64,000 nucleotides of DNA from the NCBI RefSeq assembly GCF_042242105.1, contig NC_092013.1, positions 7,564,618 to 7,628,617 of the forward strand, in the 5' to 3' direction. Of the stretch, positions 1-64,000 are shown piece after piece (positions within the stretch are counted from its first letter, which is position 1; every line of letters begins with the position of its first letter). The position numbers and the translations under genes were made by a program. The notes below the pieces were generated by a model that saw only the letters and a list, made by a program, of their open reading frames with translations, was not told the origin of the DNA and did not search any database. The DNA comes from Pempheris klunzingeri (Eukaryota; Chordata; Actinopteri; Acropomatiformes; Pempheridae).

Positions 1-95
1 TTTGGCTCAGCGGACTTCCAGAGGGCGTGGCTCGGCCTGAACCAGGCAGAGAAGCAGGAAGTGTGCGTTAGCTGGGCGGGCGATAGAGGAAGGGG
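1..95 (+). other. possible 3' part of an exon at the left edge
   Basis: Only the first forward frame stays open across these 95 bases, and it ends at a strong donor-like GTAAGT at 96-101. The other two forward frames have stops. A 32-codon open stretch is weak evidence, and I do not recognise the peptide. It could equally be promoter or 5' UTR sequence: a CCAAT motif follows at about 111-117. Confidence 0.2.
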
Positions 96-3000
96 GTAAG
101 TGGTCCTCTCAGCCAATAAGAAGTGCTGTGTCTAACGCTGCAGAGATGTCTGAGCTTTATGGGTTCCAGATTGGGGCTGGAGCGTCAGTCTGCATGCAGT
201 CCTGTGTCGGCATTCTCCTCCATCAATTCATTGTCCAAACAGAGATCAGTGTAAACATTTTATATCTGAAAGTAATCAGTGCAAACTTATTGTGTAGAAT
301 TTTCACATACACGTTTTTAAAAGTTATTCTCTGATGTAATCTACAACATGAAACCGATAAATCATGTGTGCCGATGTAAGTTTTTAATTTTTTTCCTTTG
401 ACATGTGAGCGAGTGTGAGTTCAGACTAACATTTGTCTGCCATGATTTTTATCATGTTGATAACCAGATACTATAAAAACAAATCTGTTAAACAACGTGG
501 ATCAGGTCAATGAAAATATTCCAGATTAAAAGGCTGAAGTAGGATTTATAGGTTAAACAGAGTACTCTATGATGTGGACTTTATGTTTAGAAATGGCACA
601 AATGATTTTATGCAACAATTTTGCCTTGACAGGCCATGAAGTCGTGCAAACCAAAAAAAGGTTTTTTCCTAAATCTGTTTGGCCGCAGCAGCTTTAAGTA
701 GATCTGAGAGAAAATGTGAGGTTGTGTAAGCACACATCCTGGAAAGAATTTCACAAGATGAGCTTTTTCCTGACGTATGATTATCTTTTTTAATACAGAT
801 GCACACTGAACTAATACAACCTCTTTAAAACGTTTATGTGACATCCAGCCAGTGCTTGTTTTAGAAAAGTCCTCAGTGAATAAACACCTCTTAGATCTCT
901 GCTGACGTCAGCTGTCCCAGTCATCTATGCTGGGTCAGGAAAGGAGCATAGACAGGACCCTGAATGACCCCTGACCTCAGTGGCCCAGTGACCTCAGTCT
1001 GCAGAGGTGAGAGAGCACCTAATTGTGCCATCCACGGCCTCGGGGTAGAGCCGACACATGTTCCACCTCCACACCGCAAACCCATCTGGGTCTGCAGCCA
1101 CTTAAAGACATTTTCTGCATTGGCAGTCATGACACAGCAGACAGGTCCTCTTGTGAAAATGACAAGACACGGCCCAGGTTTATGTTTCTGACACCAAGGC
1201 AGAACAAACCTTCAGTCTGAGCAAAGTTCAACTGACTAAGTGACTAAGTTCTGCAGAAATGTACCTTTGAATCCAAATCAGTTTCCCAACATTGTGTCTG
1301 TTTATACCTTCATGCATCACGACTTGAGTGACTCATGTGTGGATCACGGCACAGATATCTTGCGGGGAGTTTTCCACTGTTCCAAGCCGCAGAAATTTGG
1401 TACTTTTTGATGACAGCATACTTAATGGTAGCCTTTACATTTCAACACCTCCAAGCATATTTTTTTACAAGAGTTGCAGCATCTTTCAAGTCTCCAAAAC
1501 TGATTTAAATTAAGTCAGCGTGCAGAGATGTCATATTAAGACGCAGGGACAACGAGATGTTCAGAAACGGGTATTATTTACTTACAAAAGTTTCTTGGGT
1601 TGTAACTAAACCTCATATCATTCTCGACACGCTGTTTGACAGCTTCTAGCCGACAATTTGGGTGTGATTGCCGCTGCATTTGAAGGAGCGTACGCGCAGA
1701 GAGCAGCTCAGAAGATTTTTGATGAGCCCCGTGATTGCACTGGTTTACATTTCATTCAGAGAGGGACGTTGAACGGAAAGTAGCTCGATCCCAGTTGGGT
1801 TCAATCAACTTGAAAGAAGAAAAAAAAAAAGTCATCTGGCCATCCAAGCAAGGCCATGGACAGAGACAGCAAATTATATGAGGTTGTATTTACATAACAG
1901 GCTAAGTCAACCCCAGGATTAACTGGTATTAGAATCAGGGCTTATTGGGAGCTCTGGTGGAGACTGGAGGGACAGGAAAGTCATTGTTGCCGAGGCTAAT
2001 CTCGGGAGCTGCCGCTTACCTTTAGCGAAAGCGTGGCTTCGTGCCACCATCATGGAAAAAATGAGCTAACGAAGCAAGTAGGCCTGCAGGAATGTCGTGG
2101 CGCATAGAAGAACAGAAGGGGAGAGGAAAGAGAGAGAGAGAATGGGAGAAGAATAAGAAAAGGGGGAAAAGAAAAAGAGAAGAAAGGAGAGGCAGAAGGG
2201 GGAAAAAAGTGAGGCTGTCCAAACAGAACCAGATGCAGGAGTGTGGAGGCTCGTTTGATCTCTGTCCTCATAGGCTGATTGATGTTGCACATTTCATTTC
2301 CTTGTCAGAGTCTTGACATAATGTTTCACTAAACACTCAGGCCCTTCTTTCGTCTTCGTTTTATTTCCACAGGGGTCATAATTAACCCTTTCTGGAGCTG
2401 AAAATAGATCATATATACATATCAATTTATATCAATATATATTAGTTGACACACACACGCACGCACACACACACTCACACAGGGGAGGAGGCTTGGATAT
2501 CAAAGAAGACCGATGTATTGTCTGTTTCTGTCTCTGCAACATATGGTTTGGTCCTGACTGAAATGCTGCACTGAGGAGCGGCCATGTTCAAACTTTTGAA
2601 GTTTTCCAGGAAAAAAAGGAAAACTGTTTCTTTAAGTTCGTAATGCAGTCAATTCAATTACCATCACACACCGAGAGGTCGAAGCGCTGCGGTGACGTAC
2701 TCAGTTGGTAGGAGCGCAGCAGTGTGACCAATCATAAATGATGTGTTTGGAAATGTACACTGGCTTGACAAAAGGAACTAATCATTAAATTCCTCCTCAC
2801 CTTCACCCCAGGAGTTTCTTCACCCTCCTGGCTGCTGTTATTGATGTTTGCACACAGCACACTACACCCTCCTCCACCCGCCTCCACGCCACATCCACCC
2901 TTCCACGGCTCCATCCCTCCCGAGGAGCCTATAGTGGCACAAAGGCAGACATCTGGGACCCATTTCCCCCCTGGAGAAGCCCTTCCTGTGGGGTATCCAC

Positions 3001-3204
3001 TTAGCAGGGTTCGGGAGGAGCGGGGTGGGGGGTGAAGGTGCCTGGTATGTTGGGGGGATGGTGGTGATGGGACTGGGTGGGGTGAACCGGGAGGGGGGGG
3101 TGCTCTTGGAAACCAATAATGAGGATAAGAGGTGTGGGTGATAAGTTTGACCATCACTGAACACGGAATCAAGTCTTCACCTGCTTTTCTTGTTGATGAC
3201 CTGA
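96..3204. other. intergenic, no gene seen
   Basis: I see no convincing coding exon here. The block holds a purine-rich tract (2106-2214) and an imperfect AC repeat near 2452-2481. The short open frames lack splice context and family resemblance. Confidence 0.6.
2106..2214 (+). repeat. purine-rich (GA/GGGA) low-complexity tract
   Basis: About 110 bases of nearly pure purine on the plus strand, mostly short GA, GGAAA and GGGGA runs. The open frames read from either strand through it are compositional artefacts. Confidence 0.8.
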
Positions 3205-4045
3205 GGAATTAAAAGAAAAGTTGAACATACTGGGAAATACGCTTATATGCTTTCTTCCCCGAGAAGCAGACGAGATGATTGATAATCACTCTCACGTCCA
3301 TCTGTTAATTATGAAGCTGGAGCCAGCAGCTTGTTAGCATAGCTTAGCATAAAGACTGGAAACAGCTAGCCTGGCTCTGCCTGAAGGCACACCAGCTCCT
3401 CCACAGCTCACTAATTAACACTTTTTAATGTCATCGTTGAATAAAAAAGTGTGCAGTGTGAAGGTGGGTGGATTTGGTCACCTTTGGACAGAGCCAGGCT
3501 CGCTGTTTTCTATTGTTTACTGCAAGACCCCAGTGCACACAATAATGGCATCCTTTGCCTGATGCCACTGGGTCCAAAAAGTCTTAAATTATGAAAGAAA
3601 CATCTGTAAAACAGTGGATCCATCACAACCACACAAAATGATTTGTTTCACAGTCAGAATTTGATCCATTTGGTCCAATAATATTTAGAAAGTCTAGAAG
3701 AACTGCACGATTAAATCATTTTATCATCATTCAAGTTAGTGGAGGGCTAAACCGGTATGTTAAGATTAAACATAATCTGGGTAATTTCTTCACAGCGTGA
3801 AGTGGCTTCATGTGTCAATTAGCAACTTTCATAGGAATGGACAGTGCCTCCCTTCCGATGCTGCATCCACTTCTCTTTATACATACATGGTCTATGGTCT
3901 TTGTGCTAAGCCAGGCCAACTGGTTGCTGGCTCCAGCTTCGTGGTTACCGTACAAATATGAAAGTGGTATCAACCTTCTCATCTAATTCCCTGCAAAAAA
4001 GCGCACTGGTGTATTTTCAAAGTGTCAAAGCACACCTTTAAGTCT
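3205..4045. mobile_element. non-autonomous DNA element with long degenerate inverted repeats
   Basis: The left end (about 3208-3330) and the reverse complement of the right end (about 3912-4043) align along their length. Both run from a TTAAA edge through an anchor for contracting text such as GAAGCTGGAGCCAGC. A second inverted pair lies inside: CTAGCCTGGCTCTG near 3366 and CAGAGCCAGGCTCG near 3490. No transposase frame is visible, so it would be a MITE-like element. I know this kind of sequence as a common dispersed teleost repeat, but the family name was not checked. Confidence 0.7.
3535..3765 (-). repeat. dispersed repeat nested in the inverted-repeat element
   Basis: This block is closely similar to the reverse complement of about 21655-21880. 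Shared stretches include TTGATCCATTTGGTCC (written in this orientation) and the surrounding AAACATCTGTAAA-like and GGATCCA-like pieces. It lies inside the element at 3205-4045, so it was either inserted later or is an internal part of a longer version. Confidence 0.65.
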
Positions 4046-5058
4046 GAGATTTCAAATGACAAATCTAATACATAAAGGGATTACATACAAAGTGAGGATG
4101 TGCCAGCAAAGCCAGCAAAGAAGCAATGATTACTTTTAAGATATTGTAACTGGCATAGATAATAAGACAACATGAACAATAATTCCTTACCGGCACTTAA
4201 GACCAAGTTTCACTGTGAATGACAGTGAAACACAAAATTTTCTGGTTAAATATTTTGGTTATTTCTCGTGCTAGATATCAGTCTGTGCTGTTTTTCTCTG
4301 TGCTCACCTGGGCCCATATGGGAAAAGATTCAAATTGTACCTTTAATTATTGTTTGTTTATTCATGAATATTTAATATCTAATAAAGATTTGAAACCCAC
4401 ATTTTCAGGAGAAAAGAAAACATGGAAATGGAACTGTCAACCTCCATGTGATGTGATTGAAATCTCCAAAACAGCAGCAAAATGGACCTTGAGGTGAGAC
4501 TATTTTGTCAAATGTTTATAAATATCTTTGACATGTGTTTTTCAAATCTAAAAGTGCAACCCCTGCATTAAAAACACTCCCCTCCCCGCTGCGTGCAAGC
4601 CTGTATTATTCTTGTTTAGCTGTGACTTATCTTCTCGTATTAGACCATAATTTATCATAATATTTAGTGCTCAAGCTTCCTTCAAATGTCCCTGCTTTCA
4701 TGTGTAATTTAGCCAATATCCTGCTCTGGCTCTGATTACAGTGTTTAAGTGCTGGGGCTCGTCCATGGCACATTACAAACAGTCCCAGTGGAGCTCACAG
4801 CTGAGCTGGGGATACGGCATGCTGGGCTGGTGTATGCTGAGCAGCAGGTTAGGCTGGATAAAGACTCATATGGCTCATTGTGGGACATACAGGGAAGACG
4901 CGGGGCATGATGGTTACAAGCACACATCCACTGTGTAGTTGTGTGGAGACGAATTTCAGCACCACTTTCTAATAAGGCACTCTTAATAGAGATTTTTTTA
5001 AGCTGTAATAGCTTTATTAATGTTAAAAATATCATAATCCATGTATAGGACCAAATTT
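4046..5058. other. intergenic, nothing recognised
   Basis: AT-rich sequence without a supported exon. The 92-codon frame at 4219-4497 has no family resemblance and no convincing splice sites. Confidence 0.5.
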
Positions 5059-5059
5059 G

Positions 5060-5229
5060 GGGTTGCCAGGTTGTGAAAAACCTTTCCCTTTAGTAATAAT
5101 ACAGTTGTAAACATCGGCAATCGTCAATAAATTGGTTGCTGATAAAATGATTTTGGTCCAAATCCTCCTGCAGCCCTTGTCCAGGAGGCAGGTGGTCACA
5201 TGGTCCTGTCAGCCACAACCTGGCAACCC
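5060..5229. mobile_element. small MITE-like element with 16-bp perfect inverted ends
   Basis: The left end at 5060-5075 reads GGGTTGCCAGGTTGTG and the right end at 5214-5229 is its exact reverse complement. The 138-base interior has no coding potential. Short perfect terminal inverted repeats around a non-coding core are typical of a MITE. No clear target-site duplication was identified by eye. Confidence 0.6.
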
Positions 5230-7284
5230 TAAGGTTTATGTCATTGATGTCTTAAAACTCTTCCTTGAGGCATTAGTAAATTATTTATCAACTGTTGATA
5301 AAGCGATTAGTCACAACATATAAAGCCATAATAAAGAGTGCCTTTTTGAAAAGTGGGCACAGGTGTCACACAAAAGTTTTAAAATTTTGAGGTTAGGTGT
5401 GTGTGAGTGTGAAAGGTTGCTTTAATGTTGCATCATATCACGTCCATATGTGCAAGCAGCGGGCCACATGATCTCTGAGTGCATGTGATAATGTGATACA
5501 GGGGCAACACAAAAGGAGACCAGTTGGACAGTACATATGTGGGTAAAAAGGAACTACATCTTTCTCTCAAACTATAGGACTGCTTATATCAGTTAAAAGT
5601 CCATAACGCTGACTTGAATCAGCCAGGCAGAAAGATGCTGATGTGATCGAGCTCTATATATAGCAAATAATCACATGAAAGTCATTTTCTCTGCTGAGTC
5701 AGCAAAGTCAATGTGTTAGGTTCGCTTTCTTTGTAAACACCAATAAGACTCTCGGTGAGTCAGCAGATCACAGCTGACCATGTCGCCAGTCGGGTTAAAA
5801 AAATCCTGTTTCAGCGTGAACTTCAGAAATGAGCTCATCAAGCCCCAAAACTGCTGCTTACAGGAGGACTTTTTAACCAAAGGTGTGCATCTGAATGCTG
5901 ACAACACAGCGCAAGTGAGGCGACGGGGACCAATAATAATATAAAACCTGTATAACACACTAATGGTTAATAAGGAACTCAAAACCACCATCAGGTAACT
6001 CTTCCCTTATTTTGATATGAACTTTGAGTACAATTTGCTCTCTTCTAAATCTCAGCTACAGTGTATCTGAATATCTTGATGATTTAAAGGCAAGGAAGCA
6101 CCTTTCTGACTTTCCACAAACATGGTTCCTTGTAATCCTTGTTAGAGAACCAAAAAAGCCCCACACCACAAAGCAATTTTGACACAACTTCCTCAGATAA
6201 GGAGCCTGTCAGTGAGTCAGACGTTGCTGTCTCTGGCCTCATATTTTAAAGTCCCAGTTACTGAAAGTGGTGTCAACCTGGGATCTCTGAGATTAGGCAC
6301 TATCACGCATCCACTCCTGTCAAGCTCACAGTGAAGCACTGTCTGCAAGGTAGAGAGGAATGCTGCGTTTCTTCAACAGAGCTATTGCATTAGAAACATC
6401 AACAGAGCCAGCTTCAAAGGGGTACGCCTTCACATTGAATCAATCCCCACTTCCATTAGATTAGATGAATTTACCAAAGTTACATTGCGCTAACGTTTCT
6501 TTATGGTTTCTCAACTCCCTCGCTCTGGTTCTGGTTCCCCCTGTGAAGCCACTTCAAACAGCCTCTGCCATGGCATATCCCTTTGTGCTCTAAAACAGCA
6601 AATATGTGTCTCTCTAAGATGTTTCAGATGCGAGCTCGCAGTGGTCCCAGAGGCACAGGCAGCATCGCACACAGAAACACAAGAGTCAGAGGAGGATAAG
6701 GAAAACAACAGCCAGGTGTAAAGATAGAGCATCCACTGTGCTGTTAGCAGCCAGGTCAGGAGGGAGAGTCTGACTGACTGACTGACTGACTGATGAGTGA
6801 TTGGAGAAGATGATAGAGCTAGACAAATGCAGAGAGAAGGGGGAAAGAAAGGAGAGTGCAGATAGTGTGGGAGAAATCCTGCAGCAGTAAATCAGCAGGG
6901 TAATAAGGAGAGACAGGATAGGAGGGGGGGGCTGCAAAGGTCTAGAAACATATGTTTCAGTTTGTAAATAAAACAGTAAATTGCTATGGATATTGCTTAA
7001 ATATCTGTGGGCTTTGTACCACGCTTTGCGGAAGTTCCTCGGAAATCATTCTAGGACTGCCTTCTTAAAATGCCAAAGCGGCTTCTTAATGTCAAAGAGG
7101 CCATCTGGTTCTCGACCAATTCAAGATGTTTGCTTTTCATTTGGCTTTTTTTCCCCTCCTGATGCTTCTTTTTTTAGATCAAATGCTTCACTTCGCCATA
7201 TTAATACTAATGTTCATATATTACAATGGATCTGTTTGTCAGTGCGCATCACAGACACAAGTCAGAGCTGTGAATCCCTCTTCA
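5230..7284. other. intergenic, nothing recognised
   Basis: No supported exon. It contains only the TGAC tetranucleotide repeat at 6771-6793. Confidence 0.5.
6771..6793 (+). repeat. TGAC tetranucleotide microsatellite
   Basis: Nearly six perfect TGAC units in tandem. Confidence 0.9.
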
Positions 7285-8203
7285 GTAACAAAGTACTTTT
7301 ACTCAAGTTTACTTGAGTATCTTGGAGATAAATACGTTTTACTCCACTACAGTTATTAGACAGATATATTTATTGCTTTGACATATGAAACATATGATCA
7401 TCAAATCAACATTTTCAATATATGTAAGTATTGTTATAGATTTAACTACCCAATAGTAGAAATAGTTAAAATTAGTTTCACATCAGTCCACATTAAAGTG
7501 CTGCTTTTGTATTATCATCATAATGTAGTAATATAATACGGATAAGCCATTCTGCCACCTAACAAGCACTTTTCCTTTTGATGCCTTTAATATATTTTGT
7601 TCTTGAAGTCAAAGTATGAAAGCAGGGGTTTCGCTTTTAATGAGGTTTTTTTTATAGTGTGATAAATGCTACTTTTATTCAAGCAAACTGATCTCAATAC
7701 TTCTTCAACTACTGCCTTTGATACACTGATTTAAAAAAAAAAAAAAAGCAAAAACATTGACAGCGATGGTGGAGGAGAATTCAAATTACTAACCAAAGTA
7801 CTTTTATACTTTTTAATATATTTTTTAAAACTCTCACTCATCATGTCTTCTATATTTCATTACAAGAAAAAAAAGTCCTGCATTCAAAATGTTACCTAGA
7901 TCTATTAGTGATAGAATGTATTGAAAGTATCAAAAGTAAAAGCACTCATTATGCATTATTATAATATTGTTTAAATAGATTATTAGATCATAGCAATATG
8001 GGGTTAATTTTAACAGCTTCATATACTGTCAGGTAGCGTCATCTATAACAACGCATCATATCTTACAGTATGTTTTGTACTAAATCTGTCAAATAAAAGT
8101 ACATTTCCCCCTTAGATGTAGTGGAGTAGAAGTCTAAAGGAGTAAAATAATAGAAATACCCAAGTAAAGCACAGCACTGGAATAAATGTACTCTCTACCA
8201 CTG
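7285..8203 (-). repeat. dispersed repeat rich in AGTAAAAGTAC-type motifs
   Basis: Both ends and the middle carry AAAGTACTTTTACT-like, AGTCCTGCATTCAAAATG and TATCAAAAGTAAAAGCACT motifs, and it closes with CTCTCTACCACTGAC. Related sequence recurs at about 38231-38776. This matches a very common teleost dispersed repeat, probably a non-autonomous DNA element. The limits are approximate. Confidence 0.65.
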
Positions 8204-9760
8204 ACTGACAGATGTGATAAAGATGTAGCCCTAAAAAAAAGAGCAGAAAAATCCACCGTAGCTACTCATGTTAATGTGTCGGCAACCACACATAAACAGG
8301 TCTGGGAGCAGGCAGGTGGATGCTTATAGAGACGCAGCATGTTTGTATCTTTTTATCTGTAGACTTGAATTCATCTGCTGAAAAGGTGTGCATATGTGCG
8401 ACGCAAAGAAATCAATTTCCGCTGCATGTTGTTTGTTATAGATTTTAATTCAGCCGCTGTTGCTCCTCAGTACCTAATTGTCCAGGATGTTTAGGATGGC
8501 TGTGTTTTTGAACGTATAAACTATTGTTTCCAGTCTCGCCGCACTCTGCCAGACTGCCAGTCAACACTTGAGACAACTTCCTTCCTTGATTTGGGTAGAA
8601 AGGAGTCCCATAATTGAATAAAATGAGACCCCTCCCTCTCTTTACATACCACACAAAGCACACACACACACGTTTTACAGGCTGGTGTATAAACTTAATA
8701 GGACGCATTTGGTTCCAAAGCCTCCAGCTTGCTCAGTGGAAAGTGAGCCGGATTGTTTTTCAGTTTCTTAATGTCGAAGTTTATAACGGCCAGATAAAAA
8801 ATGTTGCCATGGTGATTTAACCACAACATCGCAATTACCTTGATGCAATGAGACTCTGGGGGCTTACAAACAAACCAGAGTAATGCAATTAAGATATAAG
8901 TACCACCAAAAATATCCTTAAAACAGAGAGGAAGGATGCAGGAAAGCAACAACGTGAGTGAAATAATGATAGTGGCTCTTAAGGATCAAAGTAACTGATA
9001 CTTCTAGTAAATAATGAAACAGTGTGCCAGATTCACTTTCCTTTATACTTCACATAGTTGGGACTTTTTTTCCTTAACAGCTGCAGGATGGATTCAAAAG
9101 ACACATTTTTCCACCAGATATTGTCCTATAAATGAATAACGTAACGAGTGATAATGCACCAAACACTGACAGCGCTGTAATAATCCAGTCACATATTTTT
9201 CAAATCAACTTCAAAGTCCTTCTATCAGGCGGCTGCTTTAACAAAATCATACACCAAAAATTCTCTGCACCCACCCCCAAACTTCCCTTTGAGGGACAAA
9301 ATAAAAACGTGCATGGATGGAATAATTGCTTGACTTCAAAGGGCAGATTATTGACCAACGTTTATTGTTGGGATTGTGATGCTGTGGGGTGTTTTTCCTT
9401 CATAAACGTGGCTCGGGTGGGTGGGAAAAGTGGTTCATTCCACTCATGGCGCAAATCCCACTCTAATGCCCAACATCGACCCACCTGACCCGGGCTTAGC
9501 TGGAAGACGAATGTGTAGCACCTTCAACCTGCCTCTGTGACACAGAAAGTCACAAGCCTTATGAAGAAAATAATAAAGTGTTTTTTTTGTTTGTTTTTTG
9601 CTGTAATTCCTTTGCAAAGTACAAAGGAATAAAACACATTAGAGGAACAGAAACTGTAGAAACACTCTTAAAAAAAAAAGAGGAAGAGTTATCAGCCACT
9701 GTCTATTTTCAGATTTCATTGCACAAACACACCGATGCACAGGGAATGTCAAAAACACAT
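8204..9760. other. intergenic, nothing recognised
   Basis: No supported exon. The 118-codon frame at 9132-9488 lacks any recognisable motif. Confidence 0.5.
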
Positions 9761-10796
9761 ATTTAATTAACAGGACTCTCAGACACACACTTATACACAC
9801 GTACACACACTCCTGCATTCAGTCAAGTGATACATGGATACACAACGCCATGCTTCATTTCTGACATGGAAATGTGCAGAGATAAACATTTCAAAGAAAA
9901 CAGGGTAAAATAATCTCAATAAGCAACATCATAAACATAAATGGTTGAGTTGAGGACAACATAACATAAAGCAACATGCATGCGCCTTAGCGGCATCACT
10001 ACTGTTGCAAATTAAAGCCATAACTGAAGCCCATTTTCACACTTATCCTTCTTTTCTTAAATGTTTTTGTCACACTGATAAAAACACAATACAAAAATCA
10101 TTCTTTACATTAAAAATGCCCCTTCATGGTTCAGAAATACACTGAGCCAGGACATGTGGTGCTTATTTGGACCTGCCCTCTGCAAGACCCTGACGTGCAT
10201 CAACTTTAAAGCAGGATTAATGCCTTGCGATCAGCAGACTTCATCACCTCACCACTGTACGTGCAACTTGTGATGCTAAAAAAATTCTCTTCATGATTCA
10301 TTAATCCATAAACACATTGAATGTAATATGAAGATGTAAGTGGGGATGTCAAGCACACACACCCTGTGCGTGGTGTTTGAATGTTGGAGAGGTGACACCC
10401 TCTAGTGGCTACAGCTGGAAACTGCAACTGATAATTACCACTGAGGAGTATATAGTTTCTTCACCTGGACGAGCTAAGAATCATATTTTGTCATGACGAA
10501 ATCGAGCAGATGCTAAAGACGTGAAAGTGTCAAAATCTATCAAGGATCATATAAAACAGCACAGGATTTGTCTGTAAAGTGATCAAGTCAACAACAAACC
10601 CTGCACACATAGGAAAAACAAGGAGACACTGGCCAAGAAGGCAAAGGTGCTCATCCACAAGACAAAGTATTTCTGCTCATCTTCTGATTCCTCTTAAAAT
10701 GTCCTCCATCATGTTTGGACTGAGACACGCTCAGGCGGCACGGTGAGTGCACTCCAGAGTCTGTGTGGTTACCGGTTGCAGGATGTTTAAGCGTCC
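9761..10796 (-). other. slc48a1: probable 3' UTR of slc48a1
   Basis: This stretch lies directly downstream of the slc48a1 stop codon on the minus strand. It has no competing gene and no recognised repeat. A minus-strand ATTAAA variant poly(A) signal is present at about 9763-9768, so a UTR of roughly 1 kb is plausible. The true end is not established by sequence alone. Confidence 0.4.
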
Positions 10797-13700
10797 TTAG
10801 AAGTCGCTGAGGATGCTGATGTCGGCGAACTCTTTGCGGTAGCGGTGAGAGCTCAAGGCGAGCAGGAAGGACCACTTGAGGCTCATGAAGCTCCACACGC
10901 AGGACAGGTAGAGACTCTGAGGGTTGGTCAGGGCTGTGGGAGGAGGAGACACAGATTAGCACCAGCGAGGTCGGCAACGGCACAGATTTATCAAGACTTT
11001 TAAGAATGACACTTAAGAATGGTTTAAAGAAAAAGTCTGGAGTAAAAAGAGTGACAGCAAACGTGACAAATACGATATACCAAATAGTTTACTCCTACTT
11101 TCTGTGAAGAGGGGATAACCTTTAACAACTCTCATATTATTACTGGAGCTGGAGATAAGGATTTACCCAACGTCTGCCATATTGGTGGTGTGAAATCCTT
11201 CATACATCCGGTAGCAATTAAGTTGTGAAATTAAAATATATCAGATTGTTGTTAATGTATAAATTTGGATTTATAACTGGGGATGAAATAAAAAGAAAGT
11301 GGCTGAAATGGAAACACAAAGAAAACTAAACTGGAGCAGGAAAGAAATTCTGCTGCAGGTAAACAAGATGCAACACAGAAATCATTATAATAAGGACAAT
11401 TCTGGACCACATTGACAAGTACAGACAATGAAAGAGTCTGGAAAGTGAAAAAGAAAAGCAAAAGCCATGCCAGCTTTGAATTCTACTTTGAATAAATGTA
11501 AAAAAGGAAAGGGTGGTGTAACAGTCTAACACTACCCCATTTCTGAATTATATATATGTTTTATTATTATCACATATTAAAGGGTAGATAAATATCTTTG
11601 TGTATCTTTGTGTAGGAGGGATGACACTTTTGGACTGGAGAAACTTTTACCGCCAATTTCATTCTGGGTTGACAAGGGGCATTGTGGGAATTGTAGGAAA
11701 TCTGCACATGAAGTACGCCTCAAAGATTCAGGCAGAGTGGGGACTTTAAACTCAATCATTCGTCTTATCAGGTCATTCAGGTTCTTCGTTGTTACTATTT
11801 TGCTGCAAAACTAATTCCACACCTGGAGAAATACAGCAGTAAACATCAACTGTAAGATGCATGATGCCAAAAAGCAGCTGGTCCGGACGTAAACACACCA
11901 GAGCGACAAACAGGAAAGCGATGTAGACGAACTTACACTCCTTATTGTTGATGGCGATAGACAGGAAAGCGATGAAGGCCACGACTGCCAGCAGAGAGAA
12001 GAAAACCCCCATGAAGAAGAAGAACTTGAGACCCTTCAGCCAGGTCCTCCAGTAGTCCTGCAGGTACATGATGTGAGTGATCAGGGTCCAGAGTGCCAGC
12101 ACACCTGAGGGACGAACACAGCCGACAAAGTTAGCTTCCCCTCCAACTTCTAGATTTTTTTTATTCTTATTTTGTTAGTGTTGCTGTTGTAATGCAGCTG
12201 CAACAAAGGCCTGGAAGTCTTGAGCTACTCATTTACTCTACATGAACCCTAAACACAAAGAGTAAGCCGGCATGTAATGAAAAACAACATTGCAACTGTT
12301 GGTTTTATGCTTCACGTTTTCCAGCAACTGACTCTCAAAGCCTCATAGTCGTGCTTACTTTGAATGCACAAAAAGGAAAACATTTTCCAAAAAAGTCTCC
12401 CACATTGCAAAAATCTAAAATCTGACCCCCTTTAAAGCCCTGGACTGCGTTTCGATGCTCCTGGTCTTAAGGAGGCATGAGGGGTGACTGTGCATTAGTC
12501 CCATCATGACACAGCATGCTGACGATTGAGTTGCTGAGTCAAAGAATCACACTTCTTTCTTCGTGTTCCCCTTTTTTTTTTTTTCTTCCTGAAGTGCAGT
12601 GATCTGAAGCCGCTGCTACCTAACTGTCAGTGTTTCCAGTCAAGGGTGTTAAATACTGTTGAGTGTGTGAAAAAAAATTACGATTTGTTACTTTTATTCA
12701 AACTGGTTGCATTCTGTTCCCTTTCAGAAACTGATGCAGACTCTGGGAGTGCGTCCACCTCTCGGATACCTGCAAAATTCATATTTGTGCCGCTCTGGCA
12801 GGGAATGAGGTTAACGTCATGTGTGCAGGACTCTAATCTTAGTGCTGTGAGAGAATGGGGACAGTGCTACACTTTTCTTTTATCCATCCATCCATCACAA
12901 CAGAACCCAGAGAGTCAGTTTGATACCTGGGAACATGTAACAGCCAATAAAACTGATCACGGCACATCCTGTGAGCAGGCGGGTGCAAAGGTTATAGATA
13001 TGGACATGCAGACCTCAACAGTGGCTCAAAGTTCGGATCCACAGAAACAAACAATACTTAATATAGCCTGTTGCATAATATTTTTGGAACGTCCTGTGCA
13101 AACCTGCTTTAACAGTCACGGTGTAAAATCAGACGCACGCTGTGGCGACTCCAAACTCAAAAGGACCCTATTGTTGTTGCTATTTTACTCTACATTACCA
13201 CCAATCGTGTGCCGATAGTTAAATGAATGGAAACCACTGGTTAAAAGTGGCTTCCATTCATTTAACTACAATATAAAAATTAACTTGCAGAGTCTGAAAA
13301 TGATCTGACAGCTGCCTGAAGGGTTATCTTAAATAAATAGAAAGTTTAGGTGATTTATAACACTAATACTAAAACACTAATAGGGTTATTAAATAAACTT
13401 CTATTTTAACATTTTAAATATGAGGAACACTGCCCACTACATTTGTAATGTGTGGCCTATATGTGGATGTTTCTGAGCTACTTTTTTATCTCCAATATTA
13501 TAACTAGCTCCTAAAACATTATTACTTACATTGTCCCCATTTTTCTTAGTCATTTAGTCTCAAAAGTGGACATTTATACTGATAACAAGCTGAAAGCTGT
13601 CAGATAAGCATGCAAAACCAGCTGCACTAATACTAAAAGAACAGTACTTGTACATGACTGTATGGATCAGTCGACATTTCTGCCCTGTAAACAATAACTT

Positions 13701-13970
13701 TGCACCCGGTGGGTTTAACAGCAGGGGCCCCTTCAGCCCGAGGTAGATAATATAACAGGACACCACCGGGTCACTGTGACATGCTCAAAGTCAAAGTGCT
13801 CGGCTGCAGAGGGGGAGCAGACACACGGTGTTCACTCTACCTGACAGTCCTCCCATGGCTGCGGTCCACGGCTGTCTGTACGCGATGTTCCACACGAGGA
13901 AGGCGGAGAAGCCCACGAGCACACCGACCGAGGCATAGCCGATACTGATGTGTGTTTTATTCACAGCCAT
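10797..13970 (-). CDS. slc48a1: Heme transporter HRG1 (solute carrier family 48 member 1)
   Basis: Coding exons on the minus strand are 13970-13841, 12104-11937 and 10933-10797. All junctions are GT/AG and the phases fit, giving 144 aa; human SLC48A1 is 146 aa. The protein moves heme out of endosomes and lysosomes into the cytosol. Seen here: an N-terminal hydrophobic segment followed by [15 protein letters not shown], the family-typical [19 protein letters not shown] block, two further hydrophobic segments (four membrane spans in all), and the hallmark C-terminus [10 protein letters not shown], which carries the presumed endolysosomal sorting signal. Exon 2 ends in codon GAG-T and is completed by CC of exon 3 to give ESLTNPQS, which matches the family. 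Reading past exon 2 into the intron would give a false C-terminus. Teleosts carry a and b copies; I cannot assign which this is. Confidence 0.95.
13217..13267. repeat. near-perfect inverted repeat (hairpin) in slc48a1 intron 1
   Basis: Left arm 13217-13238 and right arm 13246-13267 are 22 bases each with one mismatch, around a 7-base loop. It falls in intron 1 of slc48a1, just past a 190-codon open frame that looks accidental. Confidence 0.85.
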
Positions 13971-14044
13971 TATCACCGAAAAAAACACACACACAGGAGG
14001 CGGCAGGAGAGCAGGGACACGAGCCGGACAGGACGACAACAGGA

Positions 14045-14050
14045 GTGTGT

Positions 14051-14081
<31 letters not shown>

Positions 14082-14092
14082 AGTGTGTGTGA
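14045..14092 (+). repeat. GT microsatellite in the slc48a1 5' flank
   Basis: Imperfect (GT)n interrupted by GAG, 75-122 bases upstream of the slc48a1 start codon on the opposite strand. It therefore lies in the 5' UTR or core promoter. Confidence 0.9.
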
Positions 14093-14729
14093 GCTGGAAA
14101 TTTCAAAACAACTGCATCCGGTTAATCTGCAACCAGGCCGAAGAGGACAAAACGCGACCAGCTGTGTGTGAGTCCTGCTGACTAATGGTTGTCACACACA
14201 CACACTCAGAGAAGGAAGTGTGAAACATGACAAAGCGTTCCTGCTGAGAAATGTTGTCTTTTTTTTTTTCTGTCCAGCTGTGTTAAAAAATAAATAAAAA
14301 AAACATTGCTTCACTCTTCGTCATCTGATATTAGCCAAAGAGATGCTGCTCAGTGCTGCAGGCTGGACACAGCGCCCCCTACAGGAGCCTGACACCTCCT
14401 CAGTGTCTGGGCTGAAACTGATCCCAGGGCTGGCTGCTTAAAAATAATATTCATCACTAAAAAAAAAAAAAAAAAAACCACCTGCTTTCCTTCAATGTGT
14501 TTTCTTTACTTTTGGCCATGAAACACTATAGATATATTGTAGTGGTGTCGCTTCACTTTGCCACAAACTGATTTTACACTAATGAAGGAGACAACATGTG
14601 GCAAAATAGTTATTGCACCATGTGAGGAAATGCTTCATGTTTTATGTATTTATGCGGTTTGCACTGACAAACAGCTGATTAACAGAGAAATGACAATTAA
14701 ACTGAGGGTCCATTAATCATATAATGAAC
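14093..14729. other. slc48a1 upstream flank
   Basis: No gene seen. Contains an 18-base poly-A run near 14460-14477 and otherwise unremarkable sequence. Confidence 0.5.
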
Positions 14730-14970
14730 TCAGACACGTTGAGTCTCGTGCTTCTTTTAAATCTCTTCTCAATAAAAGTTTTGGTAACGTTGGGTATGTT
14801 TTTATTTATACTTCTATTCCTATCTATCTTATTTTTATTCTTTTAATTGTTCATACTTTCTATGTGCTTACGTCCTTTGGTTTTATTCTCATTTTAACCG
14901 TCTCTGGTTTTCTTGTTTTGTAGGCACTTTGTAATGTTAAGAATGGTGCTTAATAAGTAAAGCTTGTTAT
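14730..14970 (+). mobile_element. LINE-like 3' tail fragment
   Basis: Begins with a RASFKSLL-like coding remnant near 14747. It continues into T-rich sequence and ends with a GCACTTTGTAATGTTAAGAA-type motif and TAAGTAAAGC. This mirrors the 3' ends of fish non-LTR retrotransposons. It is strongly truncated. Confidence 0.5.
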
Positions 14971-16135
14971 TTTTCAGGAATAAATGTCAAACTTAACTGG
15001 CTCCAGCCTCTTAAATGTCACATGTGATGTTTTTCTTTGTCATATGTGATAATAACCTGAATATCTTTGGGCTTTGACCAATCAAAACTGACTCCAGAGG
15101 GAAACCTCTGTGTGTACTGTATGTCTGTGTGTGTGTGTGGTTGCAACTTTGCACATAAAGATTTTATAATACTTGGCATACTGACACGGTTGAAGTTGTA
15201 GTTTAAGCCAAAATGTAAATACTGAAAGAAGTTAGGAAGGAAAAAAGGAAATTGAAGTTTTATGCTGAAGTCAAAGCACTGAAAGGAGCTGAAATGTCAA
15301 GTGCAGAGATGAATGTATTTTGTTAAGGAGTTTTATTTTTGAACATTCAAACTTTCTGTCAGTCAAGTACAGTAACACTCATCACTTCCTGCTCTTTGGT
15401 CTCTTTAAAATTTAAAGTCATTAAAAACATAACTGTTACCTGAACGTTACCTGAACACCATGAGAAAAAACACTAAAATAATTAGCTTGTTAATCGATCA
15501 ACAGAAATTTAAATCAGCAAACACTGTAGTAACCAATCAATTATTTAAGACTTTTTTGAGACTATGTTCCAGCCTCTCAAATGTGTATGATTGCTGTTTT
15601 TTAGACTTATGACAGTAAACTCTGAATGGAGCGCCTGATGTGAGCCAAACACCGAAGAGAAATGTGATTCTTTATGAGAAATGCGCTACCTTTTCATAGC
15701 AAAGTGAGACAGACTCACTATTTTCGTTTTGTAAGGTTTGAAGTGAGTAAATTTATGATTGAGTAAATGATCAGCAAATTAATCAGTAGCAAAGTTCATC
15801 TCTAACGTGGTGCAGCAGTAGAACAGGGTGTAATTGGGCCAAAGTGTAACAGATAAACATGGAGATTAAAAACTCAGATTCAGATTTGAATTGCGAGGAT
15901 CTGTCTGTCTCAACAGTCCTGTCAAAGTAAAGCCAAATACAAAAATGTATCCATGGTTAATAAAAACATACTAGAATGAGAAAAAAATGACCAAAAAACA
16001 CAAACTTTCTCTTGACTGGAGTGAATGAGACCAATAATATATTACATATTTAATAAAGCCACTAGTGGTCAGAAAATTGAAGCCAATAGGGACACTGTAT
16101 AGTGTGTGACAGCATTGTGACAACAACACAAACAC
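14971..16135 (-). promoter_or_regulatory. 3' flank and probable 3' UTR of the YqaJ-like gene
   Basis: A minus-strand ATTAAA poly(A) signal lies at 16049-16054, about 85 bases past the stop codon. A canonical minus-strand AATAAA lies near 15331-15336. Either could end the transcript. No other gene is seen. Confidence 0.4.
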
Positions 16136-17117
16136 TCAGGATGTGACGTCAGTTCTAAACAGACTTCGCATGTAGTAAAAGAAGTAGAAATCATCCAACT
16201 TCTTCTTCATGGCCTGGATCATAACTTTGTCTCTGTAGACGCGCTGAACCAGTATGTCTTCTTGGGAGAACACCACCAGATCGCTCCAAGACGTGCCCGT
16301 CACCATCATCTCTCCCTGCATGTGCCAATAGTACGGGTGGGCTTTCATCAGTTGCAGGACTCCGTCCTGGCAGATCAGGTAGCCGCTGTCGATGAAGCTC
16401 CGGAGCCTGGTGCATGTCACGTGCACTAGGCCGAAACTGGGCTGCTCACTGGGGTCATACACCACCCCGTCAGGCAGCGCCCCCAGCCACGGAGCGTTCG
16501 GATGAACAACAAAACCGCAGGGGGACCAGTTGACACGCAGATGCCGACAGTATTGCCGGAGTGCTTCAGTCTTCAGTTCCTCATCTATCTGTGACATCTT
16601 GCACCTGGGGAATCCTTTGTGGATCTTGAATATCAGGTGCTGCGCATGGCTCGGGCCTGATTTAAGCTTGCAGATGTCCCTGAAACGGCTGGTCAAGCGT
16701 AGCTTCCGCGGCTCCTCCACCAGCTCCCGCAGTCCACGCGTGCAGTGCTCCAGGCTGTGTGCTGCCTCCCACGTGATCTGCATAGACTTCATGTGTTCCT
16801 GCTCCTTGGCGCTGAGGGTCGGACGAGCCAACGTTGGCTCCAGTGCGTGAGACGAAAGGGGAAGCAGAGGTTGAGGGGGAGCATCATCATGAGTCTTGAA
16901 ATCCTGACTCGATGGCACGGGGCACTGGTAAGACAGAGGAGAACCTCTAGGGACTTTACCAAAAGCACAGTCCACGTATTCCACGTCCTCTGTGAGGCCC
17001 ATTGTGGTCATCAGAGGCTTCTTGTTATCAGGAAGATCCTTGAAGGCTTCAGTGAGCCTCACCAAAAAGGACTGGCAGTCAGCTGGGTCAGCAATTAACG
17101 ATTTGCAGGTCAACATC
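16136..17117 (-). CDS. terminal exon encoding the YqaJ-like domain
   Basis: The acceptor CCTTGCAG precedes the exon, whose first base completes the Arg219 codon. The stop is TGA at 16138-16136. All 326 following codons are open in one exon. A single large exon for a mobile-element-type domain behind short leader exons fits capture of a retro- or DNA-transposon gene by a zinc-finger-type promoter. That origin is inference. Confidence 0.8.
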
Positions 17118-19789
17118 CTGCAAGGAACAGGTTAATATCATTAGCTGCTATATAAGCAAAAAGGAAGGACTGCGTCAAAAACATGTAATCTGTCAGAGTC
17201 TCACCAGTCTTACCTTGGTAGTTCTAGCATGGTTTTCTGCAGGGGATGCGATGACTTCTTCTATTGTGTAGCAAGATTTCCACCCAAGAGAAGAAAAACT
17301 CATTATTTCATGCTTCAACTCTTAAAACCAAATCAGGCTTGTAGTGTGTTCTAAATATTCTATAGCAGTCCTCAAGTCCATCAAGACGCTAAAGTTTTTA
17401 CATTCCAGGACTTCTTCAGACCTACAATCTAGAGGCATTGTTTTGTGCCAGTTCTACTGAATTAAAAGTCAGGCTTAAGTATGCCTGAGGGGGTAAATCT
17501 GGATTTCTCGGTTTCAGAACTGTTTATGCAAATATCAGAAATTCCGTTTGAAGCTTCAGATAAGTACTGATCTAGCTGTGTGGTTTCAGAGCGAATCCAA
17601 TTGAAACACTGAGAATGTGATCCTATCTGATTTAATCTGTACCGTCTGCCGTAATTTCTGCTGCCAGCAACTGGTAACCAGATTATAAAGTTGCATGTTC
17701 AAAACTCATCTGGGACAACTTAGTTTTTCTCAAAAGCATTTCTCTCTATTTTGTCATTTTTCATGACTGTCCCGTGCCTGGAAAGCAATTTCAAGGTTTT
17801 TCCAGGCACAGTTGAACCCTAAAAAAACCTATACACACACACACAGGCTGCAAAGAACAAAAAACAGACCCATTTCATTTATTACAGAAACAGGAAAAAG
17901 GCAAATAAGTCTTCAACACTTAAAAATTTTTCATTGCGTTACAAATCTCAGATTTATTCATTAAATGCTTTTGATTTGTGGAGTTAAGCGGCATCGAAAC
18001 AAACGTACCTTTTTTGACTTGTGTTTTTGAGGTTCCTGACTTTCACTTGCACTTTCTTCGTTCCTGGACAGCTGTGGAACATCTGTGACTGCCACTGAGT
18101 CAGTTGACGATGTGTCCCCACGTCCATCATTGGCATCGTCAGCTGAGAGCATCACTGAAGATTCAGAGTTCCACTCCACCATTTGAATGTGGAATGAGTC
18201 AGAGATGCTGGGCATAGTTGAGTCTTCTTCTGGTTCATCTTTCAAACAATCTGGGGTGACGGAGTTATCGGCTTCCCCCAGTCCTTGTTGTTGTTCTGAT
18301 CCCCAGCTTGTGTCATATTCACTTTGCTCTTCTTTAGGTTTTTTAGGCAGCGGCTCTGATATTCCCAGATCCACCCCAGTGTTCAGCTCAGGCGGCCATC
18401 CTCTGACATCCGTGGTTGCTCCAGTGTATTGACAAACATCTATTGTGGGGAAAAAGAAAAACACTATTTAGTAACTCTACATCTTTTGTTTCACTTACTT
18501 AAAAAGTTTATAGCTGAAAGGCTGTAACTCTATTTTCACACCAGAAAACTGCTTGTCTTAGATCATTACTACTAGTAGGACAGAAAAGGGTGATTTAAAA
18601 ACACTCTCAGCAGAATGACTAGTTTTAGAGCATTATATGTTAAACAGTGTATATTACCTTTTAATGGATCATTATTAATGCCAATCTACGCATTAACATA
18701 TAAGCAGCATTTCAATGCTGTGGCTCGTCTAGGTGAAGCTAATTGGCCGATTCTGTGGAGCAGATTTGAGTTTGTAAGTCAAATCTTGCAAAGTAACTGT
18801 TAACTAACTTTAACTGGAAAATAAAAGTAGTACATTAATTGTATTATATCTTAACTATGCTGTATGCACTTTGTTTGATCATACCAAGAGTGATTACTGC
18901 ACTGAGGTTGTATGCACCCAAACACTCTGGATGTTTAAAATCTGTATTTTGATGCTTGTTTTTCTGACATTTTGTGGTCCTGAATAAACAGTGTTTGATC
19001 TCAAAAAGGTATTTTCACAGTTGGGTAAAGAACTTATCACAGCATAAATGGAAATAGTCAAGTGAGGTACAATCACCTCAAACTTGTACTTAAGTGTTTA
19101 GTTCAAGATCACATCACAAAATCAAAGATCACTTACAAACGAGGACAAACATTTCTATCTAGTGTAATACTGGACAAACTGCTGTGGATGCAACTTATAC
19201 ATAACTAATGTTCCCTCAAAGACAAGGTAAATTCCAAACTATTAGATGACTAATAATTGTCAACTATTAAATGAATTGCCAACTATGTTGATAATGAGTA
19301 TTTTTTTAAACAAAAAATGTCAAAATTCTCTGATTCAAGCTTCTTGAAAGTGATTTTTCTGGTTTATTTACTCCTCTATAGCAGTAAACTGAATAACTTT
19401 GGGTTGTTTAATGGAGAATATAACATACAGATCAATCAAAAATCAAATCAAAATTAAGTTTGAGTGCTAACATTACATAGTAACACCTCATGGTGTATTT
19501 AAGTTGTGTTTGGCTAACAGTAGCTAGCTCATTCCCAAGTCGATGAGACACACTTTAACTTTGAACTGCTGTGATCATTTGAGATGGATAAATTAACCCA
19601 GAGGGACAGACCTATCTTCTCTAAGTGTATCTCGGGGCTGAGCACCATGTGCAGAATGCTCCGCAGACGTTTGTTTTCATCACAGTACGCCTCCACAATA
19701 GACTCAACCTCTCCAAAAATCTCCACAGCCACGGCCGTAAACCGCTCAGTCAGAAAGCTCCGGAAATTCTTGTGTCTGGTGTTCGACAT
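16136..19789 (-). CDS. YqaJ-like nuclease-fold protein with fish zinc-finger-type leader (unnamed)
   Basis: Four minus-strand exons, 19789-19612, 18439-18009, 17260-17214 and 17117-16136, join in phase through GT/AG introns to 545 aa. Residues 7-59 (LTERFTAVAVEIFGEVES...) match the helical leader found on many teleost C2H2 zinc-finger genes. Residues 61-203 are an acidic, Ser-rich linker with a KDEPEED patch and a basic KHKSKKKK end. The C-terminal part, about 320-540, resembles the YqaJ/lambda-exonuclease recombinase domain: APWLGALPDGVV, then HPYYWHMQGEMMVTG, then a KKKLDDFYFF helix. The domain's usual E-x-K after the PD motif reads HVT here (H451, T453), while D435 is kept, so nuclease activity is doubtful. 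The frame is intact across four exons, so it is not an obvious pseudogene. Function is unknown; a domesticated, non-catalytic DNA-binding role is inference. Confidence 0.8.
19236..19412 (+). repeat. dispersed repeat in intron 1 of the YqaJ-like gene
   Basis: Shares GTCAAAATTCTCTGA and TTACTCCTCTATAGCAGTA-like blocks, in the same order, with the better preserved copy at 47435-47710. Confidence 0.6.
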
Positions 19790-19891
19790 TTTGAAGACTA
19801 AAACGCTTCTGTTACATCTAAATACTTAATAAGTTTCACTTCCCCTGAAACCTGCGAACAAGGCGCGCAAAGTCTCAAAACCCAGAAAACA

Positions 19892-19973
19892 ACCGGAAGA
19901 TGAAAGGGACACTTCCGGTATGTAAATTCTTCTTCTGTCCTTCTTTTTTTGTTACATTAGCGCCCCCTTCCGG
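19892..19973 (-). promoter_or_regulatory. ETS-type motif cluster at the YqaJ-like gene promoter
   Basis: ACCGGAAG at 19892-19899 and ACTTCCGGT at 19911-19919 form an inverted pair. A third CTTCCGG lies at 19967-19973. These lie 100-185 bases upstream of the start codon, next to a GGCGCGC stretch near 19862. CCGGAAGT is the ETS/GABP core, common in TATA-less vertebrate promoters. Binding is not shown by sequence alone. Confidence 0.55.
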
Positions 19974-20879
19974 ACAACCAGCGTCTAACATCTCAGTGAA
20001 TTTGAACCAAATGTGATTAATTAGATATAAATCATGACGATTAGGAGGCTTCAGTGTTTTAATGTCTGACCCATCTGTACAATATTTTACCCCTGAGTGT
20101 ATCAGCATTGCTTTTATGCTCTCTACAGTCCTTTATTTCTCTTTTACCCAATTATTTTATGTTCTGTTTTTATATTTGATGTTAGATAATATGATGTTTT
20201 TATATTTTTATACTTTTGATAAGTCTTATATATATTTACTGCATTTATACCTTTTTTGCTATTGTATCCTGCTGTCTTTATATTTTGTATTTATATTCAA
20301 ATGCCCTATATATTTATATGTCTTTTATTTATTTACTTATTTTCCCTTTATCATATCTTTTCACTAACAGAGCTACCAGCCAAAAACACACGAGGTTTTA
20401 GAAAGTGAACAGTCAGGTGTCATTAGATGTACTACCTGTAAGGAAATAAATGTATGATTCAGAAGATATTTTACCAAGACAGTTCGTTTTTATCTTCTTT
20501 TTCTCGTCATGGAGGAGCTATACTGACTGGGAGGAGGTCTTTTTCAGCCTACTGCTTTTTGGTCCAAAATATATGTCTTCTGTTGTGCACTAAGGGTAAG
20601 GATTTATGGTTGCAGTAGATTTACAATATGTTATGCATGTATAGATATATGTGCTGTGTTTACTTTTTTAATTATTTCCATTGTTTTGTCTTTTATTTTT
20701 AATTAACTGAAATAAACCTGTAGGCTACCAATACCCCTTACTGAGATTGAGCATTTTGGTCTGCGAAACATGTTGTGTCCTGCAGTTACAAATATTTATC
20801 AAACCAGAGTATTTTCACATGTTTTTAAACAGGAAGATAATATTTAAACCACAACAAACGCTAGAAACTACTTACAGGG
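19974..20879. other. intergenic, T-rich
   Basis: AT-rich, especially T-rich, sequence with no supported exon. The open frames at 20062-20401 are low-complexity Tyr/Phe/Leu strings. Confidence 0.5.
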
Positions 20880-21290
20880 CCAAAATACATTTCTGACCAG
20901 CTGCTTTGATTATGATCCATCCAGACCTCTCAGGTCGTCTGGGACAGGTCTGCTTTCTGCCTCCAGAGCCAAAACTAAACAAGGAGAGGCAGCATTCTGT
21001 TTTTATGCAACACATATCTGGGACAAACTCCCAGAAAACTTCAGGTCTGCTGTAACTCTCAGTTCTTTTAAATCAAGGCTGAAGACTCCTCTGTTTGCTG
21101 CTGCTTTTCATTAAGTCAAACACTTTATCAATTTCTTGCACTGCATGGCAACTTTTATCATTGTAATTTTATACCTGTCTTATTCTATTTTAGCTTGTTT
21201 TTATTCTCTTGTATCTCTGCTTTTTATTGTATTCAAATATCTTTTTGTAATGTCTTTTATAATGTGTTTCTTTTGCACTCTGTCACAGTG
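20880..21290 (+). mobile_element. truncated LINE (non-LTR retrotransposon) 3' end
   Basis: An intact 66-codon frame at 20914-21114 reads PLRSSGTGLLSASRAKT, then YATHIWDKLPENFRS, then SFKSRLKTPLF and a stop. This is the characteristic C-terminal end of reverse transcriptases of fish LINEs: the surface-end LWN/IWD-LP motif followed by SFKxxLKT. A T-rich 3' tail follows. Everything 5' of this is missing, so it is a dead 5'-truncated copy. Confidence 0.8.
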
Positions 21291-21297
21291 ATTTAAG

Positions 21298-22062
21298 AGG
21301 TCCCATATTATGCTCTTTTTCAAAGTAAAATACAACTTGTATTTGGAGGTCCTACTAGATCAGGTTTACACAGTTTAATGATCAAAAAACACTTCATTTT
21401 TCTCCTGCTGCTGCAGCTGTATGTTCCATTTTAGAAGAACAGAACAATCTGCTGCTTTGTTCTCGCCTTCGATGGCTTCGTTAGTGAGGAATACACAAAT
21501 GTATGAAGTTGCTCGGGGGAGCATGAAGCCAAAAAAGTTTGACTTCCCGGGTGTAAAAGTAACCTGATGTTCCGCATTGTTGGGCCCATGGAGCATGAGC
21601 AGTAGAGTCTCAGGTCTGCTGAGCCACCAAACTTCCTGTTAGCTCTCCGCTATAATGAATGTGAATAAAATGATTTAATTGTCCTCTAGACTTTCCAAAT
21701 GCTGTCGGACCAAATGGATCAAATTCTGATGGTGGAACAAATAATTTTGTGGGGGTTGTGACTCTCAAACAAATATATCCACTGATTTACAGATGTCTCT
21801 TTCACAATGTAAGTTTATGAAAAAAATGCCTTTTGGGGCACAATGGCATCATGTGCTGAACGCCATTGTTGTAATTACATGCTTTGGTCACCATTGTAAA
21901 ATTCCTGGGGGGTTGGGTGGACTCTGGGGGTTTTCAGTGGCTGCTGAGGGGCTGGAGCAGGTCACATGATCCACAGATCCCCTTATGACATCATAAAAGG
22001 AGTAAAATCTAAACAGGGCGTTTTCACACACGTTTACTGAAAGACGGAGCAGGAGAAAAGGA
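21298..22062. repeat. composite dispersed repeat upstream of phf13
   Basis: Starts with GGTCCCATATTATG, which also opens the repeat at about 37519. The part at 21655-21880 is the reverse complement of 3535-3765. The part at 21945-22062, which includes GGTCACATGATCCACAGAT, is the reverse complement of about 37628-37735. At least two repeat modules are joined here. It ends roughly 600 bases before the phf13 start codon. Confidence 0.65.
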
Positions 22063-22223
22063 GAGAGGAGGGTCTTCTCTCAGAGTTTGGCAGTCTGTAG
22101 ACACACATTTATACTGAAAAGATTTAATGTCAAGATGAAATGTGCTGTGCAAGTAAACTTTCCTTGACTTGCACAACAAGCGGGGGCGGTAATGCGCATT
22201 TGGGTTCAGTAGCTGCCATATCC

Positions 22224-22297
22224 GAGGAGGAGAAGAAGAAGAGGAAGAAGCAGCAGAAGAAGCAGCAGCCAAAGAAGAAGAAGAAGAAGAAGAAGGG
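22224..22297 (+). repeat. GAA/CAG-type trinucleotide tract in the phf13 5' region
   Basis: Imperfect AAG/GAG triplets with CAG interruptions, about 390-460 bases upstream of the phf13 start codon. It may be promoter or 5' UTR. The Lys-rich frame read through it is not a gene. Confidence 0.8.
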
Positions 22298-22682
22298 GCA
22301 GGCAGCTGCTGACAGCCGAAGTGAACCGCTCCCCCCAGCAGTCAGTAAACTGGATCAAACGGGGACATTACCGGACAGCTTGGTGGAAATACAGCAGTAA
22401 CACTTACGGCTCCCGGGAGGCGCTTTTGACAACTTTGCGCCGCCGAAGTAACCGGTTGTTTAACGTTAACGTTACGGTCCAAGTAACGTTGTCTTTGGCG
22501 CTGATGGCAAACTGAGTGGACACTGTTGCTTCGACTTTTAGTACAAGTAACGTTGACGTTAGCTAATTACTGTAGGTACAAACAGCCCAGGAACCTCCGT
22601 GTTTACGGTCGCATCCAGTGTCCCGTTGCTCTAATCTGTCACGGTATCGACAAACCTCCAGGTGGTCGGCTACTTGGTAAAG

Positions 22683-25600
22683 ATGGGTGACATTAACCCA
22701 TCGACATCGCACGCATTTCAGTCGGAGGTAAGTGTTTCATGCAACTGTTTTTACAGTGAGTAGTAACACGGCTAACGACGCTAGCAAACGTCAACTTGTT
22801 CGAGGTTGTCACGGCACGATGTAGCAGCTGCTGATTAGCCTGCTGCGCTAATGTTGACATAATGTTTGCCACACAGACGAGCGTAGTTCAAACTGTAATT
22901 TTTCACTAATAAAACTTTGTGCGTGAGAAAGAGGTGTTAACGTTACTTCAGATGGTACTTTTCACGATTGCTGTCGTTGAAGCTAACGTTAGCTTAACGT
23001 TTCATCGAAAAGAAAACATTCCATCATCATTGCGGAGCATGCTAACATTAACGGCGGCTAACTAAGCATCACACTCACGCAGCCTGCTTTTTTTTAATCA
23101 TTATTTTGCATTATCCTCCGTTAACAGCTCGCCAACACTGATGCTTTCATGACTCTGTGACTCTTTCTTTATCTTTCACTTAATGGCTTCATGTAGTTTA
23201 GCTTGCTGAACTCCACCAATATTAGCCAGCAGCTAGCTTCTTAGCATTAGTTACTTATTTGCTGCCTGCTGCTAGCCGCTGTAGCTAACATTAGCTGTCG
23301 TTTTCAGTTGGATTTATCGATGGGGGGTTGGTAGGAAGGTTCACTGTCCTGAGTGAAATCTGACCATGCGATCACTCCAACTTCAGCCTGTGTTTGTCAA
23401 CGCGTTGTTATTTTTTTTTTTTAATTGAGTGGCAGTTTTCAGTTTAACTTCACGTTATGGTTGTGTGCCGATCGACTCTCGTTATTAATGTGTAACGCCA
23501 TGTCGGACGTGTAGGTTTTGCTGCTAATGTCTCGCTGCTGTGATTTATGTTTCAGGGTTTCAGTCCGCCATACAGGAGGAGGAGGACAGTAGAGGATTTT
23601 AACAAGTTTTGCACTTTTGTCTTGGCCTATGCCGGCTACATCCCATACCCCCAAGAGGTGAGTCAATAAGCTGCACACATCTTCACATGAGCACCTGTAT
23701 TGTTGGGCCGAAGTAGTTTTTAAGTGTTGATTATTTTTCTTACCTCGGATGACTGTTGTGCAGGGTTGCGGTCTGTTTCCACGTGCAGATAAACTTAATA
23801 AACCGAGACAATGTCCTGTAGAGGCATAAAAAGATACGAACAAAATCAACTGAAAATGCAGACAGTGGAACAGGACTCATTTAGGAGGAGGAGAAAACAC
23901 CTCCACAATGAAATCATGGTATTTGCTGTAAGTTAATCAAGCCAGTAAAGTTCTATGGTATCTGGATGAACTCCTGTGGCCCCCGAGAGAATGGATTTTA
24001 AAGGAGGTGCATGTTTAAACGCAGACATAAACTGTCTACATGGATGTGTAATCCTGAGGCACTGTTGTGATTGACATCGAGCTGTCTAGATTTTGTGTTG
24101 GTTTTTTTTTTTTTTTTTTTTTTTTTCTTTTAAGTCTTGAATTGTGCCAACTCAGCTAATTGGTTATGAGACACTGAGTTCTCTTGTGTTCACTGAATCA
24201 TGTCTTCTGTTTGCGGACAGGGAGGGAGATAGACAGACAATGAGATTATCTTGAACAGATTCTTTTGTCCCTTTAGTTTCTCTGACTTCAAGTGTTTATT
24301 TTAGTTTCAGCATGGCCTCTGCTTTATTCTTACCATTCACTGGGCACGAATGCTTTTGTGTATACAAGACTCCAGTTGTGATTGTAACACATGGCTTCAA
24401 TGCCTCCTGTCTTGTTTGCTGGACCGCTCTTAGAGCCTCCTTCACCTACACTGCTGTTTGTCACCTCCTTAACTGAGCCCTCTTTTGGTCAAGTAGTCTT
24501 AACCACACCATGCATCTATTCATACCCATGCTCCTCACAGAACACATTTATTATGGCTTAAAACATCAGTTTTAGTCATAGTCCTCCTGCCCAAAACACC
24601 AAAGCTGCGTCCTGTTTTCAAGGGAGGATGTTTTTACAGTGTCACAGTGTTGTTATAAACACATTTATCTCTTCCAAACCCCATCAGCTAAGACCCTCTT
24701 AGTGATAGAGTGATAGGGTTTTCATGGTCTTTACAGCTTCATCAAAAATTGTGGTGACACCTTCTATTTCTGCAACTATGGCAAAATGGTGACTGAAAAT
24801 TACACACTTTTTAATGTCATCATTCTCTTTGAAAACCAAAAGACGGACAACAAAATGTTACACTCATATTTCAGCATGAGCTTGACAGAACTGACATTAG
24901 ACAAATTTACCTCCTCTCCCTCACTGGCACTGTCTAGGTTCTGACTCATTTTGTTCAAGTTGTAGTTGGGCTTTTCTTTCATCGTGTTGCTCTTTTGTTT
25001 CTATCCAACACGTGCGAGATTTGTTTTCATGTCCGCCCCCTCTGCCTGTGCTCATTTCACCACTCGGTGCAAAGGCCACCTTGTCAATTGTTGGTACTCG
25101 ATGGTTTTGTGCGGCAGATCTCCGTGTTAATGCAAATACAGCAAGATTGTGTCATGGAAGAATGAGAGCTCATAAAGGTCAGAATTAAAATGTAGTATAA
25201 TGAATAATGCAGCCCAACATTTAAGCTGTCATGGCGGTAATTAAGCGTTGTCTGCAGTCTCATTACTGGTTAAACCATCACTGTTTGAAGCTGCATCTTA
25301 ACCACACACAGACCGTTACACTAATACAGCATGTTCTGCTAATCCTTGGTACAATGACAATGTATCGATTAGTAAACAGAAATATTACAGGATACGTTCA
25401 TCTTGTTGTTGAGTGTGTGAACAAATATTTTGAATCACCAGCTTTATCTCCCGTTGTGAGTTTGCACTCACTGACCTGTTCCATTCATTGTTACAGGACT
25501 CTCCACTGCGCAGTAGTTCCAGCCCCCCCAACAGCACAGGCAGCACAGCTGACAGCGATGGCTGGACCCCAGGACCCCCAGCCTCCTGCCCACAGCGCTC

Positions 25601-26511
25601 TCCCAAGGCCCCCCAGGACAGGAGCAGGAAACGTCCTCAGCCAGGAGCCACGCTGTCCAGTCACACCAAGAAAGATGTGAGTTGAATTGATGTCGCTTCA
25701 TTAGCCCTAAATTTTCACCTACAGCCCTTTTGACATGCTTTTTTTTCTCTCCCCCTTTTGCAGCACACAATCGCCACCCTGCACCCGGATGACCGCAGGA
25801 AAGCCGATAAGCTGAAGAAGAAGAAAAGGAGAAAGGAGAGGGAGCATTCTGCAGGGGAGGAAAGCGGGGTTCAGCAGGCCCACTCAGCAGCCTCAGAGCT
25901 GCAGTACCCGGCCTCCTTTGGTGGCCGAACGATCAAAGAAGAGCCTGAAGACGATATCAGCATTCCCCTCCACCCCCAGCATCTGCCTAGCCCAGGGCCC
26001 TGCAAGCAGGAGCCCAAGGAGGAGCGTCGACACAGTGATGGCCTAGACCTCGAAGAAGGGGTGGTAAAGGTACAGAAGGTGGAGGGCTTTTCAGGAAGCA
26101 GAACGGTGTTCCGCCAGGGGAAGCAGGTGGTGTTCAGAGATGAAGATGGATCAGGAGAGGATGAGGACATCATGGTCGACTCAGGTAAAGTTTTGTATCG
26201 GTGCATACAGTATTTTCCATTGTTTAAAGTTAAAGCGACTGAGTGTAACTCGGCGTGTGCTCTGTCCTGTCCCCTCAGATGACGACTCGTGGGACCTGGT
26301 GACGTGTTTCTGCATGAAGCCTTTTGCCGGCCGCGCCATGATCGAGTGCAACAAGTGCAACACCTGGATCCACCTGTCGTGCGCCAAGATCCGCAAGAGC
26401 CACGTGCCAGAGACATATGTGTGCCAGAGCTGCCGAGACATGCACGGAGCCCCAGACACCCGCCGCTCCCACCGCTCACGCATAGGCCCACGCAAACATC
26501 TGTTAGACTAA
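22683..26511 (+). CDS. phf13: PHD finger protein 13
   Basis: Exons 22683-22727, 23556-23657, 25497-25676, 25764-26184 and 26279-26511 join in phase to 326 aa; human PHF13 is 300 aa. PHF13 (SPOC1) is a nuclear reader of trimethylated H3K4 acting in chromatin compaction and DNA-damage response. Seen here: the family N-terminal block [20 protein letters not shown] at about residues 22-41, a Lys/Arg-rich nuclear signal near 122-136, a SUMO-type IKEE at 166-169, the shared VVFRDED...[15 protein letters not shown] region, and a C-terminal PHD finger. The [13 protein letters not shown] and [18 protein letters not shown] wording favours PHF13 over its paralogue PHF23. The start codon is chosen because it gives a 15-aa first exon ending in GAG just before the conserved block. 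The central part, exons 3 and 4, differs most from the mammalian protein. Confidence 0.93.
26279..26511 (+). CDS. phf13: phf13 exon encoding the PHD finger
   Basis: The full Cys4-His-Cys3 zinc ligand set is present: C259, C261, C273, C276, H281, C284, C298 and C301. Trp279, in the usual NTWIHLSC context, is the expected methyl-lysine cage residue. The exon begins by completing Asp250 across the intron. TAA at 26509-26511 ends the protein after RKHLLD. Confidence 0.95.
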
Positions 26512-28720
26512 TCCCAGGCCGGGCCCTGAACTCTGACCCCCTTCCGCTCTTTGCTCCCCCTCCACCTGCTGGACTGACCCTTCCTCAAATTCAGGTCTTG
26601 CACCCTTCAGTCTCTGTCCTTCACGGTCAGCCAAGAACCCGCATTTTCTATGAACACGTTGGTGGACCTATCCCAAGCCCTTTTGAAAACAGTTTGAGTG
26701 CTATTTTAGATTTACTAAGGTGTGTTTCTGCTTCCCTACAGACTCTGTGCGTAAGGCAATCACTGAATGGATGTCTGTGGATGACACTAGCATAGCAGCA
26801 AACCGCTACTGTTGGGACTTGGTGTCTCGCGAACACTGGAAACATTTGAACTGCCATATAAAGAGAATACCCTCACAACTGCCACCCACTATGGTGCATG
26901 CTGGGATTTGTGGGAAAGACAGTTTGCACTTTTCTCACTTTTTAAAAAAAAATAAATAAACAAAAACAAAAAAAAAACCATTTGACCTTTCTGTCATAGG
27001 GACAGGTATGTCTTTCTGATTAAACTGGATTTGAGTTTTCTTAGATGCCTCTATTAATGTTATACAATTAACCGTTTCGAATAAGAAAAGCAAGTTAAGC
27101 CTTGTGTTAATTGCTTCAGATGGTGCTATAGTATTAAGCTGAGGTATAATCCAACAGAACAAAGATGTACGATACGAGATTAGGATCCGCATCTGCTTCA
27201 TCTGTCAGTCATTCTGTTTTGTTATTTAAGACTGTGTGAAAGAATATCATTGAGGCTGTAAGCCAACCGAACCAAGCGCTTGTTCCTCTTCCGTCGACTT
27301 CACTGTCTTCCAGCCTCAGCTGCTCCTCTGAATCAAGGCATTACATGGCCACACATTGAGCTTTCACTCACTTTGCATTTCCGAAATGTTTTAAACGGTG
27401 TTCTTATTTCACCAGAACACTTTCTGAGGAGGTTTCTTTTTTTTTTTTTGACAATAATCAGATAACACAACGTGACAGTTTTCAGTAACCTGGGTGTCGA
27501 CAGGGTGTTTTCTGTTGCCTCTGGTCAGTGTTTGTTCTGCATTTCGTGACAGGATTGAACAGTGGTATTGTCCATGAATAATTTTATTTTCCAAACAGTT
27601 AAATTAAATGTTTGTTTTTTTTGTTTTGTTTTCAGCTGTTCCATGCTCATGAAGTTTCAGAGACAAGTATATTTATAGAAGGGAACTCCCATGTCCGTCC
27701 TGTTTAAGTATCAGAGGAAAAAAGCTATTTTAACTGGAATAGGGTTGCTTAGAAAGATTCTCTCAAGAGTCCGGTTGAAATTATGCGTGTGTGTGTGTGT
27801 GTGTGTGTGTGAGTGTGTGTTTGAATGGTTAACGCCGTGTGATGGTATTGGAAATGCATGTGCTGCTATGAGGCGTCTCAACTAAGCTCCATCGTTTCTG
27901 GTCTTTTGTAAGATGACATAATGGATATCTGCAAAGTACCACGGGCAGGGTTGGGTTGTTTTTTTTATTTTTGTCTCTGAAGGGTCAGAACAGAAGAACA
28001 GTCTCAGTCTCTCATCACCTCTCACTACAGTTTTCACAGCAGTATTCACTTACTTCCATATGAAGCGGATTTAATGGGGAAGAAAGTTTTTTTTTTTTTT
28101 TTTTTTTTAATGGCACTTTTTCCCTAAAACTTGCTCCAGTTTGGATGAAACATTTTAAGCTTCGTCATTCATGTGCCACCCGCTGGTGTTTCTGATTATA
28201 TAAAAGCCATATTTGTAGAGTGACAGATTTTAGACTCAGAACCTTGGATATTATCCAGGAGGGGTTTTTACAATGCAGAATCAATAACTTGACCAGGGAA
28301 CGACTAAACACACACACAATGAATGTTTGGTTTGTAAAGAACGCGAGACTTTCCAAGAGTTTATAGTGCTTAAGCTCATCTCTGCACTCTTCTGGTATTT
28401 ACAAATGATGTGTAACAGGTTCTTACTCAGCAATCACCCAGGTCCTGATGTTTTCAAGACCTAAAAATCATTTGCTGTTTCTCAGGACACTCGTGTCTTG
28501 GAGAGCCTGAAGACATCTTCAGGCACAAATTTCTAACTCTGCGTCTTTTAAGACATCAGTGTAATTAATGTTAACAATGCTCATTGTGATACGGCTTCTT
28601 TATCCTGGTCCTGGGTTGTCCTATCCCCTTATTGAGAAAGCGTTGTCTGTACTGTGGTGCAAACTGTTTCTGTGAAACTATTGTAAACTATTGTAAATAA
28701 AGAGTTACCATTTTAACTGG
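26512..28720 (+). other. phf13: phf13 3' UTR
   Basis: About 2.2 kb with no recognised gene between the stop codon and a canonical AATAAA at 28696-28701. It carries an A-rich stretch near 26942-26979, a GT microsatellite at 27787-27821 and a long T run near 28087-28108. An earlier AATAAA within the A-rich stretch near 26950 could give a short isoform. Confidence 0.6.
28696..28701 (+). terminator. phf13: poly(A) signal of phf13
   Basis: Canonical AATAAA followed within 30 bases by a TG/T-rich stretch (GGCTGCTTTTTGTCTTT), the usual downstream element. Confidence 0.65.
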
Positions 28721-31024
28721 CTGCTTTTTGTCTTTAAATTGGATGATTTGCTACAGTGCTCTTGAAATAAATGAGAATCTGATGGGTCCATATTTATTGT
28801 GGTCTTTACAGAACAGAGGAGACAGGCTCCTCGACCATACAGCACATTTACACACTCATGTGGGTCAGTTTGGGTGATGGGCTGGACTGTAAGAGCAGGA
28901 AGCCGTCTTTCTGCTGGCCTCATTGTGGCACTGGAGCAGAGGTGACCAGCTGACCTGTCAAAATACTTTACAGCACACTTAAAACAAAAGACAAAGACAA
29001 ACACTACAAACGTAAACTGCAAAATGGCCGCTGTGCCAGTGACCCTAATGCAAGACAGATATCCCTCTATCTGAATACTGAAATGTATCCCATCTCTACG
29101 CTCAATGTGTTTTTTTGTTTTGTTTTTTTTTGAGCCTACAGAAACCTTCTGGTCTTGCAGGTCAATCACAGCAATGGCAAAAAAAAAAAAAAAAAAAATC
29201 AAAGGAGGGCATTATATTATTATTTCTTAGATGCAAACTCTAGAGTTCATCAAAGTGTACAGCTTCAATTAGAGGCCTCAGCACCACTTTCATGACAACT
29301 AGCTCCAACACTTTGTTTTAAATACTGTACATTTTGTGCAAAATATTACCTCTTCAATAAAATACCATTTGTATCCTACAGTTGTGGGTTTGATGGTGTA
29401 TTCTGGGATTCCCCGCAGCCCATTACAGACATAATTTACCAAGTCTCGCTCTTTCACGTTTCCCTTTGTAGTTAGTGTCAATCCACCTTTAGAACCGTTA
29501 ACACATGAACAGACCGAACACACCGGGTCATATCTGAACAGAAAGTGCATCACAGGATATTACATTTCCCCAACCTCACCACTCTGATGAGAAATAGCTA
29601 CAGTAGATATGAGTTAGTGTGCGGATTATCACCTAAATCAACAGCCAGAAAAGCCCTGGCTGACAAGTATGGTTTTAGCATCTTATACATTACCATGTAC
29701 AAAAAGTAACATTAGCAGAGTAATATTTCTAAACAAACAAAAAAAAAACAGAGAATACAAACTAAAATACATGGCACATATTAAAGCAAAGTCAAACAGA
29801 TAAATCTAGCTGCTGAAATGTGCCATAATTAGTCAAATGGTTTATTGCGGCTCAGGTCAGCTCCATCAACAAGTTATTTTCTGTCACAGTGACTGTTTTA
29901 GCAGCTAGTGTCGCCTTCATGAGGGAAAGTGTTGACCTACGCCCTCTACTGGTCGCATCCCAGCCAGAGAAATAGGGCTTACTGATGGATAAACACCAAA
30001 GAAACTAGAAACCTTCACTGCATTCAAAATCATTTTTAAATATTCAGTTTTGGCTGGAACTGCGCAGAGAGAGTCAATAGACTCTGATGCAAAATAAATC
30101 TTAAGAGGAATGTCTGCCTTTAAATTGCAGTCTAGGCTGAGATATTGAATAATCTGTATGAATAATTTCAAGACCGTCTCTCCTTGGTTGGATCACTACC
30201 ATAAAAGGGCATCTCTATCACTTTCCCTCCCAGCACAGTCCCTCCCCCCAACTCCCATATCCCAATGGTCACCGATAGCACCAGTTTACACCTGCTGATT
30301 TGTACTCCAATGAGCAGCATACACGTCACTGACGGGCATAATAAATGAGGATGAGACATTTCAACAAGTCACATAATCAGACCTCAGTCCCGGCCAGCCT
30401 CAGGGTGACTGAGACGTGACCCTGCATAGAGATGCTCTAAACATTTGCGTGATTTCGTGAAATGACTGGTATGTTATAACATTAGGTTCAACCCTACTGG
30501 GATGATGCACATACAGGACAAAGGCGACAATGATATGGGATTAAACTACAGCACAGCTCATGTGTATATACTTGACATAACAAATGCCAAGAAACATCTC
30601 TAAATCTATGTGTGCACTTTTAGCCCACCGTTGCTGGGAATGGCCACCACGTCCGCGGTGACCATCAGTCGCTCTGTGCAGTGCATATATAAAACTACGT
30701 TCAGGGCCAACGTCTGATGTCCTGCAGCAGAGAGATATTCGAGCAGCCCTGTCAGGTGTAGCAGACTAAAGACACAAAGGGTTTGAGACCTTGCAGATAT
30801 TCTGGGCTTACTCCTGTATTCTGCTGAACCTTGGAGGCGGCCCACAGGAAAGGGAGGAGTGGAGGAACTCGATAAACAGATTCACTAATACCATGACAGA
30901 AGAGGACCAGAGGAGGGCAACAGACTTTTTGTTGATGCATTCCCTCTTTTCTTGAGTTCTTCTGTTTATACAAAGTGTGTTTTTATCTGAACTTGTCCTC
31001 TGGTGCTCCGACAGTGGCGGGCTC
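28721..31024 (-). other. dnajc11: 3' UTR and 3' flank of dnajc11
   Basis: No gene is recognised. Minus-strand AATAAA signals occur at about 29841-29846 and 28793-28798. If the latter is used, the dnajc11 and phf13 transcripts end within about 100 bases of each other, tail to tail. Poly-A near 29179-29198 reads as poly-T on the transcript strand. Confidence 0.45.
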
Positions 31025-34000
31025 CTAGGACTCTGATTCAATTCTGTGAGCTGCAAAGACAAAACATATATAATTGAAACATGGATGCACGCATATACAG
31101 CAGGCTTTAGTCTTGCTGTAATTAGAATGCTGCTGCATTATAGTAATACTGGGCTGCATACTAACATTGCTTGGGTATCCGTAGCGACTCTGTGTCTGCA
31201 GAGATGACTTGGTGCATGACACCTCTGAACTGGTACAGTAACTTGAGACTCTTCTCCTCTCCTACACAAGGGTCGTAGAAGCCCGGCAAACCTGCCTGCA
31301 CACAGAGAAACAGCTCACAGGCATTAGGGACAGTAAGAGTCACCATTTCGCATTGGTGCACCCGCATAAAGTCCCCCGAGTGATTGCCCAGAAAAAGTTG
31401 GGACTCGAAACAATATGGGATGAACTCACGATGCGAGATCTTTGCATCGGTAAAATCCCTCTTACTCCTGTATTTATTTTCTGTAAGATACAGGTACACT
31501 GATCACCTCTTACTCGGGAGTAAGAGGGGATCAGTGTACCTGTATCTTTCTGTTGGCTTAAAAACTTTAATCCATCGAAAAATGTTTGGTCTTGTCTATG
31601 TTATGATCTACTAACATTTGGCAGATTATGGTCTCAGGTAGAGAAAATGTGTCACTGTACACAAACGTTTTCTAAAATTGGTGATTTGTGACTGATGTCA
31701 TGCTCTGCATTTGTTTTCCAAAACATATCTGTGAAGTACAAAATGTCACTTTTATGGTTAATTAATGATTTAGTTAATGTATGATTTGCTGTTTGCTTAA
31801 GAAGAACCAAAGAAATTAAGTCAAACACATATTGAACTGCAGCATATTTTCTTGGATCTTGCTGAATCGCATTGTGCTGAATTGAATTGTGTCGAATCGC
31901 ACTCCCTTCGCCTTGCATTTGTCGTTGCTTCATATGCAACTTTAACGTATCGATCATTGGCGATGCATTGAGTTGCATGTCACATCGGCCTTAGTGACGG
32001 AGATACACGTCCCTAATATGCATGGTTACAAATTTGTAGATAATTAAATGGACACAGTGACATGTAAACACACACACACACACCTTAGAGGACTCGGTGA
32101 GGATGAGTTTGGAGTCCTTGACCAGGCACTGCAGAGGCACAGTGACGTCGATGACCTTTGCTTTCTCCTGCTTCTGGCTGGTGTCTGACACAAACTTTCC
32201 ATACCAGGCATTCAGGATGATCAGACCTACACAGTAACATACAGTGTTAAGTGTAGATCTATGTCACAACAGTCCCACTGCTATGCTAGTATCTTCAAAT
32301 AATCACATGCATCTCCTACACAAATATAACAGGAAATCCATTAGCGCACTGAAGTCATAGCTTTGATTTATGCCAGTGCACAGTCAGATGTTCTACAAGC
32401 ATAACCTATGGAAATACGGGAGCATGGAGATGGGCTTCATCATCATCACTTGCTTCACAGCAGAAGATGATGGAAGTCGGGACTTAGAAAAACAGAATCC
32501 TGGAGCTACAGTCTATTACGCAGTTCACAGCAACCATGAGATATGTGTTTGAATTACAGAGTTGGACTTTTACCAAGTTTTGACTGGCTGCAAACTAAAA
32601 AAGGCTCTCAGTTTGTCAGTCTGGTGTAGTGTGCGTGTGTGTGTGTGTGTTCCCTCACCCATCTTGGATTCTTCCGCTTCTATGATTCTTCTCACAGACT
32701 CCTGCATCAGCAGAACCTGCAGAGGAGCCGAGGGAGAAAGAAGAGGAAGAGGAGGAGGAGGAGGAGGAGGAGGAGGAGGTGGTGGTGGGGTGGAGGAAAA
32801 CAACATAGGATAGGAGGGAGGTTTTTCAGACAAGATGAGGAGAGCTGAACCTAGAAACAATGATCAATGATCGCCGCACGCAGCGAATAACTAACTGTGT
32901 TTGCATGTGAGTGCGAGTACTCACAGCAGACTCTGCCTCCTGCTTCTTCTTGGCGATGTCTGTGGCTGAGCTCTTCCTCTGCAGCTCCAGCTCTCTGAGA
33001 AGCACAGAGACACAAAGCAGACATCACCCACTGGGATTCACTGCGGAGGCTCTCTGTGATGTAAGTGTGAAAGGAGACCCTGACAATGTTAACAACACCC
33101 ATAACCAAAATGTTGCATTTCCACCCAAACTCAGGGCTGTGTGGTTGCCTTCAGCTGATAAACATGACGTTTTCGAATCAAATTATTTCTCATGCATGTA
33201 AAACAGAGCGTTAAAAGTAAACGTTTGATTGAGCGAGACTAAAAGTGGAGGTTCTGAGGACAGGAGCTGTACTGACTGCTCTTTCTGTGCCTGCGTATAT
33301 GGGATGATGATCAGCCTGTGGACGACCATGTAGACCAGCAGGGGCCCCACGGTGGCGTAGAAGACGGCACTGGGCAGCAGCTGATCTGTTAGGTGAACTG
33401 GAAACAGGTACGTTTGGCTGGCACGCGCCAACCTGCACGGAAACACCAGCACAAATAAAAGCACACATTAGATAACTGTGCACTGAGTTAAGGGCCCACA
33501 GGAGAATGAGATCAGATTTCGGGTCGGCCAGTACTTGATCTTGAGCGTGACTCCCTGAGGGACCCCGACGCTGACAGTGGCTGACAGGACACTGTGTCGG
33601 CTGATCTTCCTCTCTGCTCCATATTCCACCACAGTACCAAACCAGCCTGTCCTGGAAATGGAGGAACATTAAAATGAATGGAAACCATTTGAGCTAAGCA
33701 GCTACAGTGAGTCAATTGTACAGTCAGTACAGACACAGATTAAAATGTGTGGCTAATGGCTTTTTAAAAATATTTTTACAGCTCATATATTTTCTTTCTT
33801 TCATTGCTAAACTTCATTTTACATCTTTTTTATTTCTTTTATGATGAGTTTACTTCTTTTTATGTTTTCCCACAGCGTTGCATAATAGTAAAATGCGTTT
33901 TATCTCCCGCAGCTCTTTTAAGGCTACATATGTCCTGTCAGTGTCTTTTATTGTCCTAACTCTGGAAAGCACTTTGTGTTTCTTTCATTCCGGAATGAGC

Positions 34001-37000
34001 TCCATAAATAAACTATTATTATTATTAGATATATGAAAAAACATGGTCTAAAATGGTTTTCTCTATTGCATTTGAAGTGCAGCCCAGTTAATGAAACTGG
34101 TGATTCACAGGGCATAACATTAAGTGCTTTATGGATTTATGGTTTACAGAATTTTTTTTTTGCAATGCCATATTGTTGCACAGGACCTGCCTGGTGATTT
34201 ACAGAGAATAAATCCATTTTAAGAAGACTGACGTACTTCACAGAGCCTTTAACTTTGGTCTGGTCCTCATCCTGGAACTTGTACTGGTAGCTCATCATCA
34301 GGTAGGAGTGAGGCACGCCCAGCTGGAAGGGGTGCAAATCTCAGGGTCACACGAGTCAAATTTCAGCTACAGTGCAAACCACATCTATCATATAGGGAAC
34401 ACTCTGTATATATGCCCGCACCGTAAATGCATTTGTGCTTGTGTGTACCTGCAGAGCTAGAGTAAAGTGGCTGCTCTTTGTGTCTCGGACCAGGCTGGTG
34501 GTCATGGCGCTGTTGGGCCCCCAGCGCCACTGCAGATATCCCATAGTATTCTGGTCCAGGTGGCGTGCCGTCATCAGAGAACAGCTTGGCCGCAAACCTC
34601 GAGGCGAGAACTGCAAACCGCACTGGGCTGTCAAGAAACTGGACAGAAATGAAAGAGAGGCGGGATGAAAAGAGTGAACATTAAAGAGACAGTATGCATC
34701 ACAGTTTGTATTATAGTTCCCTGTGTCACACAGCCAGGACTTACCACCGCGGAGTGAGGTTGCGAAACACCTTTAATCCAACGAGAGGACCAAGTATGTC
34801 TCCTGCACCGAATTCCACCTGCAGAGATGAATGCACAGAAACGTGTGATTGCAGATGGTCAAATCTGTGCCAAAAACACAAGGCATATTAAAAATACCTC
34901 TTCAAAAATAAATGCCTCAATAAGCTGCAATTTATATTTGCGCTTCATGTTTTGCATGTACTTTGTAATTCGTGAGCGTACCTCTCCCCAGCCCTTGGCT
35001 GACGTAACCTTTCGTATAGTCATGTTAATGTTGCCCCCGCCATTCCCATTGTGCGTAGAGAGCGAACCAGACAGCACTGCTGTGTCAGAGTTCGTCAAAG
35101 GAGCCTGAAGAAAGAAAGGAGGGTTGTGCTGATAAAACAGAGAATACCACAGTGATCCTGGCTCCAGCAAGCAGCTGTGCGGTGGGTAAATGCTAAGTGG
35201 GTGTGTTTTGTTGTACCTCTATGGACTGGGAAATGTGCATCCTGTTGATTTCAATATGAGGAAATCCTCCTCCTGGCATCTCTTCAAAGTCCTCATCATA
35301 GCGGTCAAACAGGTCTGTAGCATCCACGCCCACGCTGATGGTGCCCTGAATAATGAGGGAGTGGAAGGGGGGAGATTGACAGAATTAATTAAGAGAGACG
35401 GAAAGGGTGGCATGATGAAATGAATGTGGAAACCATCCCCTGCCAACACTGAGCCGTGGCTACACAATGTATTTAGTAATATTTGCATAAAAGCGGCTTC
35501 ACACACAAGAATTACAGTGAAAGCAGTGAGGTTGACAAAGCATTGGATGTAATTGTGTCTGAGAAAACCTTCGGGTTAGTTCTTTGCTGCAGTCTCCTCT
35601 CTTCTCTCTCTCTCTGCAGCCTTTCGTACTCTTCTCGAATTTCTGCTGGAGTTCTCTTCCTCTCCACCACCTACACAGCATCATCACCACAACACATTGG
35701 TAATGCCGATACGTTAATTTATGTCAACTTTAAGAGAAAAAGGTTATGTCGGACAGAATACGAACCTCCCAGCCTTCCACCTCCAGCCCTTTCTTCCCAA
35801 AGATGTCATAGATGGCTCTGGAGTGAGCATCACTCAGCACTGGGGGGCAAGAGGGAGATAAAACTTCGATTAATGGAGACGTGTTTTATTTCTGCTTTAT
35901 GTTTGTGTGTTTTGTACAGTGTTTTGGCTGGTTCTCGTGCCTTGGCACTGAAGCAACGCTGTTTCACTTCATCAGTATCTTGTAAAGCTGAATGGCAACA
36001 ACACAGTTGAACTAAATGGATTAACTGGCGCATACCTGCAAGCGTCCTTACCTTCGTATGCCTGGTGCACCTGGTTGAAAAGCTGCTCAGCCTGGCTTTT
36101 CAGCTCTGGGTCCCGATGTTTGTCAGGATGGTAGAGCATGCACAGCCTGCGATATGACGCCTTTAACTCCTCCGAGGTGGCCTATGACAGGAGAGAGGAC
36201 AGGTATCACTGAGGAGTGGGGCTGCAACTAACAATAATCCTCCCTTTGTTGATTAATTGATTAACTATTTGGCCTGTAAGATGCCAGAAAAGGTGAGCTC
36301 TTTGAATTAAAGTACTATTTTTTGTCCAAACAACAGCTCAGTTACATTTACGATGACAAGACAGAAATTAAATCTTCAGCACTTTTGTTGAATTTTTGCC
36401 TGAAAATAAATGATTATCAAAACTGTTTGCTTGACGACTAATCCACTGATCACTTCACATGTGAGCCCTTACACAACACATCTTTACTAAAGCATCTTAT
36501 TTTTTCAAAGAATTTGAGAAACAGCCACCAGTCCTCGGTCATTAAACAAGGAATTAAAAGTGTGATCCTGCACTTCCTGTTGCCAGTAACTGTCTAATGT
36601 CACCCAACGCTATCCGGTTGGACGTCCGAGCATAAGTCCTGCTCAGGCCTCCCTGTCTGCAGAGATCATGAAAACTGAGATTGCAGAAAGCGCTCCTCGG
36701 TGCACCAACAACATTTTTGCACCCACTAAAAAGTGCAAACACTGCCTGCGTTCAAGTGGAGCTGAAAATGCTGAAATTCCCTGCGTGTTTATGCCTAAAC
36801 CGGTCTCAACCTCCACGGATGATGTTGCTGGTGAGGAAGACCGTTGTTCAGCTGAGGGATGATGATGATGATGATGATGATGCACCGCCTGCTGACCGCC
36901 TTCTCACTGCAAACCTACCCGGCAGTGGCGCCCGGCAGGCCGGTCACCTTTGTGAAACAGAATACACCGTACCTCTTTCCTGACGTTCAGCAGAGAGTAG

Positions 37001-37047
37001 TAGTCCTGGTTATTACACACAAAATCATCATCTAAGGACGCCGCCAT
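31025..37047 (-). CDS. dnajc11: DnaJ heat shock protein family (Hsp40) member C11
   Basis: Sixteen minus-strand coding exons: 37047-36973, 36181-36052, 35839-35766, 35670-35569, 35345-35217, 35104-34982, 34818-34745, 34638-34449, 34322-34237, 33651-33535, 33432-33277, 32994-32925, 32716-32659, 32226-32084, 31295-31166 and 31050-31025. Phases agree throughout and give 560 aa; human DNAJC11 is 559 aa. The protein works at mitochondrial membranes with the MICOS/SAM (MIB) complex in cristae organisation. Seen here: an N-terminal J domain with the HPD triad at residues 43-45, the conserved [19 protein letters not shown] and NPKGT blocks, a long beta-rich middle, a hydrophobic segment ([17 protein letters not shown]), a charged coiled stretch, and the C-terminal DUF3395 region ([20 protein letters not shown]...). 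The last exon adds only SHRIESES; reading through the exon 15 donor would stop after PKQC. Teleosts have a and b copies; which this is is unresolved. Confidence 0.96.
31485..31548. repeat. 31-bp near-perfect palindrome in dnajc11 intron 14
   Basis: Left arm 31485-31515 and right arm 31518-31548 match over 31 bases with one mismatch and only a 2-base spacer. It would form a stable hairpin or cruciform and lies about 190 bases from exon 15. Confidence 0.95.
32068..32083 (-). repeat. dnajc11: GT repeat forming the 5' splice site of dnajc11 intron 14
   Basis: On the coding strand exon 14 ends TCTAAG and the intron begins directly with (GT)8. Protein alignment (LTESSK to AGLPGF) and phase require the boundary to be here, so the microsatellite is the donor. 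Confidence 0.85.
32631..32650 (-). repeat. dnajc11: CA repeat just inside dnajc11 intron 13
   Basis: On the coding strand, about nine bases after the exon 13 boundary (GTGAGGGAA), an (AC)n repeat begins. CA repeats near 5' splice sites are known binding sites of hnRNP L. Confidence 0.8.
32741..32788 (-). repeat. dnajc11: TCC repeat serving as polypyrimidine tract of dnajc11 intron 12
   Basis: On the coding strand a (CCA)n and (TCC)n/(TTCC) run leads into GGCTCCTCTGCAG, the acceptor of exon 13, within about 25 bases. No other pyrimidine tract is available in this 208-base intron near the acceptor. The long Gly/Arg frames read from it on the other strand are artefacts. Confidence 0.85.
33780..34030 (+). 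mobile_element. LINE-like 3' tail in dnajc11 intron 9
   Basis: T-rich sequence leading to AAAGCACTTTGTG, then GAGCTCCATAAATAAACT and ATT repeats. This is the usual end of fish L2/CR1-type LINE copies. No coding remnant is preserved. Confidence 0.5.
36219..36452 (+). repeat. dispersed repeat in dnajc11 intron 1
   Basis: Opens with GGGCTGCAACTAACAATAAT, the complement of the right end of the element at 47435-47710, and continues with TTGATTAATTGATTAACTAT. It is a diverged copy of the same family in the opposite orientation. Confidence 0.6.
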
Positions 37048-37059
37048 GTTTGAGGTTTA

Positions 37060-37124
37060 GTCCGGTCCCGCCCACCTCTCCAGTTCCCTGGAAGCTCATT
37101 GGTCAACCGCATGAAGCCGGAAGT
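37060..37124 (-). promoter_or_regulatory. dnajc11: compact TATA-less promoter of dnajc11
   Basis: Upstream of the start codon at 37047 lie a GC box (CCCGCCCAC, 37067-37075), a reversed CCAAT box (ATTGG, 37098-37102) and an ETS-type core (GCCGGAAGT, 37116-37124). The arrangement suits a housekeeping mitochondrial gene. Motif presence is seen; use is inferred. Confidence 0.55.
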
Positions 37125-37514
37125 CGACCTGTCGCCCTCTGCTGGTTGTGAAATCGACTGGACGCCTGCATGCAAGAAGAAGGACGATTGTAAGGAGTGT
37201 TTTTGTCTTTCTTTTTTTTTTTTAAAGGTGCTATATTTGTCAGTGAGTGAAAGAAAAAATCACCAGTCAACGATTTCTTGCTTTCTGTCTTAATGAAAAC
37301 ATCTGGTAGGCTTTTGTCTGTGTTTTTCCCTTTAACATAATATATTTGAGGGCCTTGAGGCAAAACATGAGGTGCTGGGCCCCCATTAACCTCTTGTTCC
37401 TGTCCCTGTCTTTGCAGTCTGTGCTTTATTTATGAGATACTAACTACCTGGCTCTAGGTTAAAACATTTAAATATAAATTGGTTTAGGAATATGAAATAT
37501 GTAAACATCGTAAG

Positions 37515-37745
37515 GTTAAAGGTCCCATATTATACAAAGTTCACTTTTTAATTTCTTCTCAACAAAAATATGTTGTGCCTACGCATCGGCAAACTTTGAG
37601 AAAATATAATCCTCTCTGTTTTTCTGCTGCTCCATCTTTCAGTAAATGTGTGTGAAAACATGCCATTTAGATTTGGCTCCATTTCTGATGTCATAAGAGG
37701 ATTTGTGGATCATGTGACCTCCTCCAGCCATTCAGCAGGCCGACT
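37515..37745 (+). repeat. dispersed repeat (GGTCCCATATTAT family)
   Basis: Begins AAAGGTCCCATATTAT and includes GGATTTGTGGATCATGTGAC. The two parts match 21298 onward directly and 21945-22062 in reverse complement. Confidence 0.65.
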
Positions 37746-38230
37746 GTCCACCATTGTTTTTTTTCTCTCTAACGCCAGCTCCAGGTAACACGAAGATATC
37801 AGAGGTGAGAGACAAGCATTCTTTTTAAAACGCAGCATGCAGACAGTGGCTGAAAACAGCTGCAAAGACCAAGTTTTTTTGAGAATTAAACAATGTAAAC
37901 AAGTACGATCTTGAAAATGAGCTATTTATTATTATTTAAAAACTATTATTTGAAACGATTTTGACACTGGGCACCTCTTTAGGACCAGTCCGCTTACTGT
38001 AAGGCCCTCATCATGCCAGTTGATACTGTATTTTAATTGGATGCACATTCACAAGCTAAGTCACAGATAGCTAAATTACCACAAGTTGATTGTTACAGTG
38101 TGACCCTGAGGCTGTTGGGCGCGCTGCAGTCATCCAGTTTGCCCAGTTGGTAATCCAGCCAAGGGTCCTGTCCTCAGTCTGCGCTGCTTTGCTGCCAGTA
38201 AACCTTTTTGAGTAAACTCTTGTTGCAGCT
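37746..38230. other. intergenic, nothing recognised
   Basis: No supported exon. A TATTATT-rich stretch lies near 37925-37950. Confidence 0.5.
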
Positions 38231-38776
38231 GTGTGTAAAAGTAGCAATACCACAATGTAAAAGTACTCCAGTAGGCTACAAGTAAAAGACCAAGTCTTAA
38301 TGTACTTAAGGATCAGAAGTAAAAGTACTCACATTGGCCTGTTGTTATATGAGTGGTGGAATATAACTAAGTACGTGACTTAAACAGTGTACTTTGCATT
38401 TTATGCTACTTCATGCCTCCACTCATATGGTAGTTTACCCTCCTACATTAGTCTGACAGCTATCAGTTTATAGATTAGTATGCATCTCTACTACTACCAA
38501 ACAGTATATAAAGTCATTAAAATGAGCGTCCTACAGACCAGCTACAACACTGAAATGCAGCATGTTAATGCATCAACAACAATGATTCATAAACATAATA
38601 AATAACAGTACAACACCGACAGTAGCGATGCAGCACATGTTTACGTTTGCTATTGACACATTTTACTGACAATATTTGAAGGACTTTTACTTGTACTGAA
38701 GTCAGTAATACATTTTCTTTTCTTTAAACATTTCTAGTATTTCAGTAAAGAATCTGAAAACGTCCTCCACCACTCT
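38231..38776 (+). repeat. dispersed repeat, related to 7285-8203
   Basis: Two abutting parts are visible. 38231-38335 contains AAAAGTACTCCAG and AGAAGTAAAAGTACTCA. 38352-38776 runs from AGTGGTGGAATATAACTAAG to TCCTCCACCACTC, so its ends are short inverted repeats. Confidence 0.6.
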
Positions 38777-39387
38777 ATACATCACATTACTGGATTATTA
38801 TTACTGATGCATCAACGTGTTAGCAGCATTTTAATGTTGCTGCCAGTCACTGAGGAGTTCACTTTAAACAGAAATACTGTAGCTGTAGCTTCTTCTATTA
38901 AAAAGTGTGTTTTATCTTGAAAGTTCATGTACTTTTTGATCTGACGCCTACCAAGTAACTGTAGCTGGCATCAGATAAATGCAGACTCAGTTCCACATTG
39001 ATTTCAGAGCTAAAATGATACAAAGCACTGAATATTTGTCGCGGATCGATTTCATTATTAGACCATAATCAATTCATTATTTGTCATAAACTTGAAATAC
39101 AGAGTACACATACCCTTAAATGACACATAAGTGCAGTACTTTTTCTCATACATGTTTCCATTTAAAAGTTGTATCAGCCAACCTTTATGCTCTGCATTAT
39201 TTGCAGGCTGCAGTTTTGTTGTTTGCATGAAATGATAGTTGTCTTGTTGCTGCACGTTTGTTTGCACACCATCAGTCCTTCCAGCCGGACAACAACACTC
39301 GACTTTCAGGGTTTAAATGAAACCGATCCATTTCTTTTGGTTGCATGTCTCATACAGGCTCATCCTGCCTGAACTCTGAGCACCTTG

Positions 39388-39450
<63 letters not shown>

Positions 39451-39789
39451 ACGCTCGCGATTAGAGATGCTACAGAAAGCACACGTATGTGAAGAGCAGC
39501 CATTCAAACCCTCAGCTCAGCAGCGTGTCTGAAGGAGAGGGTTGTCTCTGTCAGACACAAGGCTTTGGTGCAAAGGCGATGCTCTACCCCGAGGCGCGGA
39601 GTGACAGCGTGGGTCTGAAAGAAGAGCATCATGGTTAAGCTGCGCCGTATATAGAGGGGGTAGCCTAAACGTCAGGGGGGGGTCACAGCAAAGATGCCAG
39701 AATAGACACCAACACCGAGGGGGGGAGGGGGGCATGTTTATCATTTCACCCTATAAGTTTTCAGCTGACCTATCATCACTTCAGCTCAA
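38777..39789. other. intergenic with GT microsatellite
   Basis: No supported exon. Contains a GT/GC repeat at about 39387-39449. Sequence becomes GC-rich towards the camta1 promoter. Confidence 0.55.
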
Positions 39790-40295
39790 TAACACGACTC
39801 AGAGGAAGCAGGTAGTGAGTGCGCGCAGCCCCCGTGTAGGCGCGCGAGGAGCTGTCCTTTCAGCACCGCGAGCCTCAGCACCACGGCGAGTGACAAAAAA
39901 AAGAAAAAGTCTCTTTCGGGCAGCTCTTTTCATTTAAATTCAAGAGGGGTTCATAATTTATGGCGAGACGCGACCTTACATCGCATTTTCTCAACAGTCC
40001 GCTGGGTTTGCATGAGGAGAAATGAGCGCGCGCGTCTCTCTCTCTTTCTGTGCGTGTGTGTGTGTTTGTGTGTGCGTGTGTGTGTGTGTAATATATAAGT
40101 GTGTGTGTGTGTGAGTGTGAGAAGACGATGATGAGCATGATGATGATGCTGTGGGAGGCTGTCAAGGTGTCCTCGAATACAGACGTCGTTCAGTGACGTG
40201 AGAGGAGCGAGAGAGAGAGAGGGAGAGAGAGAGGGAGAGGGAGGAAGAGTGCGCGTGTACGTCAGGGGGCGTGGCCAGTGGGAATAAACGGAGGG

Positions 40296-40517
40296 ATGGA
40301 GAAGTCCGCGAGTCACCATCACGGATCCCCGCTGTCAGTCCGCACCGCGCGGCCCAATAGTCTCGCTGAACGCGGCAGGCTCGCCCCCCCCACCCCCCAG
40401 CCCCGTCCTCTCAGCCCCGCCCCCCTCCTTGAGCTGTCCTCTCCGTGCACGCGCGTGGTCCCCCCCTCCCCTCCACCTCCACCTCACCACCACCACCACC
40501 ACTTCCACCACCACTAG
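40296..40517 (+). other. candidate upstream open reading frame of camta1
   Basis: A 73-codon frame starts with ATG at 40296 and ends TAG at 40515-40517, 50 bases before the first camta1 ATG. It ends in Pro and His runs made by CCT/CAC triplets. It matters only if the transcript starts upstream of 40296. The composition alone suggests it is not a conserved protein. Confidence 0.35.
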
Positions 40518-40566
40518 GTCGAGTCGAGGAGGAGGAGGAGGAGGAAGAGGAGGAGGAGGAGGAGGG

Positions 40567-40614
40567 ATGAGGCGCGCGGCGGAGGGGAAATGGCTGCCGA
40601 AAACAAGCCGGAAG
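40567..40614 (+). CDS. camta1: alternative reading frame of camta1 exon 1
   Basis: ATG at 40567 opens MRRAAEGKWLPKTSRK, ending exactly at the donor in phase 0. It closely resembles the N-terminus known for mammalian CAMTA1 long isoforms (GKWLPKTSRK). Joined to the exon at 42748 this frame meets TGA after one codon, so it needs a different second exon, which I could not find in the window. Confidence 0.55.
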
Positions 40615-41930
40615 GTAAGAGAGAAATAAGGGTTTTTATTTGAGGTGGCAGAGTCCTTCTATTCGGGGTTCAGACGAGGCGATGAAGGGACGGAGGCGCG
40701 GAGGGGGGAGAGAGAGATAACGCCAGGGCTTTCCCTTTCTTCCAGCCCGTCCCGAAAACACGGACGCTGGTGCTGAACCAGCGACTGTGTGGAGCACGGT
40801 TAACCGACAGCAGATAAATAACGGGAGGAGAGTTGTCCTGTCGGTATGAGCTCTGAGTGAGCCGGGATGGGGCAGTTTTTCACCGTCCAGCGCTTGCCAG
40901 CGTCTCCCCTGAGTAGCTGGTTTATGAGTGGTTTTGAAGCGTTTGGCATAAAAGGGATGGGGATGAGAGAGGATGAGAGTGGTTCACGCTGAAGGAATTC
41001 AGATGCTCTCCGTGCGTGCGTGCGTGTGTGTGTGCGCGCGCGTGTTTGTGTGCGTGTGTGTTTATCAGTCTGTGTGTCTCTCTTTAAGCATAAAATACAC
41101 CATTGAATCGTTGATTTCCTTTCCTGACAGGCAGGCATCCTCCCAGACCAGCTGTGCATTTATTCAGTCAATCCAGTATTGGTGTGTGTGAATGTGTGTG
41201 TGTGCGTGCGTGTGCGTGTGTGTGCGTGTGTGTGTGTGTGTGTTTGTGTGTGTTTATGTTTGTGCTCATTTGGTGTTGATGTGTGCTCATGGTGAAGGCA
41301 GTGAAGGTGAGAATCTGGCTGCATTGAGGGGGTGGAGTGTATGTGTGTCAGTTTTAGGTCATATCATGCGATTCATACATGATATGACCTAAAAGTTTAG
41401 TTTGCATTTCTTACTCCTTCAACTCTCGGGATCATTATTATCTCACACACACACACACACACACACACACATTGTTCAGCCTGTTATTCATTCATTCATG
41501 AATTATTTAAGGGATGACCAAAATCACCATGGCAATATTATCTCCATCTCAAGCGCGGGAGTTAATTAAATCTTTATTTCTTACTCAGAGTGTTTGACAT
41601 TTGTTTATGAACATCCCCTGGTTTTTAGCCTGCTTTAAGTGCCGCTCCTATTGTTCAGTAAGTTCTGATATCACACATTTCCTGACAGGCCTCTAAACAC
41701 GACAGCTGAGTGTGTTGTTATGGATTCTGCAACTTAAGAGCACATACAGCATGGAAATTTGGCTGTAGATTCTTCTTGACTGAATCCTCCCCCTGCAAAG
41801 TCACACTAAAAATGACAGGAGGAGTTGATAACCCGCTCTCCACTAGGGAGCGATGCTGAGCAAGGCCTCTCTAGCGGGCGAATTTTGGATAACTTGGCCT
41901 ACACAAGTAGCATCATACATTTTCAGGCGT

Positions 41931-41968
<38 letters not shown>

Positions 41969-44900
41969 TGCAGGCGAGCATGCAGAGTGTATCCAGAGGC
42001 AAAGTGAAGGGTTGAGAGTCCCATTGCGTGAAAAGACTCGATGTGTAGATGAGACAGATGGCCCATGGGCTGATCAGCAGGCAGTGTACCACATAAATAT
42101 AAAACCATCCCCCTGCCCATACTGTACAGTACCTGCACACACGCAAACACTCTCACGCATTCACAGCATGAGGCTTTTTTTTGTCCATTGCCCCCTCTGT
42201 GTTGTGTGTAAAGAGGGCGTAATAATTTACGAGGCTCAGCCGTGCTGAATGAAAGCCAAATGAATCGCCGGGGCGATGGAGGCAGGACGCAGCTATCCAC
42301 TCTTCCCCCTGGCAGATGTGCGTGGCGCTGATCAGCAGAGTACACCAGTGGGCATGAGAACAACATCCACCATATAGCATGGAAGACCATCTCCCTCTGC
42401 GCTGGTTGGTCTACTTTGTATCATAGCAACAGTGGTCAGGGAAACAGAGAAATGATGAGAGAGAAGAGAAACTAAAGCTGGGTACAAGTTAGTCACACAC
42501 ATGGAGGCAGTGTATCTACTGTGGCCAATCGATCAGGGGACACAATGCATGCAAGTTAGTGGATCAGAAAATGGATCAGCCCACATGCATATCACTTGGA
42601 GTTTTGTTTCTGGGCTTTAGAGGAGGAAGAATGAGGTGAGGTGTGCGACTGCCAAGGAAACCAAAGTCCGGAGCGTCTCCTAAATACATCTCTGTTTTTG
42701 TCTCTTTCTCGCTCTTTTTTTTTTTCTCCCCCCCCTTCTTCTTGTAGGACTGAAGAAGATAAGAAATCCAGAGCGAATGGTCAGGATTGCAGTTGGTTAC
42801 ACAGGACACACCCCTCCCAAGAGTGACGACACTGACGCCAACAGTAAGAGACACACAAACACTCTTCACACTGTTTGTGCGTGTGCGTGCACGTTCGCCA
42901 GCAGCGCAGGGTGACTCTGGGAGCAAGTATAAAAGCCTTCTGGCAGAATGATGTGATGCGGGAGCTGAGGTCTCCTTCTCATCTGCTCTGTAACAGATCA
43001 CACTTACACATACATACACACACTCACACATACACAAAACAAACACACACTCTATCTCTGTGTCTCTGCTGAGACGTCATTCCAACTCAGCTCTGTTACA
43101 CATCATGTTTATTCATGCATGCCAGTACAGTATTAGTGCACACACACACACACACACACACACTATTGCACACAGCCACAGAGAAGGCAGGGCTTACTTT
43201 AGCTATCAGTAGTTTATTGTCACACCTAATCTGTACACATGGCATTATGTATCTATAATCCTCAGTGGGCCTGGTTAAACTAGAAGTGAGATGGAGTGTG
43301 TAATCTGGGGTCGCCGCGTGGTCGTGTATGCGTGTGAGTGTGTGAGTGTGTCCTGGGCATGTGTGCGGTTGCTGTGCTGCATTAGAGGTACTATAAAGGC
43401 AATGATTGCTTTGATTGGTTATTGATTTCAGAGGACATGACGCGGATGCATGTCTCTGCCTCTGTGTGTGTGTGTGTATGTTAGGGGGACAAATGGGAGG
43501 AAAATAAACAGATGTGAGGAGGAGCAGACAGACACTCTGCTTAGTGGGGTGATGGCGGCGGTGGTGGGGGATATGGGTATAGAGGGGGAAGGTATGTCGA
43601 AACAACCCCCTCCCCAAAACACACACAGACACACAGACACACACACACACACATCCCCACCACAACGTCTTTTTTCATTTCAAAATGAGCAGATGGCCTC
43701 ATACCTGCACCAGACCCTCTTATTTTGTTAGGAGGGATGAGAGAAAACGAGACCGTCGCAAAATAGCAAATAAAGAATTAAGCGAAAATCTGAAAAAACA
43801 ATAGAATAGAATAGAACAGAATAGAATAGAGCAGAGAGTTGTGTTTGGGATGGCTGTTTAATATGAGCTGAGACTTCCCGAGCCTATCCCTGTCTCCTAT
43901 CTGTTCTCACGTCCCAGCTGGAGGATTACTGGAGGAAAAGTTTATCAGCAGAATGATAAAATTAGCATGCACGCCCATCTCTCTACCCCATCCCCTCCGC
44001 CCCCCGCTCTCCCTCTTTTTCTCGTCTCTCCCTCCCTCTTCCTGCACTCTCGCTCATCCCGTGCTAACGCTCCCCCCGTTCTTTCTTCTCCCTGCCCTGG
44101 CTCTCTCTCCTGCCCTCCCTCTCTCCCTCCCCATCCCTCTATCTAGCTGCTGTGCAATGAGCCTTTCTTTCTGTCACATTAATTTCATCCCGAAAAAAAA
44201 AAAAGGGGGGGGAAATGTGAAAATTTCCCCTGACGCCTCCTAATATCAGTAGGGGGAGAGTTAAGAGTTGCATTTGGAGCATTTTTCTCTCTCTTTACTG
44301 AGGAGAGTTTTATAATTAACTGACAGCCATCTCACAAGGGCATTGGCTCGTTTCTGTGTTAAATATGGAGATGACATTTTTATGAGGTAAAATATTCATC
44401 AGTCGGAGGCCGCTCTTCTGTGTGATTCCAGTCTAAATTATGGTATTTGATAGGCTACCAAAGCAATGTTTCACTTTGGTCGAACAGTTTCACTTTTTAG
44501 CACGTATACCTCTATATGACTTAATGAGCCAGCAGTTCCTCATTAGCATTCAGGCTTTGTCCCTCTTTTGGACTCTTTTTACTAGATTAGCCGGTGAGTG
44601 AGTGATCTATGAATTTGTGTTTTACTGCTGAGGGACTCACATGAAGCAATGCAGGTACTGAAACTGCTGTATTATTTCCAATACAAGTATAAACATGAAC
44701 GCTGAATTTCCATATTTAGATGCGTTTTTCTCTTGTCCCAGGATGGTTCATTTTCCTGGGTAGCTGGAGACAAAAGAGAAGTTTTTGCCCCATGTCACAC
44801 CATAGTACAGCTCCACTGAGAGCCATTTGGAACAGATGGAAAAGATGATTGCGACAGTATCCAGGCTGAATTTTTTTTAAAACAGGGACACATTCTCTGG

Positions 44901-47900
44901 TTCAGGATTGTTAGAAATACAAGATACAACCCTTTGGGGTGTAAAAGCTCATCAGCATTCAACAAATCTGCAAAGTTGGTCTTCCATTCCTCGTCAGCGA
45001 GGAGAGCGAATGTGAGGATATGTTAAGATGACGGTCGTGTCCATGAAGGTGTGCTTTAAAAGAGATTTCGGTACCAAGGTCACTGGGAAAAAAAAAAAAC
45101 GCCACTCAAAATACAAATAGTGTGATGTGTGTTCTTTGATCGGCAGGTATCGGTGCGTGTGTGTGTGTGTCTGTTTGCATGTATGAGCGTGCGCGCGTGT
45201 GTGTGTGTTTGTGTGTGTGTGGGTGATTGCGTGTGTGCCTACGCATGTGCAACGGGCTTGTTTGATGTGGTGGTTCTGGTACATTTCAAAGGCGAGGCTC
45301 TGATGAGAATTCTTCAGAACAGCAGAGGGAGGGGAGGGGGTTATAGCCAGGAGGGGTGGGGTTTAAACGCTGATTGGCATTCATAGCAGAGAGGCTGGAG
45401 TGCTGCTAAAAAAGAAATTAGGCTTTAACTAAGCTGCACCATTCAGCTGTTTAACTAAGCTGCTGCACCGTTCAGCTGTTTGAAATTTTGTCTTCTCAGG
45501 CCTTCTATTAATAAATGCATAATTGATTAGGGGGAGCATACCGTTCGTGCCTGAACACACTTCCAACTGACACAAACACACACATTCTCAGACACCTACC
45601 TCCTCACATGAGCACACACACATAGACCCCACTCCTGTCCTGCTACAGTGCTTCTCTCTTAATGTCTCGGCGTTACCTTGTTCCATCTCTCGTCCTTGCA
45701 TATTCCTTACTTTCTAAATCTTCTCTTTCTCCCCCTAAGTTTCTTTTTTCATCATTAACTTTCTCTCTCTGGCTCATTGTCCCTCTGCGTCTCTCTGTCT
45801 CCCACTCTGACCCTCCTACCCCACCTATCTCTCTTTTTCTCTTGCTCTGTCATCTGCCCTTAGGTAGAGTATAATTCCTATCTTCCCAGGGGAGTCATGA
45901 ATGGACGCCCTCTACTCAAATGCTTATCAATAACCTTTGAGTGCTTGCTCTCTTTGACTTCTGAGCGGCACACCCGTTGGGCACACATTCACAAACAGTC
46001 ACACAGACACACACATGCATGCACTCACCAGGGGCTCTATCTTTGTGTGGATGCTATGCGCTGGTGAAATGGTATTTTCCTGAGGCGCAGTGGGATTTTT
46101 TTTTCCTCACCTGCGACTATTTGGTATTTTGGTGATTTTCCACGCACCCCAGCGGGAGGAGAGCCGCTGCAGGGGCAGTTTCACCGGTGATCCGGCAACA
46201 CCATACAGTTTTAGTGGCGGTACACTCTTAGACCTCTCTCCATAATGACACAGACCCATATTTATCCTGCTTTCCTTGCTTGTTTTGTTGTACATTCTCC
46301 CACCAGCAGTCACATCTTATTTCACTGAAAAAAAAATTTCAATTAAAGTTTAAAGCTGGCTTTATTTTTGTCATTGTCAACTAATCCCATGAAAAGACCA
46401 AAACCAACAGTGTGTTAGTGTGTCTCTCAATACTTTAATACTTCCCTGTGCTTTCTGTGGTTTAAAGATTTACATCTTCAAACAAAGGCCACAAGTATAC
46501 ATCACATTTAAAAAAAGTATTAAATATTTTCCTAAAACAGCTGGGCACTGTGGTTTTTAGCAAACAGGAGTAAATACTGCATTTATTGGGGGCTAATTTC
46601 AGCCGCAGTAGGACGATCAATTAATTGTCTATTTGTTTTGATAAGAGATTTGTTGATAATAAGAAAAAACAGAATTTCACTAGATTTTATCCGTTAAGAC
46701 AATAATGTCAAGGCATGTTAAGGTTAATAAAGATAATTCTTACCATGTTGTTTTTACACGTTATAATAACACATCATTGTACACAGAAAACATGGACTTT
46801 ACATATCAAGAAGCATGATTTTAAACTGTGAACTAAACATCACCTGCCTGTAGCAACATTTGGGCTCCTGTATATTTGCACATGTGGCTCTCCAGCCCCC
46901 ATACAGGAACATTAGTTTCCTCTCAGGAGGAGCTGGTGTGGAGTCTCTACTCCATTACCAAACTGTCTGTGGAACACTGTGGGGAGGGCATTGCTTTTAA
47001 AGGGGATAAGAGACGCCCATGTGATTGGCCATGACTCTTACCACCCCCACATGTGCTGATAATGAATGATAATGGATTCTTCTTAATCCAAATCTGTTTC
47101 CGGGCGGCCCCCCAGGTGTGCTGTGCACCTCCACCTGCTGTCCAAAAATAAGTGCGCTGCCACTCCCTCTGCGCACTGCACACTTAATATTGTTTATACT
47201 CTGTAGCTAAATTTACACAACTGTCAGCCTTGTCTACATAACTGTGAATCACCCATAAGTGAATACGATGAGACACACTTACATGAAGGTGACATGGAAA
47301 AAATAGTTACTGTGCAATTTGCTGGCTTCCTCGTGTTTCATTAATTAGAAATAACAGACTTAATGGGCCATACAACATATCAGCGTGACATCTTAATCAC
47401 AAATCTTAGTTCTAGTACTGGATTGACCAAAATAAGAGCTACAATGATTAGATGTCAACCTGATCGACAACTATTTTAATAATCAGTTTAGAAAGGGAAA
47501 GAAAAGAAAAGTCAAAATTCTCTGACTTCAGCTCCTCAAATGTGAATATTTTCTGGTTTCTTTACTCCTCTATGACAGTACACTGAATATCTTTTAGTTG
47601 TGGACAAAGCAAGACATTTCAGGATGTCATTTCATCAAACAACTAATTAATTAATTGAGAAAATAATCAACAGATTAATCTGCAATGAAAATAATCGTTA
47701 GTTGCAGCCCTTAACAAAATGAATTGAAACGTATGTCCTTCATAGACCTGAACAAATCTTTGTGCAAATTCCCTTGCTTATGTCATGTCAAACCATTAAA
47801 ATGCTGCAAAATCAAAGTTTTTTTTTAATGTTTTTATTCAGCCAGATCACAGAGATGCTGCATTTTGGTATTCTCCTCTCACAATGTCTCTGTGTCTGAT

Positions 47901-48093
47901 GAGAAATTTCTCTCCTCTTCCTGCTCATCCCTCATTTATCTTCCTTTATCTTCACCCTCTCTCCTCCCCCACCTCCCCTTCCGCTCCAGATGAGCCCGGC
48001 CAGTTGAAGATCTACCTTCCTAAGAAGCTGCTAGAGTGTCTACCCAAATGTTCCTCTCTGCCCAAGGAGCGCCATCGCTGGAACACCAACGAG
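40590..48093 (+). CDS. camta1: Calmodulin-binding transcription activator 1, 5' part (continues beyond window)
   Basis: Coding exons 40590-40614, 42748-42843 and 47990-48093 join through GT/AG introns into one frame: MAAENKPEG, then a 31-residue segment (LKKIRNPERMVRIAVGYTGH...), then EPGQLKIYLPKKLLECLPKC and WNTNE. The last block is the start of the CG-1 DNA-binding domain of CAMTA proteins, almost identical to human CAMTA1. The family are nuclear transcription factors with CG-1, TIG, ankyrin and IQ regions; only the beginning is here. ATG 40590 has G at -3 and +4. The first ATG (40567) is in another frame. Exon 3 ends in phase 0 at GAG/GTAAGG, and the next CG-1 exon is not found before 64000, in line with the giant introns of this gene. 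Confidence 0.9.
41008..41262 (+). repeat. GT/GCGT microsatellite cluster in camta1 intron 1
   Basis: Two imperfect GT runs (about 41008-41062 and 41180-41262) with frequent GC interruptions. Further CA runs lie at 41444-41471 and 41935-41965. Confidence 0.85.
41352..41394. repeat. 17-bp perfect inverted repeat in camta1 intron 1
   Basis: Arms 41352-41368 (TTTTAGGTCATATCATG) and 41378-41394 are exact reverse complements around a 9-base loop. Confidence 0.95.
42748..42843 (+). CDS. camta1: camta1 exon 2, frame-preserving cassette candidate
   Basis: The exon lies between a strong pyrimidine-rich acceptor (CTTCTTCTTGTAG) and donor GTAAGA. Its length, 96 bases, is a multiple of three, and it enters and leaves in phase 1. 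Inclusion gives ...KPEGLKK...DANNEPGQ; skipping gives KPEDEPGQ. Only the third frame is open. The encoded segment is basic then polar, and I do not recognise a domain in it. Confidence 0.8.
43139..43163 (+). repeat. CA microsatellite
   Basis: About twelve CA units in camta1 intron 2. A similar CACACA run lies at about 43619-43652. Confidence 0.9.
43799..43833 (+). repeat. AATAG pentanucleotide repeat
   Basis: Tandem AATAG/AACAG units in camta1 intron 2. Confidence 0.85.
45425..45481 (+). repeat. short tandem duplication
   Basis: A unit of about 27-30 bases, TTAACTAAGCTG(CTG)CACC then TTCAGCTG, occurs twice in direct tandem with one 3-base length difference. Confidence 0.8.
47435..47710 (+). 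repeat. dispersed repeat ending GTTAGTTGCAGCCC
   Basis: Carries GTCAAAATTCTCTGACTTCA, then TTTACTCCTCTATGACAGTA, then ATAATCGTTAGTTGCAGCCC. Diverged copies are at 19236-19412 and, reversed, at 36219-36452; a possible fragment lies near 46610-46665. The pattern is familiar from teleost MITE-type repeats. No coding content. Confidence 0.7.
47990..48093 (+). CDS. camta1: camta1 exon 3, start of the CG-1 domain
   Basis: The acceptor CCGCTCCAG follows a long pyrimidine tract. The exon completes one split codon and encodes EPGQLKIYLPKKLLECLPKC and the WNTNE end, then donor GTAAGG in phase 0. LPKKLLECLPKCSSLPKERH is the signature opening of CAMTA CG-1 domains. Confidence 0.95.
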
Positions 48094-49429
48094 GTAAGGA
48101 TGAGGCACACGCAAGAGAGAAATATCCGTGACAGTGAGACGAACTCAGTGTGCTGGTGACTCATCTCCACCTAATGTCACATTGAGAGATGAAGAGGAGG
48201 TAAACAAACACAATGGCAGCTTTTCATTATGGGACCCTAAAACTGTGACACCAAGAGATAAAAAAAACAGCAACCTGAGCTCACAGCCAAAAATCCCACT
48301 AACTGTACATTCCAGTAGGGGTGTTGCTGTCATCTCGCTTTGTAATCCAAACAACTCTGGGTTAAGGCGGGGGAATCAGGGGCTCCTGGGTCTAAAACTA
48401 TAGAGGGCTTAGAGGCTAGGAAACAAGAAATGAGGCTACAGATTGAATGTTTCTGCTGCTGATTGTTACAGGGTTCAAAAACCGTATGGTCAGTAGGATA
48501 AAGATTGCTGTCTGGACCTAACATTGTTGCTATGCAACCATAGAAAGCTCTTAAATGTGTGGCACAATTCTGCTCATAGTTGTATTTTCCTGCTTTGTAT
48601 AAAATGTGAAAATTGTGCTCTAGTTACATTGTATAATATTGTCCTCTGTGACAAAAAAATAGAAAAGCTGTTTGTGGGGATAAACAAGAAAAGCAGTTGC
48701 CAGAGGATTTAATCATAAAAGTGAATTAAGGTGAACTAACTTAAGGGCTTTTTGCACTTCACTTTACTTCATTCTAACCATAAGTTAGAACCTCTAATAT
48801 GCTTTGAATGTTAAAGGTTTCACACAAACTCACGGCTACCACTCATTAATACAGGGCCAAGTTTGTCCTGCTCTGGGCCAAAATTAGCATCGTATTTGCA
48901 GCATGAACAATAGATAACTTAAATTGTGCTGCTGGCGAAGTGGTACAGTGTAAAATGTGGCCAAATTAGGCCGGTTGACAACTCCTTACTCAGGGCCGAA
49001 GATGACCCTGAGCTAAACATCTTGGGTGTGAAAAGCTTTTCAGAGTAGCATGTTGTTCCAGACTTAAGTTGTTAGCTTAGGGAAGTGTTTGATGGGTGGA
49101 AATGGATGCAGGCATTTATCGTCAATAGCCCCTTGTTTATGCATTGCACAGCTCTCTACTGGTGGTTTGCTCCATCCGTTGCGATGTGGTTGGCCTCTGC
49201 TGAGACATTTTCTCCATGTGCAGGCTGTGCACTCCATTATGGATGTGTGTTTGTGTGTTTGTGTTATTGATTACCAAGTCCAACATTATTATGCAATGCA
49301 AAGCTGATTTGGCCTGTGGTTTTTCTCTCAGGAAAGTCATTACATTTTTCATGCAATCCATCTCAATGAAGGTCATACTGGGAGTTAAGCACGGCGCCTA
49401 CTGAACAGTGTGCTCACATGAATAGGCTG

Positions 49430-49504
49430 TGTGTGCGTGCGTGTGTGTGCGTGTGCGTGTGCGTGCGTGTGTGCGCGTGTGTGCGTGTGTGTGCGCGTGT
49501 GTGT
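49430..49504 (+). repeat. GT/GCGT microsatellite
   Basis: GT dinucleotides regularly interrupted by GC, all alternating purine-pyrimidine. Confidence 0.85.
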
Positions 49505-50841
49505 TTACGGTTAAGAACAACGTGACCGCTGCTGGTTAAGGACTTCCACACATCAGCCTAACCAAGAGCAATGGTGCACAAGGCACCTGGACGGGACCAA
49601 AGCACCTTGTTGCGGCCCCTCTCCTGCCCTTCATCCCTCTTTCTCTCCATCAGTCTCCCCTCCAACTTACCATCTAGTCCTCTCTATCTTTATCTCTCAC
49701 CACCCCATCGCTCTCTCTCTCTCTCTCTCTCTGATGAGGAGGTACAGACTCAGTTCAGGGGGAGGTTGGGTGTCCCTCAGCGGATTCCTTCAAAGCTCCT
49801 CTTCCACCCAGGCATAAAGTTTCCTGCATACTTAAACACTCCATTGTGTCTGCTGCTCCTCTTGCTCGGTACTTTCATAGAGGTAGTCGTGTGTATGCTT
49901 GCTGTGTATCTCGTGCATGTATGTATTTCAGCCTGTGTATGTGTTTCTGCCTGCGTGTGTGAGTCTGCCTGCGTGTGTGAGTCTGCCTGTTAGGGCTATG
50001 CACCGCTCCAGATTATTGCAGTCGATTATTTTGTAGCGGCTGCAACAAAAGAATTGATTTTTTTTTGTTTTAGTTTTGTTGATTTTTATCTGTCTGAATT
50101 GCAGACATCGCAAGAAGTGTAGTAGTTTTCATCAGCAGCATATTAAAAATTGAAATCATCATTGGTCATCAGATTTTCTACACTTGTAGGGTTTGTACAT
50201 CCACCATAGATTGTAGTGTAACACACTTTTATACATTTCCAGGCCAATCAGCTGTCAGCTGTGAGGGCAACTGTCAGATATACGGTTTTCAATTTATTAG
50301 ACGCATCCTGTCAGTGTGTGTGTTTTTGTGTGTGTGTGTGTGTGTTAAAATATCATACTGTTCTGGTCTAGATGTTGCTCATGAACTGTGGTGATGTGTT
50401 ATCGACAAACAGTGCTGAAAACACCCAGTAATTATTCGGTGTGTAGACACTCATGTGTCTGTGTTTGGCTGTGCGTGCACATGTACGATTTCCTTGGTTT
50501 CCATAGAATTCCTGATTTCCATATGCTTAAGCATTAGGAAGTCAAGAATTGGTTTGGTGTTTCCTCATCCTCACTGTTTGGGTGTTGGGTTTCTGCATGC
50601 TCTTTATACATGTCTGCATGTAGAATTAGGATTATCTGTAGTGTGTGTGTATATGTGTGCATGCGGGTGAGTGTGAATAAGAAGGGAGTGAGTGTGATAG
50701 ATAAAGAGATTAGCATTCTGTGTTTGGATGAGGAAGCCTCTGATTAAGTCAGACTCAATCTTTACAAGTCTCCATCTGATATGTCCTTATTTTCACCTCT
50801 TTCTCTGTCTGTGCAAGTGTGTTTGGTTATCTATGTGGTGT

Positions 50842-50899
50842 TTGTGTGCGTGTGCGTGTGTGTGCGTGTGCGTGTGCGTGTGCGTGTGTGTGCGTGCGC
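50842..50899 (+). repeat. GT/GCGT microsatellite
   Basis: Interrupted GTGTGCGTGTGCGT array in camta1 intron 3. Confidence 0.85.
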
Positions 50900-52068
50900 A
50901 TGTTGTTTCCTTGCACGTGTATGTGATTACATATGATCCTTTGATCTCTGTTTTGTCATGCATAGCTCCCCCCCGACACCTTGGCTTCCCACAAGCACTG
51001 AGCTGTGACCCCATACATTTTCACCCCGTCCACTCCTCCTCCTCCTCCTCCTCCTCCTCTCTGTCCTTTCCTCTCTTCCTTCCCTCTCTTCCTCCCTCTC
51101 TCTCTCTCTTTTGTGTATCTACTGATGTGTGAAATTATTCTGGGATGGAGGGATGGATTCCTCCCTGAAGGGCTGAGCGGAGGCGTGAGCCTTTTGTTCA
51201 ATAATAGATTGGGGGTGTATGTGTATCTGTCTATGGTAATTGACTATAGACTAGTTTTAGATAACAAACCACACTCAGGTGGACATACTGATGGTAGAGG
51301 CTGTTTTATCCCCCCATCTGGAATGACTTGTTGTTTGGTTTGAGGAAATTCTATGGAGCACTGAAACAAACGGGCTATCAAACTTTTTCAAATGTAGACA
51401 AAGAAAACTTTTGAGTTCTCTGGATTCCAGCTCATGAAAAGATTTGATTACTCTTGTGGGGACCCTTGACATCCTGACTCATATTTCAAGAAGCCAGACT
51501 GAGTAAAAATTCCATTCTGAAGCTTAAATTAAAACTCTGAAACGTGCACGCACACACTTTGCGAATGTGCACGTCATTGCATGATCTAATATGCATTTTA
51601 AAGGCTCCTACTTCAGAGCAGCCCCCCCACTATGTTTCAAATGATGCAACTGTCACACGGGTTGGTGCAGACTTCAGTACATCACACAGATGACAGCCGT
51701 CTGTGCCACAATGCTTCTGCATGTTAGTCTGCTCCACATGTCGCTCAACTGCACGGGCACAAAAAGCTAGTATGAGGAGATGGCATCATTTTGGTATTAA
51801 TGATATGAAGTAATATGATATGAAACATGCAGTGTTTTATTGCAGAACTCCGTTCTTGCCACGCAGTGATACATCAGTAGCTGCGTGGTGTTAAGGCAGC
51901 TAGTTGACAGTTCACACACGCTCATGTCTGGCTGTGCCACTGCATGACACTAACATGATTTCTTGAATGAGAAGCAGATCAAAAAGCATATACATTTTAG
52001 ACCACTGCCCCATCTGCCTCCTCTGTGTGTGCGTGTGTGCATCGAGAGTAGGTGTTGCCATGGTAACA

Positions 52069-52071
<3 letters not shown>

Positions 52072-52107
<36 letters not shown>

Positions 52108-52110
52108 CGC
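52072..52110 (+). repeat. GT to GC dinucleotide array
   Basis: Pure GT run passing directly into a short GCGCGCGCGC run, alternating throughout. Confidence 0.9.
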
Positions 52111-53778
52111 ATGTGTGTCTGCATATTCCTGCTAATGGTATGATTGATGCATGTGTGACACAAACGCCATTCGTGATTGTTCAGAACATCAAAGGTGATA
52201 AGAGAGAAGTGACATAGTCAGTATGCCCGCTTGCCATGCCAGCCATGTACGACAGCGCAAGGAAAAACAAAACATAACAAACAAAAAAAACAATTGGTGA
52301 AGGACAAAAGCTCCAGGTCTCAGGTAAAAATGTCACTCACGCTCACCTGTTCGTGCTGTTGCGTCTCAGCCTGCGTGAGCCCCAGTTTCTAGCCCAAACA
52401 AAGCTCTGTTAACATGTGTCTGTCTGTGAGCGGGTCTGAGTGTGTGCGCATGTTTAATTTATTATTCATGTCGTTATTGTTGTTTGTGAGCCATTAAATA
52501 GATACATTGAATTAAATATGCATGCATTGTATTCCTACGCTTCTTTGTAGAGATACATCCCATTCCTTTCCCTCGTAGGTAAAACGTGAGGCAGAAGTAG
52601 TGGTGTCAGGAAAAGAAGTTACACACCAGGGATGACGTTAAACTTCAGCTCCCAGACTGCGTGAAAAAATACTATTGTTCCATTATGGAAAGCCAGAGTG
52701 ATACAGTTAGCAGGCAGCCAGTTGCGGGTCTCTGTGTCTATTAATACTGTGGTGAAGGGTGCCCTTGATTTATGAATTTGATGTGTGAATTGCTAATGTC
52801 CAGCTCACACTGGCACGGGGCCAGGGGAGGCTGACACTCACCATTTTGTCTGCAGTGTCGAACAAAGACAAGTAACACGTCTTTGGAAACTTACCGAAAG
52901 TTTAATTTTGAAAAAGAAATGGGTGTGCCATTTGTGCATTTGTTAGATAACATGTTCGTGAGAGACTTAGTGTATCCGTGTCAGTGTGTGTGTGTGTTTG
53001 TGTGTGTGTGTGTTTCCCAGAGCCTGCCTATGGCTGTAACCTCTCCAGTTGACATTGAGCTCTGTGCTGTTGCCGTTTACCAGAGTAAAGCATGGTTTAA
53101 TGAGGGGGCAAAGAAGCTAACACACACACACACACTCATACGTGCACACACATGCTTGCACACATGTATATACACACACATGCACACACATAATACCAGA
53201 GGGGTGTTTCACAGCTCCTTATATTTGATTCCTATTCTTTTATCTTTAATCATTTCTCTGTCTTTTGGGTTGAGATATATTTTATGTTTGGAGAGCGCCA
53301 AGTTATAATCACTAATTAGTCCTCCAGGCTCTCTCTCCCTCCCTCTCGCTTTTCCTCCTCCTCTTTGTCTATCTCTCCATCTCTCTCTGAGCCAAGCCTA
53401 GCCCAATTAACACCCAACGTCATTTTGTGACTGTTGTGACTTCCATTTCCGCTCGATTTCCAAACATCCATACCATCCTGCTGACCAAACAGGCAAAGTG
53501 GACTGAATGTGCAGCGATGCAAAGAATTAATTAGATTCATTCTATTCATAAATGTAATTTCCTTGTTGATACATGTAATTATCCAGCAGGCTTTTCATTT
53601 GCAAATGGGGCTGTACATGGTAAATTGGACATTTAGGCAGATGCGTCATAGATCCGTATTTCAGTGTGTTTCAGTCATGCTGATATTTCACAACACACAA
53701 CTTTACAAAGGGCTGGGATTAACCAGGTTTTCCAAGTCTAGTCAGGGAAAGCCAGGTGTCTGAGGTAGGAGTTAGTGC

Positions 53779-53825
53779 TCTCTCTCCTCTCCTCTCTCCT
53801 CTCCTCTCCTCTCCTCTCCTCTCTA
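53779..53825 (+). repeat. CTCTC/CTCCT pentanucleotide repeat
   Basis: Tandem CTCTC units forming a pure pyrimidine tract in camta1 intron 3. Confidence 0.85.
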
Positions 53826-56746
53826 TTCTCCTCCTACCCAACTGGAAGCCCCACATTTTCCTGCTGTTCTATTTTCTCCATGTTGCAGACCCACTATTTA
53901 TCTTGCCCACTATAATTTGACACAAAATATTGTTAACTGGAGACACAGAAATATATTAAACAGTGGGAATGTGTGACTGTGAGTGTGGGGGTGTTGTGTG
54001 TGTGTGTGTGCCTGCGCTCCTTTATGCGTCCCTGCATGTGTGTGTGTGTGTGTGTTAGAGTGTGTCTTTGTGTCTTAACTTCCTGTTAGATTCCAAGTCC
54101 GACCAAAAAGAACTGAATGACCAGCAGTGTCTGCTGTAATAAGAAGCCAGACTGTGCAGTGGAGACAATACTTTTTGTATCCTTAAATGTCCCCACATAG
54201 AACCTCTGTAATATCTGAGTCCTGTGTAAATTAGATTTAATTCACTGGAGACAGATAAAGCATTAAAATGTGAATGTGTGTGCTTGTGCATGGACGCACA
54301 TGCTCCTATTTTGAGTGCTTGTACTGTATGTGTAGAGCTTTGTCTAGATAACTTTATAACTTTATTTAACTTTGATAACTTTTTGGTCCTCAGACTTTAC
54401 AAGGGCTTTAGGAGTTAAATATATTTTACAGCAGCAGAAGGCAATTTTGCATGTTTACATCCCCCAAATAACATTGAGATGTCAACAAAACATCACACTG
54501 TAAATTTAGCACTATGGCTGCTGGAACCCTATTGATTCTCATGTTGTTTTTCTTTAACGTCCTTGTTTTCTGACTTAATCATATCTGGAGCTTAGAGACT
54601 TGTAAAAGGAATATACCTGGTTCAGAATTTCTGAAATCAATACATATTTCACACTCTCTGCTCATGTTTTACGAAGGTAGGATTCAGTCAAACATCTTTA
54701 TTTCATACTGCACATACAGTTCCAGCTTGTTGTCTTGAGTTTGATGCAAATAGTGGGAAACAAGTCCAACAATACCTATAATAATGTGATATAGTACTAC
54801 TGATGATATAAAATTATCTTGAAGTCCTCACAATATTTATGTTAAAGCTTAACTGAAGTCTGAGCATGTATTTGTATTGTCTGCAGGTCAAAAACGCTAC
54901 CCATTTTTTTTTACTCTTTGTTTTTTTTTACCATTTTTTTTGTGCTCACTCGCTGATCCTCAGTCTGTCAGACCCAAAACGCAGTTATTTAGCAATATTT
55001 TGCTGTAAATTCATATGACCAGTATGCACTGAGCATGTCTGTAGATGGTTGTAGTAGTAGGCGGAAGCTGCTACAACAGCTCTTCCTTTATGTCACATAT
55101 TTTGTGGATATATTTTAAATCCCTCTGACTACTCAGCCAAGCCTGAAAATATATCAGCCAGACAACTGCACTATACCAAAAACCCTGCCATATTGATCAG
55201 TAACTTGCGAATTGTAGCCTAGCCATCAAGTTCCTGTACTCAAAATGAATTCAATGTGGATTTCACTGGCTTAATTTCTGCATTGATAGCATTTATCTAC
55301 TTTACATTTTCTGTACTTTTTTGCTGTTGCTGGCATAATGTTGATTCAGTCTCTACAGAATTTCTTCAGCCTGCTTATTTAGACAGATTATAGTTATATC
55401 TCTCTTATTTCGAATGCAACATAACATCCATATGCTTGAAGTTAGAGAAACTTATCATTTGCGCACATTTTTCAGATGTTCTCTAATGAGTACGCACTTG
55501 TGCTTTCTATGCAAAGTCGCCTCTGTAAATTTTACACACAGCATTATTAACTGCCTACCTCATGGCTAATCCTGACAGTTGAGACATGTAAACATTTGTA
55601 CAAGACACAAGAATGATGATGGCAGAGAATATGTGCAAAAGCAAGTGTTTAATAGTAAAGCCATCAAACAACAGACCTATTTGCAAAGGGGCTGCAAAGT
55701 GTGGTTTGTTTTTGCCCTATAAAGCTGCTGTGAAGTCAAGTTGTCATATTTGTTGATGCGATATCTCATGGATCTGAGTGAGTTGGCCTCACAGGCTTCA
55801 ACCCACTAATGTAGGCTGCAGCTCTATTTTTAATTAAAATTGGTAAGGTTATACGGTCATTTAATTGCAAAGTCAATGTTGTTTATTGCTGGGCAAAAAT
55901 ACAATAATAATGATAAAAATGTCAGCTGTTGCAGTTTTTAAACGCTTTTTTCTTTTCACTCATTATCACTTTACTGTCTGAATATTTGATTTGATGGTGT
56001 ACAATGATGTGTATATGGGGAACAGTCAACATGAATCTTAGAGGTAACTATCAACCACAGAAGTGGTTAATGTTTAATATTCACTGGTAACATTTCTCAA
56101 GGTAAATCTGTTAATGTCTGTCTTTCCCTGTGTTAATGAGAAGTCATATTATCATGGAGCTCTCCTGCCGTGTTTACTGCACACTGTGAACTGGCCTCGT
56201 GGAGTTTTGTTTCACAATTACAGACTTTAATCGTGAGGCAGCGTTGCTTACTTCACATGTTTTTATACATGGATGTAACTAGATGTTTCTCAAAAATAAA
56301 TGAGGCATGGATTTCTTGTTTATCGTCATCTGTCTTTCACGTGTTAAGAGGCATGCAAGCCATAAAATTGCTTCAAATTGCCTCAGTCCTTATACAGTGA
56401 TCTCGTCATGATGCAGACCAAATGTGCTGGCATGTATGAAAACCTGCCAAACACAAGTTTTAACTGATTTTGTGATGTTACAGTGATTCTCAATGGGATC
56501 TCCGGTGTCTCACAGATCTCAGTTCATCACAGGAGCCTATTGCCAAAAGGGTAAATTGGCCTTCCACAACATAATATCCACAAAAACAGAGTGAGACACA
56601 GTGAATCTCATGGTGCTGTGACTAGCATTTTCCTCCAACATTATCCTGGAAATGTACACATTCACAAAATTTACCCTGGGAGATGTATACATTTTCTAGT
56701 AAATATACCATTTTCCACATTTACCTTAAAAGACATAGGGTGAGAC

Positions 56747-56749
<3 letters not shown>

Positions 56750-56811
<62 letters not shown>
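56750..56811 (+). repeat. long uninterrupted GT microsatellite
   Basis: About 30 perfect TG units without interruption. Confidence 0.97.
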
Positions 56812-56812
<1 letters not shown>

Positions 56813-57032
56813 GCACTCTAGGAGACCACAGTATGTGCCCAGAGTTTCTCCTCTCAAACTGCAGTTCTACCCAGCATCACGTACTTCTCTGTCTCCCTGT
56901 CTCTACCCTCCTCTTCCTCCTGCTCCCTCCTTCCTCCTGCTGATGTATGGAATGTCTACTCTCATATGGAGTGTGTTTGTAAAAGTCACGGTAATCAAAT
57001 TTCACTGATTCCTGGGGGATTAAACAAGGTGG

Positions 57033-57034
<2 letters not shown>

Positions 57035-57121
<87 letters not shown>
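57035..57121 (+). repeat. long GT microsatellite
   Basis: About 43 units with a single GCGC interruption near 57066-57070. It lies only 224 bases from the array at 56750-56811. Confidence 0.95.
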
Positions 57122-59330
57122 ATGTTCTGTCTCTGTGCATACACAGTATTAGCTGTGTACTCGGTTGTGTATTGTAATGCAGCTGTGTCATTAGTCTAAG
57201 ACTAGCTCAGCTGTAATATATCATCCATCATCTTGTACTCTAAGGAGGCAACTATATAAGGGATACTGATGCCGCATTTGCATACTGACAGTGCATGTAT
57301 TTAATTGTTCGAATGTACTGTATAGAAAGGTGGGTGGAGGGATGATAAACACCTAATATGGAAGAGAGAGCGTCTCAATTGTTTCTGCCAAGTGACAGAG
57401 ATTAAGGACAGTGTTTATTCATGCCTTTGATTTTTTGACAGTGGAAGTTTTTGCTAACAATATCCTGAACTTCTTTGGAACTCTTCTGTAATACAAAATC
57501 AGTCCGTCCCAAAAATCAACTTTGAGTTGTTGGCAGCATATATGCTCAGGCAGTATGTTTGTATATGCAGCTTGCCAGCTAACAAGTCTTAACATTGTCC
57601 ATCTCATAACACCAGCATCGTTTTCTCAGTGAGGCCCTGTGCTCCGGTCTCTGTCTGCTCGAAGGTGTCATTGCATGTTGAAGTAAAAGGTCACACTTCA
57701 TTACAGTTCATATAAGGTGGAAAGTTACCCGGGCAGCCCGGTAGGCAATGACTGATGTCTGTCTCCTCTTCACTCTCTAAAGGGGCTTTAAATTAGAGCA
57801 GTTAGTAAATGGCTTTTTCACAATTATATTCATTTAATGGATGAAAACAGCCTGATTTAAGCAAATACAATGTCTCCCAAAGGTCATTACAGTTTTCATT
57901 TTAACGGCAATACTAATGGAAATGGCTGCCGTCCTCGTCTAAACAGTAAAAATGTTGGTTATGCTGCTTCTCATCTCCCCCTGTTACCCTGTTATTTATT
58001 TATATACATGCATCTTACATTACATAGAAGTTTAAAGATGGCTTACATACTTTTGCGCCCACTGCATGAGTCACAGTGCTTGAGGAGAGGGTGATGACAC
58101 CGGGCTCTACCTTGTGCAGTGCATCATCACTGTAAATATACTGTAGCTTCAGTGAACTGGTATACGATACAGTACACCTACAAGCTATATAATAACTACA
58201 ACTACTAACTAAAAACTAAGTAAACTAGAAATGCTCATCAGATATTATCGCTTACAGCATCGCGCTGCTCATGTATTTTGTAAGGTATGGATGAGTACAG
58301 TCTGTCCTTCACCACACAGTGGTTTCAGCCAAGCGAAAGTCACGGAGAAATTTCAAGATGGATTGGTCTCCATCAAGCTGAATTCAAAATGAGAAGAAAG
58401 TTCGAGACACTGCCCAAATTCTGCTGACTCCTGATTTGTGGTTATGCCTCTGTTCAAGTCAACAAGAAAATGAATAAACCCTTTCTGGGATTTCAAAAAT
58501 AATGCATTTAGCAAAAGAAGAAAATAGCATTTTTTTAATCAAGTGCAGTCGCAGTAAAAGTGAATTCTGTGGAGAAAGACTTAGATTAGATTCTGCATAT
58601 TTTTCCTGTTGCTTGTAGTATTGTTTAATTGCCAGTAATCAGTAGCAGCAGTAAAAGTGCAACATTTTGTTAGCTTTTAAAAAGTGTTATTTCCGCGCAA
58701 TGGGGTGAATATTGCTCATTCACTCCTTGGCTCCTTGAAGCACAAGCTGGCAATCATCAGGATTGGAAATGCATTTGGGACTCCTTTATTAAACCATGTG
58801 AAAGGTATATAACATTTTGCAATACCCTGAAAGAGCGAGTGCAAGGCCTGTAGTAAGAGTCTATTTGGGTCTACAGCCCAAGGCTTCGTCCTAGGCAGAG
58901 ACAGATCAAACTGCACAACAGTGGAAGCCAGTGGAAGCTGATAACCTTTAATGTTTACTTTTGCTTATGATTGTTTTAACTCCACCTGCCCGTCTCCCAG
59001 TATGAAGCCTCCAGGTCTGATGTCGGTAGAGAAGATAAATCCGAGATTGCAGACAATTTGTACATCTGTAAATTGATGCTTGTCTTTAGCAGTTTGTTTT
59101 TGAGGCTTGAGGAGAGTTAAATATGCATGACTTCAACATGGGTGGCTCCAAGTTTTTTTCTTTTTCCAAAACAACAAACAAATGACATGAAATCTTTATT
59201 TGGTGGAGACAAACAGAATTCTGAGTTGATTTTTTTTTAGAGAGAGGGCTCCACGTGAGCTCCAGCAGTTAACTAGATTTGTTTGTTTCTTCTGAAATGG
59301 GCGCAACAGTGATATTTACTGAGGGGCGAA

Positions 59331-59373
59331 CACACACGCACACACACACACACATGACGAACAGGTGCGTAAC

Positions 59374-59416
<43 letters not shown>
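59331..59416 (+). repeat. CA–CT–CA compound microsatellite
   Basis: A CA run, then a (TC)n run from about 59375, then a second CA run in camta1 intron 3. Confidence 0.85.
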
Positions 59417-59417
<1 letters not shown>

Positions 59418-59760
59418 TGCACACACATAATCTCCCATCTCCAGTTAGTTGAGGAGGAGACAAACCTAAAGATCGCCACGGAGACCCATCTTTCAAATTT
59501 ATTCATTAAACTCCCAAATGCTCCCCTTAACGAATGTAATTAGAATATGGTAATGAGAGAGGGCTGAACCAGGGAGTGTTGTAATACGCTTAGCAGCACA
59601 GAGGGAGAGAAGAGGAGAGAGATAGACAGATAGAGACAGAGAGGGAGAGAGGGTAAGAGAGTTAAAGAGAAAGAAATAGAGAGACTGACTGACAGGGTGC
59701 CAATTTATGTCTTGTTGTAAACAAGTATTTATGCCAATGAGAGGTGGCACACACTATTTC

Positions 59761-59840
59761 CTCTCTCTCTCCCCCTCTCTCTCTCTCCCTCTCTCTCTCT
59801 GTCTCTCTCTCTCTCTCTCTCTGTCTGTCTCTCTCTCTTT
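59761..59840 (+). repeat. CT-rich pyrimidine tract
   Basis: About 80 bases of (CT)n with CCC and GT interruptions. A matching purine-rich tract precedes it at about 59595-59690, so the two could partly pair. Confidence 0.85.
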
Positions 59841-60889
59841 AGCATACCAAACCTCCTCAATAACAATAACATCAACAATAGCGGAGCAGAAACAGAGCCT
59901 CGGAGGGCAGAATGACTCACAGTGAGATGAAGCATCAGGGGTTAACACAACCGCTGGAGACTCCTTCATTGAGATGCCCCCACCACCCTCTCTCTCTCTC
60001 TCACCCTCTCTCTGTCTTCTTCCACCTCCCAATGGCAAACACACATTCGTCATTAGAGATTTCAAATATATGTCTGTGTGTGTACGCGCATTCAGCCTTT
60101 CCTGGATAACTTTGTGGGAGTTTTTGAGGACTCTGACAAGCTTTATCCAAGACGCCCTAGCGCAGCGGGGGTCCTGGCATTGTGTTTGACACCACACACC
60201 TGTTGCGGTCTTTGATGTGTTCACCCCCCCTGCTGAGAGAGCGGGGGCCGTCTCCTCAAATGCAAATACAAGGCAGGAGGAAGAGGACAGGTAAGGTGCG
60301 CAAGAGAGAGGAAGTCTTAGAAAAATATGATTGATGTTCCCTCAGTTGATTGGGGCTGACTCTTCCTTGCTCTCAGGTCTCGGCTAAAAAAGTTTGTACT
60401 ACTTTCCAGACTCTGTGTGTGCGTGTGTGCGTGTGTGGAGCCACCTTCACCATTTGGACTTCTATATATTAGTGGAAGGGAGATGAGAGGGAAATGAGAC
60501 AGAGAAAAGAGGGAAGTGGGTGAGCAGGAGGGAGAAGGGGGGGGGGAGTAAAGAGGTCAAACCAAAAGAGGGAGTGAAGGAGAGGGGAGAGTGACTATTT
60601 CATTATAAAGCCGTCACTCATATGGGCAACAGCCACCACACAGACTCTTCTGAGACCCAGCCTCTCTGGGTCTGTGTGTGCATGTGTGTGCTTATACTGT
60701 ACACTCTTTGACATGAAAGGTATTTTTGTGTGCATGTATGTCCAAGTCTGTGTGTGTGGTGTGTGTGAATGCTGTGAGAGTTGCAGTGTGACAGAGATGG
60801 ATGTAACACGCATGTCCCTCTCCCAACCAGGTGACAGGGGCGGGTCCCCTCTGAAGGTCAGACTTTGTCCTCCAATGACAGAGCAGCAC

Positions 60890-60892
<3 letters not shown>

Positions 60893-60934
<42 letters not shown>
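60893..60934 (+). repeat. GT microsatellite
   Basis: About 20 perfect GT units. Confidence 0.95.
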
Positions 60935-60935
<1 letters not shown>

Positions 60936-63130
60936 GCTGTGCGTGTGCCAATGTGTTGTCCGTGCAGCGCGTGGCACTGAGAGAACAAGAGCACCGACAG
61001 CGAAAGCCGGGACAAGTTTTATTTTTATTTATTTATTTTCCCACACAAGCGGCTTTGTGTATTAATAGACGGCCCATTTGTATGCATGTGTGTACAAGTC
61101 TTTTATGTCCATGGATGTGCATGTGTGTGTTGCCCAGTGTGTGATGAGGTGTTTATATGATAAACACAAGGCAAGCTTGAGAGGAATTCTGATCAGGGGC
61201 TTTGCAACAGTTGTTATGGAAACAGCATTAAGCAGTTGTATTAGCCAGTGGAGGTAATATAAAGGCTGTTGAAAGTAACACACAGTGGGGAGAGAGGCAG
61301 TTTGGGAATATAATACAAACTACACATTATTGCTCTGGTTTACAATAGACTTGATGAAATTTTATTGTATGGCTTGAACAGAACAAAATTATCCTTGTCG
61401 TAACTCATTGGCGGGCTCTCTTTCTATGGAGTGCTACACATTTTAATTAGCCAGGTTAGGGGAAACAAGACATTATTGGTCTAGTTTACAATAGGAGTCA
61501 CATCATTTACAGCTTAGAGCTGAAACAAGACTCTCAGCTTTCTCTCTGCAATATCATCTTCATTTCTCAGCCATCGCTCAATGACATTGACGATTTTAGA
61601 GGTCACTCAAGACTGTTCAAATATTACAGGCGGTGATTCTGAGAGATTTGCCCTGTCAGATTCCTGTCAACAACTGTGGATAATGACATGCCCACAGGCA
61701 CCTCTCAGTTCTAATGGATTATTGATTATTGCCATTTAAATCAATCTGTATAACAATATAGGCATAGCATAAAATTGGCATTGTTATGCTTAATTTTCGT
61801 GATGAGCCTTTGAAGGAGGCTTGTTTAAAAATAGACCAGGATCAATAAAATATGGGCTGAACAAATGGCTGAGATAGTGCTCAGGATCAAAATAAAAACC
61901 ACAGAGAATCCTGTAGTCTGCAAAAAAAATAAATAATAAAAACAGGAGGCAATTTTGGATAGAGTGTCTATCAATGTCAGACACTGACAGGGTTGTTCTG
62001 GGAAGGAGAGAACCGGTGGAGGAACAAATTACAGCATCAGCAGACCTCCCCTGGTAATGCTAATGCAGTTCTTTCCCCCATATATGTATACAAGACTTAC
62101 CACGCTCAAGGAGGTAGGGAGAGAGGATTCTCTAGTTGAAAAGGACACCTCAGTTTGCTGCCTCCTGTGCCGCCAAAATAAACTGTTCAATGCCAAATGA
62201 TTTCTGTGGTGAGAACCAGAGGCAGGCTTCATTTGAGGCACCGCGAATGGATGTGACAGTTCCAGTTTACAGACAACTCTGCTTTCCCCAGATCTCTGTC
62301 GGGGTGATGCTCATCATTAGACTTCAAACGTGCACGCACACATGTACTCAGACACACACACGCACGCATGCACACATGCACGCACACACACACACACACA
62401 CAATAGCCTGTGGCGAGACCCTATAACGGAGTCTCCCTGGGGAAAGCTCCTGGATAAGTCTGTTGCAGTGTAGGCGACCCCCCACCCCTCTCCCATGCCC
62501 TCCCCTCCTTCCCTCCTTCCTTTGGAAATCTCCCTGAGGCCTGTGAGTGTGTGCATATGTGTGTGTATGTCTGTCTGCTTTTCTGTACATGCCACCAGTT
62601 TCTTGGAGGGAGATGGTCTCAGTGATGCGTGAGTGGGAGGCTGATTTCCCCAACTGCATTGCTCGCTCCAATCTAACTTCCCACTCATGCGCTCTGCTTT
62701 GTTAGATATTTCTTAAGTAACTCGCTCTTTCTCACTTTCTCTCACACACACAGACGGACAGGAATAGGTGTGTGCTGGGAAAAGTGTGTGTCTGTGTGTG
62801 CATTCAGCTGGGCCTGTCTTAATGTATTATTACGTAGACTCCCACAGACATGCAGAACGTCTGGGTTTCTAGAGTAGATCCCTGGAGAAAGATACTTGTC
62901 CCTGTGTCTGGCACAGCTAGCACACACACTCACACACTCCCAGTATTCCTGAAGGGTCAGTGTGTCGCCAGGCATGCTTAAAGCGCTCCATCACTGGTTT
63001 CCACTGGGACAATAACTGTGACTTCCTGAGGATCGACCTTCACCATCTCACTTCTGTCACTCTTCACATGAGCAAGTGTGTGTGCGTGTGTGTGTGCTAG
63101 TGAGGGAGTGAGCAGCAGTGTGTGTCTGCA

Positions 63131-63165
<35 letters not shown>

Positions 63166-63655
63166 TGTTTTAGAGTGTGTGTCAGGCTGCAGTTTCAGCT
63201 GACTCTTCTGTTTCTGGCTTTTTAATGGCTCTTATGGGGCAGGCCTTTAATTGCAAGTCTCTCTCCCTCCTTCTTAATCCTCCCATCCTTCTGTCTCTCC
63301 CAGCCCCTCGTCTCCTCTCTTCTTCTCCTCTCTCCTTCTGCCTCCCGCCTCCCACTGGCTGACAGTCACTAGGGGAGCCCGAGTGCCTGGCCGGGGCTGT
63401 GGAGGCCGTATAGGATATTGACTTGCTGCAGAGTGGTTTGGGAGGAGGAGAGGTGGCTGCCTGTCACAGCTAATGAATAGATGCATAAATGAATGAGGCA
63501 CTCCTGTGTGTGTGTGTGTGTGTGTGTGTATGTTGTTGTGCCTTGCCATGGCTAAAAAGTTTTATGTGTCTCAGACCGACATTAACAGTGGCCAGCTTGA
63601 TAGTGATAATTATTTAAGGTGAGATGACAGTCCCTCCCACACACACACTCTTACA

Positions 63656-63664
<9 letters not shown>

Positions 63665-63725
<61 letters not shown>
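63665..63725 (+). repeat. CA microsatellite
   Basis: About 30 perfect AC units. Confidence 0.95.
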
Positions 63726-63730
<5 letters not shown>

Positions 63731-63938
63731 ACACATATATAAATGCAGGATGAGGCAGTGGGGGGTTGGGATGTGAGGATCGAATGGAGGATACTAAAAA
63801 AACAATCCAGTTAAGTGCCAGCACCCTCCAGCTGCTCCCCCTTTTCGTCTCCCCCTGCCTTTCTTCCCTCTCCTTCTTTGTCCCTCCATCTCATCTGATC
63901 GCTGGAGTGCTCTCATGCCAAACTGGGACAAATACCTA

Positions 63939-63940
<2 letters not shown>

Positions 63941-63998
<58 letters not shown>
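63941..63998 (+). repeat. CA microsatellite at the window end
   Basis: About 29 AC units running up to the window edge; true length is unknown. Confidence 0.95.

Positions 63999-64000
<2 letters not shown>

Follow-up and report, generated by a model that had tools for sequence, protein, structure and literature searches.

Gene structure and surroundings

The analyzed window (the whole 64 kb stretch of Pempheris klunzingeri DNA, 7564618-7628617) carries on its minus strand a gene of four exons, all three introns of which have GT-AG borders, encoding an unbroken protein of 545 residues. Exon 1 (19612..19789, minus strand) holds the start codon and a 59-residue leader of the type found in zinc-finger genes, and is supported by splice sites, frame and leader matches. 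Exon 2 (18009..18439, minus strand) is an acidic linker, similar to the KEE-rich second exon of C2H2 genes, and exon 3 (17214..17260, minus strand) is a 47-base linker placed by its GT-AG borders and frame. The terminal exon 4 (16136..17117, minus strand, stop codon included) contains a YqaJ/lambda-exonuclease-like domain, whose part aligned by hhalign covers exon-4 residues 142-311 (16184..16693, minus strand). Joining the GT-AG exons gives 1635 coding bases in an open frame, which confirms the four-exon model with 545 residues and no frame break proposed in the initial annotation. Its protein landmarks (D435, H451, T453, HPYYW at 479 and the KKLDDFY stretch) were likewise found where it had placed them. 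A basic KHKSKKKK stretch closes exon 2 and continues into exon 3, and may represent a putative nuclear localisation signal.

Elsewhere in the window, an HRG haem-transporter exon (11.8-12.2 kb) and a PHD finger (26 kb) score above their Pfam cut-offs, and a weak match to DNAJC11 at 34 kb falls below its own. Among the 12 of 34 window ORFs scanned against Pfam (ten plus the two belonging to the gene), there was no transposase.

Assignment of exon 4 to the YqaJ family

Aligned with 81 viral and phage YqaJ proteins using hhalign, exon 4 scored 99.1% over 155 columns with an E-value of 1.7e-18, which is somewhat generous because the window sequence was used in picking these relatives; all 20 shuffled controls scored 0.8% or less. 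Four of the relatives are phage proteins, and the other 77 are distinct ORFs found at 80 loci. These loci came from a search of viral_contigs with alignment A1 in which at least 600 stretches matched, 362 were confirmed among the matches listed and the best 80 were kept, every one of the 80 with an ORF match. The same collection gave no match when searched with exon 4 by itself.

Other searches vary in strength. The PHROGs family phrog_434, a RecE-like exonuclease family, matched with an E-value of 3.4e-7, and tblastn found phage exonucleases with a best E-value of 3e-4. In a phmmer search of the PDB, the exonuclease 3syy ranked first, yet with a weak E-value of just 0.043. The initial annotation had looked to a YqaJ profile for corroboration. 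This is available from hhalign, PHROGs and, at threshold, Pfam PF09588 on exon 4 by itself (22.1 bits against a cut-off of 22, a borderline match spanning only profile positions 79-149 of 150), but not from PF09588 on the whole protein (21.2 bits) or from NCBIfam TIGR03033 (13.6 bits, far under its cut-off of 68.05). A genome-wide PF09588 search with E-values up to 0.001 listed a decayed relic at the place labelled C7 (see below) and not the window gene. With the hhalign and PHROGs results behind it, the assignment of exon 4 to YqaJ, as originally called, is beyond chance at the level of sequence similarity.

Replacement of active-site residues

Lambda exonuclease numbering was verified on the printed alignment for E85, D119, E129, K131 and Q159, and for Q157 by counting; we take E85 and Q157 to be part of the lambda exonuclease active site. 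As described in excerpts of PMC6199318, D119, E129 and L130 hold MgA in that enzyme, D119 bridges the two metals, and the attacking water is activated by K131. One of the five aligned positions (E85, D119, E129, K131, Q157) is retained in the window gene. This is D435 (codon GAC, 16469..16471, minus strand), the counterpart of the metal-binding Asp D119, which is D in 81 of 81 relatives, a count that depends on selection because PDG was fixed in the retrieval patterns. The position of E85 is occupied by K401 (AAG, 16571..16573, minus strand); the relatives have E there in 80 of 81 cases and a gap in one, a count that also depends to a degree on selection because the patterns permitted E or K. 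The alignment is gap-free from this column to the next conserved Tyr, and the C7 relic, aligned likewise, shows E there.

The columns of E129, K131 and Q157 lay outside the retrieval patterns, and all three are replaced: by H451 (CAC, 16421..16423), T453 (ACA, 16415..16417) and H484 (CAC, 16322..16324), respectively, all on the minus strand. In these columns all 81 relatives have E, K and Q, as do all four places (4/4 for each residue) in the fish's own genome. Outside these positions, the 'QG' block has its Q opposite lambda Q159, and the S35 position corresponds to S362, with S in 77 of the 81 relatives and gaps in four. A counterpart of R28 was not placed, the window residue tested being in a column without R.

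The initial reading of E-x-K as H-V-T holds for H451 and T453, but the damage is wider, with four positions replaced instead of two. By hand count, the four codons need at least five base changes in 12 bases to be reached from the family residues. Two-metal cleavage as known is unexpected in this protein because the equivalents of E129 and K131 are gone, and nuclease activity has most likely been lost, as far as can be judged from these residues. The gene thus resembles lambda-type exonucleases (PDB 3syy, 1avq; PF09588) in its profile match and in retaining the PDG Asp, the cysteine after E-x-K and the core pattern, and differs from them in having K, H, T and H at the E85, E129, K131 and Q157 positions and in the fusion of the domain to zinc-finger-type exons.

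Other YqaJ sequences in the same genome

We searched the one genome examined (646 Mb, 439 contigs) with exon 4. Six places were listed at E-values up to 10: the window gene itself, which is the single place that matches at full length, and five others. Three of these, at C7, C14 and C20, are decayed fragments that read GLVEVKCP, GLVEVKCP and GLAEVKCP, respectively. The C7 and C14 fragments carry stops or frame breaks and are 77% identical over 318 bases, which indicates that dispersed YqaJ copies exist in the genome. A second YqaJ gene, at C4, is split into pieces with GT/AG at their borders, as judged by eye; it retains E, D, E-V-K and Q at the expected positions, and matches Pfam at 1.1e-18 once its four exons are joined. 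The remaining match, at C10, corresponds to exon-4 residues 260-317 and stops short of E-x-K. The motif is therefore intact in all four of the other places that cover it (C7, C14, C20 and C4), and within this genome its change was observed in the window gene alone.

Zinc-finger ancestry of the N-terminal region

The 59-residue leader has 20 further matches in the genome at E-values up to 4.91, two of them below 1e-3. In nine regions that were fetched with wide flanks, 12 of 13 leader matches are followed on the same strand by between 1 and 18 C2H2 patterns, some of which possibly belong to neighbouring genes; the thirteenth had just 707 bases of downstream sequence. For another seven leader matches with 1.5 kb on each side, such patterns on either strand occur in five and are missing from two. 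Controls for pattern density were the window and five other loci. No C2H2 pattern was found in the five loci, and the 64 kb window has a single stray one at 39483, outside the gene, which itself has no finger array. This substantiates the earlier description of the leader as one of zinc-finger type.

The similarity seems to continue past the leader. A splice-phase scan took in seven of the nine zinc-finger loci and reported only fitting, phase-1 sites; in four of the seven, exon 1 ends after one codon base, and in five of the seven, exon 2 starts with A(C/T)G, so that the split Asp codon of the window gene is reproduced, although the exon-2 site at locus L109 may be due to chance. A hand-made KEE pattern matched five places in four of the nine zinc-finger loci and none in five other loci or the window. 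When exon 2 was compared by Smith-Waterman with five zinc-finger exon-2 peptides, pre-selected by this KEE pattern, 0, 0, 0, 1 and 55 of 1000 shuffles reached the observed score. The aligned region of the window gene reads KEEQ...TS..EQQQG..EAD. A phmmer search of the zinc-finger loci with exon 2 gave no match. The claim for this exon rests on local comparisons.

Taken as a whole, the front end, with its leader, phase-1 intron and acidic exon 2, seems to be that of a C2H2 gene by sequence. The initial annotation had suggested capture of a promoter exon by shuffling. The zinc-finger leader stands, but because the likeness reaches exon 2 and the intron phase, a zinc-finger-type gene in which another domain replaced the fingers fits better. 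The window gene thus shares with C2H2 genes of the same genome the leader and, among the filtered loci, the phase-1 intron with its split Asp codon and the KEE-rich exon 2; unlike them, it has no zinc fingers, and the YqaJ domain takes their place.

Signs of a working gene

The third-codon-position GC content of exon 4 is 0.67, whereas overall GC is 0.33 for intron 1, 0.37 for intron 2 and 0.35 for the 3' flank. Directly upstream of exon 1, the region 19790..19999 (minus strand) is rich in CpG and contains three of the window's five ETS-like 7-mers, at 19893, 19912 and 19967. The observed/expected CpG ratio is 1.05 at 19700-19899, which partly overlaps exon 1, and 1.04 at 19800-19999, in comparison with 0.44 for the window. 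This composition makes 19790..19999 a likely promoter.

We also simulated neutral decay of exon 4 in sets of 2000 runs, starting from the window sequence itself and assuming an indel rate of 0.1 per substitution. At 0.15 changes per site, the exon was free of stops in 1.3% of runs, and with frameshifts counted it was intact in 0 of 2000. Lower divergence left an intact reading frame in 5% of runs (0.03 changes per site) or 0.6% (0.05). Plain decay does not explain the open frame, since the neutral simulation seldom or never leaves exon 4 open.

Proposed origin and alternative explanations

Our preferred reading, held with moderate confidence, is that of an intact host gene for a nuclear regulator, in which a C2H2-type front end is joined to a YqaJ domain that has been domesticated and is nuclease-dead. 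The YqaJ domain would have been taken, probably from a mobile element, and its active site dismantled, so that it could no longer hold the two-metal site while keeping its fold. The protein would enter the nucleus, where the zinc-finger-type N-terminus could act as a regulatory or partner-recruiting module and the dead domain could bind DNA, perhaps its ends, or its former nuclease partners. As to classification, the sequence comparison places the gene in the YqaJ family by homology, but it fails the family's catalytic definition; by the apparent ancestry of its front it is one of the zinc-finger genes, but one without fingers.

For the source of the domain, teleosts offer an animal transposon that encodes a YqaJ protein, ISL2EU of the PHIS superfamily, with which we compare the gene by description, as given in excerpts of PMC4482050 and PMC9179366. 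Unlike ISL2EU, the window gene is spliced, is found at one full-length place, has a changed active site and has no transposase found beside it. We looked for a link between the YqaJ relics and ISL2EU and did not find one; among the best candidates genome-wide, HTH_Tnp_4 occurs in 17 places, none of them near the window or any YqaJ place.

The active site might have been rebuilt and not just lost, with D435, H451 and H484 forming an Asp-His-His site for zinc or another transition metal. The positions of H451 and H484 presumably line the metal site in lambda exonuclease, and C454 is a near neighbour in sequence. We rate such a site as unlikely. If it were true, the gene would encode a zinc-finger-type regulator whose finger array had given way to a nuclease fold of phage type bearing a new metal site, a regulator born by nuclease capture.

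Another role for a dead domain would be that of a dominant-negative restrictor, joining the rings of active mobile-element YqaJ proteins or hiding their substrate and thereby curbing the element. The trimeric state of lambda exonuclease (PMC6199318, in the portion consulted) and the position of YqaJ proteins as the second ORF of ISL2EU (PMC4482050 and PMC9179366, likewise) are in line with this, as are the decayed YqaJ fragments in the genome, but one protein and one Pfam search of the genome gave no full-length mobile YqaJ copy among the best candidates, and we consider this role improbable. We give an equally small chance to a recently dead gene, that is, a copy with a YqaJ domain, now inactive and drifting but still unbroken. 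The decay of its relatives at C7, C14 and C20 would agree with such a fate; against it stand the 1635-base open frame, the three sound introns and the high GC3 of exon 4, and the active-site change is too large for a frame to have stayed open by chance under simulated neutrality.

Moved active sites occur in some PD-(D/E)XK enzymes, and the protein could still be an active nuclease in which Glu398 or Glu399 and Lys401, working with Asp435, stand in for E-x-K. K401 and its acidic neighbours are at or beside the E85 position in an alignment that is gap-free to the conserved Tyr, K401 and E398/E399 are near each other, and D435 is retained. However, the Q157 position is altered as well (H484), and the usual E-x-K place holds E and K in every aligned relative (81/81), which leaves this explanation doubtful, with a slight chance. 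Finally, a false gene model, in which the YqaJ exon has nothing to do with exons 1 and 2 and is never joined to them by splicing, is very improbable, given that frame, phases and GT-AG sites match at all three junctions and that the window has no C2H2 pattern downstream of exons 1 and 2 that could form a finger exon of their own.

Implications

Returning to the reading of a nuclear regulator with a nuclease-dead YqaJ domain, the closest known principle, by analogy, is the host-transposase fusion. New vertebrate regulators are known to arise by fusion of a host regulatory domain and a transposase DNA-binding domain, according to excerpts of PMC12062965. Like the KRABINER-type fusions described there, the window gene would combine a host regulatory part and a putative mobile-element domain; unlike KRABINER, whose captured part is a transposase DNA-binding domain, it holds a nuclease domain. 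Its host part would be the zinc-finger-type front end; what was captured would be a phage- or transposon-type recombinase nuclease with an active site altered beyond known chemistry. The titles and abstract openings of the YqaJ literature retrieved for zebrafish, teleost, domesticated and zinc finger do not describe a fish gene of this kind. If confirmed in other fish, nuclease capture would join the ways in which regulators arise, and the gene would be a naturally occurring vertebrate example of a dead lambda-exonuclease fold.

Other YqaJ sequences in the genome

A second YqaJ gene of Pempheris klunzingeri, split into pieces bounded by GT/AG, lies on the minus strand of contig C4, at about 4602-6640 of the region G000:C4:346000-355000 (L125). 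Its E, D, E-V-K and Q active-site positions are all intact and its four joined exons give a Pfam match of 1.1e-18. A long GATGGT-type microsatellite fills one intron. The host may possess a working exonuclease in this gene. Decayed YqaJ fragments at G000:C7:13795740-13796138 and G000:C14:5662741-5662938 both have E-V-K present and share 77% identity over 318 bases, and are remnants of an old dispersed YqaJ sequence.

HTH_Tnp_4 matches at G000:C10:25397789-25397938 and G000:C15:2554143-2554295 each fall within a long open frame, of 466 aa and 316 aa respectively; these are possibly ISL2EU-type transposase genes, either intact or domesticated. No YqaJ place was found near either match.

Possible transcription, and genomic neighbours

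In a study of head kidney in parasite-infected roach and bream, a gene called YQAJ was among the qPCR choices but was left out due to unspecific amplification (PMC10525477), a hint of transcription from a YqaJ gene in some fish.

The main gene's neighbours in the window are an HRG haem transporter gene (11776-12174, minus strand), a PHD finger gene (26068-26508, plus strand) which we take to be PHF13-like, and a weak DNAJC11 beta-barrel match (34359-34772, minus strand). These three provide synteny markers helpful for orthologue search.
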